Shown piece by piece: positions 1-64,000 of a DNA stretch of 64,000 nucleotides. Location of the stretch: assembly GCF_036250735.1 (NCBI RefSeq), contig NZ_CP109430.1, positions 9,672,001 through 9,736,000 of the forward strand, read 5' to 3'. Under the pieces are notes generated by a model, which had not been told where the DNA came from, ran no database searches, and was given only the letters and a program-made list of their open reading frames with translations. The translations under genes and the position numbers were made by a program. Source of the stretch: Streptosporangium sp. NBC_01495. GTDB lineage: Bacteria; Actinomycetota; Actinomycetes; Streptosporangiales; Streptosporangiaceae. Each line of letters opens with the position of its first letter. The stretch's first letter is position 1.

Positions 1-171
1 GCCAGGCAGGGCCATGACCCGAGCCAGGCCGCCGGCCATGCCCAGGCCCACGGCGACCCAGGGCAGGGTCTCGGGGATGCCCGCCGCCTGGACCGCGGCG
101 GGAAGGACCACCGCGATGGCCACGAGCGCCTGAAGGACGGTGCGGATGGAGCGCTTGGTGTCGTTCGACAT
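1..171 (-). CDS. Small phage membrane protein, partial
   Basis: The gene begins with ATG at 171 and runs off the left edge, so only 57 codons are visible. The upstream sequence on the minus strand has AGGAG about seven bases before the ATG. Residues 10 to 57 are hydrophobic and Ala/Val/Leu/Gly-rich, with one or two likely membrane segments starting near VLQALVAIAVVLPAAV. It lies downstream of the endolysin in the leftward late operon, so a holin-like or other envelope role is possible. That is inferred from position, and I do not recognise a named family. Confidence 0.6.
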   Translation of the reverse strand, partial: MSNDTKRSIRTVLQALVAIAVVLPAAVQAAGIPETLPWVAVGLGMAGGLARVMALPG

Positions 172-239
172 GCTGTGACTCCTCTTGAACATGAAAAAAC
201 CGCCCTCGGATGAAGGCGGAAAAGTGAAACCGGAGCAGG

Positions 240-518
240 TCAGAGGTGGTTACCGCAGGTCTCCGGCGGCCACCAGGCGTTCCAGCCCGGCACCCGGCGG
301 GCGGTGGCCTCGTCGGCGAACACGTAGACCGAAGGGCGCCAGACGACTTGCGGGCCGTCGTGGAGCATCAGGAGGTTGACCACCCAGACGTCGTAACCAG
401 CGACGGTCGTCTGATCCCAGACGCGGGTGATGATGGCAGGCACGACATCACCGCCGTTGTGAACGCCGAGACGGCCCAGGGCGTGAACGAACCGGCCGAG
501 ACAACACAGTGCGGGCAT
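240..518 (-). CDS. Small actinophage protein (92 aa)
   Basis: This frame gives a coherent 92-residue protein starting MPALCCLGRF, with a strong GGAGGAAC ribosome-binding site just before the ATG at 518. Its pattern (VPAIITRVW, then VVNLLMLHDG, then a Trp/Pro-rich tail NAWWPPE) resembles a short beta-rich protein common near the end of actinophage structural operons, whose members also finish with a W-W-P motif. The function of that family is unknown to me. A longer ORF in the same frame extends upstream but reads as arginine-rich antisense sequence, so the short start is preferred. Confidence 0.65.
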   Translation of the reverse strand: MPALCCLGRFVHALGRLGVHNGGDVVPAIITRVWDQTTVAGYDVWVVNLLMLHDGPQVVWRPSVYVFADEATARRVPGWNAWWPPETCGNHL

Positions 519-547
519 GCCTGTTCCTCCACTTCGAGGTTTTCGCT

Positions 548-931
548 CTACGGCGCCGGGGTGATGCAGGCCAGCGTCTCGGTGGCCTTGGTCCAGGAGC
601 ACGTCCACGGCCCGGCCCCGGAGAACGTCAGCTTGAACGGAGCCGAGTCGAACCCTCGGCCAGCGGCACCGGCCGCGCCTGTGGCACCCTTCGGGCCCGC
701 GGCCACGACGGTCGACAGCGGCACCTTGACCTCGTTCGCCCGGCACTTCCCATAGGAGGACTTGGCCAGGTTCTTGGCCTCCAGCATCCGCAGGTAGCCG
801 CCGTTCGTCTTGTTCGCGCACACCCCGACCGTCTTCGGCGGGGCGGCCACCGCGGCGTACGCGCCAGCGCCAGCCGTACCGGCAACGAGCGCGACCACCA
901 AGGCGACCGCGCCGATCCTCGGAATCCTCAT
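548..931 (-). CDS. Exported phage protein with collagen-like stretch
   Basis: The protein has 127 residues and starts at ATG 931, overlapping the endolysin stop by ATGA, which implies translational coupling. It opens with an export signal (MRIPRIGAVALVVALVAGTAGAGAYA). Near the middle is a short GPKGATGAAGAAG run, and Cys residues near positions 36, 58 and 114 could form disulfides. A longer in-frame start at 982 would hide the signal peptide and is less likely. It probably acts outside the membrane or on the virion or cell surface. No defined function is known to me. Confidence 0.7.
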   Translation of the reverse strand: MRIPRIGAVALVVALVAGTAGAGAYAAVAAPPKTVGVCANKTNGGYLRMLEAKNLAKSSYGKCRANEVKVPLSTVVAAGPKGATGAAGAAGRGFDSAPFKLTFSGAGPWTCSWTKATETLACITPAP

Positions 932-1719
932 GCCTTCTTCTCCTTCTTCGCTCCGGACTCCCACACCCACGTGAGGAGCCACGTTTCCGCGCTGACCTTG
1001 CCGTTCACCGGCACGCCGACCGTCCGCTGTACCTGCTCACACGCCTTCTTGGAGGCGGGGCCGTAGCAGCCGTCAGCGACCAGGCCAGGGACGAACCGCC
1101 GCGCGGCGATCTGCCACGTCCGCACGTCCTGGCCCTCGATCAGAGGCGACACGAGGCGCAGCGTGCGACGAAACTCCGGCACTCCTCCCAGCGTCGGCAT
1201 GGGAAGCTCCGTGACCTCGGTCATCAGCCGGGCGACCTGGACGCGGAAGGTGTCCATGTTCACGCCGTGCGGGTCCGGCTTGCCGCGCTGGACCTCCTTG
1301 TGCCCGACCACCCGCGACACCGGGAGGTCGAACTCCTTGGCCAGCTCGGCGCAGAGCTTCCGGAAGGAATGAAGCTGGACACCGGGCCAGGGCTGGCGGC
1401 CGTCGTTCTCCGCCTCGATGCCGATCGACGCCGAGTTCGTGTGGTTCGCCGACGTGCTCGGGGCGTTGTGCCAGCAGAGCCCGGCCGCGACCACGAAGAT
1501 CGTCCCGTCATGCCGAAGCCAGAACTGCGAGAGCGGCCCGTCGAGCCCTGGCCGGCCGTCCCGGATCACGTGCATGTCGTCGCGCCCGGCGGTGTGATGG
1601 CACACGACGCCCCGCACCGAGGGTTGGGGGCCGTGCCCCCTCGTCTTCCAGCCCGGCACCTCCACAACCGGACACCCTGTGCGCCGGGCAACGTCGGCGA
1701 GCTGGGTTAGATAAGGCAC
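928..1719 (-). CDS. Endolysin: N-acetylmuramoyl-L-alanine amidase
   Basis: The 263-residue protein has an Amidase_2 (T7 lysozyme-like) domain at about residues 25 to 160, which cuts the amide bond between muramic acid and the stem peptide. Visible signatures are VVCHHTAG (His41/42), GIEAEND and GHKEVQRGKPDPHG (His140, Asp149), which fit the zinc-binding set of the family. Residues 195 to 255 form a peptidoglycan-binding domain (VADGCYGPASKKACEQVQ). It has no signal peptide, so a holin would be needed for release. It sits directly below a DUF2746-like membrane protein gene, as in many actinophage lysis cassettes. Confidence 0.9.
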   Translation of the reverse strand: MPYLTQLADVARRTGCPVVEVPGWKTRGHGPQPSVRGVVCHHTAGRDDMHVIRDGRPGLDGPLSQFWLRHDGTIFVVAAGLCWHNAPSTSANHTNSASIGIEAENDGRQPWPGVQLHSFRKLCAELAKEFDLPVSRVVGHKEVQRGKPDPHGVNMDTFRVQVARLMTEVTELPMPTLGGVPEFRRTLRLVSPLIEGQDVRTWQIAARRFVPGLVADGCYGPASKKACEQVQRTVGVPVNGKVSAETWLLTWVWESGAKKEKKA

Positions 1720-2064
1720 TTATTCCTCCATTTCTTGTACCTTGAAAAACGCATTTGTTCCTTCTCGTTCTTCTTTAAGGTGGGCGTCGAGTTTCGTCTC
1801 GACCCGCCGGACGGCGTCCTTGAGCGAGCTGCCGTCGTTGTGACGGACCTCGTGCTCGATGACGCCCAAGCGCTCCATCACCCCGGCTCGGGCCGGGACT
1901 CCCGGCCTGGCCACGGCGCCCTGCCAGTCGTCCAAGAAGTCGTCCATGGCCTGTCCGAGCCGCCATAGACGACGCAGGCCCCGGCCCAGCAGCGCGACTA
2001 GGCCCAACCCCCCGGCCACGATTCCGGCGACCACGAAAACGTCCAGCACGCCATTGCCCGTCAT
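1720..2064 (-). CDS. DUF2746-like phage membrane protein
   Basis: The 114-residue product has one N-terminal membrane helix (VFVVAGIVAGGLGLVALLG, about residues 9 to 27) followed by a charged, helical tail with a likely coiled coil (VRRVETKLDAHLKEEREG). This layout matches the DUF2746 family of actinophages, encoded beside endolysins and sometimes proposed as holin or spanin-like accessory proteins. It is adjacent to the endolysin with no gap. A lysis role is inferred from context and topology. Confidence 0.7.
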   Translation of the reverse strand: MTGNGVLDVFVVAGIVAGGLGLVALLGRGLRRLWRLGQAMDDFLDDWQGAVARPGVPARAGVMERLGVIEHEVRHNDGSSLKDAVRRVETKLDAHLKEEREGTNAFFKVQEMEE

Positions 2065-2083
2065 GTGTTTCCCTTCCTCCGGA

Positions 2084-4357
2084 TCAGGGGTGAAATACGA
2101 AGCCCGGAGAGGTGTGAAATGTGATCGTGTGAAGCCCGTACTCGATCGTTTCCGAGTAGCCCTCGACGAAGACGTCCACGTCGGTTGCCCTCGGCGAGCC
2201 GGACGGGAGGTTGTCGAGCCGGACGACGTCGGACAGGTCCAGCGCGAGGACCCCCGCGTACGAGGCCAGGGTGTTCGCGGCGACCGAGAACGCCACGACC
2301 CTCGGCTCAGGGTTGGCGCCGTTGATCATCCGGTAGTAGGCGTTCAGGTAGGCGTCTCGATCGGTGGCCCAGGGGAGGGTCTGGCCGCCGGTGTACCGGC
2401 CGAACGTGGCGATGCTGACCGGGTCGGCGGCCCGCTGGACGGCGCCGCCTTCCCGCTGGTTGGTGACGTCGTTGAGCATGAGCTGGTCATCGTCGGTCCA
2501 CTGGAGAGAGCCCTCCAGCACGTCCTCGTTCGTCAGGGTGAGCGCCGGGGGCTTGTCCCATCGGTGGTTGCGGCACTCGAACACGACCGCGCCGTCATCG
2601 CGCGCCGCGTAGACCAGGCCCATCTCGACACCCGCCACGTCCCGTAACGCCTGCTCGGGAGCCTTCCCCGTGGCGGTCTGCGGCGCTATCTGCGCGGTGC
2701 TGGTGCCGACAACCCGGCCGGTGAGCCCGAGCAGGCGGCACAGCCGGGCGAAACGCGCCGTGGTTGACTCGCTGCTGCCGTTCCCGGCGGTCCACACGTT
2801 CGTCCAGCTCGGCATGCTGTTCCGGTTGGCGTACCAGACGTGCGCCACGGTCCCGGCGAACAGGTCGGCGACCGTGCCGTGCATGAACCCGCCGACCGAC
2901 AGCAGGTCATAGCTGTTCGACGGCGCCGTGTTCGGGATGACGAACCCGGAACCGACCGCAGCCGCGTCGACGTGGGCGAACACCGCGCTGTCGGAGGCGC
3001 GACGTCGGATCGCCACGAAGTGCGTCGCGCCGTTCGCGACGTTCGGGGAGCCGGTCATGGTGCTGCCGCCGTCCGGCGTTCCCGCGCTGAACCAGTACGA
3101 CCGGACCCGCAGGAGCCCGGCGGCGGTCGTGCCTATGGCCGTGGCCATCTGGCCATTCGGGTAAAGCTGGTAGCCGAGCTGGAGGAATTCGCGGCCCGGC
3201 GTGGAGGTGGTGATCCAGCACGCGAGGACCCAGTTTCCGTCAGTCGGCTTGGCCAGCATGTTCGCGTGGATGCCCTTGCCGTCCGTCGACGACGCAGGCG
3301 CGAAGACCACCGCGGGGAGCCCGTCCGTTCCGGGGCCGGTCCCCTGGCCGAAGTTCACCGCGCCGCCCGTGCCGGCCACCTGGAAGACGGTCAGCTCGTT
3401 CTGTCCGTCGCCCGCCGTGTCACCGGCCGCCGACCCCGACGACTCCCCGAGCGTGTAATACGCGTCCGGTTCGAGCGCCAGCATCTCCTCTTCCAGCAGC
3501 GACCGCATCGGCGCCAGGCCGCCCAGCCGCTTGAAGGTGTCGGTCGCGGTGACGCGCGACAGCACGAGTCGGCCGCCGCCGTCGAAGGACACCGGCCACT
3601 CGTTGACCTGGCCGTGAAACCGGGGGTACACCAGCGACGTTGTGGTGCCGTACGCCGCCGCGGCGCCGCCCATGTCGACCTGGACGCAGTCGACGTAGGC
3701 GATTTGGCCCGATGTCGGCGACACGGCCGGGGCGACGCTGAGGGTGTGCGTCCTGCTGGTCGCGGTGAACGTGCAGGTGATCCGCTGCCAGGCGCCCGTC
3801 ACCGTGCTGTACGAGCCCGCGGCGAGCCCGAGGATTTCCAGCCGGACCGCCGGCGAGCCCGCGCTGACGTAGACATACGCCGACGCGGTGTAAGCCCTGC
3901 CTGGCCCCAGGTTGCCGAAGGAGGTGTGAACGCTGGGGCTGGTGCCTCCGGTGCCCCACCCGATCCGCAGGCTCGCAGTGCCACCCCCAGCGACGCCCGG
4001 AGACCAGGCCAGTTGCTGGAGAACGCTCGGCAGTACGGTGCCGGACGCGCTCCACCCCGCCGTGCCGGTCTCGAAACTGCTGTTGGCGATCAGGAACCCC
4101 GGCGCACCCACCGAGCACCGGATAGGAACGCCCTTACGTACGTTCGGGTAGTACGGCGAGCTGGCGTTCAGCGGTGTGAACCGCCGGTCGCGGTTGTCCA
4201 GGACCAGCGACATGGTGGCGGGCTTGACCTCGGACTGCTCATCGCCTCGGCCGCGCGTGATCGTGATGCGGTCGGCCACCCGCACCCACGGCGTGATGTC
4301 GGCCCAGGTGCCGGTGCCCGCGAAGTCGACTTCGACGAACGGAGTGACCTCGGCCAT
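2084..4357 (-). CDS. Minor tail protein with LamG-like domain
   Basis: The 757-residue protein follows the tape measure gene and shares one base with its stop (TGATG), as expected for a distal tail protein. The N-terminal section (EVDFAGTGTWADITPWV, then MSLVLDNRDRRFTPLNA) resembles the start of actinophage minor tail proteins. Residues about 95 to 225 form a carbohydrate-binding-like beta sandwich, and about 300 to 510 look like a concanavalin/LamG module (WVLACWITT, HFVAIRRR, FAGTVAHVWYANR). The C-terminal part resembles a baseplate-hub fold. It probably forms the tail tip or host-binding structure. Confidence 0.8.
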   Translation of the reverse strand: MAEVTPFVEVDFAGTGTWADITPWVRVADRITITRGRGDEQSEVKPATMSLVLDNRDRRFTPLNASSPYYPNVRKGVPIRCSVGAPGFLIANSSFETGTAGWSASGTVLPSVLQQLAWSPGVAGGGTASLRIGWGTGGTSPSVHTSFGNLGPGRAYTASAYVYVSAGSPAVRLEILGLAAGSYSTVTGAWQRITCTFTATSRTHTLSVAPAVSPTSGQIAYVDCVQVDMGGAAAAYGTTTSLVYPRFHGQVNEWPVSFDGGGRLVLSRVTATDTFKRLGGLAPMRSLLEEEMLALEPDAYYTLGESSGSAAGDTAGDGQNELTVFQVAGTGGAVNFGQGTGPGTDGLPAVVFAPASSTDGKGIHANMLAKPTDGNWVLACWITTSTPGREFLQLGYQLYPNGQMATAIGTTAAGLLRVRSYWFSAGTPDGGSTMTGSPNVANGATHFVAIRRRASDSAVFAHVDAAAVGSGFVIPNTAPSNSYDLLSVGGFMHGTVADLFAGTVAHVWYANRNSMPSWTNVWTAGNGSSESTTARFARLCRLLGLTGRVVGTSTAQIAPQTATGKAPEQALRDVAGVEMGLVYAARDDGAVVFECRNHRWDKPPALTLTNEDVLEGSLQWTDDDQLMLNDVTNQREGGAVQRAADPVSIATFGRYTGGQTLPWATDRDAYLNAYYRMINGANPEPRVVAFSVAANTLASYAGVLALDLSDVVRLDNLPSGSPRATDVDVFVEGYSETIEYGLHTITFHTSPGFVFHP

Positions 4358-5967
4358 CAGAACGCCAGCGCCGTGCGGCCGGTCTCACGGGCGTACTTGC
4401 GGAGCACCTTCTCGATCTCCCTTGCGGTCGCGATGGGGTCGATGGCCCCGCTGACGTTGACGTGGATCGTGGTCCCGCCCGCGCCGCCCCGAGAGAGCGG
4501 AGACACCTGGGCACCGCGCGGGAGCGACAGCAGCTCGGGGCCGCGCTCGCCGACGATGGCGGCCCCGGCCGCCGTGATGTTGCCGCCCTTGGCGAGGTAG
4601 GGGATGTTCGGGACGCCGATGGTCATCCCGCCGAAGGTGCCGACGTAGGGAATGTCCACAGCGGGGATGCTGAACGACAGCGAGTTCCAGCCCCGGATGA
4701 TCCAGTTCATCGTGGCCTTGAAGCCCTCGGCGAAGCCGTCCCACATGCCGCGCGCGGCGATGTCGATCTGTCCGGGTATACGCTGGATATCCGCTATCAG
4801 GTTGTTCCACCAGGTGGACACCGAGCGCCACATCTCTTCGGCCCCGCGCGAGACGCCCTCGAAGGCTCCCGTCACGGTGGCGCGGAGTTCTTCGCTGCTG
4901 TTCCACGCGAGCGTGAAGACCCCCACGAGGGTGCCCACGGCCAGGACCGCGAGACCGATCGGGTTGGCCAGCATGACCACGTTCATGGCGGCCTGCGCGA
5001 TGGCCCAGAGCCGCGTGATGGCCACCGCGGCGGCGATCAAGGGCACGAGCGGAACGAGAACCGGCATGAGCCCGGAGACGAGGAAGCCGATGAATTCGGC
5101 GGTCGGCGGCAAGATCGGAAAGACGGCGCCCAGGAGCCCGCCGAAGGCGCCGACCAGCGGATTCAGCTCGGTCAGGACGTCGCCGAGGATCGGCCCGAGC
5201 CGCTGGAGAACGGGGCTCAGGTGGATCGAGAGCTGACCGGCGAGGCCGACGAGCAGCGCCAGGAGCGGCCCGATGATCGGCGCGCCGAGCTGGATCAGTG
5301 ACGACATCAGCGGACCGAGCACGGTGATCAACTGACCTGCGTATACGAAAATCTGTTCGAGTTCCGGGGCGAACATCGCGGCGGTCTGGGACACCATGAT
5401 CAGCGTGCTCGCCAGGGCGGCCATGACCGGTTGCAGTCCGGACCCGAGCGCGATGATCAACGGCTGGGCTGCCGTCGAGATCGGCACGATGGCGCCGATC
5501 AGCGGTTGAAGCCCGGAGATGGCGGAGCTGGCCAAGCTCGACAGGGCAGGCGCCAAACCGGTGAACGCCGAGGTCAGCGCGCCGCCGAGCGGATCGAGCA
5601 GGGTCCGCGCTTCGGTCGCGATGCCCGTGAGGACCGGCACCAGCGGCGCCGACGCGTCCACGATCATGGCCTTCGCGTCGGTGGCCAGGTCCGTGAAAGC
5701 GGTCTTGACCTCCTCCGTGGTGGCCGCCGCCGCCACGCCGAGCCCGAGGATGCCGAGCCCGAGCGCGGCCACGCCACCGCCGAGCAGCGCGAAGGCGCCG
5801 GCCCCGGCGACGCCGAGCGCTCCGATGGCCGCAGGCATCGCCAGGACGCCAACGGACACCGCGGTCAGCGCGGTGTGCAGCCGCCGCGAAGACCGCGCGT
5901 CCGCGTCCAGGACCTTGGACAGGTTCGAGCGCCCCAGGATGGAGAACACGAGCGAGGTATCCGACAT
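4357..5967 (-). CDS. Tail tape measure protein
   Basis: The 536-residue protein has long alternating hydrophobic and small-residue helices, several potential membrane segments (residues 35 to 80 and about 290 to 350), and a Gly-rich C-terminal region (NITAAGAAIVGERGPELLSLPRGAQV) typical of tape measure proteins. It follows the frameshifted chaperone gene, the canonical position. The protein sets tail length and reaches the host membrane during DNA entry. It is short for the class. By the usual proportionality of about 1.5 angstroms per residue, a tail near 80 nm would be expected. Confidence 0.9.
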   Translation of the reverse strand: MSDTSLVFSILGRSNLSKVLDADARSSRRLHTALTAVSVGVLAMPAAIGALGVAGAGAFALLGGGVAALGLGILGLGVAAAATTEEVKTAFTDLATDAKAMIVDASAPLVPVLTGIATEARTLLDPLGGALTSAFTGLAPALSSLASSAISGLQPLIGAIVPISTAAQPLIIALGSGLQPVMAALASTLIMVSQTAAMFAPELEQIFVYAGQLITVLGPLMSSLIQLGAPIIGPLLALLVGLAGQLSIHLSPVLQRLGPILGDVLTELNPLVGAFGGLLGAVFPILPPTAEFIGFLVSGLMPVLVPLVPLIAAAVAITRLWAIAQAAMNVVMLANPIGLAVLAVGTLVGVFTLAWNSSEELRATVTGAFEGVSRGAEEMWRSVSTWWNNLIADIQRIPGQIDIAARGMWDGFAEGFKATMNWIIRGWNSLSFSIPAVDIPYVGTFGGMTIGVPNIPYLAKGGNITAAGAAIVGERGPELLSLPRGAQVSPLSRGGAGGTTIHVNVSGAIDPIATAREIEKVLRKYARETGRTALAF

Positions 5968-5996
5968 CGGGCATCACCTCGCCTCGTTTGCGCTGT

Positions 5997-6559
5997 TCAG
6001 TTGTGGTGGGTCTGCTTCGCCTGGCGGTTCATGTCGTCGATGTAGTCGCACGCCTGGAGCAGTTCATCGGCCGTCAGCAGCTCGCGCTGTTCCCACGGCC
6101 GGATGCCCAGGACCTCAGCTATGGCGAGGGAGTACCGCTCGCGGCGGTCGGCGAGAGCGCTTTTCCCTCGGGCTCGGTGGCGGCCTCGCGCGCGGTGGCC
6201 TCGGTGATCAGGGCGGCCAGCGCGGCGAGCGCCTGGTCTCGCTGGTCGGCGGGGATCTCGGCCTTCTCGACCCGGCCCCGGATGTCGGCCAGCTCGATCA
6301 CGCTGTACTCCACCAGCAGCTCCCCGGCGTAGAAGTCGGGGACGTCCTCCCAGCGCAGCGTGGGGTGGTCGACGGTCAGCAGGTGCCACAGCAGGACCCG
6401 GCGGGCGCGCATCTTCCCGGCCAGCACCGCGGCCTGCCAGGCGTCCCACGGCTCACCGGCCCGCTTCTCGATCATCTCCGCTTTGGACGCGCGGACCCGC
6501 TTCGGGTCGAACGTCCATCGCTGCTCGGTCCCGTCCTCGGGGGAGTACGTCACGAACAC
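5997..6559 (-). CDS. Tail assembly chaperone, frameshifted G-T fusion
   Basis: A -1 shift on GGA AAA at 6161..6167 joins the first 133 codons of the short chaperone to 54 codons in the next frame. The fusion tail begins SALADRRERYSLAIAEVLG and ends NRQAKQTHHN. The fusion would have 187 residues and stops 30 bases before the tape measure gene. In lambda-type siphophages the analogous gpGT fusion, made at a fixed ratio to gpG, recruits tail tube and tape measure. The coding continuation across the junction is visible. The frameshift efficiency cannot be judged from sequence. Confidence 0.85.
6119..6559 (-). CDS. Tail assembly chaperone, short product (gpG-like)
   Basis: This zero-frame product has about 146 residues and starts at GTG 6559, nine bases after AGAGG and six bases after the previous stop. 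It reads VFVTYSPEDGTEQRW and then DPKRVRASKAEMIEK, with a helical body like siphophage tail assembly chaperones that bind tape measure protein. The longer in-frame start at 6700 overlaps the previous gene and reads as antisense sequence. The slippery heptamer at 6161..6167 lies 13 codons before this stop, and a proportion of ribosomes should shift there to make the longer product listed separately. Confidence 0.85.
   Translation of the reverse strand: MFVTYSPEDGTEQRWTFDPKRVRASKAEMIEKRAGEPWDAWQAAVLAGKMRARRVLLWHLLTVDHPTLRWEDVPDFYAGELLVEYSVIELADIRGRVEKAEIPADQRDQALAALAALITEATAREAATEPEGKALSPTAASGTPSP
6161..6167 (-). promoter_or_regulatory. -1 ribosomal frameshift slippery site
   Basis: On the minus strand the sequence is G GGA AAA, a perfect X XXY YYZ heptamer in the zero frame (GAG GGA AAA GCG). 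After slippage the next codon is AGC and the new frame stays open for 54 codons. It lies between two overlapping chaperone frames immediately before the tape measure gene, the classic location. Confidence 0.85.
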
Positions 6560-6564
6560 GCTGG

Positions 6565-7059
6565 TCAGCCTCTTTTCGTGTTGTCTGCGATGCGCTGCGC
6601 GGTGTCTTCCATCGCGCCCAGGACGGACCGGCGGAACTCGTTGTGCCGCTCGGTCATCGGGTCGTCGAAGTAGCGCGGATTGCCGTACTGGACGACCCAC
6701 CGGTTACTGCCGAACACCCTGTGCCGGAACCCCTTGGGGCTGTTGAGCCGCCGCGCGGCGTGGGCGAACCCTCGAAGCCCTGGCGTCTTCCGGGCGCGCA
6801 CCCGGACACCGGCCGCGAACCCGGAGAGCTTCACCTGGGTAGTGATCTTCTTGGCGACCGCCGAGCGCAGCGGCTCGCCCTCGGAGGGCCGGCCGCCCGA
6901 GCCGATCGACATGAGCCCCGATTTGATCTCGGCGACCGCCGGGGCGATCGCCTTCTTGAGCTCGCGGATCAGGTCCCGGCGCATCGCCTTGCCGTCTTCC
7001 TCTTCTTTGAGCGCGCGGCCGAGCGCCCGGAGCGCTTCGACCCCGCGCACTTCGATCAC
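6565..7059 (-). CDS. HK97 gp10-like head-tail/tail completion protein
   Basis: The 164-residue basic protein starts at GTG 7059 and overlaps the tail-tube stop by GTGA. The N-terminal helix (VRGVEALRALGRALKEEEDGKAMRRDLIRELKKAI) and later RWVVQYGNPRYFDDPMTERHNEF match the general layout of HK97 gp10-type or minor tail proteins that complete the head-tail junction. It lies after rather than before the tube genes, which is unusual for gp10, so a related minor tail role is an alternative. Confidence 0.6.
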   Translation of the reverse strand: MIEVRGVEALRALGRALKEEEDGKAMRRDLIRELKKAIAPAVAEIKSGLMSIGSGGRPSEGEPLRSAVAKKITTQVKLSGFAAGVRVRARKTPGLRGFAHAARRLNSPKGFRHRVFGSNRWVVQYGNPRYFDDPMTERHNEFRRSVLGAMEDTAQRIADNTKRG

Positions 7060-7472
7060 GCGACCGCCCGCGCCACCGGCCCCGACGTCGGGAACGACAC
7101 GTCGACCTCGGCGAGGTCACCCACCGAGCCCGTGAGCGGCTTCCACTCCTTGACCAGGACGTTTCCCGTCCACTTCGGGTTGTTCGCGCTGACGGCGGCG
7201 TTGTCCGCTCGGACCTCGAACGCCTGTGGAACGCGCGTGAGGAACAGAGGCCACATCAGGCTGTCCACCTTGGTCGCGGCATAGTCCTGCTTGAGCGTCA
7301 GGCCAAGCGTGCCGCTGGCCAGGCCACCCAAGGACTCTTTCCAGCCAGCGCTCGCGAAGGTCGTGACGTCCTTCTCCTCGACCTCGACAGCGATCTCGAT
7401 CTTGCTGCACGAGTCGGACAGGTTGTTCCCTGCGATGCTCACGTACGACGCGAGCAGGACCATCTTTGGCAC
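7056..7472 (-). CDS. Major tail tube protein
   Basis: The 138-residue protein is beta-rich. It contains CSKIEIAVEVEEKDVTTFASAGWKESLGG and a tube-like core (GTLGLTLKQDY, then WTGNVLVKEWKPLTGSVGDLAEVDVSFPTSG). These features match small actinophage major tail proteins whose rings stack around the tape measure. It is preceded by a longer paralog (7482..8210) with a similar N-terminus and followed by the chaperone region. The TGSVGDLAEVDVSFPTSG end is typical of the conserved tube protein C-terminus, so I take this copy as the main tube subunit. Confidence 0.8.
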   Translation of the reverse strand: MPKMVLLASYVSIAGNNLSDSCSKIEIAVEVEEKDVTTFASAGWKESLGGLASGTLGLTLKQDYAATKVDSLMWPLFLTRVPQAFEVRADNAAVSANNPKWTGNVLVKEWKPLTGSVGDLAEVDVSFPTSGPVARAVA

Positions 7473-7481
7473 GTGGATCTC

Positions 7482-8210
7482 CTATGCAATGCCGACGGAG
7501 GCGACGAATAGAAATGACGGCGAGGTGCCGCTGACCAGCCACGAGAGCCGCCACCAGCTGTCTGTGATCGGACCTGGAACGCTGATCACCTGGCCGCCTG
7601 GCGACGTCGCAGAGGCGAACGTGGCGCGCGACGTCGCGGACATGTCGTCGGACTCGACACTGACCGTGAGGCTTGGCGATGCCGTGCCAGCGACCGAGAG
7701 CACGTGCAACGCGACGTACAGCCGTTGGCCAGTGGTCAGCGGCCCGAGGTTCAGCGCCGTCCCGGAGCCCGCAGCGGTGCGCGGAGTGCCCGGAGGATGC
7801 GCCACGACGCCCCGCAGAAGAGGCGAGGTCCCCGCGGCCTTGGCTTCCCATGGGGCGACCTCGCCCACCTGACCGCCGAAGGTGTACGAGGTGTTGAGCC
7901 CGTCCGTGAACCACGCCAGCTCGCCCGCGCTCGCCGACTCAGGGCAGATCGTCCACGGCGTGTGGCCACGGCCGGACAACGCCGCCCAGGCCGCATCGTC
8001 GACCTTGCCGGGGTCGCCGGCCTCCCACTGCCCTCCGCCCGTGATGGACGTGGCCGCGACCCCGCCGACGACGTCCTTCCAGCCCTGCGACCCGAAGTTC
8101 GTCGCGTCCTTCGCCTCGAACTCACTGGCCAGCTCGACCTTGTTGGACGCCCCGGTCAGGTCGGCGGCCCCGGCGAAAATCCGGGAGTTGAGCAGCACGA
8201 TCTTGCCCAT
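7482..8210 (-). CDS. Second tail-tube-like protein with extended C-terminus
   Basis: The 242-residue product begins MGKIVLLNSRIFAGAADLTG and continues NKVELASEFEAKDATNFGSQGWKDVVGG. This aligns position by position with the start of the downstream tube protein (MPKMVLLASYVSIAGNNLSD, then SKIEIAVEVEEKDVTTFASAGWKESLGG). The rest differs and ends in a beta-sandwich-like region (GTALNLGPLTTGQRLYVALHVLS) that could decorate the tail. It is probably a duplicated tail-tube gene turned into a terminal or decorated tail protein. Adjacent position and leftward orientation fit a structural role. Confidence 0.7.
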   Translation of the reverse strand: MGKIVLLNSRIFAGAADLTGASNKVELASEFEAKDATNFGSQGWKDVVGGVAATSITGGGQWEAGDPGKVDDAAWAALSGRGHTPWTICPESASAGELAWFTDGLNTSYTFGGQVGEVAPWEAKAAGTSPLLRGVVAHPPGTPRTAAGSGTALNLGPLTTGQRLYVALHVLSVAGTASPSLTVSVESDDMSATSRATFASATSPGGQVISVPGPITDSWWRLSWLVSGTSPSFLFVASVGIA

Positions 8211-8212
8211 GG

Positions 8213-8641
8213 TCAGCCCTCCCCGATGACGCGGACCATCAGCTCAGCGCCGTAGTAGTTGTGTTCACCGACCTGGTACATCCGGTACGCCTGCACGCGC
8301 ATCAGGTGGAGGTCATCGGCCAGGCCGCCGAGCGCGTGCTCCCCTGGAGCTCCACGCGCGGTCTCGATGGCCCGCTTGATGGAGCGCGGCCCGGACCCCG
8401 ACAGGTAGCGGTCAAGCGCCGCCTGGCCGCTGCGATCGTCGGACCGGCTCACCAGCAACCGGCAGGTCAGCGTCACCTCGTCGAGGCCCCGACCGAACGT
8501 CTTGTCGAACTCGATCTCAGCTTCGCCGACGAAGAAGCACGGCTCTGGGATGCTGTCGGGCACGTAGCCGAAGCAGGCCAGCGACGGAACCTCGGCCCGG
8601 ACCGCGGCGGCCAGGACAACCTTGATATCCCCGAGGTCCAT
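8213..8641 (-). CDS. Tail terminator-like protein
   Basis: The 142-residue protein lies immediately upstream of the tail-tube genes. It begins MDLGDIKVVLAAAVRAEVP and has EIEFDKTFGRGLDEVTLTCRLLVSRSDDRSGQAALDRYLSG, a layout common to short actinophage tail terminator or head-closure proteins (N-terminal helix, then a beta sheet and a helix). It probably caps the tail before it joins the head. Assignment is by position and general pattern, not by a diagnostic residue. Confidence 0.6.
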   Translation of the reverse strand: MDLGDIKVVLAAAVRAEVPSLACFGYVPDSIPEPCFFVGEAEIEFDKTFGRGLDEVTLTCRLLVSRSDDRSGQAALDRYLSGSGPRSIKRAIETARGAPGEHALGGLADDLHLMRVQAYRMYQVGEHNYYGAELMVRVIGEG

Positions 8642-8799
8642 CAGGTGACGGGCTCATGCGTGAACAGCTCGGGCCGTTCACGCACAAGCGCCGCCGAGTC
8701 GTCCCACTCCTCGCCCACCTCCAGCAGCTCCTCACCGCCGGACCAGCGCGCGTTGCCGTCGACCAGCGAATACACAGCGACCACGCCGCCCCCTCTCAT
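8641..8799 (-). CDS. Small phage protein, paralog of 9392..9616
   Basis: A 52-residue ORF starts at ATG 8799 and overlaps the previous stop by ATGA. Its core EVGEEWDDSAALVRERPELF matches KGDVWDDQAQLVLERPDLF in the gene at 9392..9616, and both start with a short beta region. The two paralogs flank the connector gene. Their function is unknown. The conserved W-D-D and E-R-P-(E/D)-L-F motif suggests a short helical interaction peptide in the neck or tail. Confidence 0.7.
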   Translation of the reverse strand: MRGGGVVAVYSLVDGNARWSGGEELLEVGEEWDDSAALVRERPELFTHEPVT

Positions 8800-9386
8800 C
8801 CGAATCCCGTCAGCCGGAACGGCTCGACGAGCGCCCGCACGTCGGGGTCGAGGTTCGGCATGCGGACCAGGCCCCACTCGGCGGAGCCCGCGACACCCTC
8901 GGGGCTGTCCTTCCTGCGGTACAGCCGCGATGCCTGGAGCAACGCGGCCTGCTTGATCCCGGCGGGCACCTCCGGCCATCCCCACACGGCGGTGATCCGT
9001 GCCCGCCGGTAGAGGCTCCACCAGGAGTAGAGCAACGCCAGCGACGTCACCGGCCGGCCGAGCACGAGCGCGTTCTCCGGCTCGGTCTCGAACCTGGTCT
9101 CATGGACCGGCGTCCAGATGGCGCGGTCGCCGACCTCGATCACCAGGCCTTCGTCGGTGGCGATGTCGTCAACCAGCAGCAGCTCGCCGCCGTGGTCGTC
9201 GCGGATGGTTCGGCCGCGCGTCCGGAACGTCCTCGTCGAGGCGGCAATGTCTCGGCCGAACGTCCGCCCACAGCGTTCGTCGATGCCTGACGTCGCCGCG
9301 CTGATGGCCTGCTCAAGAAGGGCGTCACGGTCGGTGTCCGTGACGCCCAGGGCGTTCTTGAGCGTGGCCAGCTCGATGTAGGCCAC
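8796..9386 (-). CDS. Head-tail connector (gp6/gp15-like adaptor)
   Basis: GTG at 9386 follows GGAAG and gives a 196-residue protein. It starts VAYIELATLKNALGVTDTDRDALLEQAISAATSGIDERCGR, which is the N-terminal helical signature of phage head-tail connector (gp6-like) proteins. A beta-rich central region and a helix (VPAGIKQAALLQASRLYRRKDSP) follow, also typical of the family. The protein is expected to form a ring below the portal. An upstream extension to 9590 is antisense sequence and is rejected. Confidence 0.75.
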   Translation of the reverse strand: MAYIELATLKNALGVTDTDRDALLEQAISAATSGIDERCGRTFGRDIAASTRTFRTRGRTIRDDHGGELLLVDDIATDEGLVIEVGDRAIWTPVHETRFETEPENALVLGRPVTSLALLYSWWSLYRRARITAVWGWPEVPAGIKQAALLQASRLYRRKDSPEGVAGSAEWGLVRMPNLDPDVRALVEPFRLTGFG

Positions 9387-9391
9387 CGCGG

Positions 9392-9616
9392 CTACTTCCG
9401 CTTTACGGTGGCGCGCTTCGCGTCGGGCGCGGCCGTCGCGGTCTCGACGCTGAGCACGACCTGGCGGCCACGGATCAGGGTCGGCTCGGCGGCGAACAGG
9501 TCCGGTCGCTCCAGCACGAGCTGGGCCTGGTCGTCCCAGACGTCGCCCTTGCAGAGCGGCGACTGACCCTGTGACCAGGACACGACGCAATCGGTGGTGG
9601 CGAATACAGCAGCCAT
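9392..9616 (-). CDS. Small phage protein, paralog of 8641..8799
   Basis: The 74-residue protein starts at ATG 9616 with a very good TAGGAGG site. It contains KGDVWDDQAQLVLERPDLFAAEP, shared in pattern with the 52-residue gene two positions downstream, and ends in a basic tail (APDAKRATVKRK). It lies between capsid and connector genes. Similar short proteins occur after the capsid in other actinophages, but I know of no experimental role. Confidence 0.7.
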   Translation of the reverse strand: MAAVFATTDCVVSWSQGQSPLCKGDVWDDQAQLVLERPDLFAAEPTLIRGRQVVLSVETATAAPDAKRATVKRK

Positions 9617-9627
9617 CTCACGGCCTC

Positions 9628-11037
9628 CTACACGGTCTTGTTCTGGAGCAGGCGGAATCCTGCGTCGTTGATGCTGTCGGCGCCGACCCGCGCCCAGGCG
9701 AACCACGCGCGCTGTCCCGTGGGCAGCGCGAGCGTGCCCGCCGCGTTGAACACGTGCGGAATCAGCTCGATCGACATCCCGGCCCGCTGGGCGATCAGGT
9801 AGTTACTCCAGTCGCCCACGACCGCGAGGTTCGCGGCGGCGGTGCCGACGGCCGGGGCCGCCATGTAGTCGTTGAGGTAAGCGCGGCGACCCTTGAGGAT
9901 CAGCACGCCCTCGGCCGTGAAGTCCGTGGTGAACGCGGCATCGTTGCCAGAGCCGAGCTGCTGGAACACGTTGTTCACGCCGGTCGAGGACATCCACGCC
10001 GAGTTGCGGCGGTAGCGGATCGGGAGCGCCGCCCAGACCTTGTTGACGTCGGCCGCCGCGATGGTGCCGGCCGTTCCGGTCGCGACCTCGGACCCGGCCG
10101 CCGCGTCCAGCGCGGTCACGATGCCGGTCGGCTCGTTGGTGCCCGATCCGGTCGTGAGCTTGTTGACCAACAGCTCCGAGTAGCCCTCGCCCAGGAGGCG
10201 GGACATCTCGGCCGCGAACCCCGGATAGTCCTGGTCCACCTCCAGGCTGTACGGGATGTAGCCGTCCGCGCGGTGCACCGGCACGGCGGGCTGGTCGAGC
10301 GTCGGCGAGTTGTCCGACGCGGCGGCGCCTTCCTGGCGGAACTGCCAGGTCACGCCCGCCGAGCTGACGCCCTTCCAGGTGTCGGTGGTGATGGTCTCCA
10401 CCCGCGCGAGGTTGAAGAAGTCGTTCGGCGAGCCCTGCGCCGTCAGGATGATCGTCGGGTCGATCAGCACCGGCACGCCGTAGCCGCCCGACGCGTCGGT
10501 GCCGATGTTCATGGCGCGGAACTCCTCGAACCGCTCCACCGCGCGGGACTGGTCCGGGGTCAGGACCGGCGTCGCACGGGACACCAGCCGCATGAACGCG
10601 GCCCGGTAATCGGGGTGCTCGGTCACGAGCAGGCGCCGCGCGAGCATCGCGCCGTCCACGTTGTCGTTGCGGGTCTGGAGCAGCCTCTCCAGGCGGGTCC
10701 GCTGCTCGTCGGCCAGGTGGCCACCGTGCTCGTCGTCGCCCAGGACCGCGCGGGCCTGGTCGGCCAGCTCGCGCCGCTCCATGCGGGTCGGGTCGCCGTC
10801 GAACGGCGTGACCCTGCTGCCGATCTGCGCGGTCTGCCAGCGGGCCCGCGACTCGGCCACCCGGCCGCGACGCTCGGCCTCGTCGACCTGCGCGCGGAGG
10901 TCGCTCTCCTCCGTGTCGAGGGCTTCCCACGCAGACCGCGCGTCGCCCGTAAGCGCCGCGTCGCCCGCGGTCTCGTCCATGGTCCGGCGCTCGGTCTCGA
11001 TCTCGGCCAGCCGGGCGCGCATCTCTTCCAGCGTCAT
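9628..11037 (-). CDS. Major capsid protein, HK97 fold
   Basis: The protein has 469 residues. The N-terminal 110 residues form a coiled-coil delta domain (LEEMRARLAEIETERRTMDE), which serves as an internal scaffold and is removed by the prohead protease encoded just upstream. The rest contains HK97-type landmarks: IILTAQGSPNDFFNLARVE, WKGVSSAGVTWQFRQEG, YIPYSLEVDQDYPGFAAEM and LVNKLTTGSGTNEPTGIVTAL. It is the shell subunit. The start overlaps the protease stop by ATGA. Confidence 0.93.
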   Translation of the reverse strand: MTLEEMRARLAEIETERRTMDETAGDAALTGDARSAWEALDTEESDLRAQVDEAERRGRVAESRARWQTAQIGSRVTPFDGDPTRMERRELADQARAVLGDDEHGGHLADEQRTRLERLLQTRNDNVDGAMLARRLLVTEHPDYRAAFMRLVSRATPVLTPDQSRAVERFEEFRAMNIGTDASGGYGVPVLIDPTIILTAQGSPNDFFNLARVETITTDTWKGVSSAGVTWQFRQEGAAASDNSPTLDQPAVPVHRADGYIPYSLEVDQDYPGFAAEMSRLLGEGYSELLVNKLTTGSGTNEPTGIVTALDAAAGSEVATGTAGTIAAADVNKVWAALPIRYRRNSAWMSSTGVNNVFQQLGSGNDAAFTTDFTAEGVLILKGRRAYLNDYMAAPAVGTAAANLAVVGDWSNYLIAQRAGMSIELIPHVFNAAGTLALPTGQRAWFAWARVGADSINDAGFRLLQNKTV

Positions 11038-11828
11038 CGTGACGCCCCTTCCTTGAGGTACGGGTATCGACGCCAGCGCCGTTCGCGTGGCGTCAGTCCG
11101 CCCGAGTGGTGCGAGACCAGCTCGTCGGTTCGATCGGGTGCGGCTCCCAGGTCGGGGGCAGTGCCGGGCGGCGGCTGCTCCACGAGGGGAGTGCGGAGGC
11201 GTTGGATGCGCTGCTCCAGCTCGTCGACCCGCTTCGGGTCGCGGTCGCGGAGACGCGCATAGAAGTCGTCGGTCCCGCTGCGGATGCCCGACGTCGCTTC
11301 GAGGTTCGCAGGCCAGGTGACCGGCCCGAACTCGAACAGCCGGACCTCTTTGATGGTCCGCTCGGGCAGTCCCTCGGGGTTGTGATCCGAGCGGCCCGGC
11401 TCGTCGTTCCAGGCGTCTTGGATCACGCGGAACATGAACGAACTGCCGTAGGCCCCGGCCTCGATGCCGGGCAGCAGGTCCCGGTTATAGGAGGTGTCGA
11501 GCAGCGGCACGTCACCGGCCGCCGCGTCCTGGTCCTCGCGGAGGTCCTGCGGCAGGCCGAGGACCTTGTCCCCGATCTGCGGGTCCGCGCCGTGGTTGAA
11601 CAGGACCTTGACCCGCGAGCCCTGCTCGCTCATGGTCTTCGCGAACGCGCCGCGCTCGGTGCGCTCCAGGAACCGGCCTTCCCAGTACGAGTTGATCTCG
11701 TACCAGGTGTTGAACGGCGAGAACCGGACCACCATGACCGGCGCCCAGTCGTCCGCCCCATCGGCCCTGGTCAGCCGCACCATGCCCGTGGACGCGCGTA
11801 CGACGTCCAGGTCCCGCAAGGTCTTCAT
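11034..11828 (-). CDS. Prohead protease, HK97 family (U35)
   Basis: The true start is ATG 11828, which overlaps the portal stop (ATGA) and gives 264 residues. The core reads PVMVVRFSPFNTWYEINSYWEGRFLERTERGAFAKTM, then KVLFNHGADPQIGDKVLGL and AGAYGSSFMFRVIQD. FNHG supplies the expected catalytic His, and the Ser in AYGSSF fits the nucleophile. It cleaves capsid delta domains during maturation. The C-terminal 70 residues are charged and Pro-rich and probably autocleaved. Confidence 0.88.
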   Translation of the reverse strand: MKTLRDLDVVRASTGMVRLTRADGADDWAPVMVVRFSPFNTWYEINSYWEGRFLERTERGAFAKTMSEQGSRVKVLFNHGADPQIGDKVLGLPQDLREDQDAAAGDVPLLDTSYNRDLLPGIEAGAYGSSFMFRVIQDAWNDEPGRSDHNPEGLPERTIKEVRLFEFGPVTWPANLEATSGIRSGTDDFYARLRDRDPKRVDELEQRIQRLRTPLVEQPPPGTAPDLGAAPDRTDELVSHHSGGLTPRERRWRRYPYLKEGASR

Positions 11829-12991
11829 TCGGTTCCCCCGTTGTCGTTCGTGCCCGAGGCCGGCCGCGTCTCGTTCGGCTGGTCGCCCCATGGGACGGGC
11901 GGCTTGTCCTCGATGTCGCGGATTTCGTTGACCGTCGACCAGCGGTTCGACAGGGCGATCTGATGGGCCTGAAAGCGGCTCAGCGTCGTCGACTGGAGCA
12001 GCGCATCCCGGTTCAGGCGGGCGTACTGGCCGCGCGGCAACATCGCCGTCAGGACCCGTTCGGCACGCCGTAGCCACCGGTTCAGCGCGTACACCAGGAG
12101 GTGAGTCGACCTGCTCTCGACGTTGCTGTACGTCATCGAGCCGCCGGACTCATAGCCCAGGACCTCGGCCAGGCCCGGCCCGAAGATCCGGGCGCACTCG
12201 GCCGCCGTGAACTTGTTCGTCTCCAAGAACTGGGACTCTTCCGGCGCCACCTGGATCTGCTGGTACTGCCAGCCCTTGCCCAGCACCACCGGCTCTCGGG
12301 TGCCGCGCAGCGACGCGAGGAACCGCTGCTTGGCGGTCTGCGCGAGCGTCGGGGTCATCTCGACCTCGGAGTTCGTCAGCATTCCGCCCGGGTGCGCGCC
12401 GTCCTGGAACCACTGCGCGCCGAACCTGGTCACGGCGATGCCGAGTCCGATCGTGCTCGCGTGGTGGGCGACCGGCGACATGCCCATGACCACGCCCGGC
12501 ATCGGGTAGGCGCGGCGGTGAAGCAGCTCGGCCGCGGGGATCTCCCGGCCGTCGTGGTAGAGCACCGGTTCGCCGTTGACCATGCGGCCGGTGACGTGGT
12601 CCGGGTGCAGCAGCTCGACCGCCGTGGGGAAGTCGTCGCCGCGCTGGTTGCGGTCCCGCACGATGCCGTAGAGGTTGCCTCGCAGCAGCCACGACATGAA
12701 GACCTGGAACAGCCAGTCCTCGACGCCCTGGCCGTCCGCGCCGGGGTCGAGCAGGTAGGACGGAGTCGACAGCGCGACCCGATCAGCTCCGGACCCTCGG
12801 AAGACGTCGATGGGTAGCTCGCTCCCGAGCGACGCGATCAGGTCCACCGAGGACCAGACCGCGACCTTCTGGAGCGACGTCTCCGCCCGCGAGAGGTCCA
12901 CCTGGTCGTACGACGACCGCACCATGCCGGGCGGCAACACGACTTCCCGCCGTTCCGGAGGAGAGGAACGCCGGCCCCAGAACAGGCCCAC
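11825..12991 (-). CDS. Portal protein, HK97 type
   Basis: The 388-residue protein starts at GTG 12991, which shares its G with the TAG stop of the small gene upstream, with GGGAGG as ribosome-binding site. Family features are VAVWSSVDLIASLGSELPIDVFRG near the N-terminus, LLRGNLYGIVRDRNQRG, the stem-region helix VTRFGAQWFQDGAHPGGML, and the crown segment LSRFQAHQIALSNRWSTVNEIRDIEDKPPV. It forms the dodecameric vertex through which DNA is packaged. Confidence 0.92.
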   Translation of the reverse strand: MGLFWGRRSSPPERREVVLPPGMVRSSYDQVDLSRAETSLQKVAVWSSVDLIASLGSELPIDVFRGSGADRVALSTPSYLLDPGADGQGVEDWLFQVFMSWLLRGNLYGIVRDRNQRGDDFPTAVELLHPDHVTGRMVNGEPVLYHDGREIPAAELLHRRAYPMPGVVMGMSPVAHHASTIGLGIAVTRFGAQWFQDGAHPGGMLTNSEVEMTPTLAQTAKQRFLASLRGTREPVVLGKGWQYQQIQVAPEESQFLETNKFTAAECARIFGPGLAEVLGYESGGSMTYSNVESRSTHLLVYALNRWLRRAERVLTAMLPRGQYARLNRDALLQSTTLSRFQAHQIALSNRWSTVNEIRDIEDKPPVPWGDQPNETRPASGTNDNGGTE

Positions 12992-13170
12992 TACGACCTC
13001 CCATCGGCCAGCAGCACGAAGGCCCCGGCCACGATCAGCGCCGCAGGTGGGTAGATCAGCGCGACGCCCCAGCAGACGAGCACCGCGCCGACCAGGCCGG
13101 GCAGGGTGCCGCGTGCGTTACGGGCCGCCGCGCCCCCGAGGTCGGCGGCGCGCAACAGCAACGACTGCAT
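12991..13170 (-). CDS. Small phage membrane protein (59 aa)
   Basis: This short gene starts at ATG 13170 with GGAG ten bases upstream. It encodes an N-terminal amphipathic stretch followed by two hydrophobic segments (LPGLVGAVLVCWGVALIYPP and AALIVAGAFVLLA). Its TAG stop overlaps the portal GTG start by one base, so the two are translated together. Small membrane proteins at this position are known in actinophages but have no assigned role to my knowledge. Confidence 0.65.
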   Translation of the reverse strand: MQSLLLRAADLGGAAARNARGTLPGLVGAVLVCWGVALIYPPAALIVAGAFVLLADGRS

Positions 13171-13182
13171 GGAGGGCTCCGT

Positions 13183-14682
13183 TCAGTAGATGTTCGAGAG
13201 CGCGTCGTATTCGGTGACCACCAGGTGCGCGCGGATCTCGTACGCCCAGCGCGCCAGCGTCACCGACACCAGCGGCGAGATATCCACGCTCGACACCCGC
13301 CGACCCCAGGCCCACGCGTCGCCAAGGGTGCGCGTCTTCGCGCCGCGGATCGCATCGGTCATCTCGTCCTGGCCGATGTGGCGAAGCGTGCCCTGCGCCA
13401 CGGCGTCGGCGAGCTGGCCGCAACCGGCCGCGACCTCTTGCGCGTTCGGGATGGCCAGGTCTCCCCGCTTGGGCTTCTCGGGGTCCTCGGGCGGCTCGAT
13501 GCCGACCTTCTTGAGCTCAACGAGCAGCGACCCCGCCGGCCCCTTGACGTCCAGGCCGAACGCCACCGGCCAGTGCCGTGTTTTCAGCTCGACCATCCGC
13601 TCGACCAGCCAGTCAGTACCCGGCCGCCGGTCGATGACCTCGGCGTGGCCCAGGCCGTCCGCGCGCAGACCGTACGCGGTGATGGTGGACATGTCCCGGC
13701 CTGGCGTGATGTCGATGGCGAATGCGACGTCACCCGCGCGGCTTGAGTCCTGGTCTACAAGCGCTTCCCATGACGGGACGCTCAGCACCGACGCACCCTC
13801 ACCGGCCCGTGGATGCCAGACGCCCAACCGCTCGACAGGGAAGAGTTCGCCCAGGCCGGACGGCTTGGCCTCGTCGACCACGGTCTCGTGCATGATGCGC
13901 CGCCCGAGCGCCGGATTGCAGGCGTACCACAGGGCGACGTCCGCCATGGCTCGCCGGACAGCCGTCGAGTTGGACAGGTCTACGTCGGCGCCCCAGTCGA
14001 AGTGAGCGAGGCGATCGGTGCCCGCCTCACCGTCAGCTCGCAGGCCGTACACCCAGGCCGCCGGATCGTCCGGCGGCGTGCCGAAGAACCACATCTGGTG
14101 GTTGGGCCTGGCTGACAGCGTCGGCAGCATCGCGGCCATCATCGCGGCGACGAGCGCCTGGGCCTCGTCGAGGATGATGAGGTCCCCGGAGAAGCCGCGG
14201 CCACTGCCCTTGGACCTGGCCACGAACCGCAGCCGACTGCCGCCGGCCGCCCGCGTCAGCTCGATGCCCTGCTCGCCGTTGGCCTCGTGGAACTTGTTGA
14301 CCCGCCTGTCCAGGTCGGGCGTGTTCTGGATCAGTTCCTTGATCCGGATGAATGCCTCTTGGCTGGTCTTGTACTCGTGCGCCGAGTGCAGGATCAACCG
14401 CTCCTTGAGCAGGAACAGGCCGCCCAGCTCGCGGGCTTCGATGATGCCGCCCTTGCCGTTCTGGCGAGGCACCCACGCGCTGACCTTGGTGGCCGACCAC
14501 CGGCCGTCCGCCCGCTCGCCGAGCCCGTGCGTGAGCACGTAGCGCTGCCACGGGTCGAGCACGAGGCCGGCGGACTCGGCCAGCTCGATCACTTCGGGCG
14601 CGGCCGACGACACGTAGTCAGGCCAGTTAGCGACTCGCGGCGTCTGCGCGCCGAGCCTCACGGGCGGCGGCGAGTTCGTCAA
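13183..14682 (-). CDS. terL: Terminase large subunit
   Basis: The 499-residue protein has an N-terminal packaging ATPase with Walker A VPRQNGKG (residues 71 to 78), a coupling-motif region after FSGDLIILDEAQ (Walker B with Asp172 and Glu173), and WFFGTPPDD. The C-terminal half is an RNase H-like nuclease with AFAIDITPGRDMSTI and FGLDVKGPAG, whose aspartates fit metal binding. It translocates and cuts phage DNA at the portal. It overlaps the small-subunit gene by 56 bases. Confidence 0.93.
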   Translation of the reverse strand: MTNSPPPVRLGAQTPRVANWPDYVSSAAPEVIELAESAGLVLDPWQRYVLTHGLGERADGRWSATKVSAWVPRQNGKGGIIEARELGGLFLLKERLILHSAHEYKTSQEAFIRIKELIQNTPDLDRRVNKFHEANGEQGIELTRAAGGSRLRFVARSKGSGRGFSGDLIILDEAQALVAAMMAAMLPTLSARPNHQMWFFGTPPDDPAAWVYGLRADGEAGTDRLAHFDWGADVDLSNSTAVRRAMADVALWYACNPALGRRIMHETVVDEAKPSGLGELFPVERLGVWHPRAGEGASVLSVPSWEALVDQDSSRAGDVAFAIDITPGRDMSTITAYGLRADGLGHAEVIDRRPGTDWLVERMVELKTRHWPVAFGLDVKGPAGSLLVELKKVGIEPPEDPEKPKRGDLAIPNAQEVAAGCGQLADAVAQGTLRHIGQDEMTDAIRGAKTRTLGDAWAWGRRVSSVDISPLVSVTLARWAYEIRAHLVVTEYDALSNIY

Positions 14683-14866
14683 GCTTGGACTCCTCCCCGC
14701 CTGGTAGGCCTTCGATCTCGGCGATGGTGGCCCTCAGCTCTCGGGCGATGGCGGCGGCGTCCTTGCCGGAGGCGGCGGCCAGCTCTCCGCCGAGCCGGTC
14801 GCGGATGGCTACCAGCGCTTCCCGTTGATCACCGTCCTGTACGGCTGAAACAAGATCCTTTTCCAA
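14627..14866 (-). CDS. Terminase small subunit-like protein
   Basis: The 79-residue, all-helical, charged protein starts MEKDLVSAVQDGDQREALVAIRDRLGGELAAA and includes KDAAAIARELRATIAEIEGLPGG. This matches short actinophage terminase small subunits in which a helical bundle handles DNA recognition. It is the first gene of the late operon and overlaps terL. No separate HTH is obvious. The structured element and any cos or pac site would lie just upstream, to the right. Confidence 0.7.
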   Translation of the reverse strand: MEKDLVSAVQDGDQREALVAIRDRLGGELAAASGKDAAAIARELRATIAEIEGLPGGEESKLDELAAAREARRADAASR

Positions 14867-14997
14867 GTGATCCTCACCTGATGATCATGGTTTTTTCGTC
14901 GCGGAGAGAGACGCGAAAGAGGGTGGCGTGGGGTCGCCCGCAGTTCGCCCTCTAAAAACCGAGGGGGCGCAGTACACTGCGATATCGGAGCGGGAAG

Positions 14998-15122
14998 TTT
15001 TCCGGCTCTTGGTCGTAGCCCTTTCACCCCTCGGTCCCCGGTCTGGCGCACAGGCTGATTTTCAGCCTGCACGCCGTAGCAGTAGCTCAGACCGCAGCGA
15101 GGTACGACCAAGAGCCGGAAAA
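14998..15122. repeat. Three-tier inverted repeat / structured RNA candidate
   Basis: Twenty-base perfect arms TTTTCCGGCTCTTGGTCGTA (14998..15017) and their reverse complement (15103..15122) enclose 85 bases that fold again. CGGTCTG pairs with CAGACCG, and inside that a 14-bp stem containing CAGGCTGA closes a three-base loop, with two G-U wobbles if read as minus-strand RNA. The element lies 132 bases upstream of terS. It could be a regulatory leader RNA of the late operon, a packaging-site structure or a small non-autonomous mobile element. The pairings are visible. The role is not. Confidence 0.7.
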
Positions 15123-15339
15123 CCTCCCAGTCCCGTGATCGTTGCTCTCGCCTCTCAGACGCCGCCATGGCTAGTGATCTTGGTGGCCGTGTTGTCCTTC
15201 ATAATCTTCGTCCTCAAGGTCATATGGCCGCAGGACTCGGGTGATCGACGTGTCGTCCTCCTCCAGCTGATCGAAGCGCGTGAGGCCAGGCAGCTTCGTC
15301 GCCACGCCAGGCGGGAGAAGCAGGCGCTCCCCTCGGCTA

Positions 15340-15552
15340 TTAATCCTCCGAAGTGTGCAGCTTCTGCTGGACGGCGCCGACTCCACGCTCCCGATTGCAC
15401 CTGCCAGGCTTTCCGGCTCGTGGCGGGCAGACGAGGCAGGGTGCGCTGGTCCCGCAGGCCGGACACATGACGTGCAGATCGATCAGCTGACCAGGATTGA
15501 AGCTGGCGGGGGCGAGGTAGTTTGCCTCGCCCGCTCTGCGATGTCCGCACAT
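15340..15552 (-). pseudogene. Degenerate, truncated HNH endonuclease paralog
   Basis: The 70-residue frame reads MCGHRRAGEANYLAPASFNPGQLIDLHVMCPACG and ends in CLVCPPRAGKPGRCNRERG. It aligns with the intact HNH protein at 17062..17361 (LCSHAGAGEADHLVPIAIDSDQPIDPYAMRPAHG, then CPVCPRRNGRPRCCNQERG). The first catalytic A-D-H has become A-N-Y and the N-terminal 30 residues are missing because of an in-frame stop just upstream. It is therefore probably catalytically dead, although the Cys pairs are kept. A residual DNA-binding role is possible. Confidence 0.65.
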
Positions 15553-15846
15553 GTGTGCGTGGGGTCACCCGAGTACCCTGCTCAAAAACCCGCAAGGTGT
15601 GTCATGAGCGTCTCAGCTCGGTGAAAGTTGCAGATTCGCAAGGTCTTGACCTGGAGCGCACCAGCTTCATTGGCCCGCTTCTGAGGCTTATCGGCTCAAT
15701 GGATCGAGAAGCCCAATGATCTACGCGAACGCCCCCAGGGGAACATGGCCCGGATTACGTCAAGACCTTGTCGATCTTGGAGGGGTTCGAGGGTTCATTT
15801 TACTCATCCGCCGCCTCAACCAGCTCGGATCAGTTCCAATGTAGAT
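15553..15846. other. Non-coding stretch with 12-bp inverted repeat
   Basis: This stretch separates the degenerate HNH frame from the first cargo gene. It contains CAAGGTCTTGAC at 15639..15650 and its exact reverse complement at 15759..15770, 108 bases apart. The arms could be regulator sites upstream of the rightward cargo gene or ends of an inserted segment. I see no convincing ORF and no clear -35/-10 pair. Confidence 0.4.
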
Positions 15847-16395
15847 ATGTCCCGTACTTCTAAGAAGTTGCGCAACCTTGTGCGGCATCCGGAAATGCCC
15901 TCAGCGATAGGTATGGCCGTGGCCATCTTCGTCGTGTTTCCCCTCGTCACGTTCGGTGCCACGCACGTTACAGGCGTGCCACGAGTTCTTATCCTGTTCG
16001 GAGGTGGCGCAGCAATGATCGCCGCCATCATAATTGGCTCAAACATCGCATGGGATAGAGCCATGAAAGCGTTCGACCCCGATCCAAGGACCCGGCTCCG
16101 AAGCCGCATCCAGGGAGTAAACGCAGCGTTCGCTGAGGCTGGTGAGCTTATGGATGAGCTACGCCGCGACCTCGAAGCCCAGCAGACGGCCCGCGACATT
16201 CTGCTCGCCCACGCAGAGGAACAACAGCAACTTCTTGAGCTTAATCAGGAACAAGCAGAGAAGATTCGTCGCATCCTCGTCAGTGAGACCAAAGCCACCA
16301 TCCGGACCGAGCGACGTCAGCAGTGGATGTTCTTCGCCCTCGGCATCCTCGTGTCCATCCCAATTGGCATCGCCATCAACGTGTTTGTCCCCTGA
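15847..16395 (+). CDS. Membrane protein with long coiled coil (phage cargo)
   Basis: The 182-residue protein starts MSRTSKKLRNLVRHPE. It has two N-terminal membrane helices (AIGMAVAIFVVFPLVTFGATHV and VLILFGGGAAMIAAIIIGSNI), a long charged coiled coil (about residues 75 to 155, rich in Glu, Gln and Arg) and a C-terminal membrane helix (WMFFALGILVSIPIGIAINVFV). It is transcribed against the late operon and has lower GC than its neighbours, as expected for a phage moron gene. A membrane-linked effect on the lysogen, such as superinfection exclusion, is an inference. No ribosome-binding site is obvious. Confidence 0.6.
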   Translation: MSRTSKKLRNLVRHPEMPSAIGMAVAIFVVFPLVTFGATHVTGVPRVLILFGGGAAMIAAIIIGSNIAWDRAMKAFDPDPRTRLRSRIQGVNAAFAEAGELMDELRRDLEAQQTARDILLAHAEEQQQLLELNQEQAEKIRRILVSETKATIRTERRQQWMFFALGILVSIPIGIAINVFVP

Positions 16396-16486
16396 GCTTG
16401 ATCATGCGATAGAGCGGAACAGGGAATTCCTTACCATACGTTTTCCCCCGCAAGGCTTACCATCTCCCACTCGCCAGATAAGTTCG

Positions 16487-17020
16487 ATGAACGTGAAAGC
16501 GCCTGCCACTGTTCTGCCCTTGCTAACTGACACCGCACTTTTCCCCGGCGTAGGTCCACGCAACGCCGAAGAAGCAAGACGCTACAAGGTCTGGAAATTC
16601 TTCACCGCCGCGCCTCTGACAGCTTGCCCCACCTGCGGAAACTCGGCGCTCGAACCTTGTCGGACGCTAGGCCCACGCCGCATCACCTGCTTCCACATAG
16701 GGCGACTACGAGCGGTCGCCACATCCACACGCGCTCAACTCACCCAAGCGGGCAATGACCTTCTGGCAAGTCTTCCCGAAGTATTCGCGATGCCTCTTTC
16801 TTCATTGCCTCTCAGGGAAAGGCTGTGCGTTGGTTTACAGACGTACGATGAAGCCGCCGAACTTCGATTTTGGAAACTGAGCGCCATGAGAAATCTGGTT
16901 GTTTGCCACACGTGCTGTGCCAAAGCAGCCGAACCATGCCGTACCAGTAAAGGGCGTGTTCCTGGACGCATCACCAGCGCCCATAATCCTCGTTTTGAAG
17001 CGCTGAAAGCCTGTATCTGA
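16487..17020 (+). CDS. Duplicated Cys-rich (zinc-ribbon-like) protein
   Basis: The 177-residue protein has two copies of a motif C-P/H-T-C, EPCRT, G-R, then H and R. The first is ACPTCGNSALEPCRTLGPRR with ITCFHIGRLRA, and the second is VCHTCCAKAAEPCRT with GRITSAHNPRFEA. Similar C-x-x-C, P-C-x-T, H-x-x-R modules are frequent in actinomycetes and their phages as short zinc-binding proteins. Two in tandem joined by a helical linker is unusual. It follows the coiled-coil membrane protein in the same direction and probably shares its transcript. Confidence 0.65.
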   Translation: MNVKAPATVLPLLTDTALFPGVGPRNAEEARRYKVWKFFTAAPLTACPTCGNSALEPCRTLGPRRITCFHIGRLRAVATSTRAQLTQAGNDLLASLPEVFAMPLSSLPLRERLCVGLQTYDEAAELRFWKLSAMRNLVVCHTCCAKAAEPCRTSKGRVPGRITSAHNPRFEALKACI

Positions 17021-17061
17021 GCCACGATCACTCGGTCTTACTGTTGGCCTGTGCCTGATCG

Positions 17062-17361
17062 TCACCAGTCCTGCGAGGTGCGCAGTGGGACGGTGATGGC
17101 GCCCGCGCCGCGCTCTTGGTTGCAGCACCGCGGTCGGCCGTTGCGTCGCGGGCACACCGGGCATGGCGAGCTACTGCCGTGAGCGGGTCGCATGGCGTAC
17201 GGGTCGATGGGCTGGTCGGAGTCGATGGCGATGGGTACCAGGTGGTCAGCTTCACCGGCGCCCGCGTGGCTGCACAGGTGGCAGACATCGCCGAAGATGA
17301 CGAACATCTGGCGTCGAGCACGCAGGTACGGTCGACCCGACCGATGCCGGGAACGTGGCAT
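17062..17361 (-). CDS. HNH endonuclease
   Basis: The 99-residue protein reads MPRSRHRSGRPYLRARRQMF, then CHLCSHAGAGEADHLVPIA and ends with CPVCPRRNGRPRCCNQERG. The A-D-H-L is the HNH first histidine, and the two Cys pairs (CHLC and CPVC) form a zinc site. Small HNH proteins of this type sit near cos and terminase genes in many phages and take part in terminal cleavage. Here terS is 2.2 kb away, separated by the cargo genes and the degenerate paralog. Confidence 0.8.
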   Translation of the reverse strand: MPRSRHRSGRPYLRARRQMFVIFGDVCHLCSHAGAGEADHLVPIAIDSDQPIDPYAMRPAHGSSSPCPVCPRRNGRPRCCNQERGAGAITVPLRTSQDW

Positions 17362-17364
17362 CGG

Positions 17365-17610
17365 CTACCAGATGGACAGAACGATGTGCGGCACGAACCA
17401 GATGACGAAGCTGACCAGGCCGCCGACGAACACCGGGATCGTGTAGCGCTTCACAGGCTGGGGCGGGCTGATGCCCAGCCAGCGGCGGAGGTTTTCGCTG
17501 AGCGTGTCGCTCTCGCGCTTGTTGGTCAGGGCGATGAACTCCAGGACGCAGAAGCCAATGAGGCTTGAGGCTGCCCAGGTGATCCAGGCCCAGGAGGGGA
17601 TGTTCAGCAT
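17365..17610 (-). CDS. Small two-TM phage membrane protein
   Basis: The 81-residue protein starts at ATG 17610 after GGGGA and has two membrane helices (WAWITWAASSLIGFCVLEFIAL and IPVFVGGLVSFVIWFVPHIVLSI) joined by a charged loop (NKRESDTLSENLRRWLGI). Topology is holin-like, but the gene lies in the early region near the HNH gene rather than with the endolysin, so other membrane functions are equally likely. Confidence 0.6.
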   Translation of the reverse strand: MLNIPSWAWITWAASSLIGFCVLEFIALTNKRESDTLSENLRRWLGISPPQPVKRYTIPVFVGGLVSFVIWFVPHIVLSIW

Positions 17611-17768
17611 GTTCGTGTCCCCTTCCGGGGGCCGAAGTTGGGGCAGCGACGGATCCACGGAGTGTGGACAGACGGATCCAGCTCTGGAAATGCGAAAGCC
17701 CGGCGCGGTGGCCGGGCTGATTTTGCGATAGCTCACGCAGAGCTTTTGGTCTGTCAGTTATGACTCTA

Positions 17769-17969
17769 TCATCCAGATGATCCCCTCCGGTGCTGATATG
17801 CCCTATTTTTCTCGACTTCGAAGACGTCGGCCAACCGATAGAGGTTGAACCGGCCGCGCTTACCGGCGGGCTTGAGGAATCCGCGCGCCGTCCAGGTGTA
17901 GATCGTGGTGGTGGCCATACCTACCTCTGCGGCGGCTTCCTCGGCCGTCCACATCTCCTCACTGCTCAT
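17769..17969 (-). CDS. Excisionase/MerR-type HTH protein
   Basis: The 66-residue protein reads MWTAEEAAAEVGMATTTIYTWTARGFLKPAGKRGRFNLYRLADVFEVE, a textbook winged helix of the HTH_17 (excisionase/MerR) type. The second helix is ATTTIYTWTARG and the wing is GKRGRFNLY. It overlaps the previous gene by four bases. Such proteins act as small DNA-binding regulators or directionality factors. A second candidate, nearer the integrase, is at 22791..22997. Confidence 0.75.
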   Translation of the reverse strand: MSSEEMWTAEEAAAEVGMATTTIYTWTARGFLKPAGKRGRFNLYRLADVFEVEKNRAYQHRRGSSG

Positions 17970-18658
17970 ACGCTCTCCAGTTCGTCGTCCAGGATCTCGG
18001 CCAGCCAACCCCATTCGGCGTACGGCCAGCAGTGGCGCCGCGATGTAGTCGCGTTGCAGGGGCAGTCGTCGTCCGCGCACCGGCAGACCGTGTTGGCGCA
18101 GACCACGACCTCCCGATCTGGCAGGGCGCGCAGCGAGCGCGCGCCGCAGATGGGGCATCGCGCATCGAGGCGGCGCACGGGCTCGGTGTCGCCGAGAGCC
18201 CGTGACGCCTGCCGGTGTAGCCGAACGGCTTCCGCCTCGACGTGCTCGGCCAGGACCTCGTGAGCGGCGATCCGGTCGAGCAAGCCGACGAACCGCGAGA
18301 TTCGCTCGGCGGTGGTGGCGCCGGCCAGGGGAGTGATGCCGAGCCGTTCGCAGACGGCGGCCTCCAGGTCGACCACGCACGCCTCGATGTCGGCCAGGGC
18401 GGCGAGCACGTCAAGGTTGAGCGGCGCCCGCCCGCTGCCGAGGGACTTGATCCCCTGGCTCAGGTTGAAGGTCTTGGCTTCCCGCTCGGCTCGGGCAAGC
18501 ATGTCCATCCGGTGCCGCTGAATGGGTGTCAGATCGTGCTGCGCCCAGCGGCGTGCCGTGCCCGGGATGAGCGCGAGGCGCAAGGCGGGGATCTGGCCGC
18601 GCAGTGCGGCCAGGTGTTCGTAAACGCGGCTGGCGAATGTCGCTGACACTCGGTTCAT
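17966..18658 (-). CDS. Actinophage helical/zinc-ribbon protein
   Basis: The 230-residue protein is helical for its first 160 residues (RWAQHDLTPIQRHRMDMLARAEREAKTF) and carries a C-terminal Cys-rich segment ARCPICGARSLRALPD, then CANTVCRCADDDCPC, consistent with a zinc ribbon. Proteins of this build are common in actinophage replication regions but have no assigned function to my knowledge. It lies downstream of the DnaC-like loader and is coupled to the small HTH gene by ATGA. Confidence 0.65.
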   Translation of the reverse strand: MNRVSATFASRVYEHLAALRGQIPALRLALIPGTARRWAQHDLTPIQRHRMDMLARAEREAKTFNLSQGIKSLGSGRAPLNLDVLAALADIEACVVDLEAAVCERLGITPLAGATTAERISRFVGLLDRIAAHEVLAEHVEAEAVRLHRQASRALGDTEPVRRLDARCPICGARSLRALPDREVVVCANTVCRCADDDCPCNATTSRRHCWPYAEWGWLAEILDDELESV

Positions 18659-18722
18659 GAGATCCTCCCGTTGAGGCCGGGCCCGATACCAGCGGGCCCG
18701 GCCTCCGTCTTGGGTCCTGCTC

Positions 18723-19424
18723 TCATGCCGCTCTTACCTCGCGTCGGCGATCGGGGCCGGTGAGCACGACACGCGTGGCCATCTGAGCGAGTCGCGAAGT
18801 GACCCGGTCACCGAGCACGTTCTTGAGGTTGGCGGGAAGCACGTTCGACGTGAAGATCGTGGGCAGCAGGTGTTCGTAGCGGTGGTTGACGACCCTGTAC
18901 GTGATCTCCTCGGTCCATTCGCTCGTCTTCGCACTGCCGAGGTCGTCGAGCAGCAACATCGGGGCTCCCGCGATGGCCTGGAACTCGCTCTCGGAGTCGA
19001 TCCCGTGACGGGGCCGGAGCCGCGCGAACAGGTCGCCCTCGGTCATCGCGGCCCAGCGGATGGAGATGCCGAAACTGGCCAGGGCCCGGATCGCGGCGAA
19101 TCCCTGGTAGGTCTTTCCGCGGCCGACGTCGCCGAGCAGCAGTAGCGACGGACCGCAGCCAAGCTGCGAGCCCGGGACGGTGGTGGCGCTGACGAGCTTG
19201 TTCACCCAGGCATTCACCAGTTGCTCGCTGACGGTGGCCGCCTGGTAGCGGGTGGGGATGCGGCTGTCGGTCAGTTCGACGGCGCGCTCGATCAGCTCCT
19301 CGGTCAGGTCGAGGTCCCAGTTCCGGGGAACGCCGACTGGAGGCCGACCATCACCGTTCCCGGTTGCTCCGACATTGGCGAGGCAGCGGTCAACCATGCT
19401 GCTCAGGCGTGCAGGTTCGTTCAT
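18723..19424 (-). CDS. DnaC-like helicase loader ATPase
   Basis: The ATG at 19424, three bases after the initiator stop, gives 233 residues. Walker A is LLGDVGRGKTYQG and Walker B is MLLLDDLGSAKTSEWTEE. The Sensor I-like IFTSNVLPANL and the arginine-rich end (LTGPDRRREVRAA) match DnaC/IstB-type AAA+ helicase loaders. It probably loads the host DnaB helicase at the phage origin together with the initiator encoded upstream. The longer upstream extension is antisense-like. Confidence 0.85.
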   Translation of the reverse strand: MNEPARLSSMVDRCLANVGATGNGDGRPPVGVPRNWDLDLTEELIERAVELTDSRIPTRYQAATVSEQLVNAWVNKLVSATTVPGSQLGCGPSLLLLGDVGRGKTYQGFAAIRALASFGISIRWAAMTEGDLFARLRPRHGIDSESEFQAIAGAPMLLLDDLGSAKTSEWTEEITYRVVNHRYEHLLPTIFTSNVLPANLKNVLGDRVTSRLAQMATRVVLTGPDRRREVRAA

Positions 19425-19425
19425 C

Positions 19426-20304
19426 TCACAGATCCCCGTAGTAATCAGATTCGTCTTCAGGGCTGGTCCAGGGCTTGTGCCCACCACCGGAGGCGGGGCG
19501 GTTCCCGTCCCGTTGGGCGGTGAGGCGGAGCTGGTCGTACTTTTCGCGTAGCTTCGGCAGGCTGAGGATGTTGCCGCGCCAGAACTCATCGGCCTGGCAC
19601 CAGTCGATGGCCTTGTGGATCTGATCCTCGGTGCGGTTGTCCTTGTCGAGCATCAGCCGGGCGGCGTCCCGCCACGCCTTAGCGATCGTTGGCCTTTTGG
19701 AGCCGTTGGCCTCGATGCGTTCAGCGAGGTGTCCGCAGACCCGCTCAACGTCCTCTCGTGCATTGGCGGTGTCGCGCGGCGAAGCCGCCGACGAAGAAGG
19801 ACCACGAAGTGGTGCTTCTTCCTTTTTGGGGTTGGGGTTGGGGTTGGGAGCAGGCGTTATGGGGCCGTTAGTAACGGCGTTACGGTTTTCGGCGTTCCGG
19901 CGATCCCTCCACGCCTTCTGACGTGCAGCGTTGCTCTGTCGTCCGGCCTCGACTTGAACCTTGGAGCCCTGGTATTCGAGGTAGTCATGGACCTGGTACC
20001 CGCCCTCCGCTTCGTGCCAGAGACCGGCATCGACAAGCCTTTGAGCGACGATCCGCGCTATGGCCGGTGTCAGGTCGTCGTTACCACCCCCGTTAGTAAC
20101 AGCGTTACGGTCTGCGTTACGCACTGCCTCGACAGCGTCATCGAAGTCGAGGAGACGGAGCGCGGCCTTGCGCGGGATGAACCCGTCGCTGAGGTTGCGG
20201 TTACACCAGGCGAGACCGGCAGCGAACAGCGCGATCCCCAGCGATCCGGCCTTGTCGAACTTCGGGTGGTCATAGAAGTCGTCGCTGAGGCGAACCCAGG
20301 CCAT
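19426..20304 (-). CDS. Phage replication initiator (lambda O/DnaD-like)
   Basis: The 292-residue protein begins MAWVRLSDDFYDHPKFDKAG, a winged-helix N-terminus seen in many phage replisome organisers. The middle is a flexible linker with the peptide RNAVTNG twice and NPNPNPNPKK. The C-terminal domain (about residues 180 to 270) is helical, with KAIDWCQADEFWRGNILSLPKLREKYDQL typical of initiators that contact the loader. The DNA encoding the linker holds repeated palindromes, so the origin may lie inside the gene, as in lambda O. Confidence 0.8.
   Translation of the reverse strand: MAWVRLSDDFYDHPKFDKAGSLGIALFAAGLAWCNRNLSDGFIPRKAALRLLDFDDAVEAVRNADRNAVTNGGGNDDLTPAIARIVAQRLVDAGLWHEAEGGYQVHDYLEYQGSKVQVEAGRQSNAARQKAWRDRRNAENRNAVTNGPITPAPNPNPNPKKEEAPLRGPSSSAASPRDTANAREDVERVCGHLAERIEANGSKRPTIAKAWRDAARLMLDKDNRTEDQIHKAIDWCQADEFWRGNILSLPKLREKYDQLRLTAQRDGNRPASGGGHKPWTSPEDESDYYGDL
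19826..20123. other. Candidate replication origin with iterons
   Basis: Two copies of GTTAGTAACRGCGTTACGG occur at 19867..19885 and 20092..20110. The first includes the perfect palindrome CCGTTAGTAACGG, and TGCGTTACGCA (20113..20123) is another. GGGGTT-type repeats (19830 to 19852) lie next to the left copy. All are inside the initiator gene, as in lambdoid origins. The repeats are directly visible. Origin function is inferred from position and analogy, and part of the repetition also encodes RNAVTNG in the protein. Confidence 0.5.
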
Positions 20305-20306
20305 CT

Positions 20307-20384
20307 CTACCTGGCCATGCGGTTCTGTCCAGCAGCGATCTGGCGCTGTATGAAGTCCACCAGAACGTTGAAGTAGTCGTTCAC
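20307..20384 (-). CDS. Possible 25-aa leader peptide
   Basis: A GTG at 20384, preceded by GGGGA, opens a 25-codon frame (VNDYFNVLVDFIQRQIAAGQ and five more residues) that ends three bases before the initiator ATG. The composition is amphipathic and ordinary for a coding sequence. It could be a real small gene or a coupling leader for the initiator. Size makes this uncertain. Confidence 0.4.
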   Translation of the reverse strand: MNDYFNVLVDFIQRQIAAGQNRMAR

Positions 20385-20426
20385 GGTTCCCCGCTCGTCA
20401 GTAGCTGTTTTGTGTAGGGCCGACCG

Positions 20427-20451
20427 CCCGGCGTCCGCTGTGGACGCCGGG
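20427..20451. terminator. GC-rich hairpin, possible terminator
   Basis: CCCGGCGTCC and GGACGCCGGG form a perfect 10-bp stem with a five-base loop. It stands between the antirepressor (before the IS insertion) and the initiator gene, both leftward. No T-tract follows, so it may be an attenuator or processing structure rather than a full intrinsic terminator. Confidence 0.5.
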
Positions 20452-20540
20452 CTCATGACGAGTGGGCTAGCGGCAATGCCGGGAAGTTAAGGTCGTCGGC
20501 GGGTTGGTCAAGGTATCGGCGCTGAACCGGAGACATGAGA

Positions 20541-20601
20541 ACGGAGATCCAGTAGAACGGGTGATCTTCCACAACCATCCGTCAACAGACTGGATCTCCG
20601 T
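20541..20601 (+). promoter_or_regulatory. Hairpin covering the transposase start
   Basis: ACGGAGATCCAGT (20541..20553) is the exact reverse complement of 20589..20601, which spans the ribosome-binding region and the first base of the proposed TTG start. Transcripts entering from outside the IS would fold this stem and hide the start. Those initiating inside the stem would not. This is the known anti-readthrough strategy of IS10 and IS50. Its use here is inferred. Confidence 0.55.
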
Positions 20602-21995
20602 TGAGCCGACAGTCTGCCAGGTCTGCCCTGGCCCGTGCCATCAGCACGGTCTCATCGACCACACGGACCGCTGCGGGGGTGTTCGCGCCGGGCCATCTGG
20701 GCGAGCTGACCCAGATCGTCCCCTTTGAGATGGTCGATGAGGCGCTGGCCGAAACCAGGGCGGTCGAGCGGCGGTTGCGCGAGTTGCCCTCGCGGGTGAT
20801 GGTGTATCTGCTGCTGGCGGCGGGACTGTTCGCCGGACTGGGATATCAGCAGGTATGGGCTCGCCTGGTGTCCGGCCTGGCGAATCCGGGCGTGCCGCCG
20901 TCCTCTTCGGCTTTGGCCCAAGCGCGCCGCCGGGTGGGGGTAGCGCCGTTGAAGGCGCTGTTCGAGTTGCTGGCGGGCCCGCCCGCGGGTGCGCCGCGCT
21001 GGCGCGGGCTGCTGGTCTGCGCGATGGACGGCACCACGATGTCGGTGCCCGACAGCCCGGCGAACCTGACCCGGTACGGGCACCAAAGCGGCTCGCACGG
21101 CGGGTCGGGCTACCCGCTCGTGCGGTTGCTGACGGTGGTCGTCTGCGGCACCCGTACCCTGCTCACGGTGACCTTCGGCCCGTTCAAGACCGGTGAGACC
21201 AGCTACGCACCGGCCCTGTTCGGCTGCCTACGGCCCGGGATGGTGCTGCTGGCCGACCGCAACTTCGCGGTCAAGAACCTCATCACCGAGATCGCCGATA
21301 CCGGGGCGGACCTGCTGATCCGTTGCAAGGTCGGCCGGGCCCTGCCCCGGCTGGCCACCCTGGCCGATGGGTCGTGGACCAGCGTGCTGGGTGGGGTCCC
21401 CATCCGGGTCATTGACGCCCACATCACCGTCACTCTCTCGGGCGGCACCCGGCGGATCGTGCACTACCGGGTGATCACCAGCCTGCTTGACCACCGCCGC
21501 TACCCCGCCCGCGACCTCGTCATCCTCTACCACCAGCGGTGGGAAATCGAAACCAGCTACCTCGAGTTGAAGTCGACCATCTTGGGCGGCCGGGTCCTGC
21601 GCGCCCGCACCCCGCAGGGCGTCGACCAGGAAATCTACGCCCTACTCACCGCCTACCAGGTCCTGCGGCTGGCGATGGCCGACGCCACCGCCGCCCAACC
21701 CGGCCTCCCCGATGATCGGGCCGGCTTCAGCATCGCCCTGCACACCGCCCGCGATCAGATCGTCCACGCCGCCGGCATCCTTGCCGGCACCACCATCGAC
21801 CTGCTCGGACGCATCGGACGCGCTCTCCTTGCAGATCCCCTCCCGCAACGTCGCGAACGCATCAGCCCGCGCATCGTCAAACGAGCGATCTCCAAACACC
21901 GGGCCAAAGGACAAGTCGACCGCACCAACCACCGTGCGACCACCACGATCGAGGTCCTCGCCGAACCCCAGTTGACAGCAGCCTCAAGCCCTTAA
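20601..21995 (+). CDS. IS4-family transposase
   Basis: The 464-residue protein includes an N-terminal DNA-binding domain (APGHLGELTQIVPFEMVDEALAETRAVERRLRELPSRV) and a DDE catalytic core. Catalytic segments are LLVCAMDGTTMSVPD, GMVLLADRNFAVKNL and YHQRWEIETSYLELK, the last a perfect Y-(2)-R-(3)-E-(6)-K signature of IS4. The TTG at 20601 is the first possible start. An internal ATG at residue 44 is an alternative. The gene looks intact from end to end. Confidence 0.9.
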   Translation: MSRQSARSALARAISTVSSTTRTAAGVFAPGHLGELTQIVPFEMVDEALAETRAVERRLRELPSRVMVYLLLAAGLFAGLGYQQVWARLVSGLANPGVPPSSSALAQARRRVGVAPLKALFELLAGPPAGAPRWRGLLVCAMDGTTMSVPDSPANLTRYGHQSGSHGGSGYPLVRLLTVVVCGTRTLLTVTFGPFKTGETSYAPALFGCLRPGMVLLADRNFAVKNLITEIADTGADLLIRCKVGRALPRLATLADGSWTSVLGGVPIRVIDAHITVTLSGGTRRIVHYRVITSLLDHRRYPARDLVILYHQRWEIETSYLELKSTILGGRVLRARTPQGVDQEIYALLTAYQVLRLAMADATAAQPGLPDDRAGFSIALHTARDQIVHAAGILAGTTIDLLGRIGRALLADPLPQRRERISPRIVKRAISKHRAKGQVDRTNHRATTTIEVLAEPQLTAASSP

Positions 21996-22011
21996 CTTCC
22001 CGGCATTGGGG

Positions 22012-22785
22012 CTAGCGGGTGTCGAGTAGAGCCAGCCACGCCTGGTCGAACAGGTCACGGTGGGCTTCGGTGTAAGCGGCGACAGGGCGCAGGGCTCCAT
22101 CGATGAACCGGTCGACTTTGGACGGCTCGGCGCCATGCTTCTGCCGGTAGAGGGCCTTGACCCGCTTGCCGAAGCTCGGTGAGAGCGAGCGGAGCGAGTT
22201 GCCAGTTAGGCCGCGCGTTTCGAGGTACTCCCCCACGGTCAGCGGTCGGTCAGCAAGATCGATGTCCGGCTCCATACCGAGCGCGACGGCGGCAACATGA
22301 CGGCCTCGCGCGTCCAGCCAAGCTCCATCGACGATGCCACGAAGGGCGGCCAGCACTGCAGCCTGTTCACGAGCGCGGCGGACTGTCCGGTCAAGTTCAT
22401 CGAGCTGCTCAACGGTGGCGCGATGGTTGACCACACCGCCCTCATGCCAGTAGCGATCGAGGGCGTCGGCCGCCTCCTTCTGGAAAGTGACGAGCTGGTC
22501 CCGCTTCTCCTCAGGAACGTTGTTCTCGTTGATCGTTGCTAACCACATGGTGAGCGTCTTGCGGTCCACGACACGGTGAGTCCGGACCTGGATGTCGCCA
22601 GGAAGCTGCACGGCTCTCTGGGCAGTCCAGGCCCATGACCTGCTCTTGAGCTTGCGGACCTGGGCCTCGACGCTGAGGCCAAGCGCTTCGACAGCCGGGC
22701 GGAAGAAGACCTCGACTACTCCGTCTTCGAGGTAGGTATAAAGCTCCCCGGTGGAGAGCTTCACGGGGACAATAGTGGTCATCAT
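22012..22785 (-). CDS. Phage antirepressor (P22_AR_N-like)
   Basis: The 257-residue protein begins MMTTIVPVKLSTGELYTYLEDGVVEVFFRPAVEALGLSVEAQVRKLKSRSW, the N-terminal antirepressor domain that includes a conserved DVCxxLGL-like region and a RKLK motif. TLTMWLATINENNVPEEKRDQLVTFQKEAADALDRYWHEG follows and is typical of P22 antirepressor-like proteins. It probably binds or competes with the immunity repressor to favour lytic growth. The TAG stop is within the IS4 target duplication, so the gene survives the insertion unchanged in length. Confidence 0.8.
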   Translation of the reverse strand: MMTTIVPVKLSTGELYTYLEDGVVEVFFRPAVEALGLSVEAQVRKLKSRSWAWTAQRAVQLPGDIQVRTHRVVDRKTLTMWLATINENNVPEEKRDQLVTFQKEAADALDRYWHEGGVVNHRATVEQLDELDRTVRRAREQAAVLAALRGIVDGAWLDARGRHVAAVALGMEPDIDLADRPLTVGEYLETRGLTGNSLRSLSPSFGKRVKALYRQKHGAEPSKVDRFIDGALRPVAAYTEAHRDLFDQAWLALLDTR

Positions 22786-22790
22786 CCCCC

Positions 22791-22997
22791 CTACGCCTGA
22801 TCGCGCAGGCGCGCGACGAAGTCGAGGACCGCCTCACGGGGGACGCGTCGACTGCGGATGCCCAGGACGACACTCTCCAGCTCCCTGGACTTGATCAGGG
22901 CAAACATCTGCGTCCTCCCCAGTGAAAGCTGCTTGCGTGCCTGCTCCACGGTTAGGAGAAGCGGTAGCTCGACGACTTCGACCTGACTTGAATGCAC
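22791..22997 (-). CDS. Excisionase-like winged helix protein
   Basis: The 68-residue protein starts at GTG 22997 after GGAGGAAT and contains LLLTVEQARKQLSLGRTQMFALIKSRELESVVLGIRSRRVPREAVLDFVARL. This is the classical HTH_17/excisionase pattern: helix-turn-helix followed by a wing with a basic tip and an R-V-P start of the last helix. Its place between the antirepressor and the repressor, near the integrase, suggests it is the recombination directionality factor. Confidence 0.8.
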   Translation of the reverse strand: MHSSQVEVVELPLLLTVEQARKQLSLGRTQMFALIKSRELESVVLGIRSRRVPREAVLDFVARLRDQA

Positions 22998-23037
22998 AAC
23001 TATTCCTCCCGATTGCGCTTGACAGGCAAGGCTGCTC

Positions 23038-23274
23038 TCAGTGGGCGAGCGCCTCGACGTCGGCGACAAGCGCCGCCATGGGCACGCCGAGGGCCTCAGC
23101 GAGCCTGAGCGTGACGTCAGGGGCAGGGTGCAGCCTCTGACCGCTTTCGATCCGTGACACGTAGCTGTTGTCCAACCCGGCACGGCTCGCCAGCTTCACC
23201 TGCGAGAACCCTTGCGAGAGCCGTAAGGCTCGGACGGCATGCCTGTTGATCTTCGGCCTTCTTCTCGCGATCAT
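23038..23274 (-). CDS. Cro/CI-like XRE regulator
   Basis: The 78-residue protein is a single HTH domain (RALRLSQGFSQVKLASRAGLDNSYVSRIESGQRLHPAPDVTLRLAEALGV). It has no dimerisation or cleavage domain, so it resembles Cro or a short immunity repressor. It is the first leftward gene from the divergent switch and is followed by the excisionase and antirepressor genes. A 9-bp-arm palindrome begins nine bases before its start codon. Confidence 0.8.
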   Translation of the reverse strand: MIARRRPKINRHAVRALRLSQGFSQVKLASRAGLDNSYVSRIESGQRLHPAPDVTLRLAEALGVPMAALVADVEALAH

Positions 23275-23282
23275 GTTCGAAA

Positions 23283-23309
23283 GTGTGCCGTAAGTTGCCG
23301 ACGGCACAC
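23283..23309. promoter_or_regulatory. Palindromic operator in the lysis-lysogeny switch
   Basis: GTGTGCCGT and ACGGCACAC are perfect 9-base arms separated by nine bases, immediately upstream of the Cro/CI-like start at 23274. It sits in the 198-bp gap between divergent HTH genes. The spacing and location are those of a dimeric repressor operator. Which of the two HTH proteins binds is unknown. Confidence 0.65.
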
Positions 23310-23472
23310 AAGAGGCTCTGGTCAATATGAAGCATATCTTGTACTTGACGTCCTGTGCGTTGCACACGGAGGATTGACCACTGGTGGCAACGGGTTGTGC
23401 ACAAGATTGCAGGTCAGGCAGCAGAGCTGGCAGCTAGCCTTTGACAGTTCGGGGTGTTGCGAGGGAGAAGAG

Positions 23473-24585
23473 ATGTTGGAGAAGCAGGTCATCGCCGAGG
23501 CGGTGGCTGCACGACGTAAGGCACTGTCACTGTCACAAGTTGCGCTGGCGAACCTTGCTGGCGTCTCTCGGGGGACGATCCGCAACATCGAGACGGGTGC
23601 GGTCGCACCGAACGAATCGACGTGGGATCGCATCGAGCCGGTCCTGGGCTGGACTCCTGGCAGCCTCGAAGCGCTTCAACAACACGAGAGCCCCAGGGAA
23701 GCTCTACCGGTCGAACTGTTGATTTTCGTATGGAACAGCCTCAACGAATTTTGGGAGGGAGGCAGTCCATTTGGATTCGATCCACATGAGATCTGCTCAA
23801 GGTTCAAGGCAATCATCGCCGGGATGGATTACGATGGTTCCACAATTGATGACGCTCGCATTGAGCTAAGTGATCTAATTGACGCCCTTGACGTTATCGC
23901 AGAAGACCAGGACCATATCGAGGCGGCACAGGATCAGCTCGCCGCATGGTTTGTACAAGAGAAGCGAAGCAGACCAAAAAACTCACTGAGGGAGATCGAG
24001 AAAGTCCAACCCGGAGATGGCATACTCCACGACATTTTCGGTTTAGGCGTCGTCGCAGAAATTGAAGGCTCCGGAGAAGGAAAGAAAGCTGTAATTGATT
24101 TCCCAGAAGCGGGCATCAAGACCTTAATCCTGCGCTTTTCGCCATTTAAGCTAATTACGTCAACAGGAACCACAGAAGGGCAGCCCCGAGTGCCAGCCAG
24201 CCGTAATGAGCAGATCATAGGTCCGGAGGTGGATGATCTGCTGCAGCAGGGGCAGGTCATCGACTACAACGTAATTGAACCAGATGACGTTGATAACGTA
24301 GCCGTGGTTGCCCTTGTAATAAGGAAGGGAAGTGGCCCTCTAACGCAAAACGACCGCGCCTATATTTCAAGAGCACTGAACGCTCTCTCATCTGAGGATT
24401 TCGCCATCGTCCTCACTAACGGCAAGATTCTCTCTGTAACAAAGCCTGCTAAAACTCCCGGGCTGGAAGCCGCGAGGAAAGCGGCCAGAGAGGCAGCGGC
24501 AGCAAAAGATGAGTGGCCATCACCACCACCTGCGTCGATTAAAACAGGTGGTTTTGGCGAATTCCCAGATAAGCCGCCTTTCTAG
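23473..24585 (+). CDS. XRE HTH protein fused to PcrA/UvrD-type Tudor-like domain
   Basis: The 370-residue protein starts at ATG 23473 after GGGAG. Residues 5 to 60 are an XRE HTH (RRKALSLSQVALANLAGVSRGTIRNIETG). Residues about 172 to 228 read EKVQPGDGILHDIFGLGVVAEIEGSGEGKKAVIDFPEAGIKTLILRFSPFKLI, matching the C-terminal Tudor-like fold of PcrA/UvrD helicases, which contacts RNA polymerase. The last 50 residues are Ala/Pro-rich. GC is lower than its neighbours after residue 90. By position it is the lysogeny-side regulator, divergent from the Cro-like gene. The helicase-like domain is inferred by sequence pattern. Confidence 0.7.
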   Translation: MLEKQVIAEAVAARRKALSLSQVALANLAGVSRGTIRNIETGAVAPNESTWDRIEPVLGWTPGSLEALQQHESPREALPVELLIFVWNSLNEFWEGGSPFGFDPHEICSRFKAIIAGMDYDGSTIDDARIELSDLIDALDVIAEDQDHIEAAQDQLAAWFVQEKRSRPKNSLREIEKVQPGDGILHDIFGLGVVAEIEGSGEGKKAVIDFPEAGIKTLILRFSPFKLITSTGTTEGQPRVPASRNEQIIGPEVDDLLQQGQVIDYNVIEPDDVDNVAVVALVIRKGSGPLTQNDRAYISRALNALSSEDFAIVLTNGKILSVTKPAKTPGLEAARKAAREAAAAKDEWPSPPPASIKTGGFGEFPDKPPF

Positions 24586-24637
24586 GTTTGGCCATGTTTG
24601 CCTTTTATCGCCCCAGGGTGTTCCCAGGAGGTAATTG

Positions 24638-25915
24638 ATGGTGGCTACAAATGTCAACAAAAAACGTGTTCGCGCGAATGGTGAAGGCAGCTTTTACCAG
24701 CGAGCCGACGGTATATGGATCGGCTCCGTGACTCTGTCTGACGGGGAACGCAAGACCGTATCCTCGAAGGTGCAGAAGACGGCACGCGATAAGTGGCGCG
24801 AGCTGATCCGGCAGGTGGAGGACGGGAAACCGATCACCTCGGGTCGTGGCGTCACCCTGGAGCGCTATCTCAACGAGTGGGTCGGTGCCACGCTGGTCCA
24901 GCGGGTGGCCGCCGACAAGATGTCGGAGTCCACCAGAGTCTCCTACGCCGATCACGTGCGGCTGCACATCGTCCCCCATCTCGGCGGCGAGCAGCTCACC
25001 AAGCTGACTCCGGCCCAGCTGCGCGCGTGGATTCTGGAGCTGCAGAAGAAGCCGTCCGCCCGGCAGAAGAAGCCCGTCGAGGGCGAGGAGCCGCCGCCGG
25101 TCGCGCTGCTGTCGAACCGCACCGTGAACTACTGCCACGCCATCCTGCGGGCCGCGCTCAACACGGCGCTCAAGGATGAGCTGATCTCCCGCAACGTCGC
25201 CGAGCTGGTCGAGCCGCCCTCAGGGAAGAGCAAGCGAGGGACTGCGCTAACCGGCGCCGAGGCGGAGGCGCTGTTCGCCGCCGCGGTGAATGACCGGCTC
25301 GGCGTGCTGTGGATGATCGTGCTCGGGCTCGGCCTGCGGCGGGGCGAAGCGCTCTCCCTGCGCTGGGATGACATCGATTTGGATGGCGGGGTTGTCAAGG
25401 TCGGCCCGTCTCTTCAGCGGCTGCGCGGAGAGCTCAACGAGGAGACCGGGCGACGCCGGGGCCGGCTGGCCGTGGTGAAGTCCAAGACCGATGGGTCGGA
25501 CGCGATGCTGGCGATACCGGCGTCTGTGGTCACGGTGCTCCGTCAGCACCGTAAGGATCAGGCGGCCGAGCAGCTGGCCGCGAAGATGTGGGTTGACCCT
25601 GGTCTGGTCTTCGCCACGTCCGTGGGTACGGCGATCGAGCCGAGGAACGCGAACCGGGCGTGGAACTCGTTATGTGACCGTGCGGGCATCAGCCGGCCGG
25701 ACGGGCAGCGAGTCAGGATCCACGATTTGCGGCACACCGCGGCGACGTGGCTGCACGGGGAGGGTGTGGACATGAAGACCATCCAGGGGGCGCTCAGGCA
25801 CACCCGGCTCGCCACGACCTCGGAGATCTACACGCACCTCACCGTGGAGGTTCAGCGGCGAGCAGCCGACTCGATGGACGGAGCCCTGTCGAAGCTCAGC
25901 GGGAAAGCTCAGTGA
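24638..25915 (+). CDS. Tyrosine recombinase integrase
   Basis: The 425-residue protein starts at ATG 24638 with AGGAGG five bases upstream. It has an N-terminal AP2-like arm-binding domain (ANGEGSFYQRADGIWIGSVTLSDG), a core-binding SAM-like domain (about residues 70 to 180) and the catalytic domain with Arg234 (LGLRRGEALSLRWDD), His362 and Arg365 (HDLRHTAA), His388 and nucleophile Tyr398 (TTSEIYTHL). It inserts the phage at the tRNA-Arg gene 160 bases downstream. Confidence 0.93.
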   Translation: MVATNVNKKRVRANGEGSFYQRADGIWIGSVTLSDGERKTVSSKVQKTARDKWRELIRQVEDGKPITSGRGVTLERYLNEWVGATLVQRVAADKMSESTRVSYADHVRLHIVPHLGGEQLTKLTPAQLRAWILELQKKPSARQKKPVEGEEPPPVALLSNRTVNYCHAILRAALNTALKDELISRNVAELVEPPSGKSKRGTALTGAEAEALFAAAVNDRLGVLWMIVLGLGLRRGEALSLRWDDIDLDGGVVKVGPSLQRLRGELNEETGRRRGRLAVVKSKTDGSDAMLAIPASVVTVLRQHRKDQAAEQLAAKMWVDPGLVFATSVGTAIEPRNANRAWNSLCDRAGISRPDGQRVRIHDLRHTAATWLHGEGVDMKTIQGALRHTRLATTSEIYTHLTVEVQRRAADSMDGALSKLSGKAQ

Positions 25916-25989
25916 TCCGCCTGCCTCAACGGCTCGAACCCGGTGAGGCAGTGGCGATGAACGGCGGCGAACCGCAGTGAACGATCTCC

Positions 25990-26012
25990 CGTTGCTACAG
26001 CCGTTGCTACAG
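25990..26012 (+). repeat. Tandem 11-bp repeat, candidate arm-type site
   Basis: CGTTGCTACAG occurs at 25990..26000 and again at 26002..26012, between the integrase stop and the attachment site. Pairs of direct repeats beside the crossover region are typical integrase arm-binding sites. Binding is inferred from location only. Confidence 0.45.
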
Positions 26013-26031
26013 TGCGCCCCTGAAAACGACT

Positions 26032-26063
26032 CAGGGAGTCCCTTGAAATCAAGGAACTCCCTG
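26032..26063 (-). terminator. Hairpin between integrase and tRNA-Arg
   Basis: CAGGGAGT-C-CCTTG and CAAGG-A-ACTCCCTG form a 14-bp stem with one mismatch and an AAAT loop. On the minus strand it is just after the tRNA and is followed by GAGTCGTTTTC, so it can end tRNA transcription. It could also stop integrase readthrough on the plus strand. Confidence 0.6.
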
Positions 26064-26074
26064 GTCAAGCTGTG

Positions 26075-26120
26075 TGCGGCCGGAGGTACTCGAAACCCCA
26101 ACCTTCTGATCCGTAGTCAG
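26075..26120 (-). other. Prophage attachment site (attL/attR) in tRNA-Arg 3' half
   Basis: The integrase gene ends 160 bases from the 3' end of tRNA-Arg, and no phage genes lie beyond the tRNA. This is the standard arrangement for tyrosine integrases that use tRNA 3' ends. The exact core cannot be set because the other junction is outside the window. The anticodon-to-3' segment is the expected range. Confidence 0.7.
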
Positions 26121-26147
26121 ATGCTCTATCCATTGAGCTACGGCCGC
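26075..26147 (-). tRNA. tRNA-Arg(ACG)
   Basis: The minus strand has a perfect 7-bp acceptor stem (GCGGCCG with CGGCCGC), a D arm AGCTCAATGGATAGAGC, an anticodon arm TCTGA-CTACGGA-TCAGA with anticodon ACG, a T loop TTCGAGT and discriminator A. CCA is not encoded. Its 3' end faces the prophage, so it is the integration target and its 3' half is part of one att site. Confidence 0.95.
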
Positions 26148-26282
26148 TCGCTGCGTAAGCAAGCATAGCGGGTTTTGGGCGATGCCTCGAACCGGTTAAA
26201 CGATCGTCCCTGGATCCGCTGGTCGGCGCCGGGTTCTTCGGCGCGGCGGGGATCCGGCAGGGGTTCGAAGCGCTGGGCGGGG

Positions 26283-26582
26283 TCAGGCGGCCTGGAGGAT
26301 CGAGGTGAGAACGCCGGGGAAACGGGTCTCCATCTCGGCGAGGCGGAGTTCGTGGCGGCGGAAGCTGCCTTCCGGGGTGACGCGGAGGAGACCGGCCTCG
26401 CGGAGGACTTTCAGGTGGTGGGAGAGGGTCGACATGCTCACGGGGACGTCGAACTGGCCGCAGACCACCCCTCCGGCCTCGGCGAGCTGGCGGACGACCG
26501 AGAGGCGGACCTCGTCGGCGAGGGCGTTGAGCATGCCGGGAAGTGTGACGGAGGCCACGTCCGGGTGGTGGAGGGCTCGCAT
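26283..26582 (-). CDS. ArsR-family repressor
   Basis: The 99-residue winged-helix protein has ADEVRLSVVRQLAEAGGVVCGQF, the recognition region PVSMSTLSHHLKVLREAGLLR and a wing VTPEGSFRRHELR. The single Cys in VVCGQF does not make the metal-binding ELCVCDL motif, so it probably senses a small molecule or redox state rather than arsenic. It is divergent from a nitroreductase gene with a shared promoter region. Confidence 0.85.
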   Translation of the reverse strand: MRALHHPDVASVTLPGMLNALADEVRLSVVRQLAEAGGVVCGQFDVPVSMSTLSHHLKVLREAGLLRVTPEGSFRRHELRLAEMETRFPGVLTSILQAA

Positions 26583-26612
26583 GGGCCGATCCTAGTCGAG
26601 GAATTCGAGACT

Positions 26613-26656
26613 TTGACAATCATCGAAGTCCATCACACAATTCGATGCATGTCGAA
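26613..26656 (+). promoter_or_regulatory. Nitroreductase promoter with ArsR-type palindrome
   Basis: TTGACA at 26613..26618 and CACAAT at 26636..26641 are 17 bases apart and face the nitroreductase. TTCGATGCATGTCGAA (26641..26656), with TTCGA/TCGAA arms, overlaps the expected transcription start. A repressor bound there would block the promoter. Binding by the adjacent ArsR protein is inferred. Confidence 0.55.
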
Positions 26657-26673
26657 ATCTTTGGGGAGGCCGG

Positions 26674-27303
26674 ATGACCCCCGATGACGTGCTCTCCACG
26701 ACGAGGGCCGTGCGCAGGCGGCTGGATCTCACCCGGCCCGTCCCTCGCGAGCTCGTCGAGGAGTGTCTCAAGCTCGCCGTACAGGCCCCGACCGGGCGCA
26801 ACCGCCAGCGCTGGCACTTCGTCGTGGTCACCGGGCGGGAGCAGCGGGAGCGGATCGCGGAGCTGTGGCGGGAGGGGATGAACCGTCCCGGAACCCCGAT
26901 GCCAGAGGAGGACGCGCGGCGGGCGTACGCGTTCCCCGGCTCGATGGAGCGCGTGTGGGAGGGGGCGGAGCACCTGTACCGGCACATCCACGAGGTTCCG
27001 GCGTTCCTCATCCCGTGCATCACGGGGCGGACCGAGGGGGCGAGCGTGCACGAGCAGGCCAACACCTTCGGCTCGATCATGCCGGCCGTCTGGAGCTTCA
27101 TGCTGGCCGCGCGGGCCAGGTCGCTGGGCACGGCCTGGCTGGGGCCGCTCCGCCTGGAGCGGGAGGCGGCCGGGGTGCTCGGCATACCGTACGAGAAGGT
27201 GATGCAGGTGGCGTTCGTCCCGCTGGCCTACACGATCGGGACCGACTTCAAGCCCGCGCGCCGGGTGCCGATGGAGGAGGTCACACACTGGGATCGCTGG
27301 TGA
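26674..27303 (+). CDS. Nitroreductase-family flavoprotein
   Basis: The 209-residue protein starts after GGGGAGGCCGG and has the FMN-binding N-terminus (TTRAVRRRLDLTRPVP, then LAVQAPTGRNRQRWHFVVV). Later it has QANTFGSIMPAVWSFMLAARARSLGTAWLG, the central helix of the family, and IPYEKVMQVAFVPLAYTIGT near the end. It would reduce nitro compounds, quinones or enones with NAD(P)H. Control by the divergent ArsR gene suggests induction by a reactive or toxic substrate. Confidence 0.88.
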   Translation: MTPDDVLSTTRAVRRRLDLTRPVPRELVEECLKLAVQAPTGRNRQRWHFVVVTGREQRERIAELWREGMNRPGTPMPEEDARRAYAFPGSMERVWEGAEHLYRHIHEVPAFLIPCITGRTEGASVHEQANTFGSIMPAVWSFMLAARARSLGTAWLGPLRLEREAAGVLGIPYEKVMQVAFVPLAYTIGTDFKPARRVPMEEVTHWDRW

Positions 27304-27455
27304 TCCCGGTCCCGGTGCCAACGGCTCTTCTCAGGAGATCCCGCGGTGCCCGGGGCGTCGTCGGCGCTGACGAGGTGCCGATGAGCCGGATACATCCTTG
27401 TGTGTACGGGTGACCCGTCCTGCGCCGGACGCGCGGACCACGTCGAGGTGATGAG

Positions 27456-28595
27456 ATGGGAGACATGAGACGAGACGACGCGCTGTGGGCCGTGGCGTGC
27501 CTCGTCAGTGGTCTTCTCCTGCTCGCCGCAGGTGCCTACCAGCACCGGTGGGCCTCTGCCCCGCTGTTCGTCGGGCCGCTGGCGATCGCGTGCGCGGGGG
27601 TCGCGGTACGGCGGAGCAGGCCGCTGCTCTCGCTGGGCCTGGGGGTCGTGGCCTTCCTCGGTGACTTCGCCATGGGGCCGTCCCTGGGTACGGTCATGAT
27701 CGTCACGGACAACCTCTACGCGGGAGTCAGATACGGTCCGCGGGCGCTGGGCAGGTGGATGCTCGGCATCACCTCGGTGATCGCCGTCGTGGCGGGCGTG
27801 ATCGCGGGGGCCCTCTTCAAGCACTGGTCGGCCGCCGCCATCTTCCTCGTCCAGGGGGGCCTGGTCGGGGTGACCCCCGTCTTCACCGCCATGCTCACGA
27901 GGCAGTTGCAGGACCAGGCGTTGTCCGAGCGCGCGCGGGCCGAGCAGGTGGCGCGGCTGGCGGAGCTCGACCGGGCGGCGGCGGTGCAGGCCGAGCGGAC
28001 CCGGATGGCGCGAGAGCTGCACGACATGATCGCCAACCACTTCAGCGCGATCGCCATCCAGTCCACCGCCGTCCTCTCCCGCCGGGACCTGGACGCGCGG
28101 GCCGTACGGGAGGTGCTCGCGTCCATCAGGGAGAACAGCGTCCAGGGCATGGGGGAGATGCGTGCCATGATCGGGCTGCTCCGGCAGGACGGCGAGGAGC
28201 CGGAGGCGACCAGGCGGCGGGTGGCCGAGGCCGGAGAGCTGGCCGAGCGGGCGCGGGAGGCGGGACTCGACGTCCGGATGCGCGTGGACGGCGACGCCAG
28301 GGAGCTACCCGCCTCGGTCGACCTGGCCGCCTACCGGATCGTCCAGGAATCGCTGACCAACGCGCTCAAGCACGGCGGCAAGGCCGCCGACGTGGTGATC
28401 GGCTACCGGGCGGGGCTGGTCACGCTGACCGTGGACAACCCGATCGACGGCGCGGAGCGGGGGCTTCCCGGCGCGGGTGCGGGGATCATCGGCATGCGGG
28501 AGCGTACGGCCCTCGTCGGCGGGGTCTTCGAGGCCGGCCCGCACGACGACGGCTGGCGCGTCCGTGCCGAACTGCCCACCCGGGAGATCGCATGA
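27456..28595 (+). CDS. Sensor histidine kinase (NarL-type partner)
   Basis: The 379-residue protein has four or five N-terminal membrane helices (residues 8 to 150), then a HisKA_3 domain with RMARELHDMIANHFSAIAIQ, in which His189 is the likely phosphorylated residue. A HATPase follows (YRIVQESLTNALKHGGKA, then GAGAGIIGMRERTALVGG). It overlaps the response regulator by ATGA, so the pair is one operon. The sensed signal is unknown, and the membrane domain has little extracellular sequence. Confidence 0.9.
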   Translation: MGDMRRDDALWAVACLVSGLLLLAAGAYQHRWASAPLFVGPLAIACAGVAVRRSRPLLSLGLGVVAFLGDFAMGPSLGTVMIVTDNLYAGVRYGPRALGRWMLGITSVIAVVAGVIAGALFKHWSAAAIFLVQGGLVGVTPVFTAMLTRQLQDQALSERARAEQVARLAELDRAAAVQAERTRMARELHDMIANHFSAIAIQSTAVLSRRDLDARAVREVLASIRENSVQGMGEMRAMIGLLRQDGEEPEATRRRVAEAGELAERAREAGLDVRMRVDGDARELPASVDLAAYRIVQESLTNALKHGGKAADVVIGYRAGLVTLTVDNPIDGAERGLPGAGAGIIGMRERTALVGGVFEAGPHDDGWRVRAELPTREIA

Positions 28596-29227
28596 CCATC
28601 CGAGTTCTCGTCGCCGACGACCACGCGGCGGTCCGTGCCGGGATCGTCCTCATTCTCGACGGCCACGAGGACATCGAGGTCGCCGGCCAGGCCGCCAACG
28701 GGGAACAGGCCGTCGCGATGGCCCTCGACCTCCGTCCCGACGTGGTGTTGATGGACATCCGGATGCCGAAGCTCGACGGGATCTCCGCGACGCGCGAGCT
28801 GAGCGGGATCGCCGACGTGCTGATCCTGACCACGTTCGACATCGACGAGTACGTCTTCGGGGCGCTGCGGGCCGGAGCCGCCGGGTTCCTGCTGAAGAAC
28901 ACCGACGCCGACGCCCTGGTGGACGCGGTGCGGGTGGTGGCCAGAGGCGAGGGACTCATCGCGCCCGCGGTCACCCGGCGGTTGATATCCGCCTTCGGCG
29001 CGTCGGTCCCCGAGCGCAGGTCGTACGAGATCGGCGTTCTCACCCCGCGCGAGCGCGAGGTGCTGGCCTGCATCGGGCGGGGCCTGTCGAACGCGGAGAT
29101 CTCCGCCGAGCTGGACATGGCGGAGGCGACGACGAAGACCCATGTCAGCCGGTTGCTGAACAAGCTGGGTCTCCGCAGTCGCGTCCAGGCCGCGATCCTG
29201 GCCCAGGAGCTCTCCGCGGAGCGATGA
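28592..29227 (+). CDS. NarL/LuxR-type response regulator
   Basis: The 211-residue protein has a receiver domain (VLVADDHAAVRAG, DVVLMDIRMPKLDG with phospho-acceptor Asp54, then TTFDIDEYV and FLLKNT) and a C-terminal LuxR HTH (LTPREREVLACIGRGLSNAEISAELDMAEATTKTHVSRLLNKLGLRSR). It is co-transcribed with the sensor kinase. No target gene is obvious beside it, since the next gene is convergent. Confidence 0.93.
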   Translation: MTIRVLVADDHAAVRAGIVLILDGHEDIEVAGQAANGEQAVAMALDLRPDVVLMDIRMPKLDGISATRELSGIADVLILTTFDIDEYVFGALRAGAAGFLLKNTDADALVDAVRVVARGEGLIAPAVTRRLISAFGASVPERRSYEIGVLTPREREVLACIGRGLSNAEISAELDMAEATTKTHVSRLLNKLGLRSRVQAAILAQELSAER

Positions 29228-29250
29228 CCGGGGGAAACTCCCCAAAGAGG

Positions 29251-29715
29251 TCAGAAGCCCTCCGCCGGGACGTACAGGGAGAGGGTCTCCGCGACGCAGG
29301 CGGGCCTCTTCTCGCCCTCGATCTCCACGGTCATGCGCACGTTCGACAGGTAGCCCGAGGGGGTGCCCTTGAGGTCGACGAGCTCGGCCCCGGCGCGGAT
29401 CCGCGCGCCGACCGGGATCGGCGCGGGGAAGCGGACCTTGTTGAGCCCGTAGTTGACGCCCATGGCCAGGCCGCCCACCTGGAGCAGTTCCGACATCAGG
29501 GAGGGCAGCAGTGACAGGCTCAGGTATCCGTGGGCGATGGTGGCGCCGAACGGCCCCTGCTTCGCCCGCTCCACGTCCACGTGGATCCACTGGTGGTCGC
29601 CGGTCACGTCGGCGAACAGGTTGACCTGCTCCTGGGTGATCTCGCGCCACTCGGTGTGGCCGAGGTGTTCCCCGACGGCGGCCTTGAGCTCGGTGATGTT
29701 GGCGAAAATCCTCAT
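29251..29715 (-). CDS. MaoC-family (R)-hydratase
   Basis: The 154-residue hot-dog-fold protein contains FADVTGDHQWIHVDVERAKQGPFGATIAHGYLSLSLLP, the MaoC hydratase motif with catalytic Asp and His (D-x-x-x-x-H). It probably hydrates enoyl-CoA thioesters. It is monocistronic and convergent with the two-component operon. Confidence 0.88.
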   Translation of the reverse strand: MRIFANITELKAAVGEHLGHTEWREITQEQVNLFADVTGDHQWIHVDVERAKQGPFGATIAHGYLSLSLLPSLMSELLQVGGLAMGVNYGLNKVRFPAPIPVGARIRAGAELVDLKGTPSGYLSNVRMTVEIEGEKRPACVAETLSLYVPAEGF

Positions 29716-30015
29716 GCCCGGAACTTTATTTCGTTGGGGGCACGGCGAGAAGGTTCACGCCCCCGAACTCCCTGCCGCCGAAACACCGGGCGGGCCACAC
29801 CGGAGACCGCCCCTCCCCTTCGGGGACGCTCACCCCGGTACGGCGTGACCTGGACGCTTCAGGGACACGTTCTGTTGCGTCCCATTTCACGTATCCCCGG
29901 CGTACCGCTTTCCGGCTGGCTTCTGACAGCTTTTCGTACGGTCCGCATCTTGTTTTCGCTGTACGGCCCGCGACGCAACACCGCCCGTTCACGCGGGTTC
30001 CCTAGCGTGCCCGCC
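29716..30015. other. Promoter-containing intergenic region
   Basis: This 300-bp gap separates a leftward MaoC gene and a rightward secreted-protein gene. It should hold both promoters. I see no clear consensus pair, only a somewhat T-rich stretch near 29,935 to 29,965 ahead of the secreted gene, and no ORF I can support. Confidence 0.4.
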
Positions 30016-31305
30016 ATGAGACGACGTATGACGATCACCATCGGCGCGGCCGTGCTGGCGCTGGCGGTGTCCGCACCGGCGGTGGCCGACCCCGGGCAGC
30101 CCGGTTCCGGCCTTCCCTCCGCCGACAACGCGGGGACCCAGCAGACGGATTCGCAGCGGACGGGATCCGGTCACCCCGGGTCCGGTCACCCAGGTTCCGA
30201 TCACTCCGGATTCGGGCGCGCCACGCTGACCGGGTTCGCATCCCTGCCCGCGCTGACCTTCGTCCCCGGCAGCGAGCCGTCGGGATCCAAGCTCGGCACG
30301 ACTCCCGTCAACGGGGTGACCCCGCCGTTCGCCGGGCAGCCGGTGCAGGGCTTCAGCGGCATCGTGCGGCGGCACGACGGCACCTTCGACGTACTGTCCG
30401 ACAACGGCTTCGGCGCCAAGGACAACAGCGCCGACTTCCTGCTGCGGGTGCACCGGGTGAAGCCCGACTTCCGTCGCGAGAAGGTGACGGTGCTGGGCGG
30501 ATTCAACCTGAGTGACCCCGACAGGCGTGTCACCTGGCCGCTGACCCGGCCGGACCGCAAGCTGACCGGCGCCGACTTCGACGTGGAGTCGATCGTACGG
30601 ACCGTCGACGGCACCTACTGGATCGGGGACGAGTTCGGCCCGTTCCTGCTGCACTTCTCCTCCTCGGGCAAGCTGCTCGAGGCTCCGGTCCCGCTGCCCG
30701 GCGTGAAGGCCCCGGAGAACCCCTCCCTCAACGGCGAGCAGCCGAACCTGGGGCGGAGCAAGGGCTTCGAGGGCATGGCGCGCTCGGTCGACGGCCGCAC
30801 GCTGTACCCGCTACTCGAAGGCACCGTGACCGGCGACGCCGCCGGGACGCTGCGGATGAACGAGTTCGACCTGCGCAGGCGGTCCTACACCGGCAGGCGC
30901 TGGACCTACCGGCTGGAGAGCCCCGACAACGCGATCGGCGACATGATCGCGGTCGACCGGCACCGGTTCCTCGTCATCGAGCGCGACAACCTCCAGGGGG
31001 ACGCGGCCAAGACCAAGCGCATCTACATGGTGGACACCCGCCACGCGGACCTGCGCAAGACCCTGGTCGCCGACCTGCTCGACCTGGCCAACCCGCGCGG
31101 CCTGGGCGGGTTCGGGGAGACCTTCCGCTTCCCGTTCCAGACCATCGAGGACGTCGTGATCCTCGACGACCGGACCCTGGGGGTGCTGGACGACAACAAC
31201 TTCCCGTCCTCCGCCGGCCGCACCCCGGGCAAGCCCGACAACAACGAGTTCATCACCGTGCGCCTGTCGCGTCCGCTCCAGGCCGACATCCGCGTCTACC
31301 GGTAG
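30016..31305 (+). CDS. Secreted phytase-like esterase
   Basis: The 429-residue protein has a signal peptide (MRRRMTITIGAAVLALAVSA and APAVAD), then a Gly/Ser/His/Pro linker with GSGHPGSGHPGSDHSG. The body matches the esterase-like phytase domain: GFSGIVRRHDGTFDVLSDNGFGAKDNS, VESIVRTVDGTYWIGDEFGPFLLHFS, GFEGMARSVDGRTLYPLLEG and ETFRFPFQTIEDVVILDDRTLGVLDDNNFP. Such beta-propeller proteins are exported and may hydrolyse phosphoesters or lactones. Substrate is not known. A strong hairpin follows the stop. Confidence 0.85.
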   Translation: MRRRMTITIGAAVLALAVSAPAVADPGQPGSGLPSADNAGTQQTDSQRTGSGHPGSGHPGSDHSGFGRATLTGFASLPALTFVPGSEPSGSKLGTTPVNGVTPPFAGQPVQGFSGIVRRHDGTFDVLSDNGFGAKDNSADFLLRVHRVKPDFRREKVTVLGGFNLSDPDRRVTWPLTRPDRKLTGADFDVESIVRTVDGTYWIGDEFGPFLLHFSSSGKLLEAPVPLPGVKAPENPSLNGEQPNLGRSKGFEGMARSVDGRTLYPLLEGTVTGDAAGTLRMNEFDLRRRSYTGRRWTYRLESPDNAIGDMIAVDRHRFLVIERDNLQGDAAKTKRIYMVDTRHADLRKTLVADLLDLANPRGLGGFGETFRFPFQTIEDVVILDDRTLGVLDDNNFPSSAGRTPGKPDNNEFITVRLSRPLQADIRVYR

Positions 31306-31313
31306 CGATTCGC

Positions 31314-31358
31314 GAGCCCTCCCTCCCCTTGCGGGCCCCCTCCGGGGAGGGAGGGCTC
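31314..31358 (+). terminator. Intrinsic terminator-like hairpin
   Basis: GAGCCCTCCCTCCCC and GGGGAGGGAGGGCTC form a perfect 15-bp stem with a GC-rich 15-base loop. The stem begins eight bases after the phytase-like stop and is followed by CGTCTTTCC. It is most likely the terminator for that gene. Confidence 0.75.
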
Positions 31359-31463
31359 CGTCTTTCCCCCGCCTTCCGGGGAGGGCCTGTCGCGTCGCCG
31401 CCGTGATCCGGTTCGGTGAATTGCAGGTGGCCCTGTTTCCCCTACCGTACGAACAACTATGAC

Positions 31464-31644
31464 AAAATCGTAAATAGCAATAGATAAACTCCCATCAGCA
31501 TTCACAGTGCTATTTATTTGCTGTGCCTCAACCGTTTCAATACGCTATCTCATGGTCCGAGGGGTATCTCCTAGCTGCTGCCACTTATGGGGCAGTGAGG
31601 TATATCAGATGTTTTCGGAACCAGAAACGAGATGGGGAAATATC
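31464..31644 (+). promoter_or_regulatory. AT-rich leader, copy 1, of paralogous exported genes
   Basis: This leader shares three blocks with the leader of the collagen-like gene: AAATCGTA (31465), TATTTATTTGCT (31511..31522) and GGGTATCTCCT (31562..31572). The second and third blocks are 39 bases apart in both leaders, and the third lies 72 or 73 bases before the GTG start. TGGGGAAATA then precedes both GTG starts. The blocks probably represent a shared promoter and a regulated 5' UTR. The signal is unknown. Confidence 0.55.
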
Positions 31645-32070
31645 GTGCTTCCTCGAAAGAGCGGACGGACACCGGGGACGAACTCCGGCAGGCAGGTGGG
31701 CGTCCTCGCCATCGCGGCAGTCGCCGGCATCCTCATGACGTCGAACCAGGTACCGGCCAACGCCACCATCGGGCAGGCCCAGCCGCTCGGCTCGATCGCA
31801 CAACCGAATGCCGACAGCACTTCCGGCGGCCAGTTCACCCGCCGCCCCGACCCCTCCCGCAACCAGCATCGCGGACGCGAGACGAGGCCCTCCGACAGGT
31901 GGCGGGGAAGGTCGCAGCGCCACCAGGACCGTCCCAACGACCGCTACCGCGGGCGCAGGGGTGACAACGCGGCACCCGCCGGGCGCGAGCGCCTTTCCCG
32001 CTCCGAGAGGATGATGAGGGAACTCCAGGAGGACCCGTCATTCCCAGAAATCATCATCCGCGAGAAATAA
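31645..32070 (+). CDS. Small basic exported protein, paralog of 32664..33764
   Basis: GTG at 31645 follows GGGGAAATATC and gives 141 residues. The N-terminus VLPRKSGRTPGTNSGRQVGV, with [21 protein letters not shown], is a signal peptide closely matching that of the collagen-like gene ([20 protein letters not shown], then [10 protein letters not shown]). The mature part is rich in Arg, Asp, Pro and Gln (DPSRNQHRGRETRPSDRWRG) and ends in LQEDPSFPEIIIREK. It is probably unstructured and extracellular. No named family is apparent. A longer upstream ATG would spoil the signal peptide. Confidence 0.65.
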   Translation: MLPRKSGRTPGTNSGRQVGVLAIAAVAGILMTSNQVPANATIGQAQPLGSIAQPNADSTSGGQFTRRPDPSRNQHRGRETRPSDRWRGRSQRHQDRPNDRYRGRRGDNAAPAGRERLSRSERMMRELQEDPSFPEIIIREK

Positions 32071-32242
32071 GCCCGATGGGCCACTCCCCGCGCCCTGCCG
32101 CGACGGAACACAAGACGCGGCGCGCCACCGAGGCGGGGACAAGTCACTGAAATCCACCGGGTGCCCGGTACGGCACGACGAGGAAAGCGGCCGGTCGGCC
32201 ACCCCCGCACCTGATCGGGTGCCGCCGACCGGAGAGGAGCCG

Positions 32243-32278
32243 CGTGTGCCGTACCGGTGCGCACCGGTACGGCACACG
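32243..32278. repeat. 36-bp perfect loopless palindrome
   Basis: The 18-base half CGTGTGCCGTACCGGTGC is followed immediately by its complete reverse complement, with no spacer. A further partial copy of the core (CCGGTACGGCAC) is at 32165..32176. Long spacer-free palindromes are rare and are usually eroded by SbcCD-type nucleases. It may be a bidirectional terminator or a protein-binding site. The rest of 32071..32490 has no gene I can support. Confidence 0.75.
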
Positions 32279-32490
32279 GCAGCCCATCCCTCCCCTCCTC
32301 GCGGCGCCGTTCCCGCTCACCGCCGCCCCCGTCGTCCGGGATCCCGTACATCGGATGAGCGGAACGAGAGAGGCGAGCGGGCCGCAGCGGAGTCGGGTGA
32401 CCCCCATGGCGCCGGCCGTTCCCCTTTCCCGCCGGCCATCCTGAAATCAGCCATTGAACACTATGAACGAATAATCATTATAAATGCAAC

Positions 32491-32663
32491 CAAATCGTAG
32501 ATGAGGCGCAGGTTTTCCTTCACAACACTGTTTATTTGCTCTTCCCGAACTATGGCGGCGCGTTATCCACATAAGCCTCGGGTATCTCCTGTCCGTCGTC
32601 ACTTCCGTGACTACCTGACAGATCCGAATAAATTCGGAATTAGTAATGATATGGGGAAATAAC
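32491..32663 (+). promoter_or_regulatory. AT-rich leader, copy 2, of paralogous exported genes
   Basis: This carries AAATCGTA (32492), TGTTTATTTGCT (32529..32540) and GGGTATCTCCT (32580..32590), matching the blocks in the 31.5 kb leader with the same spacing for the last two. Sequence between the blocks has diverged, which suggests the blocks are under selection. A short motif CGAATAAATTCGG near 32626, an imperfect palindrome, is present only here. Confidence 0.55.
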
Positions 32664-33764
32664 GTGCTTCCTCGTAGGAGCAGATGGGCGCCAGCCCTTT
32701 CCGGTAAGCACGCCGGCGCTCTGGCCGTCGCAGTGATGGCCAGTATCCTCGTGATGTCGTCGAATCAGGTGCCGGCGAACGCCACCGGGGAAACGAACCT
32801 TCTCAATTTCGCGCCCCACGGCGACAATGGGGACACCGGGGGCGCCGGTGCCAAAGCCCGTCCCCATTCCGTACACCATGCGGAGAAGCCCATTCTTCGC
32901 CCGTGCCGGCCCTGCCAATGCGCAAAGGGAGCCCGTAACTGCGAATGCCCTCCGGGCGGCCGCAGGGACAGGTGCGTCAGGGACGACCGGCACCGAAGCC
33001 GGGTCCGGGCAAACCTGGACAACAATAACGATAACAAGGGGAGGTTGATCTCCACCGACATCAGGCCCGCCGTCCCTCGCGCAATCCCTTCCACCGACCT
33101 TCCCGCCGGCCCTCCCACCAGCCCTCCCACCGGTTCTCCCACCGGCCTTCCCACCGCCACCAGCTCCACCAGTGCCGTGTCCGGACCCGCCGGACCGCCC
33201 GGACCCGCCGGACCGCCTGGACCACCCGGACCCGCGGGACCGCCCGGACCGGCAGGACCGCCCGGACCTGCGGGAGCGCCTGGACCCGCAGGAGCGGACG
33301 GACTAGCAGGAGCGAAGGGACTGGCCGGACCCACTGGCCCAGCGGGACCCGCAGGACCGCCCGGACCAGCAGGACCACCTGGACCCGCAGGAGCGGACGG
33401 ACTAGCAGGAGCGGACGGACTGGCCGGACCTCCGGGAGCGGACGGATCGGCCGGACCCACCGGCCCGGCGGGGCCGACAGGACCGGCGGGACCCACAGGA
33501 CCTCGCGGACCCGCGGGATCGACAACGCTCGCGAAGCCATCCAAGCCCACAGCGGCAGGGTGCGCCCTGGCCAGTCCCGTGGTCGCTCTTCAACCTGTGT
33601 GCGCCGTGGACTCTTTCAGCTTCGCCGTGGCTCCCGTCAGCGTTTCCGTGGACCCTGTCAGCTTCGTCGTGGACCCTGTCAGCTTCGCCGGGCCTCTCTG
33701 TCTGCCCGGTGACTTCAACACCGTCGGCCTTCTCAGCACGTCGGAAACCGTCGGATGCCTGTAG
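32664..33764 (+). CDS. Exported collagen-like protein
   Basis: The 366-residue protein starts at GTG 32664 with GGGGAAATAAC upstream. After a signal peptide there is a Cys-rich region ([15 protein letters not shown]), a Pro/Thr/Ser linker, and about 36 G-X-Y triplets (residues about 173 to 285, mostly GPP, GPA, GAD and GLA). Then comes a C-terminal part with repeated V-D-P-V-S-F and three or more Cys. It likely forms a trimeric surface or extracellular fibre. The triplet DNA is a repeat tract prone to length change. It is a paralog of the preceding gene only in leader and signal peptide. Confidence 0.75.
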
Positions 33765-34001
33765 CCCGTGGCGAGGCGGCGTGTCGCGGTAAGAACCACG
33801 CGGGACAGGACACGAGCCGCTTCGGTACGGGCACGACCTCGCGAAATCCGCACGGCACCGGATCGCACCGTCACACGGCGCGGACGTAGCCGGCCGGCAC
33901 GGCCACCGCGTGATCTGTCGGGGAGGGGAAACCGAAGATCACGTAGTGGCCGTGCCGACGCGGAGTCACGGCCCGGCGATCGAGCGTCGGCGTCTCCAAC
34001 G

Positions 34002-34187
34002 GTGGGGCAGATCGCCAAGGAGAAGCTGCTGCTCTCGATGGGCGCGATCCTGGAGGAGGCCACCCCGGAGGAGCGCCGGTTCTTCCTCGGCAAGGTGCCG
34101 GCCATCGCCCGGCTGCTGTGGAAAACCGTCGGCCGCCGCCAGTACGCCAAGCGGGTGCGGAGCCTCCGGGGACCGCTGCCGGCGTGA
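34002..34187 (+). pseudogene. Fragment of a small helical (hemerythrin-tail-like) protein
   Basis: From a GTG at 34002 the frame reads VGQIAKEKLLLSMGAILEEATPEERRFFLGKVPAIARLLWKTVGRRQYAKRVRSLRG (61 residues), which looks like real coding sequence. The same frame upstream is Arg-rich nonsense. The R-F-F-L-G-K-V-P, L-W-x-x-V-G-R-R-x-Y-A pattern reminds me of the C-terminal tail of actinobacterial hemerythrin-domain proteins. I take it as a remnant or a very short gene. Family assignment is weak. Confidence 0.4.
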
Positions 34188-34229
34188 GCCCGGCCAGGTG
34201 GCGCCGGGTGAACTCACGGGACGCGCGGC

Positions 34230-35435
34230 TCACTCCCTGGCTCGGGGAAGGACGGCCGTCATGACCAGGCCGCCGCCTCCGCGCGGGCGGCCCGTGACGT
34301 CGCCACCGTGGGCCCGAGCCACGGAGCGCACGATGGACAGGCCCAGGCCCGCGCTCTTCGCCGTGACCAGGCGGTCGGCACCCAGGCGGCGGAAGGGCTT
34401 GAAGAGCTCCGGGATGTCGTAGGGCGGTATGGCGGGCCCGGTGTTGCTGACCTCCACCTCGACACGTCCGTCGGGCGTGGTACGGCTGACGACCCGCACC
34501 CAGCCGGTGCCGTCGTCGGTGTTGTGCCGGATCCCGTTCTCGACCAGATTGTGCACCAGGCGTTCGAGCAGGAGCGCGTCCCCGCTGGTGGGTGCGGGGC
34601 CCGCCGCCTCGTACACGGTGACCTTCGCATCCTCCGCCTGCTGGATGGTCTGCGCGATCACGTGGGACACCACGTCGGCCATGTCCACCGGTGACCGGTC
34701 GGCGATCTCGTGCTCGGCGCGGGCCAGCAGCAGCAGTCCCGAGATGAGCTGCTCGTGCCGGGCGTTGATCTCCAGCAGGCTCTCGCCGAGCTGCTGGACG
34801 TCGGACGACGCCGCCCTGCGGTGCATGGCCAGCTCGACCAGCGCCCGGTTGAGCGTCAGCGGGGTGCGAAGTTCGTGCGAGGCGTTGGCGACGAACCGGC
34901 GCTGACCGTCGAAGGAGTGGTCGAGCCGCTCGACCATGGTGTCGAAGGCGTCGGCGAGCTCCTTCACCTCGTCCTCCGGCCCGCGCAGCGCGATCCTCGC
35001 GTGCAGACCGTGGTCGGCGACGGTGGTGACCGCGATCCGCCGCGCCGTGTCGGTCACCCGGTGCAGCGGGGCGAGCACCCGCCCCGCGACCACCCACCCG
35101 AGGCCCGCGGCGGCGGCACCGACCACGGCCAGCGCGACCGCCCCCTGGGTGAGCAGCGAGGTGGCCGCGGCGCTGCGCAGTTCCTCCTCCTGCCGCTGCA
35201 GCCACTGGACCGCCTCGGGACCGGTGAACAAGTGGCCGTTCGTGTTGATGACGACCATTTCCTTCTGCCCGTCCTTGACTCCCCCGTACCTGTCGGCGAA
35301 GGACTGGGCCAGCTGCTGGTTGAACAGCAGGTAGGTCACGCCGAGCAGGGTCAGGCCCGCGGCGAGGAACAGGGCGCCGTACACGAGGGTGAGCCGGATC
35401 CTCAGCGTGAGGCGCGGCAACCTGTCGATGATCAT
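34230..35435 (-). CDS. HAMP-containing sensor histidine kinase
   Basis: The ATG at 35435 overlaps the regulator stop and gives 401 residues. There are two membrane helices (LTLVYGALFLAAGLTLLGVTYLLF and GAVALAVVGAAAAGLGWVVAG) around an extracellular loop of about 75 residues, then HAMP, HisKA (FVANASHELRTPLTLNRALVE) and HATPase (HNLVENGIRHNTDDG, SAGLGLSIVRSVARAHGG). It pairs with the OmpR-type regulator. The adjacent divergent lipoprotein and exporter operon is the likely target. Confidence 0.92.
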   Translation of the reverse strand: MIIDRLPRLTLRIRLTLVYGALFLAAGLTLLGVTYLLFNQQLAQSFADRYGGVKDGQKEMVVINTNGHLFTGPEAVQWLQRQEEELRSAAATSLLTQGAVALAVVGAAAAGLGWVVAGRVLAPLHRVTDTARRIAVTTVADHGLHARIALRGPEDEVKELADAFDTMVERLDHSFDGQRRFVANASHELRTPLTLNRALVELAMHRRAASSDVQQLGESLLEINARHEQLISGLLLLARAEHEIADRSPVDMADVVSHVIAQTIQQAEDAKVTVYEAAGPAPTSGDALLLERLVHNLVENGIRHNTDDGTGWVRVVSRTTPDGRVEVEVSNTGPAIPPYDIPELFKPFRRLGADRLVTAKSAGLGLSIVRSVARAHGGDVTGRPRGGGGLVMTAVLPRARE

Positions 35436-36088
35436 GTGATCCGGTATCCCTCCCCCGGCATCGTCTCGATGACCGGCGGCTCCCCGAGCTTGCGCCGGAG
35501 CTTGAGTATGGTGAGGCGCACCACGCCGGTGAACGGGTCGGCGTGCTCGTCCCACGCCTTCTCCAGCAGTCGCTCGGCGGAGACGAGCGCCCCGTCGGCG
35601 CGCATCAGTTCGGTCAGGACGGCGAACTCCTTCTTCGACAGCGGCACGTACCGTCCGTTCCTGAACACCTCCCGGCGCGCGGGGTCAAGGGTGATCCCGG
35701 CCCGCCGCAGCACCGGCGGCACGGCCGGCCGCGAGCGGCGTCCCAGCGCCTGGACACGGGCGGCGAGCTCGGCGAAGGCGAACGGCTTGGCCAGGTAGTC
35801 GTCGGCCCCCAGGGACAGCCCGGCCACCCGGTCACCGATCTCCGCGGCGGCGGTGAGCATCAGCACCCGCGCGGTCGACTCCGACTCGACCAGTTCCCGG
35901 CAGACGTCGTCGCCGTGCACGAGGGGCAGGTCGCGGTCGAGAACGACCACGTCGTAGTCATTGACCGCGATGCGTTCCAGCGCCGCCTCGCCGTCGTGCG
36001 CGGTGTCGACCGCGTGCGTCTCGCCGCGCAGCCACTCGGCTATCGCGCCGGCCAGCATGCGCTCGTCCTCCACCACCAGCACTCGCAT
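35432..36088 (-). CDS. OmpR-type response regulator
   Basis: The 218-residue protein has a receiver (VLVVEDERMLAGAI, DVVVLDRDLPLVHGDD, MLTAAAEI, ADDYLAKPF) and a C-terminal winged helix (LSKKEFAVLTELMRADGALVSAERLLEKAWDEHADPFTGVVRLTILKLRRKLG). It is upstream of and coupled to its kinase gene. The divergent lipoprotein gene starts 162 bases away, so autoregulation and control of the exporter operon through the shared intergenic region is plausible. Confidence 0.92.
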   Translation of the reverse strand: MRVLVVEDERMLAGAIAEWLRGETHAVDTAHDGEAALERIAVNDYDVVVLDRDLPLVHGDDVCRELVESESTARVLMLTAAAEIGDRVAGLSLGADDYLAKPFAFAELAARVQALGRRSRPAVPPVLRRAGITLDPARREVFRNGRYVPLSKKEFAVLTELMRADGALVSAERLLEKAWDEHADPFTGVVRLTILKLRRKLGEPPVIETMPGEGYRIT

Positions 36089-36250
36089 CGCGTTTTCGCG
36101 CCCCTTCGTCGTGTACGGACAAGGTGATGGTGACGTATGCGGTGTTTGCTCACCGTTAGCACCGATGGAAACGCGACCGAAACGCGCTCTCCTGTTGCAT
36201 CACCTCTCGAACGGCCGGCGGAGAACCGGCCATCGGAAGAGGAGAAACCC

Positions 36251-36766
36251 ATGAGAGTTCTTGGCGCGCTGGCGCTCGCCCTGGTCCTGACAGGGTGCGG
36301 TACGGCCGACACCGGCGCGGACGTGGCGTCCACGGGCGGCGGTGGCGGCAAGCCCGCCGTGAGCAGCGCCGCGCCGAGCCTGGACCAGCACGAGAGGGGA
36401 CTCAAGTTCGCCCAGTGCATGCGGGAGAACGGCGTCGACATGGCCGACCCCGAACCCGGCAAGGGCGTCACCATCCGGGTCGACAAGAGCGTCGGCAAGG
36501 AGACGGTGGACAAGGCCACGGCGGCCTGCAAGGAGTTCTCCCCGATGGGCGGTGCCGGACCGAACGGGCCGGACCCGCAGAGGGCGGAGTCGATGCGCAA
36601 GTTCGCGCAGTGCATGCGGGACAACGGCGTGGAGGCCTTCCCGGACCCCGAGAGCGGCGGCGGGCTGCGCATAACCGGGGCCATCGGAGAGGACCCGGAC
36701 TTCCAGACGGCGCAGGAGAAGTGCTCGAAGGAGTTCCTGCCCGAAGCGGGTCAGGGAGGCTCCTGA
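36251..36766 (+). CDS. Lipoprotein with duplicated Cys motif
   Basis: The 171-residue protein has the lipobox LVLTGCG (Cys17 is the lipidated residue), then two copies of a K-F-A-Q-C-M-R-(E/D)-N-G-V motif (LKFAQCMRENGVDMADPEPG and RKFAQCMRDNGVEAFPDPES), each followed later by another Cys (AACKEFSP and EKCSKEFLP). Each copy could form a disulfide hairpin. It is the first gene of a MacAB-like exporter operon and probably acts on the outer face of the membrane. Confidence 0.85.
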   Translation: MRVLGALALALVLTGCGTADTGADVASTGGGGGKPAVSSAAPSLDQHERGLKFAQCMRENGVDMADPEPGKGVTIRVDKSVGKETVDKATAACKEFSPMGGAGPNGPDPQRAESMRKFAQCMRDNGVEAFPDPESGGGLRITGAIGEDPDFQTAQEKCSKEFLPEAGQGGS

Positions 36767-36880
36767 TGGACACGGCCACGCTCCCCTGGGACGCGGGGAG
36801 GCTCCTGACGGACACGATCACGCTCCCCTGGGACACGGGGAGACTCCAGACGGACACGATCACGCTCCCCCTGAGACGCG
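36755..36880 (+). repeat. Three 42-bp tandem repeats
   Basis: Units begin at 36755, 36797 and 36839 with GGAGGCTCCTGATGGACAC or close variants. The same start-region sequence (TGATGGACACGGCCAC) recurs at the beginning of the next gene near 36912. Because 42 is a multiple of three, the reading frame is preserved across the units and they encode 14-residue peptide repeats. Confidence 0.85.
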
Positions 36881-36915
36881 CCCACCCTCGTCCAACCCGC
36901 CAGGAGGGCTTCTGA
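36766..36915 (+). CDS. MicroORF with 14-residue repeats
   Basis: A 49-codon frame begins at ATG 36766 (overlapping the lipoprotein stop) and ends at TGA 36913..36915 (overlapping the next ATG). It reads MDTATLPWDAGRLL, TDTITLPWDTGRLQ and then TDTITLPLRRAHPR. Its first six residues equal those of the downstream fusion protein. It may be a real repeat peptide, or a by-product of start-region duplication that keeps ribosomes coupled through the gap. Confidence 0.5.
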   Translation: MDTATLPWDAGRLLTDTITLPWDTGRLQTDTITLPLRRAHPRPTRQEGF

Positions 36916-38051
36916 TGGACACGGCCACCCTCGACGACGGGACGGACATGGACGCGTCCTCTCCTCGCTCGCGGCGACGCGGCGGCCGCGGCCGTGGCAA
37001 GAAGATCGCCGGACTGGTCGTCGCGGTCGTCATCCTAGGAACGGCCGCCGCGGCCACGAGCGGCATGATCGGTCCGGGCGGCACCGGAACGGACAGGACG
37101 GCGGGCCTCCTGCCTCCGGCCACCACCCCGGTGAAGCGGCAGACGCTCACCGACACACGGGACGCCGACGGCGAGCTCGGCTACGGCCCGGCCACCACCG
37201 CGGTGAGCCGGCAGCCCGGCACGGTCACCTGGCTTCCGGACAGCGGCGCCCAGGTCACCCGTGGCAAGTCGCTCTACAGGGTGGACAACAAACCGGTGGT
37301 GCTGATGTACGGCTCGACGCCGGCCTATCGCGACATGCGGATCGGCACCGAGGGGCCGGACGTCAGACGCCTGGAGCACAACCTCCACAAGCTGGGCTAC
37401 ACCGGCTTCACCGTGGACGACGAGTACACCGACGCCACCGCCTCGGCGGTCATACAGTGGCAGGACGACCGGGGCCTGGAGGAGACCGGCGTCGTCGAGC
37501 TCGGCCGGGTCGTCTTCGCCGGCGGCAAGATCCGCGTGGACAGTCTGGAGGCCGAGGCGGGCCAGCCCGTCGCCCCCGGTCAGAAGGTGCTGACCTACAC
37601 CGGCACCACCAAGGTGGTCACCGTCCAGCTGCAGGCGGAAGATCGGCGGATGGCGAAGAAGGGGGCCAAGGTGTCGGTCACCATGCCCGACGGCGGGAGG
37701 GTGGCCGGCAAGGTCACCGAGGTCGCCACGATCATCGAGCCCGGGGAGGGCCCGGACGCGGACCCGGAGACAAGGCTTGAGGCGCTCGTCTCCCTCGGCC
37801 GCCAGAAGGCGGCGGCCGGCCTCGACCAGGCCGCGGTGGAAGTGACCTTCACGGCGTCCAGGCGCAAGGACGTGCTGACCGTACCGGTCTCCGCGCTCGT
37901 GGCGCTGAAGGAGGGCGGATTCGGCGTCGAGGTCGTCGAGGGCACCGGGTCCCGCTACCTCACGGTGAGGACGGGCCTGTTCTCCGGCGGCCGGGTCGAG
38001 ATCTCCGGGGACGGTCTCGTCGAGGGCATGACCGTGGGGATGCCGAAATGA
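36915..38051 (+). CDS. Membrane fusion protein with peptidoglycan-binding insertion
   Basis: The 378-residue protein has a basic cytoplasmic start (RSRRRGGRGRGKK), one membrane helix (IAGLVVAVVILGTAAAATSG) and a HlyD/MacA-type extracellular part. The inserted peptidoglycan-binding module is GTEGPDVRRLEHNLHKLGYTGFTVDDEYTDATASAVIQWQ, and a lipoyl/barrel region follows (PVAPGQKVLTYTGTTKVVTVQL). It links the ABC exporter to the cell wall, the usual Gram-positive arrangement for MacAB-like systems. Confidence 0.87.
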   Translation: MDTATLDDGTDMDASSPRSRRRGGRGRGKKIAGLVVAVVILGTAAAATSGMIGPGGTGTDRTAGLLPPATTPVKRQTLTDTRDADGELGYGPATTAVSRQPGTVTWLPDSGAQVTRGKSLYRVDNKPVVLMYGSTPAYRDMRIGTEGPDVRRLEHNLHKLGYTGFTVDDEYTDATASAVIQWQDDRGLEETGVVELGRVVFAGGKIRVDSLEAEAGQPVAPGQKVLTYTGTTKVVTVQLQAEDRRMAKKGAKVSVTMPDGGRVAGKVTEVATIIEPGEGPDADPETRLEALVSLGRQKAAAGLDQAAVEVTFTASRRKDVLTVPVSALVALKEGGFGVEVVEGTGSRYLTVRTGLFSGGRVEISGDGLVEGMTVGMPK

Positions 38052-38965
38052 TCTCGTTGTCGGATGTGACCAGGGTCTACCCGGGCGGGGTCACCGCGCT
38101 GGCCTCGGTCTCCCTGGAGATCGGGCGCGGCGAGCTCGTCGCCATCGCCGGCCCCTCCGGCTCGGGCAAGTCGACGATGCTCAACGTCGTCGGCACGCTC
38201 GACCTCCCCTCCTCCGGAACCGTACGCATCGACGGGTACGACGTCTCGAAGCTGTCGGACAGCGGGCTCTCCGCGTTGCGGGCGACGCGGATCGGCTTCG
38301 TCTTCCAGCACTTCCACCTCGCCGCCAGAATCCCGGCGCTGGACAACGTGGCCGACGGTCTCCTCTACACCGGCCTCGGCCTGTCCGCACGACGGCGCCG
38401 GGCCTCGGCCGCACTGGAACGGGTCGGGCTCGGCCATCGCCTCGACCACGAGCCGCACGAGCTGTCCGGCGGTGAGCGGCAGCGCGTCGCCATCGCCCGA
38501 GCCGTGGCCGGGGAGCCCCCGCTGCTCCTCGCCGACGAACCGACCGGCGCCCTGGACTCCGTCTCCGGAGCCGGGGTGATGGAACTGCTGCGCGATCTGA
38601 ACGCCTCGGGCACCACCATCGTGATCATCACACACGACCGGGAGATCGCCGCGAGCCTGCCCCGGCAGGTGCGGATGCGCGACGGCCGGATCGTCTCCGA
38701 CTCAGCGAACGATTCCGGCCCAGTGAACAATTCCGGTCCAGCGATCGGCTCAGGCCCGGTGATCGGTTCCGGTCCGGTGATCGACTCAGGCTCCCCGGTG
38801 ATCGGCTCAGGCTTCACAGCCGTTCCCGACTCCGCGGCCTCCTCGACGTCGGCGGCCTCCGCGGCCTCCGCGGCCTCCGCGACGTCAGGGACCCAGGGGA
38901 CCCAGGGGACCCAGGGGACCCCGGCGGCCGGGTCACCGCGGCGCGCCGGATCCGGGGTGGCGTGA
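38048..38965 (+). CDS. MacB/LolD-type ABC ATPase with repetitive tail
   Basis: The first 220 residues are a normal ATPase: Walker A GPSGSGKST, Q-loop FVFQHFHLAARIP, signature HELSGGERQRVAIARA, Walker B LLLADEPTGALD and the H-loop THD. After residue 220 comes a low-complexity tail with repeats of SGPVIGSG, then SAASAASAASATSGTQGTQGTQG. The tail is encoded by tandem DNA repeats and is not part of the family fold. It may be a flexible linker or recent expansion. ATGA overlaps connect it to its neighbours. Confidence 0.9.
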   Translation: MISLSDVTRVYPGGVTALASVSLEIGRGELVAIAGPSGSGKSTMLNVVGTLDLPSSGTVRIDGYDVSKLSDSGLSALRATRIGFVFQHFHLAARIPALDNVADGLLYTGLGLSARRRRASAALERVGLGHRLDHEPHELSGGERQRVAIARAVAGEPPLLLADEPTGALDSVSGAGVMELLRDLNASGTTIVIITHDREIAASLPRQVRMRDGRIVSDSANDSGPVNNSGPAIGSGPVIGSGPVIDSGSPVIGSGFTAVPDSAASSTSAASAASAASATSGTQGTQGTQGTPAAGSPRRAGSGVA

Positions 38966-40188
38966 TGACCGTGATCGATCGGACAGACCTGCCGAAGCTG
39001 GTCCCGGCCAGGATGCGACCGCGCGACGTGATGCGGGTCGGCGCGGTCGGCCTGCGCACCCGCCCGCTGCGGGCGTTCCTGTCCGCGCTCGGAGTGGCCA
39101 TCGGCATCGCCGCGATGGTCGGCGTGGTCGGCATCTCGTCCTCGTCGGGCGCCGAACTCGACCGTACGCTCTCGGCACTGGGCACGAACCTGCTCACCGT
39201 CTCGTCCGGCCGGACACTGCTGGGCGAGACTGCCAAGATGCCGGTGGACGCCGAGGCGATGATCGAGCGGATCGGCCCCGTGGAGTCCGCCTCCGCGGCC
39301 GGGCGCGTCGATGACGCCAAGGTCTACCGGTCCGAGGAGATCTCCGAGGCGCAGACCGGGGGGATCTCCACCCATGCCGCCCGCCTCGACCTCCTGTCCA
39401 CGGTGAGCGCGACGGTGCGCAGCGGCACCTGGCTCAACGGGGCCACCGAACGCTATCCGGCCGTGGTGCTCGGATCACGGGCGGCGGAGCGGCTCGGGGT
39501 GGGCGCGGCGGCACCCGACGCCCAGGTGGTCGTCGGCGGCGTACGGTTCACCGTCGTCGGAATCCTCGCCCCGGTGCCGCTCGCCACCGAACTGGACGAC
39601 GCGGCACTGGTCGGCTGGCCCGTCGCGGAGACGGCACTCGACTTCGACGGGCACCCCACGACCCTCTACACCCGCTCCGACGAGTCGCGGCTGGAGTCCG
39701 TCCGCTCGGTCCTGGCCGGTACGGCGAACCCTCAGGCGCCCAACGAGGTCGAGGTCTCGCGCCCGTCCGACGCCCTCGCCGCCAAGCAGGCCACCAGCCA
39801 GGCGTTCACCGGGCTCCTCCTCGGGGTCGGCGCGGTCGCGCTGCTCGTCGGCGGCGTCGGGGTGGCCAACACCATGGTCATCTCGGTGCTGGAACGACGC
39901 CCGGAGATCGGCCTGCGCCGCTCGCTCGGCGCGACGCGCGGGCAGATCCGCACGCAGTTCCTCGCGGAGTCGCTGCTGCTCTCGGCCCTGGGCGGGGCGG
40001 GCGGGATCCTCCTCGGCACCGGCGTCACCGCCGGATACGCGCTCTACCAGGGCTGGCCGGTGGTGCTCCCCGCCTGGGCGACGATCGGCGGCCTCGCGAC
40101 GACCCTGGTCATCGGCGCCCTCGCCGGCCTCTACCCCGCCGTCCGCGCCTCCCGGCTCTCCCCGACAGAGGCACTCGCCACGCCGTAG
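38962..40188 (+). CDS. MacB/FtsX-type ABC permease
   Basis: The 408-residue protein has one N-terminal and three C-terminal membrane helices with a periplasmic-type domain between them, the MacB layout. Landmarks are RTRPLRAFLSALGVAIGIAAMVGVVG and, near the end, RRPEIGLRRSLGATRGQIRTQFLAESLLLSALGG. GTG 38962 and ATG 38965 are both possible starts. With the preceding two genes it forms a MacAB-like exporter, perhaps for peptides, antibiotics or lipoprotein signals. Confidence 0.9.
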   Translation: MMTVIDRTDLPKLVPARMRPRDVMRVGAVGLRTRPLRAFLSALGVAIGIAAMVGVVGISSSSGAELDRTLSALGTNLLTVSSGRTLLGETAKMPVDAEAMIERIGPVESASAAGRVDDAKVYRSEEISEAQTGGISTHAARLDLLSTVSATVRSGTWLNGATERYPAVVLGSRAAERLGVGAAAPDAQVVVGGVRFTVVGILAPVPLATELDDAALVGWPVAETALDFDGHPTTLYTRSDESRLESVRSVLAGTANPQAPNEVEVSRPSDALAAKQATSQAFTGLLLGVGAVALLVGGVGVANTMVISVLERRPEIGLRRSLGATRGQIRTQFLAESLLLSALGGAGGILLGTGVTAGYALYQGWPVVLPAWATIGGLATTLVIGALAGLYPAVRASRLSPTEALATP

Positions 40189-40360
40189 AACACGCTCGTC
40201 CCCGTCGTGCGAAGACCCCTCATGACCGTCGCGAGGAGACTGAGGCCACGATTAGCCTGATAGATGTTCAGCGCCGCATCGGCGTATCCCGAGACCCGGA
40301 GCCGACGTCCGCCATCCCCGCCGATCGGGGTTCGGTCCTCATCTCAGGGAGTGATCTCTG

Positions 40361-40609
40361 ATGCTCAAGCGTTCGCTCTTCGCCGTCACGCTGGCGGCGT
40401 CCACGCTCCTTGTCACCGGAATCGGACTCGGCGCCGACATCGGTACCGCGCAAGCCTCCGGCTCAGGCGTCTGCACGTCGGCCTGGCAGGCCGCCCCCGT
40501 CTCAGCCCCGCCCGGCCAGTGCACGTGGAGGGGTGACTGCTACTACTACTGCTGCTACCGGACCGGAAGCTGGGAGCAGCAGCACTGCGACAGCGGCTCC
40601 GATGGCTAG
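40361..40609 (+). CDS. Small secreted Cys-rich protein
   Basis: The 82-residue protein has a signal peptide (MLKRSLFAVTLAASTLLVTG and IGLGADIGTAQA). The mature part of about 49 residues has six Cys (SGVC, GQCTWRGDC, YYYCCYR, QHC) plus many aromatic residues. This would suit three disulfides. I do not recognise the family. It lies 170 bases after the exporter operon in the same direction. Its function could be signalling, inhibition or cell-wall interaction. Confidence 0.65.
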   Translation: MLKRSLFAVTLAASTLLVTGIGLGADIGTAQASGSGVCTSAWQAAPVSAPPGQCTWRGDCYYYCCYRTGSWEQQHCDSGSDG

Positions 40610-40704
40610 CCACGCCGACGGCTAGCCTCGATGGGCAGCGGCGGCCTCGCGAAGCACTGCCTCGCGAGGCCGCCCCGCGCGAGGCCGGGCGCGTCATGGG
40701 GCGG

Positions 40705-41274
40705 CTAGAAGCCCCTGCACTGGTCTTCCTTGTTACCCCCGACGGCGTTGGCCTTCCCGGTCGGCGCCGGCCGGTTCTCCTTGCACTGGAGGTTGCCCTT
40801 GATCTTGTTCCCGTTGATCTGCGCGCCGCCGCGGTTGCCGACCACCTGGACGCTGCCGCCGACCCGGTTGCCGTTGGCCCTGAGGTAGCGGCTGTTGGCG
40901 TCGTACTGGATGTCGGCGTTGATCCGCGACGACTCGACGGTGGCCGCGCCGCCCTGCTTCACCTGGACACTGCCGACGACGACCGACCCGCCGACGACCG
41001 AGACACTGGCGGCTCCCTCGGCTTGGACATTGCCGACGACGTACACTCCGCGGGCGACAAGGGTCGCGTTCCTCTCGACCTTGAGGGTGCCCTTGACGCG
41101 GGTTCCCTTGAGCGTGCAGGTGGCGCCCTGCGGCACGCGCACGTTGTCGAGGGTCACCGCGCCGAGGGTGCCACGGCAGGCGCGCTCCTCGGCCAACGCC
41201 GGGGTGGCGACGGCCACCGCTCCGACAGCGGTACCAAGGACGGCTCCGGCCAGCGCCATTCTGATCCTGCTCAT
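40705..41274 (-). CDS. Secreted bactofilin-like beta-helix protein
   Basis: The 189-residue protein has a signal peptide (IRMALAGAVLGTAVGAVAVA, TPALA) and successive short repeats with hydrophobic and Gly residues (VKGTLKVERNATLVARGVYVVGNVQAEGAASVSVVGGSVVVGSVQVKQ), consistent with a right-handed beta solenoid. One Cys near each end may close the fold. Such extracellular polymer-forming-like proteins are frequent in Streptosporangiales. Its exact role is unknown. Confidence 0.7.
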   Translation of the reverse strand: MSRIRMALAGAVLGTAVGAVAVATPALAEERACRGTLGAVTLDNVRVPQGATCTLKGTRVKGTLKVERNATLVARGVYVVGNVQAEGAASVSVVGGSVVVGSVQVKQGGAATVESSRINADIQYDANSRYLRANGNRVGGSVQVVGNRGGAQINGNKIKGNLQCKENRPAPTGKANAVGGNKEDQCRGF

Positions 41275-41633
41275 GTCGTTCCTCCGTCAGCTTCGGCCCG
41301 AGCGGCTACCCGGCCCAACACGAAGCATCACGACCGGCGGTGAGGCGACCCTGAGGCCGGCATGAGAGTTCTTTCATTGAAAAGCACGCCGAATCGCCGA
41401 CGTCGGCCCTCGGAACGCTCCACGGTGACGACGGGACGAGGCCGGCCCTGACTCGGGCTTGACATACCGGTCACCTTCAAATTTCATGAACATCGCGAGC
41501 GCCTGTGGCAGGCACCGGCGAGCAAGGTGCTCGGTGCCCGGCTGACACGTGTCCCGGTGCACCGCCGGCCCCCGCGTAGACCGCATCCAGTCGCTCGCCG
41601 AAGCCCCCCATGAACTGGACGTAACAGCCCGAC
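41275..41633. other. Intergenic region between divergent secreted-protein genes
   Basis: The gap must hold both promoters. TTGACA at 41458..41463 is followed by an AT-rich stretch (TTCAAATTTCATGAAC) at promoter-like distance and faces the lectin gene, whose start is 170 bases downstream. The evidence is moderate because the -10 is poor. I see no ORF here. Confidence 0.4.
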
Positions 41634-43421
41634 ATGACATCCCCCCTGCGCAAGAACCTCCTCGCCGTGTCCATGGCACTCGTCACCGCCGGCGCCGGAC
41701 TCGCCGTCGCCGAACCGGCCGTCGCCGACACGGGCACGATCACGAACCGGACCACCGGCAAGTGCATCGGCGCCGCCGGCGGCGCCACCGCCAATGGCAC
41801 CGCCGTCGACCTGTACGGCTGCGTCGGCTCCACCACCCAGCAGTGGACCCTCAGCGCCGACGGCACGATCAAAACCGGCGGCAAGTGCCTCGACGTCGCC
41901 GGCGCCGCCACCGGTAACGGCGCCAAGGTCCAGCTCTACGACTGCAACGGCACCAACGCGCAGAAGTGGTACTTCACCTCCGCGTACGACCTCATCAACG
42001 TGAACGCCGACAAGTGCCTCGACCTGACCGGCAACACCACCGCCGACTTCACCAAGGTCCAGCTCTGGACCTGCACCGGCGCCGCCAACCAGAAGTGGGC
42101 CGCCCCCGGCGGCCTGCCGTCGTCGCCCGGCTCGGCCACGGGCGCGACCTACTACGTGGACCCCGCCAACGGCTCGGCGGGCAATCCCGGTACGGCAGCC
42201 GCACCGTGGCGCACGCTGCAGGAGGTCTTCGCCTCGGGAAGGACCTTCGGCTCCGGCGATGTCATCTACCTGCGCAGCGGTAACCACGGCAGCCCGGTGA
42301 TCACCGGGGGTGTCGCGTCCGGCACCCGCACCATCAGGGTCGAGCCCGGACAGACTCCCCGGATGAAGACTCTGAGGTTCTCCTCCGGAGCCACCCGCTG
42401 GACGGTCGACGGGGTTCTCGTCTCACCTCAGGAGGCGGACAACACGTACACCACGGGCAACCTCGTACAGTTCGACGCCGGTGCCTCCAACAACGTACTG
42501 CGGAACTCGCAGGTCAGAGCCGCGAGCGACGCCTCGGCCGACACCTGGTCCAACGGCGACTGGGTCAGCCGCAGCGGCACGGCCATCCTGGTCGTCGGCA
42601 GCAACAACCAGCTCCTCAACAACCAGATTCGGAACGTCCGCAACGGCGTGATGCTGGAACGCACCTCCACGGCCGGGGCCGGCGCGACCGGAGCTGTCGT
42701 CAGGGGCAACAGCGTCAACCACTTCTGGGAGGATGCCTACCGGTGCAAGGTCAGCGGCTGCCTCCTTGAGTACAACTCGGCCGTGAACAGCTACGCGGTC
42801 GTGCCGCCGGGCACGGAGAACGACCCGCCGCACCGCGACATGTTCCAGAGCTACCGCGGTGACGGCAGCTTCACCCCGGTGACCGACGTCGTGCTGCGCG
42901 GCAACGTCTTCATCAGCCGTCTGGGGACGCGCTATTCCAGGATCCCCTTCCAGTACAACGGCAAGTACACGATCCAGGGCATCGGCGCCTTCGACGGCCC
43001 CTACCGCAACTGGACCATCGAGAACAACGTGGTCCAGGTGGAGGTCGGCATCGCCATGGGCCTCTACGGCATGAACGACAGCAGGATCGTCAACAACACC
43101 GTGGTCCCGCGGTATCCGGCCACCAGCAGCGAGATCCGGCTCACCAACCAGAAGGACGGCACGCCCTCGAACAACAACATCATCCGCAACAACCTGGCGC
43201 GCACCTTCAACACCGGCGCCGCGACCAACAGCCAGAACTCCAACAACATCACGGTGGGAACCAACTACTCCGCCTTCTTCGTGGACCACCCCGGCGGAAA
43301 CCTCCACCTGAGGCAGGGCGCCCCGGCGATCAACGCCGGCACCACCGCCAACGCCCCCGCCCTCGACGCCGACCAGAAGACACGCACCACGCCCTACGAC
43401 GTCGGGGCCTACGAGTTCTGA
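41634..43421 (+). CDS. Secreted ricin-lectin plus right-handed beta-helix protein
   Basis: The 595-residue protein has a signal peptide (residues 1 to 32), a ricin-type CBM13 lectin domain with three QxW-type repeats (TTQQWTLS, NAQKWYFT, NQKWAAP; about residues 33 to 160), and a large parallel beta-helix (YYVDPANGSAGNPGTAAAPWRTLQEV onward) with many N-N repeats (NNVLRNSQVR, NNQLLNNQIRN, IRNNLAR). It likely binds and cleaves a plant or microbial polysaccharide, for example as a pectate-lyase-like enzyme. Catalytic residues cannot be assigned. Confidence 0.88.
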   Translation: MTSPLRKNLLAVSMALVTAGAGLAVAEPAVADTGTITNRTTGKCIGAAGGATANGTAVDLYGCVGSTTQQWTLSADGTIKTGGKCLDVAGAATGNGAKVQLYDCNGTNAQKWYFTSAYDLINVNADKCLDLTGNTTADFTKVQLWTCTGAANQKWAAPGGLPSSPGSATGATYYVDPANGSAGNPGTAAAPWRTLQEVFASGRTFGSGDVIYLRSGNHGSPVITGGVASGTRTIRVEPGQTPRMKTLRFSSGATRWTVDGVLVSPQEADNTYTTGNLVQFDAGASNNVLRNSQVRAASDASADTWSNGDWVSRSGTAILVVGSNNQLLNNQIRNVRNGVMLERTSTAGAGATGAVVRGNSVNHFWEDAYRCKVSGCLLEYNSAVNSYAVVPPGTENDPPHRDMFQSYRGDGSFTPVTDVVLRGNVFISRLGTRYSRIPFQYNGKYTIQGIGAFDGPYRNWTIENNVVQVEVGIAMGLYGMNDSRIVNNTVVPRYPATSSEIRLTNQKDGTPSNNNIIRNNLARTFNTGAATNSQNSNNITVGTNYSAFFVDHPGGNLHLRQGAPAINAGTTANAPALDADQKTRTTPYDVGAYEF

Positions 43422-43873
43422 TGTGATCGCCCCCGCCACCGTGCCGACCCGGTACCTCCCGGCTGGTGGCATTCGTTGAGCCGGGGCTCCGCGCCTCAGC
43501 CCCGGCTCCGCGAACGTCCCCGACCACCGGCCACAGCCGGCCCCGATCAGGCGATCGTGAGGGCCGGCCCTGACGTTTCGTGCTCCCGGCTCGGCGACGG
43601 CGGGATGAGGCAGGGCGTGGCGTCATCCCAGGCACTCGTTCCTGCCGTTCTCCTTCGGGGCGGGGCAGTCGGCAGGGAGAGTGAGAGGGGTGTCTGTCCA
43701 GGTGGCCTTCTGGATACCTGTCAGGTGGTCACCGTGCTGTTCGAAGCTGCCGACAGGGAGGATCGCGACGTGGGCGTTGCGCTGCCGACAGCACAAAACC
43801 ACAGGTCAGCGCTATGAGCGAGGCTTTGGCGCCGGACAGGCATCAGGGGCGGTCATCGCGGTTCGATGAGACG
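43422..43873. other. Intergenic region with decayed gene remnants
   Basis: No intact ORF is convincing here. The minus-strand creatininase remnant at 43727..43781 is the only recognised content. The rest shows in-frame stops and mixed coding signal and may be relic DNA from the same ancestral locus as the 53 kb creatininase gene. Confidence 0.5.
43727..43781 (-). pseudogene. Creatininase N-terminal remnant
   Basis: The 55 bases are identical except at two positions to 53613..53667 in the intact creatininase. On the minus strand they encode RNAHVAILPVGSFEQHGDHL, the diagnostic creatininase N-terminal motif. The frame then diverges (TGIQKAT) and no other creatininase sequence is visible. It is a fragment left from duplication or from recombination between the two loci. 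Confidence 0.8.
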
Positions 43874-45664
43874 TCACCCTTGCTTCCCGTGCTTCCCGGC
43901 TCGACGTCCCCGGCCTATGTCAGCCAACTCCGCCCGGCGATTCACAGAAGGCGCAGCGCCACGTCGTGAAGCTTCGTCTGTACCCCTTGCTTTACCGGCT
44001 TTACCGGCTTTACCGGCTTTACCGACGGGCACGGCCTGCCCTGGAGTACGTTCTCGCTCGGTGCGGGTGGGAACGGTCGGCTGCTCCTCAACAGGCATTC
44101 TGGTCACGGTGAGGTGCACGCTGCCTCGGTTGTTCCCGTAGAAACCCCAGGCGTCGTTGGCGAAGGCGTACAGATAGCCGCTCCTGGTCACCCGGCAGCA
44201 TGTGTCGGCGCCAACGGCGATGCGTTCGTGGGACTTGTACTCACCGTCAACCGCTATCGCATCGTTGGCGACGACGCCGACAAGCGACATCCACGGCATG
44301 TTCTCCTCCCTGCGCGTGCCGACAAAGTTCGCCATCTTCTTCCCCGTCACCAGCTGGAACAGCTTCTCGCCCTGCCCCAGCAGCGTGCCCACGAGCCGGA
44401 GTCTCTCCACCAGAGGATTGAAGCGGCGCAGACCCGTGATACCGGCGGGACCGGACAGGATGCCGACATCGCGCCACCGGCCTTCAGCCGTGAAGCGATA
44501 GTCGCCGGCTTCAAGGTAGAGCCCTGTCTCGTTCCACGGCTCGTGGGCGAACACCTCAACCGTCTTGCTCTGCTCTGGAGCAAGCACCCGGGTAGGCCGG
44601 TAGGGCCCGCTCGTGATGGGCGGGTTCTGGTACCGGTCATATACCGACTGGTGGATCAGGGGGATCGTCGCGTCCGGGTCGATTTTGGGCACAGCCCGAG
44701 GCCGCGGCTGTAGAAAGATTTCGAGCAGCGGCTCGAGTTGCGGGGCGGCCAAGGGCTGGAGCACGCCGACCACACCATGGTCGGCGTGCAGAACGTCGAG
44801 CGGATTGGGGTTGATCTGGTTTTTCACGGTCGTCTTGTAGAAACCGATGCCGACCGCCCTGCGCGCTTCGTCGATCATCCACCGCAGCGAGCAGTCGCTC
44901 AGCCCCCTTTGCGGATGACCGCCACCGACGTCCACGTGGCTACCGGGAAACCACACCTGCTTGACGATCTGTTCGGTCCCGTACGGCTCCGACCACAGCG
45001 TGGGCGTATAGGGACTGCGGCGCTCGTCCATGGCCACGGCGTGGCGACCGTGCTTGATGTACGGGTTGAGCCGCACGTCGTGAAAGTCGTGCCGGTGCAG
45101 TGGGTCCAGAAGGCTGAGCCAGCCCATGTAGGCCGGAATGCCGAGGGCGCCGACGGTTTCCCACACTCCGATGAAATGTATTGGGATCTGGTCGCAATCG
45201 TCCGGGTCCCAGCGAAAGGTGAGCCCGTTTCGCCATTCACGACCTTGGGGGTCACGCTTTCTTTGCCGGTACCCACGATCGTACAGATCTTTGATCTGAG
45301 GCCAGAGCTCGGCCTCGTCTACCTTGGCATTGTCGATTAGCCCGCACGCCGAGATCATCCCGGCGAGGCTTCGGGCCGTGTAGGCACCGCGGCTGAATCC
45401 GAACAGGGAGATGCGATATCCCGGAACGTATCGCATGGTCAGCCAGAGATAGGCGTCCATCACATTGTCGGACAGGCCCAGCCCAACGACTCCCCCCAGC
45501 AGTCTGTTGCTCAGCGTACCGACGCCGGGCTGGTAGTAAGCCAATTGGCGGTCGCCGTCCATGCCTGTCTCGGTGAGGGCGTTGTACAGCCGGCAAACAT
45601 TGGTGACCGACTCGTTCTGTGGAGTACTCCAGGTACCGTCGCAGCACACGATGAGATGGGTCAT
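43874..45664 (-). CDS. DUF2235-domain hydrolase (Tle1-like)
   Basis: The 596-residue protein starts MTHLIVCCDGTWSTPQNESVTNVCRLYNALT. Its nucleophile elbow is SLFGFSRGAYTARSLAG (Ser in G-F-S-R-G), and further signatures are FIGVWETVGALGIPA and WFPGSHVDVGGGH, which match DUF2235 alpha/beta hydrolases related to Tle1 lipases. The C-terminal third carries a beta-rich region (LYLEAGDYRFTAEGRW) resembling a LecA-like or PITH-like module, then a (GKA)n repeat encoded by a tandem CTTTACCGG tract. It may be a lipase or esterase effector. It lacks a signal peptide. Confidence 0.82.
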   Translation of the reverse strand: MTHLIVCCDGTWSTPQNESVTNVCRLYNALTETGMDGDRQLAYYQPGVGTLSNRLLGGVVGLGLSDNVMDAYLWLTMRYVPGYRISLFGFSRGAYTARSLAGMISACGLIDNAKVDEAELWPQIKDLYDRGYRQRKRDPQGREWRNGLTFRWDPDDCDQIPIHFIGVWETVGALGIPAYMGWLSLLDPLHRHDFHDVRLNPYIKHGRHAVAMDERRSPYTPTLWSEPYGTEQIVKQVWFPGSHVDVGGGHPQRGLSDCSLRWMIDEARRAVGIGFYKTTVKNQINPNPLDVLHADHGVVGVLQPLAAPQLEPLLEIFLQPRPRAVPKIDPDATIPLIHQSVYDRYQNPPITSGPYRPTRVLAPEQSKTVEVFAHEPWNETGLYLEAGDYRFTAEGRWRDVGILSGPAGITGLRRFNPLVERLRLVGTLLGQGEKLFQLVTGKKMANFVGTRREENMPWMSLVGVVANDAIAVDGEYKSHERIAVGADTCCRVTRSGYLYAFANDAWGFYGNNRGSVHLTVTRMPVEEQPTVPTRTERERTPGQAVPVGKAGKAGKAGKARGTDEASRRGAAPSVNRRAELADIGRGRRAGKHGKQG

Positions 45665-45725
45665 GGTTCCCCCGCCATCTGCCAGAGCCTTATCGAGGCC
45701 GTGACCATACGATTCCCGAGCGTGT

Positions 45726-45929
45726 TCAATGAAAACTCGCTCCGGTCGGAGCGGGCTTCATTCGCACGAGGGTATTTAAGATGGCTCGGTCGATGAGAGC
45801 CTTGTTGACCTTGCGCCGTAGCGTCGGAATGTGCTGGATCCATCGCCAGAGGGGTTCGAAGTGTGTGGTCGGATAGAATTCAATTCGGCTGTTCCAGCCG
45901 TCGTCGATCTTACTTCTCTTGGCGTTCAT
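45726..45929 (-). pseudogene. Truncated N-terminus of a heme peroxidase-like protein
   Basis: The 67-residue ORF follows the P450 gene after nine bases. HFEPLWRWIQHIPTLRRKVNKALIDRAILNTLVRMKP fits, from memory, the N-terminal helical segment of bacterial animal-type heme peroxidases (prostaglandin synthase-like), which are often adjacent to P450 genes. The frame then breaks off in unrelated sequence (APTGASFH) and no peroxidase core follows. The remnant suggests a lost P450-peroxidase pair. Family assignment is tentative. Confidence 0.45.
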
Positions 45930-45937
45930 AGGGTTCT

Positions 45938-47254
45938 CTAATTTTTTTGAGCGGCCTCACCGACGGAAATGGTGAATCGTTCGGGGAACGGTCCGCCCTG
46001 GAAATCGATACCTCCATGCGGTGAAGGGAGAAGTGACACTCCCGGGCGCAAAAGGATTCGCCGGACGACTTCTGGGATCATCACGCCTGCCACGTAGCGT
46101 CCCAGACAGGTGTGATGGCCAAAACCGAAGTGAAGGCGAACGAAGTCGGAACGATCGATTCGGAATGAGCTTCCGTCCGGAACGTAGTACTCATCGAACA
46201 TGGCGGAGGCCGTACACGCGAAGACGATCGCGTTCGCCGGGATCAGCGTTTCGCGCGGCGTGCCCGCGGCCAGTTTGTAATCCTTTTCGCAGTACCGGAA
46301 TACCAGTGGGTTGATGGGGTTGAACCTAAGGGCCTCCCAGACGTATCGATCGAATCTCTCCAAGTCGGGTTCGGTGGCCGCATCGGTTGCCTGAGCCTGG
46401 ATATCTGGACGCAACAGGATCTGTTCCAGCGCCTGGACGATCGCCTGTGAGGTTGTTTCTCCCGCGCCGATCAGCAGACCGGCGACGTTCGCCAGGATCC
46501 GATGGTCGCCAAAGTCCAGTTCAGCAGGAAAACAGGTCCGGATAAGCCGGCTGAAGGTGTCCTGGCGGTGATTCACCTTCACATTTTCCACGGTTGTACG
46601 CTTATCGTCCAGAAGATCTTTGAGATACGCCATCATCTCCTGCCCCGCACGAACGGACTCCTCGTGGACCACCGAATCGTTCTGCAGGTTTTTGAACATA
46701 TCGAATTGAGTCGCACGGGACCAGCGATACATTGTTTCCAGATCAGGCCCCGGGAAGCCAAAATATTCTCCGCAGAGACTGATCGGTACATAGCGTCCGA
46801 GCTGGCTCACTACTTCGATGCGACCACCCTGAGTGTTACGGTCAAGAGCTTCGTCCGCGATGCGTCCCGCCATTTCGCGTACGTTCGGAAGATCTTCTGG
46901 CCGGAGGACAGCCTGCATGATTCCCTTTTCTCGCCAGTTGACCGGAGTATCGTCGCGGGCGAGCATGAACGGGCCATCGACTACTGGATCCATGCGTGGT
47001 GCGTTCAGGCGCACGGAGAAGATATTTTCGTGCGACAGCACCTCCAGCACATCCGGGAACCGTGTGACGAGGGTAAATCCAGGCGTTACGAAAATCGGAC
47101 GGTGCTCACGGAGCTCACGAAAAAATAAAACTGTGTCCGTGCGGATCCATCCGCGCACCAGTGCGGCCTTTTTCTCGTCATCAACTTGGGCGTCATACTG
47201 TTCAAGATAAGTCACATTCGTACTATGTCCGCAGTGTTCGAGAGGAAAAACCAT
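45938..47254 (-). CDS. Cytochrome P450
   Basis: The 438-residue protein has the I-helix GLLIGAGETTSQAIVQAL, the E-x-x-R helix in YVWEALRFNP and the heme-binding loop HFGFGHHTCLGRYVAG with proximal Cys. GC is lower than in most neighbours, suggesting transfer. FGFGHHTCLGR is close to P450s that act with animal-type peroxidases on fatty acids. That, together with the peroxidase remnant downstream, hints at lipid oxygenation. Start ATG 47254 has a weak ribosome-binding site. Confidence 0.88.
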   Translation of the reverse strand: MVFPLEHCGHSTNVTYLEQYDAQVDDEKKAALVRGWIRTDTVLFFRELREHRPIFVTPGFTLVTRFPDVLEVLSHENIFSVRLNAPRMDPVVDGPFMLARDDTPVNWREKGIMQAVLRPEDLPNVREMAGRIADEALDRNTQGGRIEVVSQLGRYVPISLCGEYFGFPGPDLETMYRWSRATQFDMFKNLQNDSVVHEESVRAGQEMMAYLKDLLDDKRTTVENVKVNHRQDTFSRLIRTCFPAELDFGDHRILANVAGLLIGAGETTSQAIVQALEQILLRPDIQAQATDAATEPDLERFDRYVWEALRFNPINPLVFRYCEKDYKLAAGTPRETLIPANAIVFACTASAMFDEYYVPDGSSFRIDRSDFVRLHFGFGHHTCLGRYVAGVMIPEVVRRILLRPGVSLLPSPHGGIDFQGGPFPERFTISVGEAAQKN

Positions 47255-47543
47255 GTAATCGCCAAAGGTGGGTTAACGGTCTGGCCGAGCAGTTGAGAAG
47301 GGTGGACAAAGGTCCGCATATCTGGGCATTCTGTCGGACCAGGACCGGGCGATCATGGAGGGCCGCCCCGCGATCGCCGTTATCCCTCCGGTCCGGCCGA
47401 CACGCAGCGGACGCTTGTGAAGGATCAGACGGACTCAACCGAGTCCGAGGACAAGGTGCTACAGCCGTACGGCCCGCCGCTCTTCTTCTCCGGTAATCAA
47501 AAAAGGCCCTATCCTCGTATCTCGGGAGAGTGCCTCTGATCTG
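47255..47543. other. P450 upstream region, no gene recognised
   Basis: The 289 bases between the P450 start and the tRNA-Ser remnant contain short antisense-like frames only. The region near 47498..47540 is a degraded version of the tRNA-Ser terminator hairpin seen intact at 54337..54366, with changes in both arms. Confidence 0.5.
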
Positions 47544-47599
47544 CGGAGGCTCGGGGATTTGAACCCCGGATGGGCGGTAAACTCAAACCGCATTAACAG
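47544..47599 (-). pseudogene. tRNA-Ser 3' fragment (att remnant, older copy)
   Basis: The 56 bases match 54376..54431 with only two differences. On the minus strand they give the anticodon loop (here CTGTTAA, altered from CTGCTAA), variable arm, T arm CGGGG-TTCAAAT-CCCCG and acceptor AGCCTCC plus discriminator G. The 5' half of the tRNA is absent, so it is not functional. This is what remains at the far end after an element integrates into the 3' part of a tRNA gene. Confidence 0.85.
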
Positions 47600-47954
47600 C
47601 TCGGGGCATGACCGTTCAGGACAGTCCCACCTGGACCAACGCCCCTCGATGGTCTTCCTGGAACGAGCTGGTACGGCAGTGAACTGCAACCCGTACAGCC
47701 TTGCTTGTCGGGCGCGCGATCATGAGAGCCCCTTGATGCAAGACCCCCTCGGACGCGACGTCCTTCGAATCACGATCCTGCGGATTAAAAGATCGGCTGG
47801 GGCTTGTTCCGGATGGTTCAACGCAGGCCGGCAGGTATACGTGGTTCATCCTGAACGGTCTGGGACGACTTCGAATTGCAACTGGAAGTGCAACGGGACT
47901 CTTTCCGCCCCGCCTGCGATCACTTGCCTGGACCGGACCGGAACAGCCCGCTGA
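47600..47954. other. No gene recognised
   Basis: This 355-bp stretch follows the tRNA remnant. Possible frames are short and carry no recognisable motif. GC is moderate. It may be non-coding remains of the integrated island. Confidence 0.5.
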
Positions 47955-48632
47955 TTAGGCGGCCTCTTCGGGGCGGAAGACGGCTGCTGTGACGGGCGCA
48001 TGCAGCGTCCAGCCCAGGGAGCGGTAGAGCCCGAGTCCGTCCCGGGTCGCGACGAGGACGCCGGTTCGCGCTCCTTGGATCGCGGCGTAGTGGCCAAGGG
48101 CACTCATGACGCGGCTGCCCAACCCTCGACGGCGATGCGATGGGTGAGTCTCCACCTGGTCGACGATCGCGAACGACCCGGTCCGTGCGATCCGCCCCCT
48201 GGCGGCTATCTGCTCATCGGCGTCAAGGACTTCTGCATCGGTGACGGCACCCTGTGTCGTAACCCGCAGTGCGTAACCGGTCGGCATGGAGAACTCGGCG
48301 GAGCGCAGGGAAACCGTCATCATGTACTCGGGGTCCTTTACGAGCCAGCCGGTCGGCAGTACGGCGGCGACGGTCTCCACTTTCGCGCAAACCTTGAGCC
48401 AGGTTCCCGGCGCGAGCGGTTCCCGTGTCAGACGGCGGAGGACTGCCGGATCAAATCGGGGCAGCACGTAGCGGATGAGGTGGCCTGACAGTCCCACATC
48501 GATTCTGTAGCCGCCCGGTACCGCCACTGGTGATTCGGTCGCGCGGGAGAGCGTCCATCCCTGTACCCAGGCCGCGGCCACTTCCGGGAGGGCTCCGACG
48601 TCTTCAGAGGCGTTGGCCGGGGTACCAAGCAC
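47955..48632 (-). CDS. GNAT N-acetyltransferase
   Basis: The C-terminal half contains GSFAIVDQVETHPSHRRRGLGSRVMSALGHYAAIQGARTGVLVATRDGLGLYRSLGW, the GNAT core with the acetyl-CoA loop R-R-R-G-L-G. The N-terminal half (about 110 residues) has another beta-rich segment of unknown role. A GTG at 48632 is better placed relative to AGGG than the TTG at 48638. It is monocistronic in a mobile, partly decayed region and could modify an antibiotic, peptide or other small molecule. Confidence 0.75.
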   Translation of the reverse strand: MLGTPANASEDVGALPEVAAAWVQGWTLSRATESPVAVPGGYRIDVGLSGHLIRYVLPRFDPAVLRRLTREPLAPGTWLKVCAKVETVAAVLPTGWLVKDPEYMMTVSLRSAEFSMPTGYALRVTTQGAVTDAEVLDADEQIAARGRIARTGSFAIVDQVETHPSHRRRGLGSRVMSALGHYAAIQGARTGVLVATRDGLGLYRSLGWTLHAPVTAAVFRPEEAA

Positions 48633-48853
48633 CGTCAAGTCCCTTCGTGAACATCACAGATCTACCGGACACCTTATTGCGACTTCCTCGCAATAACGGA
48701 CCCTACTCCCGTTAGGGGCCTCCAGCCGACCCGCCATCGTCGTAACCAGTTTGGAAGATTGCGGCGCGCGACCCTCTGAGCTGCTACGTCCCAGGCCAGG
48801 GGCAGTTTCTCCTTGCCCGTGAGTCCCCGTGATTCCCCCTTGGCGACCACACG

Positions 48854-48976
48854 ATGGACCCCAAACTCGTGGCGGCCGTCTTCGGCATGAACCCCGAAGG
48901 GGCCATGATCTATCTGTCCGACTATGTCGACGAGGGCCGGCTTCCTGCGGAGAAGCCGAGAGGGGAGCGGTCGTGA
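48854..48976 (+). pseudogene. C-terminal remnant of a site-specific recombinase
   Basis: The frame encodes MDPKLVAAVFGMNPEGAMIYLSDYVDEGRLPAEKPRGERS (40 residues). The pattern F-G-M-x-P-E-G-x-x-I-Y-L-x-D-x-V-D is, from memory, a tail seen in actinobacterial tyrosine recombinases of mobile elements. Nothing of the catalytic domain remains upstream. It overlaps the next start by GTGA. The family call is tentative, but a truncated gene is likely. Confidence 0.45.
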
Positions 48977-49485
48977 CCACGATGTCGTTGATCTGGACCC
49001 TGGCGGGACACGGCTGGGCGGACTGCACTGTCGCTGACGACCAAGCCGAAGTCGAAGTCACCGCGTCCTATATCACCGCTGCTCCGGAGAGTCTGCTGAC
49101 CGCCGTCACTCGGCTTTTGGGGGAGAAGGAGAGCCGGGCTCAGTTCGAAGCCGAACCCACCACCTTCCGGTGGATCTTCTACCGAGGTGATACCGACGTG
49201 TGGGTGCGGCTGCTCCAACTCCCCGGCAGCGACCGCCATGACAAGGCAGGCACCGAGATCTGGTCAAGCCGGCAGACCATCGACACCGTCGCTCGTGCCG
49301 TGATCCGCTGCTTCGACGAGGTCGCGCGGCGATACGGAGAGAGTGGATACCACGGCAAATGGGGTTCGCCGTTCCCTCGTGCGGAACTCGAAGCCCTCCG
49401 GACCGCCTGGCACAACCAGAGAAGACCCGTTCACGTCCAGGGAGATGGTGTGCGGGTGATCAAGCCCTGGCGTTGGCGTGGGTGA
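48973..49485 (+). CDS. Hypothetical protein downstream of recombinase remnant
   Basis: The 170-residue protein starts at GTG 48973 after GGGGAGCGG and is translationally coupled to the remnant. It looks coherent (MSLIWTLAGHGWADCTVADDQAEVEVTASYITAAPESLLTAVTRLL, then TFRWIFYRGDTDVWVRLLQL, and PFPRAELEALRTAW). The pattern resembles short proteins encoded beside immunity or toxin genes of actinomycetes. I do not recognise a specific family. Confidence 0.65.
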   Translation: MTTMSLIWTLAGHGWADCTVADDQAEVEVTASYITAAPESLLTAVTRLLGEKESRAQFEAEPTTFRWIFYRGDTDVWVRLLQLPGSDRHDKAGTEIWSSRQTIDTVARAVIRCFDEVARRYGESGYHGKWGSPFPRAELEALRTAWHNQRRPVHVQGDGVRVIKPWRWRG

Positions 49486-49499
49486 GATCCATGTGACAA

Positions 49500-50840
49500 G
49501 AGACGGCCACTCCGTAATCCTTCGATTCGCTCAGAACAACACGAAGGGGACGAAGTGGCCGTCAATGACATTGTGCCCGCTACCGGAGAGTACTTCGACG
49601 ACACTCTCGCGGCGGCGAGCCCGGACCTGCTGCGCACGATGATCCGCGAGTTCGCCCAGCGGATGATGGACGCCGAGGTCGAACAGCTCTGCGGTGCCGG
49701 CTATGGCGAGGTCAGCGACCAGCGCACCAACACGCGCAACGGTTACCGGATGCGGCCGTGGGACACCCGGGCCGGGTCGATCGAGCTGGCCGTGCCCCGG
49801 CTGCGGTCCGGCTCCTACTTCCCGGACTTCCTGCTGGACAAGCGGCGCCGGGCCGAGCGGGCGCTCACCTCGGTGGTGGCAACCTCCTACCTGCTGGGCG
49901 TCTCGACCCGGCGCGTGGAGAGGCTCGCCGAGGCGATGGGCATCACCTCGCTGTCGAAGTCGCAGGTCTCGGTGATGGCCGCCGACCTGGACGGCCTGGT
50001 GGAGCAGTTCCGCTCCCGGCCGCTGGACGCCGGCCCGTACACCTTCGTCTGGATCGACGCACTGACTCAGAAGGTCCGCGAGGGCGGTCGGACGGTGAAC
50101 GTGCACGCCTTGGTCGCCACCGGCGTCAACGCCGAGGGGTATCGGGAGATTCTCGGCCTGGACGTGGTGGCGTCAGAAGACGGCGCCGGCTGGCTGGCGT
50201 TCCTGCGTGGCCTGGTCGCCCGTGGCCTGTCGGGGGTGGAGATGGTCACCTCCGACTGCCACGCCGGGCTGCGTGACGCGATCGCCTCGACGCTGCCGGG
50301 GGCGTCGTGGCAGAGGTGCCGGGCGCACTACGCGCGAAATTTGCTGTGCCGGGTGGCGAAGTCGGCGCAGCCGTGGGTGGCCACGATGCTGCGCACCGTC
50401 TTCGAGCAGCCCGATCGCGACTCGGTCCATGCCCAGCACCGCCATGTGGTGGAGGCGTTGGAGGCGAAGTATCCGGCCGCCGCGGCGCATCTGGACGAGG
50501 CCAGGGACGACATTCTGGCGTTCACCTCTTTTCCCAAGGCCGTGTGGCGGCAGGTGTGGTCGAACAATCCTCAGGAGCGGCTGAACAAGGAGATCAGGAG
50601 GCGGACCGACGTGGTCGGCATCTTCCCTGGCCGGGAGGCGGTCATCCGGCTGATCGGCGCGGTGCTGGCCGAGCAGAACGACGAGTGGACCGAACAGCGC
50701 CGTTACATGGGCCTGGAGATTCTCGCTGAATGCCGGGCGAAGACCGGGAAGACCGACTCGGAGAATGAGACAAACGATGCTAAAGTGAATATTGAGGCGA
50801 TTGCTTCCTGATAGTCCACCGGATTACGGGTGGCCCTCTC
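49500..50840 (+). mobile_element. IS256-family insertion sequence
   Basis: Imperfect terminal repeats are GAGACGGCCACTCCGTAATCC at 49500..49520 (written once here as 21 bases with a one-base difference in length) and the complement of GAGAGGGCCACCCGTAATCC at 50821..50840. They flank one mutator-type transposase gene. The 1,341-bp size is normal for IS256. I found no clear 8-bp target duplication, so one edge could be shifted or altered. Confidence 0.8.
49555..50811 (+). CDS. IS256-family (mutator) transposase
   Basis: The 418-residue protein has the N-terminal MIREFAQRMMDAEVEQLCGAGYGE and the DDE core: YTFVWIDALTQKVREGGRTVN (first Asp), GVEMVTSDCHAGLRDAIASTLPGASWQRCRAHYARNL (second Asp and the C-x2-H motif), and WSNNPQERLNKEIRRRTDVVGIFP (Glu and neighbouring Asn/Lys/Arg). 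It appears full length. The GTG at 49555 is the first good start. Confidence 0.93.
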   Translation: MAVNDIVPATGEYFDDTLAAASPDLLRTMIREFAQRMMDAEVEQLCGAGYGEVSDQRTNTRNGYRMRPWDTRAGSIELAVPRLRSGSYFPDFLLDKRRRAERALTSVVATSYLLGVSTRRVERLAEAMGITSLSKSQVSVMAADLDGLVEQFRSRPLDAGPYTFVWIDALTQKVREGGRTVNVHALVATGVNAEGYREILGLDVVASEDGAGWLAFLRGLVARGLSGVEMVTSDCHAGLRDAIASTLPGASWQRCRAHYARNLLCRVAKSAQPWVATMLRTVFEQPDRDSVHAQHRHVVEALEAKYPAAAAHLDEARDDILAFTSFPKAVWRQVWSNNPQERLNKEIRRRTDVVGIFPGREAVIRLIGAVLAEQNDEWTEQRRYMGLEILAECRAKTGKTDSENETNDAKVNIEAIAS

Positions 50841-50917
50841 AAACACCACCTCCCCGGACGTGGCCCCAGACCCGCGCCGAATCACCCGGAGCCCCACCGA
50901 ACCCGTGAAACTTCGAC

Positions 50918-51139
50918 ATGACCTCACACACGTTCACGCGAACATATGCGCTCGTGTTGTTCGACTGGCTGAACAACACCGATCTGGACACCGTGCCGAT
51001 CACACACCCTGCGCAAAAACAGGCACTGGCCGACGTGCGGTCCCGATTCGAATGGGCCGCCGATGTCGACATCACCGAATCGACCGCCGAGGAGATCGCC
51101 ATCGCCCAAGCCGAGGTCGCCAAGGACATGGGCTGGTAG
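50918..51139 (+). CDS. Small hypothetical protein (73 aa)
   Basis: The protein reads MTSHTFTRTYALVLFDWLNNTDLDTVPITHPAQKQALADVRSRFEWAADVDITESTAEEIAIAQAEVAKDMGW. It has even composition and good codon use, and I judge it real. No signal, membrane or catalytic motif is seen. It is next to two transposition remnants and may be a small cargo gene. Confidence 0.55.
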   Translation: MTSHTFTRTYALVLFDWLNNTDLDTVPITHPAQKQALADVRSRFEWAADVDITESTAEEIAIAQAEVAKDMGW

Positions 51140-51153
51140 AAATCCGGGGCGCC

Positions 51154-51606
51154 TCACGCCGCACCTCCCTCGGCATCCAGGCCCAGCGCGGCGTCGTGGT
51201 CGGCCAGGCGCCGCTGTTCGGCCTCGGCCTCGCTCGCCGGTCGCACCACGTTGACCCGCTCGCGGCGCAGCACTCGCGCAGTCTCGACATGAACCGCATC
51301 CGACAGCGTCTGACGAGCGGCCCAGGCCCGTTCGTGATCAGCGACGCTCTTGCCATCACAGAACGCCCTCACCCGGGCCAGGTCGGCGACGACCTCGATG
51401 CGGCGTCCGATCACCGCCGGATGCACCGAGTAGTCGTTGGCGTCCAGACGGACGTAGTGGTCACGAGCCAGCCGGGTGGAGCGCCGCCAGCCAACCGCCG
51501 GGGCCACCGGCGGCAGCGTGAGCATCCCGGCCCGATCCGCGGCGATCCGCTCGGCCGCCGCGCAGCCCAGCACCCGCCGCATCCGGGTTGAGACTTGGCC
51601 TTCCAT
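51154..51606 (-). pseudogene. IS21 IstA C-terminal fragment
   Basis: The frame carries LARDHYVRLDANDYSVHPAVIGRRIEVVADLARVRAFCDGKSVADHERAWAARQT, the characteristic C-terminal beta-barrel region of IS21 IstA. The DDE domain is missing, as is the IstB partner. It is a truncated remnant and cannot transpose. Confidence 0.8.
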
Positions 51607-51790
51607 CTGCAGCAGGACTATGCCTCGCCACCATGAGATCCATGATCATTGCACGTATATCGCACGGCGAGCCGCTAGAGGAAACACTCGGGACGTGAAC
51701 GTAGAACCTGCGGATGCGAACTGCAACTCTGAGACGGGTCATCGGTGGCGTCCGTGGAGCTCAGCACGAATACAACAATCAGCCGCGCGG

Positions 51791-52476
51791 TCAAGGCCTG
51801 TAGACGTTCGACAGCGGCAGATAGGAGCCGAAGTGGTCGACCACGATGTCTGCCACGGCCTCCGCATCATCGAGCCCATCAACCTCAAGGACCCGTATGC
51901 CCAGGCGACGAGCGGAGCGGGCGGCCTCGTCGGCGACGAGGCGGTCTCGGGCGAGCCGGTTGCGCTGTGCTCGATCAGGGTCACTGACCGTGTGATCGAC
52001 GGCGGCGGCACGGGGCAGTTCGCGGAGCTGACGCTCACGGAATTCCTCCCTCGGCACCATCACGATCATTCGACGGGGTGAGTCGATGATGGGGGCCACC
52101 AGTTCGGGACGCAGTCCCCAACCTTCGGCGATGATGGGTCGCCCCGATACCAGGCCGCGCAGGTCGTCCAAAACCCACTCGAACCGCGTGGGGAAGCCAG
52201 CCAAGGTCTCGTCGGCCATCTCTTGAGGGCCGGTGTTCACCCAGACGCTGTCCGGGTCGGGGTCTGCGGTGGGCTCGCCAAGTCGCGCTCGGCGTGCGAT
52301 CGACGGTCATTGTGTGCACGCGCGTCGTGATAGTCGTAGTGGTATGCGGTCAGCCCGTACCGGGTGGCCAGCAGCCTGGCGACGGTGGATTTGCCGGCCC
52401 ATTGGCCACCTCCGATCCATAGGGCGCTGTGCAAAGTGCCGGAGGGATCCCAAACCTCACTATCTGTAGCGTTCAC
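51791..52476 (-). pseudogene. P-loop kinase with frameshift
   Basis: From GTG 52476 the frame gives SALWIGGGQWAGKSTVARLLATRYGLTAYHYDYHDARAHNDRR, with Walker A GGQWAGKST, and then runs into a nonsense tail and stop near 52237. The next frame continues the same protein (ARRARLGEPTADPDPDSVWVNTGPQEMADETLAGF up to DIVVDHFGSYLP, stop at 51791). A one-base indel near 52300 explains the break. Either the gene is inactive or the base call is wrong. The repaired protein would be a 227- or 228-residue nucleoside or small-molecule kinase-like ATPase. Confidence 0.75.
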
Positions 52477-52998
52477 GGTTACAGCCTGACAGCGTGCAGA
52501 CCAAAGAAACAGTCTTGTTCTGCCTGCCTGGCCGGGAGATGATCGTAGAGAGGGGAAGCGGCACACTCTCCGCTCGCAACTTGTCGAACGCCTCTGGCGC
52601 CGTAGCGCCTCCTGCCCCTTGAGCGTCCACCTGAAATCCGCCGGTTCAGGGGTCCAGCTCGGAGATCAGCCACGTCGCTCGATGAGCCAGGGTGAGGAAC
52701 AAACCCTGAATCGTCGATCGCCCACAAGCACGTACGGTGACCGACCATGCCTTGGCGATCGTAGGGGCCGCATCTGGGCGGCGGCGTGGCAACCCCGTCG
52801 GAGCGTTCGATCAGTGTGGCGCGGCAGGCGTACGGCGGCCGGCCCGTAATCCCGTGCCGTCTGGGACCGGTGCCCACGCCGCACGCCCGGTCGGCGGGCG
52901 GCAGAGGGCCGGGTACGGCGGCGCGCCGCGCCGCCGCTTGATACCTCATGAGAACAATTCGGCAGTAACTCAGGCCGCGACCGCTGGTGTGCTGTTGC
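52477..52998. other. No gene recognised
   Basis: The 522 bases between the broken kinase and the creatininase stop contain only short or low-quality frames. GC stays high near 52,700 to 52,940. I see no repeat or clear promoter. Confidence 0.5.
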
Positions 52999-53712
52999 TC
53001 AGGACTTGGTGAAGAGGTTGAGCACCTCGCTGAAGCCGTTGGTGAGGCTGTCGAGCAGAGCTTTGCCTTTTTCGGCGGTGGCCAGGGATGGGCGGCCGAT
53101 GACCCCGCTGTCCGTGTAGGCCCGCATGCCCATGGTCAGGAGATGGCGGCGGTCGTCTGCGATCCAGTCGGCGGACTGGTAGCGGGGGCGAATCACCTCG
53201 GGGCAGGCGTGCAGCAGGAGAGAGGTCTCCAGCTCTCCGGCGTGCATGTCCTCGTGCGTGGAGCTGGTGAGCTGAGCGGCGGCCCGCGCTTCGTTCCAGT
53301 CTTCGCGGGTGGGAAACAACGCCATGCTGCGGCCTTCGGCGTTGGCCTCCTGGACGACGTTGCTCAGGACGTAGTTGCCTCCGTGGCCGTTGACGACGAC
53401 CAGGGCCGTAGGGCCGGAGCGGGTGACAGAGGCGTAGACGTCGGTGACGATCGCGTGCAGGGTCCGCGCGGAGATGCTGACCGTCCCCGGCCAGGCGCTG
53501 TGCTCATGCGAGCAGGAGATCGTCACGGGCGGAAGCAACAGGACGGGGTAGGCATCGGCGATCTGGCGGGCGATCAGGGTGGCCACGATGGTGTCGGTAC
53601 TGAGGGGCAGATGGTCACCGTGCTGTTCGAAGCTGCCGACAGGAAGGATCGCGACCTGGGCGTTGCGGTCTCGTTCCTCGGTGGTGGTCGCGGTGGGCAG
53701 CAGGGTGGTCAC
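52999..53712 (-). CDS. Creatininase-family amidohydrolase
   Basis: GTG at 53712 follows AAGGAGACC and gives 237 residues. The motif NAQVAILPVGSFEQHGDHLPLSTDT supplies the metal-binding Glu, His and Asp, and further motifs are CSHEHSAWPGTVS, VVVNGHGGNYVL and DMHAGELETSLLL (His and Glu). These are standard for creatininase/MftE-type zinc hydrolases acting on small amides or peptides. It overlaps a broken regulator gene by GTGA, so the original operon was regulator then hydrolase. Confidence 0.88.
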   Translation of the reverse strand: MTTLLPTATTTEERDRNAQVAILPVGSFEQHGDHLPLSTDTIVATLIARQIADAYPVLLLPPVTISCSHEHSAWPGTVSISARTLHAIVTDVYASVTRSGPTALVVVNGHGGNYVLSNVVQEANAEGRSMALFPTREDWNEARAAAQLTSSTHEDMHAGELETSLLLHACPEVIRPRYQSADWIADDRRHLLTMGMRAYTDSGVIGRPSLATAEKGKALLDSLTNGFSEVLNLFTKS

Positions 53713-54129
53713 CGGTCTCCTTGTGGCTGAGGTGCTGGCAGGGAGAAGGACTCCGAGAGGATGTCGAGCCTGATGAGCAAGTCTGCCACGGAGGGGTCTG
53801 CCGTCCATCGGGTCAGATGACCGCGTAGTGCTGTGAACTGGGCGGTGACCCGGCTGGAGCGAAGAGCCTGCATGCGGGGAGAGGGCGTCTTCGGTCACCG
53901 CGCAGGCGTGTTCGCGTTCACCCGCTATGGCGTAGGCGGTCGCCATACGGGTCAGGAACAAGACGTGATCGCGTGCCCGGCTGGATTCGGACCGCTGGGA
54001 GCGGCTGGCCTCGAATATCGGAATGGCCGCGGTGGCCTGGCCCAGCAGGACGCGGGTCGCGCCTGTCTCCATGGCGATGTAGGCGGGAGTGCAATGCCAG
54101 GCCGGAGGGCAGGGATTCATCCGCCGCAC
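53709..54129 (-). pseudogene. C-terminal remnant of an XRE/TPR-type regulator
   Basis: One frame gives WHCTPAYIAMETGATRVLLGQATAAIPIFEASRSQRSESSRARDHVLFLTRMATAYAIAGEREHACAVTEDALS, a TPR-like C-terminal part of actinobacterial HTH regulators. The next frame continues as RSSRVTAQFTALRGHLTRWTADPSVADLLIRLDIL and ends at 53709. An indel near 53870 separates them, and the N-terminal HTH is gone. The creatininase downstream therefore lacks its likely regulator. Confidence 0.65.
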
Positions 54130-54336
54130 CCTCCAACTAAACGGCAGTCCGGAAGTTCACGAAACCTGTCGATGGCCGATCCGGCAGGCCTGCGATATAT
54201 GGAGGGCGCTGCTCTCCGGCGAGGCCCGATAGGCGGATGCAGCATGGTCGATCTTGGTCTTCCGTGTCGCCGCATCACGGGTCGGCGCCCAACTGCAACT
54301 CGAACTGCGACTACGGCGGTGTTCGGAGATCAAAAA

Positions 54337-54366
54337 GGCCCTCTCCCCGTGTCTCGGGAGAGGGCC
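54337..54366 (-). terminator. tRNA-Ser terminator hairpin
   Basis: GGCCCTCTCCC and GGGAGAGGGCC form an 11-bp stem. On the minus strand it is followed by TTTTT (54332..54336), so it is a good intrinsic terminator for the tRNA-Ser fragment that lies just upstream on that strand. A decayed copy is present beside the 47.5 kb remnant. Confidence 0.85.
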
Positions 54367-54375
54367 TCTGTTCTG

Positions 54376-54431
54376 CGGAGGCTCGGGGATTTGAACCCCG
54401 GATGGGCGGTAAACCCAAACCGCATTAGCAG
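54376..54431 (-). pseudogene. tRNA-Ser(GCT) 3' fragment (att site)
   Basis: The minus strand contains the anticodon loop CTGCTAA (anticodon GCT), variable arm, T arm CGGGG-TTCAAAT-CCCCG and AGCCTCC with discriminator G. The 5' half is absent. Intact T stem and terminator suggest this is the more recent of two remnants. It is expected to be the left att site of the element that continues to the right, with the intact tRNA-Ser gene beyond the window. Confidence 0.85.
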
Positions 54432-54628
54432 TGACCAGATGTAGCGTTCACCGGTGTCCGTAGACGTCCTGAGCTGGGAAGCCGTACGTCAGCGGGCACC
54501 GGTGTACGTGCACGAACTGCTCACCTGATTGCTCACCTCTCTGCATCCCTCTGACGAGGACGAATCCCGCAGACTAGGGTTGAGGCGCTCGACGATCTTT
54601 CTCCTCGGACACCAAAGGAACGGGACCG

Positions 54629-54925
54629 ATGGCGGAGTACGTACGCGCCTTCACGACGGCAGAGAGCGCTCAGGAGGCGGACACGCTTGCCCGGAGCATC
54701 CTTGAGGCAAGACTCGCGGCGGAGGTCCACATCGCCGGCCCGATTCGTTTGCTCCGCTGGTGGGAGGATCTCGTGGAAGAGACTCAGGAGTGGGAACTCA
54801 CGATGACGACAACTCGTGAGCGGTTGCCTGCACTGGAAAAACACGTGAGTAAGAACCTCCATCCTGACGGTCGGCCCAAACTCGTTTCAATCTCTCTGAC
54901 CTACAGGGATTATGAGCTTCCGTGA
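54629..54925 (+). CDS. cutA: CutA1-like protein
   Basis: The 98-residue protein reads VRAFTTAESAQEADTLARSILEARLAAEVHIAGPIRLLRWWEDLVEETQEWELTMTTTRERLPALEKHVSKNL, the CutA1 trimer fold pattern (A-D-x-L-A-R, L-A-A-x-V, W-E-W). The Cys and the C-terminal histidine common in CutA are not present here, so copper binding may be lost. Usually a housekeeping gene, here it is near the left edge of the mobile element. Confidence 0.7.
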   Translation: MAEYVRAFTTAESAQEADTLARSILEARLAAEVHIAGPIRLLRWWEDLVEETQEWELTMTTTRERLPALEKHVSKNLHPDGRPKLVSISLTYRDYELP

Positions 54926-55025
54926 AGCAGTGTTAATAAAAAAGTCACCGCAGGCGAAGGCCAACGGAGTGATTATCATAGAATTAACGGCACTCCTCGG
55001 CGCCATAAATTCGTTGACGGTATAT

Positions 55026-57800
55026 CTACACCTTCTTACCACAACAACGCTTAACCTTCTTTCTTGAACCGCACAGGCAAGGAGCATTGCGGCTCAAATT
55101 TCCATGGATTAAACGACGAGATTCGCTGATTGCTCTATCTAGAAGCGAAAAACTTTCTTGTGTTTGCGGATGATTTTCCCCCAAATTCTCTAAGTGTGCT
55201 TCAACCACTCCTCTAGCCTCAGTTTCGGCGAGCTCAAACTGACCCATACCTAGCCTAGCTATAACTAGACTATTTCTCACCTTCAAGGTAAAGACGTTCC
55301 CTTTGCCCAAAATCTCAGACAATTCTTCAACAACATTTTGCAGCTCAATTGCCGCCTCTGCATATTTTCCTTTTTTCACAAGGATTACTGCGAGATTATT
55401 ACGACTCTTCAGCGTTTCGGGATGTTTAACTCCTAATACTCTTGAGCGAATCTCAACAGTCTCTCTAATTTCCCTTTCAGCTTCCTCGTGCCTTCCCATA
55501 TCGCTTAGGAGGTTCGCCAAATTATTTCGACTAATCAAAGTATCAGCATGGTCTTCTCCGAGAAATTTTTTCGATAATTCAACAACTCGCTTGCTCTTCT
55601 CTTCGGATTCTTCAAGCTGGCCCGAATCCCGCAAGAAGCTAGCAAGATTGCTAAGAGAGGTAAGAGTATCGGGATGAGAATCACCTAACGCTCTACGACG
55701 TAGCTCTAAAACCTCTCTAAGCTCCTCTACCGCTTTCTCTACAAATCCCATTCCTCCCAAAGTGCACGCCCTAACATCTCGAACTGTCAAGGTCTCCGGA
55801 TGGTCATCACCGAGCAGCTCAGTTAAGTGATCAACTAGTCGACGCGTCTCGGACTCCGCTTCTTTAAAATTGCCGAGTGAACGAAAAATGTTGATTTGAT
55901 GCTTCCGTCCATAAATAATTTCGGGAAGCCCGTTGTTCGAAATATCTTTATTGCCTATATTGGCCTTCTGTATTTCATTCGAAGCTTCCTTTATGCGGCC
56001 CATTTTATGCAGCGCGGCTGCAAGATCTATATGACATGCAAGGGTTTGCGGGTGTCGCTCTCCAAGGAGTTCCCGCGAAAGATCGAGAGTATTTCGGACC
56101 TCTATTTCAGATTCAGAGAAGTGTCCCGCGTCACACAACATTGATGCAATATTCCTACGAATCATAAGCCCTTTCAAACTTTTTCTACCGAAAATGTGAT
56201 CTGCAAGATCTCCAGCAGCCAAAATTTCACTCAAAGCATCGTCACGTCGCCCTAAGTTCCACAGTATTGCTGCACGATTATTTCGAACAATCAGCATAAC
56301 TTCACTTTCTTCCCCCTGTGATGACATGGAAAAATTGAAAGCTTGAGTAATTATATTGAAGGCGCTCTCGTAATTGCCCTGTACGCGCTCGAACGCTGCG
56401 AAACTGTTTAAGACCATGCAGATAGATTCGTCATCGGGCTCATTTCCACTTGGATATATTTGGTCGGCGAGGCATCTTAAGTGGGGAGCCAGAGAGCGCA
56501 GCAAAGGCCACGAATCTACTTCAGAATCTGGGTCAGCAGGGATTACACGCCGAATCCAAAACAAAGCAATAGTAGCAAGGGCTTGAGATTCGTCTTCCGA
56601 ATCAATGGATATTAAAAGGACGGACCGCAGTAGGCGATGCATACTTATAAAGTCATCTTTTAGATCGATCAAGCTATATGAAGCAAGCAAGCCTAGCGTC
56701 TCATCAAAATCTACGACATCATTATCATGCGTAAGAAGTATTCTAGGAATGACATATGGCGCATAATGAGCAAGGGCTTTTAGAACAGTAATGACTATAG
56801 GATTCCGCACCTGAAGGCGTTCGAGGGTTATCTTCCATACGCGAGCAATTGTTTCTTGTGAATCCCTTTCCTCGCTGTGTGAATTATAAGTGCGACTAGG
56901 ATTTCTAACAAGTAATTCGAGATATCGAGATGCGCTAATTCTAGATTGATTGATGTATGCGGAAGCTTGGTCTAGCGCGAGAGGAAGATGGCCTAGTTCT
57001 TCAACAAGCTCATCTATGGTGGAACTATCACCGATCAAGTCAGGTTCGATAATTTGAATAACTAAACCTGTGGCCTGCGACGTAGTTAGCACATTGAGAG
57101 GGACTTTAAGAATTCGATCCGGCCATCGTACATTTCGGCGCGTGGTAACAATTATATGGCCGGACGACAATTGCGCCAGTAAATGTTTAACATCTGCCGG
57201 AGCTTCAACGTTGTCTAGGATTAGCAACCAACCCGAATTACTCTGAAACCAACTTAACGCCCATTCTGAAATCTGTTCAATGCTACCCAAAAGGGAAATT
57301 TGCGGGTAGATGCGCATAGCAAGATTCGCGAGCCCTTCTTGTACTCCTCGAACGCTATCTGCGGCCACCCACCAAATAGTCTTATAATCTTTTCGCCACT
57401 TCTCTGCATAGTGCAATGCTAATTCAGATTTACCTACTCCCCCCAGGCCACATATTACTACACTGTGTCTAATTTCATGCGTCCCTAATAATGCTTTTTC
57501 GATTTGCTCTAGCGCATCATTGCGACCGACGAATGTCCCTGTCGGCTTTCGAGGAAGGTTATTCACTTCTTGAATATTCACGATCTTAGATGGAGGGAGT
57601 AACCCCTCTCCACTGATCATTATGTTTGTACTATTGTCTCCAGTCGAAGCTATTCCCGAAATAGTGTGAGCGGATATTGATCTATCTCCCGATGCGTTTA
57701 AGTGGGAAGGATCTGATGGCCGACTGTTACTCATACTAATATCAGCCCCTGATTTCGCGCCGAATTGCAGGATTAAGCTCATAACTACTGCATCAATCAA
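55026..57800 (-). CDS. STAND NTPase: NB-ARC, TPR repeats and SEC-C tail
   Basis: The 924-residue protein has P-loop CGLGGVGKSELAL (residues 117 to 129), Walker B GWLLILDNVE, HIIVTTRRN and LGHLPLALDQASAYI, which are NB-ARC motifs. At least eight TPR-like repeats (residues about 470 to 880) contain H-P-x-T-L and N-N-L-A segments, and the C-terminal SEC-C zinc motif is RNAPCLCGSRKKVKRCCGKK. Residues 36 to 55 (ASGDRSISAHTISGIASTGD) repeat a motif of the upstream membrane protein. TTG 57800 follows the upstream stop directly, and ATG 57782 is an alternative. GC is far below the rest. It is a candidate immune sensor. Confidence 0.88.
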   Translation of the reverse strand: MIDAVVMSLILQFGAKSGADISMSNSRPSDPSHLNASGDRSISAHTISGIASTGDNSTNIMISGEGLLPPSKIVNIQEVNNLPRKPTGTFVGRNDALEQIEKALLGTHEIRHSVVICGLGGVGKSELALHYAEKWRKDYKTIWWVAADSVRGVQEGLANLAMRIYPQISLLGSIEQISEWALSWFQSNSGWLLILDNVEAPADVKHLLAQLSSGHIIVTTRRNVRWPDRILKVPLNVLTTSQATGLVIQIIEPDLIGDSSTIDELVEELGHLPLALDQASAYINQSRISASRYLELLVRNPSRTYNSHSEERDSQETIARVWKITLERLQVRNPIVITVLKALAHYAPYVIPRILLTHDNDVVDFDETLGLLASYSLIDLKDDFISMHRLLRSVLLISIDSEDESQALATIALFWIRRVIPADPDSEVDSWPLLRSLAPHLRCLADQIYPSGNEPDDESICMVLNSFAAFERVQGNYESAFNIITQAFNFSMSSQGEESEVMLIVRNNRAAILWNLGRRDDALSEILAAGDLADHIFGRKSLKGLMIRRNIASMLCDAGHFSESEIEVRNTLDLSRELLGERHPQTLACHIDLAAALHKMGRIKEASNEIQKANIGNKDISNNGLPEIIYGRKHQINIFRSLGNFKEAESETRRLVDHLTELLGDDHPETLTVRDVRACTLGGMGFVEKAVEELREVLELRRRALGDSHPDTLTSLSNLASFLRDSGQLEESEEKSKRVVELSKKFLGEDHADTLISRNNLANLLSDMGRHEEAEREIRETVEIRSRVLGVKHPETLKSRNNLAVILVKKGKYAEAAIELQNVVEELSEILGKGNVFTLKVRNSLVIARLGMGQFELAETEARGVVEAHLENLGENHPQTQESFSLLDRAISESRRLIHGNLSRNAPCLCGSRKKVKRCCGKKV

Positions 57801-58259
57801 CTAAGAGGCTTCCGAAGAGCCATCTCCAGTAGAAACAACTCCGAAAATATTCTGTGCAGCAACGGATCGTTCCCCAGAAGCATTAACTACTACGTTAGCT
57901 TCAGAGGCGGGCTGAGGATTTTGGAAAGCAGTGACTGGAACAGTCGATGCTATTTCAGGCGAATTGCCTTTCGACGTGTCCCCAGTTGTAACAGTTCCCA
58001 TAATAGTCTGCGCAGCTATTGATCGTGCTCCTGCAGAGGTCACATGTACAGCCGTAGAATCCACCCCAGATTGCAGACTTCGACGAGCGAGCACTACCCC
58101 ATAAACTGAGATACCCAGACCAGCCGACCCAATGAATACGCCAATTACACTGGCCCACTTGTCAGCGTCGTCAAGGCCTGCTTTGAGGAGAAACATTCCT
58201 AACCCCACCCCGGCAAGCCCTACTACTAGCACTCCAGCTAACCACCACTTGCTCGTCAT
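57801..58259 (-). CDS. Two-TM membrane protein sharing the STAND N-terminal motif
   Basis: The 152-residue protein has two membrane helices (WWLAGVLVVGLAGVGLGMFLL and WASVIGVFIGSAGLGISVYGVVLA) and a cytosolic or extracellular tail with two copies of one motif: SAGARSIAAQTIMGTVTTGD (residues 75 to 94) and ASGERSVAAQNIFGVVSTGD (127 to 146). A third copy is in the N-terminus of the next gene. Its stop touches the next start, so the two are translated together. It is probably the membrane partner or anchor of the STAND protein. Confidence 0.8.
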   Translation of the reverse strand: MTSKWWLAGVLVVGLAGVGLGMFLLKAGLDDADKWASVIGVFIGSAGLGISVYGVVLARRSLQSGVDSTAVHVTSAGARSIAAQTIMGTVTTGDTSKGNSPEIASTVPVTAFQNPQPASEANVVVNASGERSVAAQNIFGVVSTGDGSSEAS

Positions 58260-58590
58260 GGCTCCATAATGGACCTATTACAGCGCTTCAACCACCCGTT
58301 TCGAGGAAAATCGTGGGTTGCCTAGTACCTACTGCTGGATCTCGTAGGATCCGATGAGCAAGAACTTTAGGGTTTCGGCTCCTTTGGGTATTTATGTATC
58401 GAATAAATGGCAAATCAGGCAGGCCGTAATGCGACCCAGGTTGGTTTCGGAACATTATCCTGAAGGAGTTCGGTCGAGATTGACCTACCAGCCGTACGAG
58501 CGATCAGCTCTCTCCGGCGTCGACAGGCCATTGCAGGCAAGCTGTCCTCGAATATACGAACGATCTCTTTTCCAGGAGAGGCTACAATTT
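58260..58590. other. Promoter region and possible small ORF
   Basis: The region upstream of the STAND pair is AT-richer than its right flank and should hold its promoter. A 65-codon minus-strand ORF (58415..58612, MAFREAVKIVASPGKEIVRIFED) overlaps the next gene and has no ribosome-binding site. I do not count it as a gene. Confidence 0.4.
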
Positions 58591-58947
58591 TCACTGCTTC
58601 GCGGAAGGCCATCGCACTGTGATCACGGTTGAGTCCTCTTCGGCCTGCCAGGAGTGATCAATACCGGGGCCCCACACAGCATAGTCGCCCTGTTTTTCCA
58701 GAATTATACTGCTGACCGAAAGATCAAGCCGGAAACGTCCCTGCACGAGGATCAAGAGCGCGGTCCGAGTGTCGTCAGAAGTCCACTCTGGCCGTCGCTG
58801 ACCTGCGGGGTGAATTCCCCACTTCACCTCAAGGTCTTCCGTCTTGCGGACGCCCCCCGTATCTAGGTCCATGAAGTGCCCGAGGATCCACCCCCGGTTC
58901 TCGCCTGCGTCATCGTTTGCATTTCCCTTGTACCAGTTATCAGCCAT
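58591..58947 (-). CDS. Cupin-like protein
   Basis: The 118-residue protein reads MADNWYKGNANDDAGENRGWILGHF, then LEVKWGIHPAGQRRPEW, LLILVQGRFRLDLS and GDYAVWGPGIDHSWQAEEDSTVITVRWPS, consistent with a single cupin barrel (H-x-A-G, G-D-Y-x-x-W-x-P-G-x-x-H). It follows the large HTH protein after 14 bases. Together they look like a regulator and small-ligand pair found in actinomycete mobile DNA. The ligand is not known. Confidence 0.75.
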   Translation of the reverse strand: MADNWYKGNANDDAGENRGWILGHFMDLDTGGVRKTEDLEVKWGIHPAGQRRPEWTSDDTRTALLILVQGRFRLDLSVSSIILEKQGDYAVWGPGIDHSWQAEEDSTVITVRWPSAKQ

Positions 58948-58961
58948 AACCAATACAACCC

Positions 58962-60554
58962 TTACTCTATGGTTGGAAGGTTCACCCGCTGACCGCCGAT
59001 GTCCGCCAGGCGTCGCAAGCCATGCGTCAGGGCAAACAGCCCTTCGTTGCTCCATGCAGGGTCGAGAATCAGTGACCTGAGCACGGAACGGTCCAGAGTG
59101 GAATAGCGCCTCAGGCTGCTTGATTCCCAGTTGGCTCTTATAAGTCCTCCGTACTGCCCCCACCACTCCTCGTCCTCTATGACGATCAGGCTGGCGAACT
59201 CGAAGTTTCCGCTCACCAGGTTGAGCCCGAATCCCGTGCACTCCATCCGCCAATGGGAGCCCTTCGTATGATCGTGCAGCCACCTCATCGGCTCTGACAG
59301 CCGGCTCGGGTGCATCGGATCAGCGTCGAGCAGACCCCCTTCGGTGGAGTCGACGTCGTCCCTCCCGAAGAGCTCTTCCTCCATCTCGCGCTCCAGAGTC
59401 CTCTCGATCTGCACGTCTTCCGCGTAGTCGACGAGCGGCTCGTGAAATGCCTTGGGGATCACAGCCAGTCGACGGGCCGCGTTCAGCACATGGCCGGAAC
59501 GTTCCTGGATCAGTAGGAGGTAGTCGGGTGCACCGCGGCGCGCCCGGCTGCTGGGGCGGGCAACCGCGAACAGGGCCAAGGTTCCGCCGGCGCACAGGCG
59601 CCGATCCAAACCAAGTACGGCGTTCACGTCAGGCAGGTAGCGATCGCGCAACGGCAGGTTGCCGGGAGCTATGGACCTGCCTTCCGCGATGGCGTCGATG
59701 AGCTCCCCCTCCAGGAGGTCCATGGTGAGGGCGTAGCTCACGAAATCCGTGATGCCTACGGATCCCTCGATCGCTTCAGGGGACACGTCGATACCGGTCA
59801 GCCTGTAGAGCGGAGTGTTGATGATGCGGGCGTTGGTCGCCAGAGCCTCTGCCAGGCGCCGAGCCGCCGCATCCGCACCGATTTCGTCGATCACAGCGGG
59901 TACGACCGCTTCGTCGGTGTCGACCAGTTGAAGTCGATCGCGGCTGGCGAGCTCCAGCTTCAAATCAAGCCACTGTTTCCTGACCAGCACGCTAGTCGCG
60001 GCGACCCCGCCGTCCGCCTGCGCGCTGTACGGCTGATGCTCTCCGAAGCCGTCGGCATAGTATTCCGAAAGCGCACTCGCGATCTGATCCCTGCTGACGA
60101 GGACGCGCCGATGAGCCCGGTCCTGAAGATCGCAGGGATCGATTTTCGCGAGCTGCTCAGCGACTGTTCTTCGGCTGCGACCGTGGCTCCAACCCGCTCG
60201 TTTGTCCAGCCACTCCAGTGCGGCAGCGACGTTCTTGTCGCTCGCGAGCCGTCTTTCCGCTTCCACCGACGCAGTGCTGTCTACGTTTACGGAGGGTGGA
60301 ATCTCTTCCGAAGCTATCGGCTCAGCAGAAGCGAGCAAGGCGAATCGTGCTTTCGTGTCCTCCGGGGACCGGTAGAGCAAGGTGTTCAGGGCTCGCTGAA
60401 TCTCTACTGTCGGGACGAGCTCTGGCTCCGCATTCCATTTGGCCACCGTCCGAACCGCGGTGCCGAGTTCGCCGGCGAAGCCCTCGTTCGTCAACCGGAG
60501 CGCTCTCTGAAGAGCACCTGCGAGCTGACCGGTCCATTGCTCTACGACTTCCAC
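58962..60554 (-). CDS. HTH protein with large sensor-like domain
   Basis: The 530-residue protein begins with a helix-turn-helix region (ALQRALRLTNEGFAGELGTAVRTVAKWNAEPELVPTVEIQRALNTLLYR, residues about 14 to 62). It then has a region with an acidic, NUDIX-suggestive segment (RTLEREMEEELFGRDDVD) and a long C-terminal part of mixed alpha/beta pattern. The GTG at 60554 is nine bases after GGGAG, better than TTG 60560. The E-R-E-M-E-E-E-L stretch recalls a Nudix box (REx2EExG) but lacks its glycine, so nucleotide binding rather than catalysis is possible. Confidence 0.7.
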   Translation of the reverse strand: MEVVEQWTGQLAGALQRALRLTNEGFAGELGTAVRTVAKWNAEPELVPTVEIQRALNTLLYRSPEDTKARFALLASAEPIASEEIPPSVNVDSTASVEAERRLASDKNVAAALEWLDKRAGWSHGRSRRTVAEQLAKIDPCDLQDRAHRRVLVSRDQIASALSEYYADGFGEHQPYSAQADGGVAATSVLVRKQWLDLKLELASRDRLQLVDTDEAVVPAVIDEIGADAAARRLAEALATNARIINTPLYRLTGIDVSPEAIEGSVGITDFVSYALTMDLLEGELIDAIAEGRSIAPGNLPLRDRYLPDVNAVLGLDRRLCAGGTLALFAVARPSSRARRGAPDYLLLIQERSGHVLNAARRLAVIPKAFHEPLVDYAEDVQIERTLEREMEEELFGRDDVDSTEGGLLDADPMHPSRLSEPMRWLHDHTKGSHWRMECTGFGLNLVSGNFEFASLIVIEDEEWWGQYGGLIRANWESSSLRRYSTLDRSVLRSLILDPAWSNEGLFALTHGLRRLADIGGQRVNLPTIE

Positions 60555-60714
60555 GGACAACAGCTCCCTGAGTGGGGGAAGGGAGGTGCACTACCGGTGC
60601 ACTGGTGATGCATCGGTGGTTCATGGGCTGGTCCGAAGGTAACAGACAGACTCCCTATCAGACAGGACGAGCACAGGATGCGCGTCTCTTCTGGCTGAGA
60701 AGGGAGGTGGGACC

Positions 60715-61224
60715 GTGCTGCGGCGAAGAAATCTTCTCTGCGGGGACGAGTTGGCTGACGAATCGCAGAAGATCCGAATGCCGGAAATGCCCGATGATTG
60801 CCTTTCTAGGGCAGTGACCATCCCGCCCGTTCCACAAGGGGTCGGGCGTGCGCGTGCATGGGTACGGGCCGTCCTGGACAGATGGCAGCTTCCTCAGATC
60901 GTCGAACCGGTTGAACTCGTCGCGTCTGAGCTGGTCACCAACGCCGTACAGCACACCCACGGCGAAGAGCCCGTTTCTCTCCTCCTCGCCTACGCGGCGG
61001 GGACGTTGCGCCTTGAGGTTCGGGACGGAGATTCGGCCAACATCCCCGTGGTCAAGACGCCGGGTCCGATGGAGACGGACGGGCGCGGTCTTCTCCTGGT
61101 CGAGGGATGCACCGACCGCTGGGGCATAAGGCTGACCGCGCGAGGCAAGGCCGTGTGGTGCGAGTTCGACATCGTGCGACGTCATCGACTACACGCTGTT
61201 CGCGAGGAAGGCGGTACCTCGTGA
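60715..61224 (+). CDS. HATPase_c anti-sigma-type ATP-binding protein
   Basis: The 169-residue protein starts at GTG 60715 after AGGGAGGTGGG. The ATPase fold shows EPVELVASELVTNAVQHTHGE (N-box), LRLEVRDGD (G1) and GRGLLLVEGCTDRWGIRLTARGKAVWCEFD (G2 and end). This is the RsbW/SpoIIAB-like family, very abundant in actinomycetes. It heads a three-gene coupled operon. No sigma factor is encoded beside it. Confidence 0.88.
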   Translation: MLRRRNLLCGDELADESQKIRMPEMPDDCLSRAVTIPPVPQGVGRARAWVRAVLDRWQLPQIVEPVELVASELVTNAVQHTHGEEPVSLLLAYAAGTLRLEVRDGDSANIPVVKTPGPMETDGRGLLLVEGCTDRWGIRLTARGKAVWCEFDIVRRHRLHAVREEGGTS

Positions 61225-61526
61225 AGGACGAGCAACCTACCGCCTGGGCTGAAGGAGATCCTGCCTTCATCTTGGAGGAGGGCAAGGGCTACGTCAGGGC
61301 ATGGGCTCGTGCGCAACATGCGGTGAGTAACCTCAAGGACTCCTTGGACGCGCTGGAACTATCCGAGTCGATGCCCTATCTCCGGGCCGACGTGAACGTG
61401 TTCGGTGCCGGCTTCGTGGAGCTGGGACGCGTCACGCCAGAAACGGCCGCGTTGCTCGCTCATGCCCTCGCGCTGCTCTCCGCTCAGGCGGAAGCGGAGG
61501 GAAAGGGGGCGGGATGCGCGGCGTGA
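61221..61526 (+). CDS. Hypothetical protein in ATPase operon (101 aa)
   Basis: GTG at 61221 overlaps the ATPase stop by GTGA. The protein is helical (GYVRAWARAQHAVSNLKDSLDALELSESMPYLRADVNVFGAGFVELGRVTPETAALLAHALALLSAQ) with no recognised domain. Similar small helical proteins accompany this ATPase type in Streptosporangiales operons and may be partners. This is an inference from coupling. Confidence 0.7.
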   Translation: MKDEQPTAWAEGDPAFILEEGKGYVRAWARAQHAVSNLKDSLDALELSESMPYLRADVNVFGAGFVELGRVTPETAALLAHALALLSAQAEAEGKGAGCAA

Positions 61527-61804
61527 GAAGGCTCGAAGAGGTGCCCTGTCTCAGCGTGCACCCCGCGCCTCGACAACCGGACCATGAGCCCTTGAAATGG
61601 CTGACTCCGCAGCCTGTGGGCGTGGTCGACTACACATGCGCGTGCAGGAGCGTGAGCTACGAACTCTGTCGCGTCAACGCGCAGGCGTTCATACGGCGCA
61701 CGGTGCGTTTGGCTGACGGCTACGTCATCGAGGAGACACACCGCATGGCCTTTCGCAAGGCCCAGAAGCTCTGGGAACGCCTCTTGCGAGGCGAGGCTCA
61801 GTAG
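61514..61804 (+). CDS. Hypothetical protein in ATPase operon (96 aa)
   Basis: The ATG at 61514 overlaps the previous gene by 13 bases, with a GGGGG-type ribosome-binding site. The protein reads VGVVDYTCACRSVSYELCRVNAQAFIRRTVRLADGYVIEETHRMAFRKAQKLWERLLRG, with two Cys in CAC and one later. No family is recognised. Translational overlap makes it part of the same operon. Confidence 0.7.
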   Translation: MRGVRRLEEVPCLSVHPAPRQPDHEPLKWLTPQPVGVVDYTCACRSVSYELCRVNAQAFIRRTVRLADGYVIEETHRMAFRKAQKLWERLLRGEAQ

Positions 61805-61920
61805 AGCAGGCGCGGGGGAGGTTGTTCGCCTCGGTCTTCAGCCAATCGAGGTAAGCCGGACCTTCCCCGCGCCGTCGTAGGTCAGGCGGGAACCGAATCG
61901 TCGTGCGGTTCCCGCTTGAC

Positions 61921-62685
61921 CTATTTCGCGGCTCGGGTCTTGTGAACAGGCAGCGGGTAGGCGACTTCCAGAGTGTCTCCGCGTACGACGATCTCCTCCA
62001 TGATCACGGGGGTTCTGTCGGCGTGAGTGATCCTGGTGACGTGAAGCAGAGGCGTGCCGGGCAAGAGGCTGAGCGCCGTCACCTCGTCCGGCATGGGCAT
62101 CCGGGCGCGTACGTGCTCGGTCCAGCGCACGCCCTTCGTGCTCGTCTCGAAGTGGGCGTACAGCGCGACGGGCTCGGGCAACCTTGGATCGTCGGCCCAC
62201 GGCGTCTTCGCCGCGACGCTGAAGGGCATGGTCAGCTTGTGGGAGCGTCGTGCGTCGCCCGCGATCTGGACGGTGGCCCGGACGAGCATGGGCTCCCCTG
62301 CGGGGACGCCGAGAAGGTCGGCGTGCGCCACGGTGGCGTCTTCCCGGTAGAAGGTCGGCTCTCCCAGGTCACGCCAAACGGTGTCGCCGATCTCGGCATA
62401 GATACCGTCCGCGCTACGTGTCAGACCGCGTTCCTCGGTGTGAGCGGGGCGTGCGTACGGCGAGCGGACAAAGGTGCCACGGGGACGCTTGACCTCGACC
62501 AGGCCCTCACTCTTCAGCTCGTTGATGGCCTGGCGGATGGTGGGGCGTGACAGGCCGAACTCGTCGGCGAGCTGTTGCTCGGACGGCAGGAGCTGGCCGG
62601 AGGGGAACGCTCCGGTGAGGATCTGTTCCCGCAGATAGTCGGCGACCTGCTTCCAGCGGGACACAGGAGCCTTGATCTCCACCAT
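61921..62685 (-). CDS. GntR/UTRA-type repressor (KorSA-like)
   Basis: ATG 62685 follows GGGAG at eight bases and gives 254 residues. The GntR winged helix is SRWKQVADYLREQILTGAFPSGQLLPSEQQLADEFGLSRPTIRQAINELKSEGLVEVKRPRGTFV. The UTRA ligand domain ends in VTRITHADRTPVIMEEIVVRGDTLEV. GntR repressors of this type control transfer genes in pSAM2-like elements (KorSA). It is divergent from the small-gene operon and the two palindromes lie between them. TTG 62697 is an alternative start. Confidence 0.88.
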   Translation of the reverse strand: MVEIKAPVSRWKQVADYLREQILTGAFPSGQLLPSEQQLADEFGLSRPTIRQAINELKSEGLVEVKRPRGTFVRSPYARPAHTEERGLTRSADGIYAEIGDTVWRDLGEPTFYREDATVAHADLLGVPAGEPMLVRATVQIAGDARRSHKLTMPFSVAAKTPWADDPRLPEPVALYAHFETSTKGVRWTEHVRARMPMPDEVTALSLLPGTPLLHVTRITHADRTPVIMEEIVVRGDTLEVAYPLPVHKTRAAK

Positions 62686-62751
62686 CCGGTCTCCCAACCA
62701 GGGCCCTGACAGGCCCTTAGAACCTTGCTTGTTTTCCCGGCTCGGGAACTC

Positions 62752-62806
62752 TTGACAGAACGTAGTACGTTGGACGTACAGTCGTCAACGTACTACGTTG
62801 GACGTT
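62752..62806 (+). promoter_or_regulatory. Tandem GntR operators with promoter
   Basis: AACGTAGTACGTT (62759..62771) and AACGTACTACGTT (62787..62799) are two odd-centred palindromes spaced 28 bases start to start, inside a larger direct repeat (both followed by GGACGT). TTGACA at 62752..62757 overlaps the left site. Repression of the rightward operon by the divergent GntR protein is a natural reading. Confidence 0.75.
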
Positions 62807-62844
62807 GTTCCTAGAGTCCAACCTGACGAGAGGAGGGATGGCTT

Positions 62845-62988
62845 ATGACCCGTACCGCCCCGATTCAGCGCGCCCGGCTCGTCGACGGAGTCCGCGTGCC
62901 AGTGAACTCCCTGGTGAACCGGCTCAAGGTCCGTACGGCGACGTCCCGCTCGGGCACGACCGTTCCCGACCTTCCCTCAGGGGCGTGA
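62845..62988 (+). CDS. Small AICE protein 1 (47 aa)
   Basis: ATG 62845 follows AGGAGGGA. The protein reads MTRTAPIQRARLVDGVRVPV, then NSLVNRLKVRTATSRSGTTV. Codon third positions are strongly G/C, unlike the competing frame (62838, MAYDPYRPDSARPARRRS), which has poor third-position GC and reads as antisense-like sequence. Its stop overlaps the next GTG (GTGA). Confidence 0.65.
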   Translation: MTRTAPIQRARLVDGVRVPVNSLVNRLKVRTATSRSGTTVPDLPSGA

Positions 62989-63191
62989 CCGTGGACGTCC
63001 CCCTGTTCATCGTGTTCCTCGCCCTGGTCCTGACCGGTGCCGTGCTGGTGGCGTTCGTGATGCTGACCGTCAGCATCCGCGCCGAGGACCGCCGGATGAG
63101 CATGGCCCACCCACCCCGCACCCACGCTGAAGCCGCCACTCGGCGTCTGCTCGGAGTGCATGCCCGCCACCGCCGGAGCACCGGCTACTGA
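62985..63191 (+). CDS. Small AICE membrane protein (68 aa)
   Basis: GTG 62985 opens the frame VTVDVPLFIVFLALVLTGAV and continues LVAFVMLTVSIRAEDRRM, with one membrane helix and a basic tail (HAEAATRRLLGVHARHRR). Small membrane proteins of this kind precede the transfer ATPase in pSAM2-like elements. Function is inferred from position. Confidence 0.65.
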   Translation: MTVDVPLFIVFLALVLTGAVLVAFVMLTVSIRAEDRRMSMAHPPRTHAEAATRRLLGVHARHRRSTGY

Positions 63192-63211
63192 GACGTGAGG
63201 AGGTGAAACCG

Positions 63212-63346
63212 TTGCGCACTCCCCTGACCCCGTTCGCTCGCCGCTGCCTGTGCGGTGCCCTGACCGACCCCGGCACCGCTCGATGCCACAAGTGCCGGGC
63301 TCGTGCCCGCTGGCACCGCCGCAAGGCCCTCCACGACGGCCTCTGA
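63212..63346 (+). CDS. Tiny zinc-ribbon-like protein (44 aa)
   Basis: TTG 63212 follows GAGGAGGTG. The protein reads RRCLCGALTDPGTARCHKCRARARWHRR, with C-x-C and C-x-x-C that could bind one zinc ion, and a basic end. It is short, but the strong ribosome-binding site and codon use support it. Confidence 0.6.
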   Translation: MRTPLTPFARRCLCGALTDPGTARCHKCRARARWHRRKALHDGL

Positions 63347-63391
63347 TCCCCCGCCGCTCCCCATCGCACAACGAGAGGAGGTGAGACTCCT

Positions 63392-63580
63392 TTGACGGTG
63401 TCGATTCCCCTGGTCCTGTTCCTGAGCGCGGTCGCTTTCGTCGCCTGGCGCCACCTGGGACTGCGCCTGTGGCAGGCGCTCGTCTGCCTGCTGCTCGGCT
63501 TCTTCCTGGCCGCGACCACCCTCGCCCCCGAAATCCGCCGCCTGGTGAGTGCCGCCCTGAGCTGGTTCACCGGTTCCTGA
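63392..63580 (+). CDS. Small two-TM protein (SpdB-like)
   Basis: TTG 63392 follows GAGGAGGTGAG. The protein has two hydrophobic segments (IPLVLFLSAVAFVAW and WQALVCLLLGFFLAATTLA) and a short C-terminal helix. Spread (Spd) proteins in AICEs are short membrane proteins of this kind. The name is an analogy. Confidence 0.6.
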   Translation: MTVSIPLVLFLSAVAFVAWRHLGLRLWQALVCLLLGFFLAATTLAPEIRRLVSAALSWFTGS

Positions 63581-63611
63581 CCCGATCCCCCGACCGAAGG
63601 AGGGATGTCCA

Positions 63612-63932
63612 GTGCCCCACACCCACCCCTACCCCGACCGTGATCTTCAGGAGGTCATCACCCGCAACCGCACCGCCCGCCAGATCCTCACCGCCTTCTT
63701 CACCGCCGACCTGTTCCCGAGCGGCATGCGGAAGCTCGTCGAGACCGCCATGGATGACACGCTGAAGCTGGCCGCGGAGGTCGTTCGGCTCCGTGCCAAC
63801 CTCGCCACCGCTCGCCACAAGCGGGCGAACCTCATCGCCGCCGCCCGCGCCACCCTCGCTGCTCACCATGATGGCGAGACCGACCCACTCTGGTATCTGC
63901 GTGACGAGCTGAGCGACGGTGACGCCCGATGA
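63612..63932 (+). CDS. Helical AICE protein (106 aa)
   Basis: GTG 63612 follows GAAGGAGGGATG. The protein reads VITRNRTARQILTAFFTADLFPSGMRKLVETAMDDTLKLAAEVVRLRANLATARHKRANLIAAARATLAA, with a likely coiled coil in the second half. No family is recognised. It overlaps the next start by ATGA. Confidence 0.65.
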   Translation: MPHTHPYPDRDLQEVITRNRTARQILTAFFTADLFPSGMRKLVETAMDDTLKLAAEVVRLRANLATARHKRANLIAAARATLAAHHDGETDPLWYLRDELSDGDAR

Positions 63933-64000
63933 GAAGGCGCCCTCTCTCCAGGCATCGAATCCAGCGCAACGCCCGCCGGCTCCGCAGGTCCGGTGTGGAA
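63929..64000 (+). CDS. Start of probable FtsK/TraB-type transfer protein, partial
   Basis: Only 24 codons are visible (MRRRPLSRHRIQRNARRLRR and SGVE), ending at the window edge. The Arg-rich start RNARRLRRSG matches, from memory, the beginning of actinobacterial FtsK/SpoIIIE-like DNA translocases found in AICEs, which are preceded by small genes like those here. This is an inference, to be settled by the next few hundred bases. Confidence 0.4.
   Translation, partial: MRRRPLSRHRIQRNARRLRRSGVE

What the first reader, a model, noticed from the sequence alone, without database searches (positions are those of the whole stretch)
55026..58259. STAND NTPase and membrane partner linked by a shared repeated motif
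The sequence shows three copies of one motif: SAGARSIAAQTIMGTVTTGD and ASGERSVAAQNIFGVVSTGD in the two-TM protein, and ASGDRSISAHTISGIASTGD in the N-terminus of the adjoining NB-ARC/TPR/SEC-C protein. NB-ARC proteins are known STAND sensors, several of which act in phage defence. A shared short repeat in both a membrane protein and the sensor suggests homotypic docking, so the sensor could be held at the membrane or a membrane pore be recruited on activation. The pair is low in GC, translationally coupled and sits as cargo in a mobile element.
Basis: partly seen in the sequence, partly recalled or inferred. Interest (0 to 1): 0.85.

Follow-up and report, generated by a model that had tools for sequence, protein, structure and literature searches.

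The report
Amyloid-motif immune receptor and membrane effector
A soil bacterium carries, on a mobile DNA element, a two-gene unit in which an immune-receptor-like protein and a small membrane protein share the same short repeated motif, most likely so that the switched-on receptor can template and switch on the membrane protein, as prion-like signalling does in fungi.

Summary
The 20-residue motif occurs twice in the tail of a 152-aa two-TM (2TM) protein and once near the N-terminus of the adjoining NB-ARC/TPR/SEC-C protein. A profile built without the window's copies finds those three places in the 11.1-Mb genome (E<=2.5e-8; next 0.99). The pair lies in a 13.3-kb element bounded by a 60-bp repeat at tRNA-Ser.
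Best reading: an amyloid-type NLR signalosome of the known BASS kind, with a 2TM hairpin as effector, and usually two effector motif copies to one receptor copy, as in fungal HET-S/NWD2. Across 43 2TM-receptor pairs the tail resembles its own receptor's N-terminus far more than others' (0 of 20,000 permutations), also after control for relatedness of both partners (partial Mantel r=0.49, 0 of 2,000). Different motif classes ride on the same 2TM domain, and this motif also rides on a second, helical effector type. In 9 of 12 2TM-NTPase fusion genes the linker holds no detectable motif.
Not shown: amyloid formation, killing, phage defence. AlphaFold gave no fold for the tail. Many 2TM genes have no receptor found beside them. 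Dyrka 2020, which defines BASS and Bell, was not readable here.

The parts
57801..58259 (-). 2TM effector-like gene, 152 aa
   Evidence: ORF; member of a 2TM family found in 120 of 315 genomes of the same taxonomic family
58077..58259 (-). 2TM domain, aa 1-61 (two hydrophobic helices joined by a GLDDADKWAS turn)
   Evidence: alignment A1; AlphaFold helices 5-26 and 29-67, low confidence; charge pattern N-in/C-in
57978..58037 (-). effector motif copy 1, SAGARSIAAQTIMGTVTTGD
57822..57881 (-). effector motif copy 2, ASGERSVAAQNIFGVVSTGD
55026..57800 (-). STAND/NB-ARC-TPR-SEC-C receptor ORF; likely start ATG at 57734 (aa 23) rather than TTG at 57800
57636..57695 (-). receptor motif copy, ASGDRSISAHTISGIASTGD
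57426..57449 (-). Walker A, GLGGVGKS
   Evidence: the N-terminal 428 aa match a plant RPW8 NLR (E 5.7e-4) and AfsR (E 0.015) in the PDB
55131..56423 (-). TPR array, likely sensor region (approximate limits)
   Evidence: Pfam TPR_12/TPR_10
55035..55091 (-). SEC-C motif, aa 904-922
   Evidence: Pfam PF02810 E 8.7e-4, just below cut-off
54374..54433 (+). att-like repeat (left end of element); the identical 60 bp lie 3.6 kb beyond the window (window-equivalent 67599-67658) in tRNA-Ser(GCT)
61921..62697 (-). GntR/UTRA regulator of the element; FtsK/SpoIIIE-type protein, excisionase-like HTH and integrase follow beyond the window

Best explanation
This is a two-gene amyloid-type NLR signalosome. SHOWN: the motif is shared by the two proteins and tracks partners across related loci. 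INFERRED: in the resting cell the 2TM protein sits as a hairpin in the plasma membrane with its disordered two-repeat tail in the cytoplasm, and the STAND protein is an autoinhibited monomer. A ligand read by the TPR region (unknown, probably of a phage or mobile element) triggers NB-ARC oligomerisation; this clusters the single N-terminal motifs, which fold into a short cross-beta (beta-arch) template; the template converts the two tandem motifs of the 2TM protein; the induced clustering of the 2TM hairpins opens or disrupts the membrane and kills or arrests the infected cell. The receptor's single motif acts like r0 of fungal NWD2, and the effector's pair like r1/r2 of HET-S.
For: Leave-out profile finds only these three places in the genome below E 0.9. 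43 pairs: own receptor N-terminus ranks first for 12 and in the top three for 26; mean score 66.7 vs 36.6 non-cognate, 0 of 20,000 permutations; 19 less redundant pairs: rank 1 for 11, rank 4 or better for 18; partial Mantel given 2TM and NTPase similarity r=0.49, 0 of 2,000 permutations reach it, their maximum 0.17. Within this motif class p=0.006 (10 pairs). The same 2TM domain carries clearly different motifs, usually shared with the neighbour NTPase; the same motif sits on small helical proteins just upstream of Walker-A proteins with a motif (L179, L180, L181). Two effector copies to one receptor copy in 7 of 8 2TM pairs of the family search, and in the MAG pair L154. Positive-inside pattern puts the tail in the cytoplasm. 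12 fusion genes: 9 linkers no better than shuffled, 3 with a motif-like stretch. Cargo of an integrative element; similar pairs on actinomycete plasmids.
Against: AlphaFold gives no ordered tail (pLDDT about 35-43). The profile has no PDB hit, so no sequence link to HET-s. Of 112 non-fused 2TM tails, 49 have no Walker-A ORF in the fetched stretch (many stretches only 1.5 kb each side), and only 32 of the other 63 have a neighbour scoring in the top 5%. Receptor-only loci exist (L189, L198). Within the class, the own receptor motif ranks first for only 4 of 11, one of them tied. The motif is kept in one of the 12 fusions (L097, E 4.7e-7) and in another fused protein, L171. No toxicity, amyloid or defence data; no PADLOC defence family.
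Confidence: 0.65

Rival explanations
1. The motif is a homotypic docking tag that forms an ordinary ordered complex (like the effector-associated domains of conflict systems), with no amyloid templating.
For: All covariation and swapping data fit any homotypic contact; no cross-beta fold was predicted.
Against: About 25 residues, disordered in prediction, G/S/T-rich, often in tandem, and on the same effector domain interchangeable with RHIM-like and other motif classes (classes named by eye); EADs as described in PMC7159879 (passages seen) are small, mostly helical domains.
Confidence: 0.2
2. The 2TM protein is only a membrane anchor: it holds the sensor at the membrane, and the real effector is elsewhere.
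For: 2TM is also fused N-terminally to NTPases, which fits an anchor as well as an effector; no enzymatic effector domain recognised in either gene.
Against: The same motif pairs Walker-A proteins with small helical proteins in the same gene position; two tail copies to one receptor copy looks like signal reception; no further effector domain is recognised in the receptor.
Confidence: 0.2
3. A non-defence role: element maintenance, development, or the FxSxx-COOH peptide system after which NCBIfam names the receptor.
For: NF040586 FxSxx_TPR above cut-off; some plasmid homologs annotated fxsT.
Against: The genome's FxsB genes above the cut-off lie at 1.68 and 2.99 Mb, more than 6.7 Mb from the pair. 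The FxSxx peptide gene itself was not searched for.
Confidence: 0.15
4. The motif copies are a by-product of recombination between neighbouring genes, without function.
For: Pairs are adjacent and here on mobile DNA.
Against: Copies differ at many synonymous and non-synonymous sites yet keep the pattern; a motif is detectable in only 3 of 12 fusion genes but in 42 of 43 separate tails; association survives control for relatedness of both partners.
Confidence: 0.03

Closest known systems
BASS amyloid signalling pairs: NLR plus Bell effector in multicellular bacteria (Dyrka et al. 2020; original not held, described in PMC7889193, PMC8086366, PMC12261475, passages seen)
   Same: Adjacent genes; motif at the NLR N-terminus and the effector C-terminus; motif sometimes repeated on the effector side; actinomycetes. 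The window's motif also occurs on small helical proteins, Bell-like in architecture only, upstream of Walker-A proteins.
   Different: The effector is a 2TM hairpin family; Bell is described as a helical bundle with one transmembrane helix (PMC7889193). No Bell profile was at hand. Whether the motif is one of BASS1-10 could not be checked; that it is BASS1 is only my guess.
Fungal HET-S / NWD2 (HET-s related amyloid motifs)
   Same: Two motif repeats on the membrane-acting effector and one on the NLR; adjacent genes (PMC9815663, passages seen, and recall).
   Different: No sequence similarity detected in the PDB search; no structure obtained.
SLATT 2TM pore-forming effectors of bacterial conflict systems (PMC7159879, passages seen)
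   Same: Two-TM protein proposed there as a pore-forming effector next to a nucleotide-binding core protein.
   Different: Only weak SLATT_4 matches (best E 0.013) in 3 of 27 members; here coupling is by a shared motif, there by a nucleotide signal or fusion.
FxsT / FxSxx-COOH system TPR protein (NF040586)
   Same: NTPase-TPR region above the family cut-off.
   Different: N-terminal shared motif and SEC-C end; FxsB over 6.7 Mb away.
Effector-associated domains (EADs) of bacterial conflict systems (PMC7159879, passages seen)
   Same: Homotypic module shared by core NTPase and effector, adjacent copies most alike.
   Different: EADs are small folded, mostly helical domains; this is a 25-residue motif.

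Membership tests
BASS-type amyloid NLR signalosome | STAND/NLR protein with a short motif near its N-terminus | tested here: met
BASS-type amyloid NLR signalosome | same motif at the C-terminus of an effector-like protein encoded next to it | tested here: met
   across relatives
BASS-type amyloid NLR signalosome | effector carries the Bell domain | tested here: inconclusive
   No Bell profile held. The 2TM profile did not pick up the two proteins with a published-type BASS3 motif, L037 and L040 (absent from the hits), nor the helical proteins with the window's motif. These two helical groups are themselves not alike by BLASTP (L181 vs L037). Other effectors (CHAT, TIR) are reported for BASS (PMC7889193)
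BASS-type amyloid NLR signalosome | motif belongs to BASS1-10 | not testable with these tools
   profiles and paper not held
BASS-type amyloid NLR signalosome | motif forms amyloid / cross-beta | not testable with these tools
   AlphaFold tail unordered
HET-S/NWD2 (HRAM) | two effector repeats, one receptor repeat | tested here: met
   window 2:1; 7 of 8 2TM pairs in the family search
HET-S/NWD2 (HRAM) | sequence homology to HRAM | tested here: not met
   no PDB chain matched by the motif profile at E<=10; HRAM profiles were not at hand
HET-S/NWD2 (HRAM) | beta-solenoid fold | tested here: inconclusive
FxSxx-COOH system | FxSxx_TPR profile above cut-off | tested here: met
FxSxx-COOH system | radical SAM FxsB next to it | tested here: not met
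SLATT 2TM effectors | SLATT profile match | tested here: not met
   SLATT_4 only as weak matches (best E 0.013) in 3 of 27 members
Known anti-phage systems in PADLOC-DB 2.0.0 | profile match of either protein | tested here: not met
   only weak partial E1-E2/E2 matches to the C-terminal SEC-C region of the receptor

The most novel reading that the evidence does not exclude
The 2TM hairpin is an undescribed, widespread effector class of bacterial amyloid immunity: one membrane-active module that changes sensors by swapping its amyloid tail motif (RSxAA-TGD, QARD, RHIM-like QIG, QAGGD, STGD and others), keeps a HET-S-like 2:1 repeat arrangement in this class, and mostly lacks the motif when fused covalently to the NTPase, so the motif is an exchangeable, templating substitute for a covalent link.
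Probability: 0.42. Interest if true: 0.75.

Novelty: new variant of a known kind. Interest (0 to 1): 0.6.

Why it matters
If true, prion-like signalling in bacteria is not tied to the Bell domain. A minimal effector (about 65 residues in the membrane) with swappable tails would give a small, testable system for two open questions: whether bacterial amyloid NLR pairs kill cells and protect from phage, and how motif specificity keeps several pathways apart in one genome (this genome holds four 2TM genes; three tails carry different motifs by eye and the fourth gene is an NTPase fusion).

Tried and rejected
Pfam, NCBIfam, PADLOC and PHROGs for the 2TM protein: nothing above a cut-off; for 27 domain members only weak Pfam matches (best E 7.9e-4, in one member). 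PDB search with the motif profile: no hit. AlphaFold with four sequences: low confidence (mean pLDDT 49.7), so no fold search was made. Calling the second, helical effector type 'Bell': not borne out by sequence; L181 and L037 are not alike by BLASTP and Pfam has no family for four of these proteins. Translational coupling through TTG: doubted. Phage records: no homolog of the NB-ARC part at E<=1e-5. Promoter/terminator scan: about as many sites as in shuffles. Regex classes of tails were too loose to quote as counts.

Dropped rows: 2 of 45 candidate pairs (L068, L136) for short tails, 3 of 115 non-fused tails (L054, L068, L136) for the same reason; of the matches listed without a locus I fetched 80, not all, and that list was itself cut; L005-L008 and L024 were left out of the domain set, and L034 failed its pattern. 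The 14 fused entries are 12 genes (L032/L059 and L028/L060 are the same). The probability of the novel case went from 0.45 to 0.42 on checking, because Bell could not be tested.
Full report
Observation. On the minus strand a 152-aa ORF (57801-58259) is followed by a 924-aa ORF (55026-57800). The motif is at aa 75-94 and 127-146 of the first and aa 36-55 of the second. Copies share 11-12 of 20 residues; of the identical residues 3 of 11, 5 of 12 and 8 of 12 use different codons. A 25-position profile of 23 motif copies finds three places in the 11.1-Mb genome with E<=1.7e-10, the next being 1.14. Rebuilt from 20 copies without the window's three, it finds the same three places at E<=2.5e-8, the next being 0.99. 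So the motif is, at this sensitivity, unique to this pair in its genome.

Receptor. NCBIfam NF040586 (FxSxx_TPR) scores 439.5 bits against a cut-off of 300, with TPR repeats and a C-terminal SEC-C just below its cut-off; NB-ARC itself is below Pfam's cut-off. GLGGVGKS and LLILDN are in place, and the PDB search finds a plant RPW8 NLR (E 5.7e-4) and AfsR (E 0.015). It is a STAND protein. The genome's FxsB genes above the cut-off lie more than 6.7 Mb away, so a role in the FxSxx peptide system is not supported by position.

Effector. The 2TM protein has no family above a cut-off. A 27-sequence alignment shows a conserved W, G-rich helices and an LDxADKxAS turn. The family occurs in 120 of 315 genomes of the same taxonomic family but in 5 of 296 sampled across the phylum, the own genome included. 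Contigs of this family have the lengths of named Microbispora, Microtetraspora and Acrocarpospora contigs; Microbispora is Streptosporangiaceae, so the host is inferred to belong there. Over 122 members the mean net charge is +2.1 before helix 1, -1.25 in the turn and +1.0 after helix 2, so the tail should be cytoplasmic.

Modularity. In 153 loci there are 129 2TM ORFs of distinct sequence (a few are one gene cut differently): 14 fused to a Walker-A protein (12 genes), 45 with a Walker-A ORF just downstream, 70 without by that rule. Tails differ in motif class, and the downstream NTPase usually bears the same class, as read by eye. In 43 usable pairs the own partner ranks 1st for 12 and in the top three for 26, the worst rank being 18; mean local score 66.7 against 36.6; 0 of 20,000 permutations reach the observed mean. 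In 19 less redundant pairs the own partner ranks 1st for 11. The partial Mantel correlation of tail similarity with receptor N-terminus similarity, controlling for the 2TM domain and the NTPase domain, is 0.49 (0 of 2,000 permutations reach it; maximum 0.17). L047 and L101 have 2TM domains of similarity 0.75 but unrelated tails (0.09), receptor N-termini (0.07) and NTPases (0.05). Within the window's motif class the own-pair score is higher than chance (p=0.006, 10 pairs), but the own partner ranks first for only 4 of 11, the window among them with a tie.

The window's motif class. 20 of 315 family genomes have it at E<=1e-3. Read: 8 have an adjacent 2TM-receptor pair; 3 have a small helical protein with the motif upstream of a Walker-A protein (G331 and G321 look like close relatives; in G005 the receptor copy is weak, E 0.42); 1 (L188, the same gene as L156 of Microbispora triticiradicis) has 2TM, motif and NTPase in one protein; 8 have only one-sided or weak matches. 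In 7 of the 8 2TM pairs the effector has two copies and the receptor one; in G309 it is one and one. L154, from an actinobacterial MAG, is also 2:1. L171, from another family of the phylum, fuses a membrane stretch, the motif and a Walker-A protein; the 2TM profile does not match it. On plasmids, Streptomyces vietnamensis pSVL1 and a Streptomyces sp. NBC_00015 plasmid carry two-copy 2TM genes upstream of TPR receptors whose N-termini hold one diverged copy, read by eye (profile E 0.77 in NBC_00015, none in pSVL1); in pSVL1 the annotated receptor start misses it. Micromonospora maris pVMKU has a small membrane protein and a Walker-A protein sharing a related motif by eye; the 2TM profile does not match there.

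The helical effector type. L180 and L181 are alike (54 of 108 residues over the aligned part, motif included) but not like L037, a protein with a BASS3-type motif. I call them Bell-like only in architecture; no Bell profile was at hand.

Fusions. Against the 43 tails of separate pairs, the linkers of 9 of 12 fusion genes score no better than shuffled linkers; L085 (71 vs shuffled maximum 68), L094 (120 vs 78) and L097 (101 vs 72) do, and L097 keeps one clear copy (profile E 4.7e-7). By the same yardstick 42 of 43 separate tails score above z=3. This fits a motif that replaces a covalent link, but the nine are mostly other NTPase types, so lineage could also explain it, and L097 and L171 kept the motif.

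Against. Of 112 non-fused tails, 49 have no Walker-A ORF in the fetched stretch, and 32 of the other 63 have a neighbour whose N-terminus scores in the top 5%; many stretches have only 1.5 kb of flank. One partner is divergent rather than downstream (L002). Receptor-only loci exist (L189, L198). AlphaFold predicts the helices at low confidence and nothing for the tail; the motif has no PDB match. Amyloid formation, toxicity and defence are inferred.

Mobile element. A 60-bp exact repeat lies at 54374-54433 and at window-equivalent 67599-67658, in tRNA-Ser(GCT). Between them are the pair, a GntR/UTRA regulator, an FtsK/SpoIIIE-type protein, an excisionase-like HTH and a phage-integrase-family protein. 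This looks like an actinomycete integrative and conjugative element (label recalled) of 13.3 kb with the pair as low-GC cargo (44.5% and 51.2%). No empty site was looked for.

Comparison. The architecture is that of BASS pairs as described in PMC7889193, PMC8086366 and PMC12261475 (passages seen of each). HET-s-like repeats are noted for BASS4 on the Bell side (PMC8086366, passage). Control: with a published BASS3 peptide I found small proteins with RHIM-like C-termini (L037, L040), and downstream of L037 an ORF with a similar motif; the 2TM profile did not pick these up. A motif-bearing 2TM effector was not mentioned in the passages I saw of PMC8086366, PMC12261475, PMC7889193, PMC9815663, PMC7885112, PMC12881547 and PMC7159879 (the last names SLATT 2TM effectors). 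The paper searches listed none by title or abstract start, but Dyrka et al. 2020 is not held. I therefore call it a new variant of a known kind.

Noticed in passing
window 54374-54433 and window-equivalent 67599-67658 (L204): 60-bp direct repeat at tRNA-Ser(GCT) bounding a 13.3-kb integrative element; the right end lies outside the window.
   Followed up: yes
L002 (own genome, C1:7.27 Mb): A second 2TM gene, divergent from a Walker-A protein gene; both carry a HNEI-GTV-G-QARD motif.
   Followed up: partly
L026, L033: 2TM genes with a QARD/QGRD tail followed by a formyltransferase-like gene (by eye) instead of an NLR.
   Followed up: no
L003, L077, L088: 2TM genes followed by a membrane protein whose N-terminus carries a VGGDV-type motif; no NTPase seen in the stretch. 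Possibly another kind of partner.
   Followed up: no
L050, L051, L075, L078, L082: Tails that carry two different motif classes in series (STGD type, then YQAGGDQ type).
   Followed up: no
window 43874-45664 (-): 596-aa protein with a T6SS Tle1-like phospholipase catalytic domain (PF09994, E 3e-78).
   Followed up: no
window 58962-60560 (-): 532-aa protein next to the pair, inside the element, with no Pfam, PADLOC or PHROGs match at the limits used.
   Followed up: partly
L205 (Streptomyces vietnamensis pSVL1): The annotated receptor start misses an N-terminal motif copy, which lies upstream in frame.
   Followed up: yes
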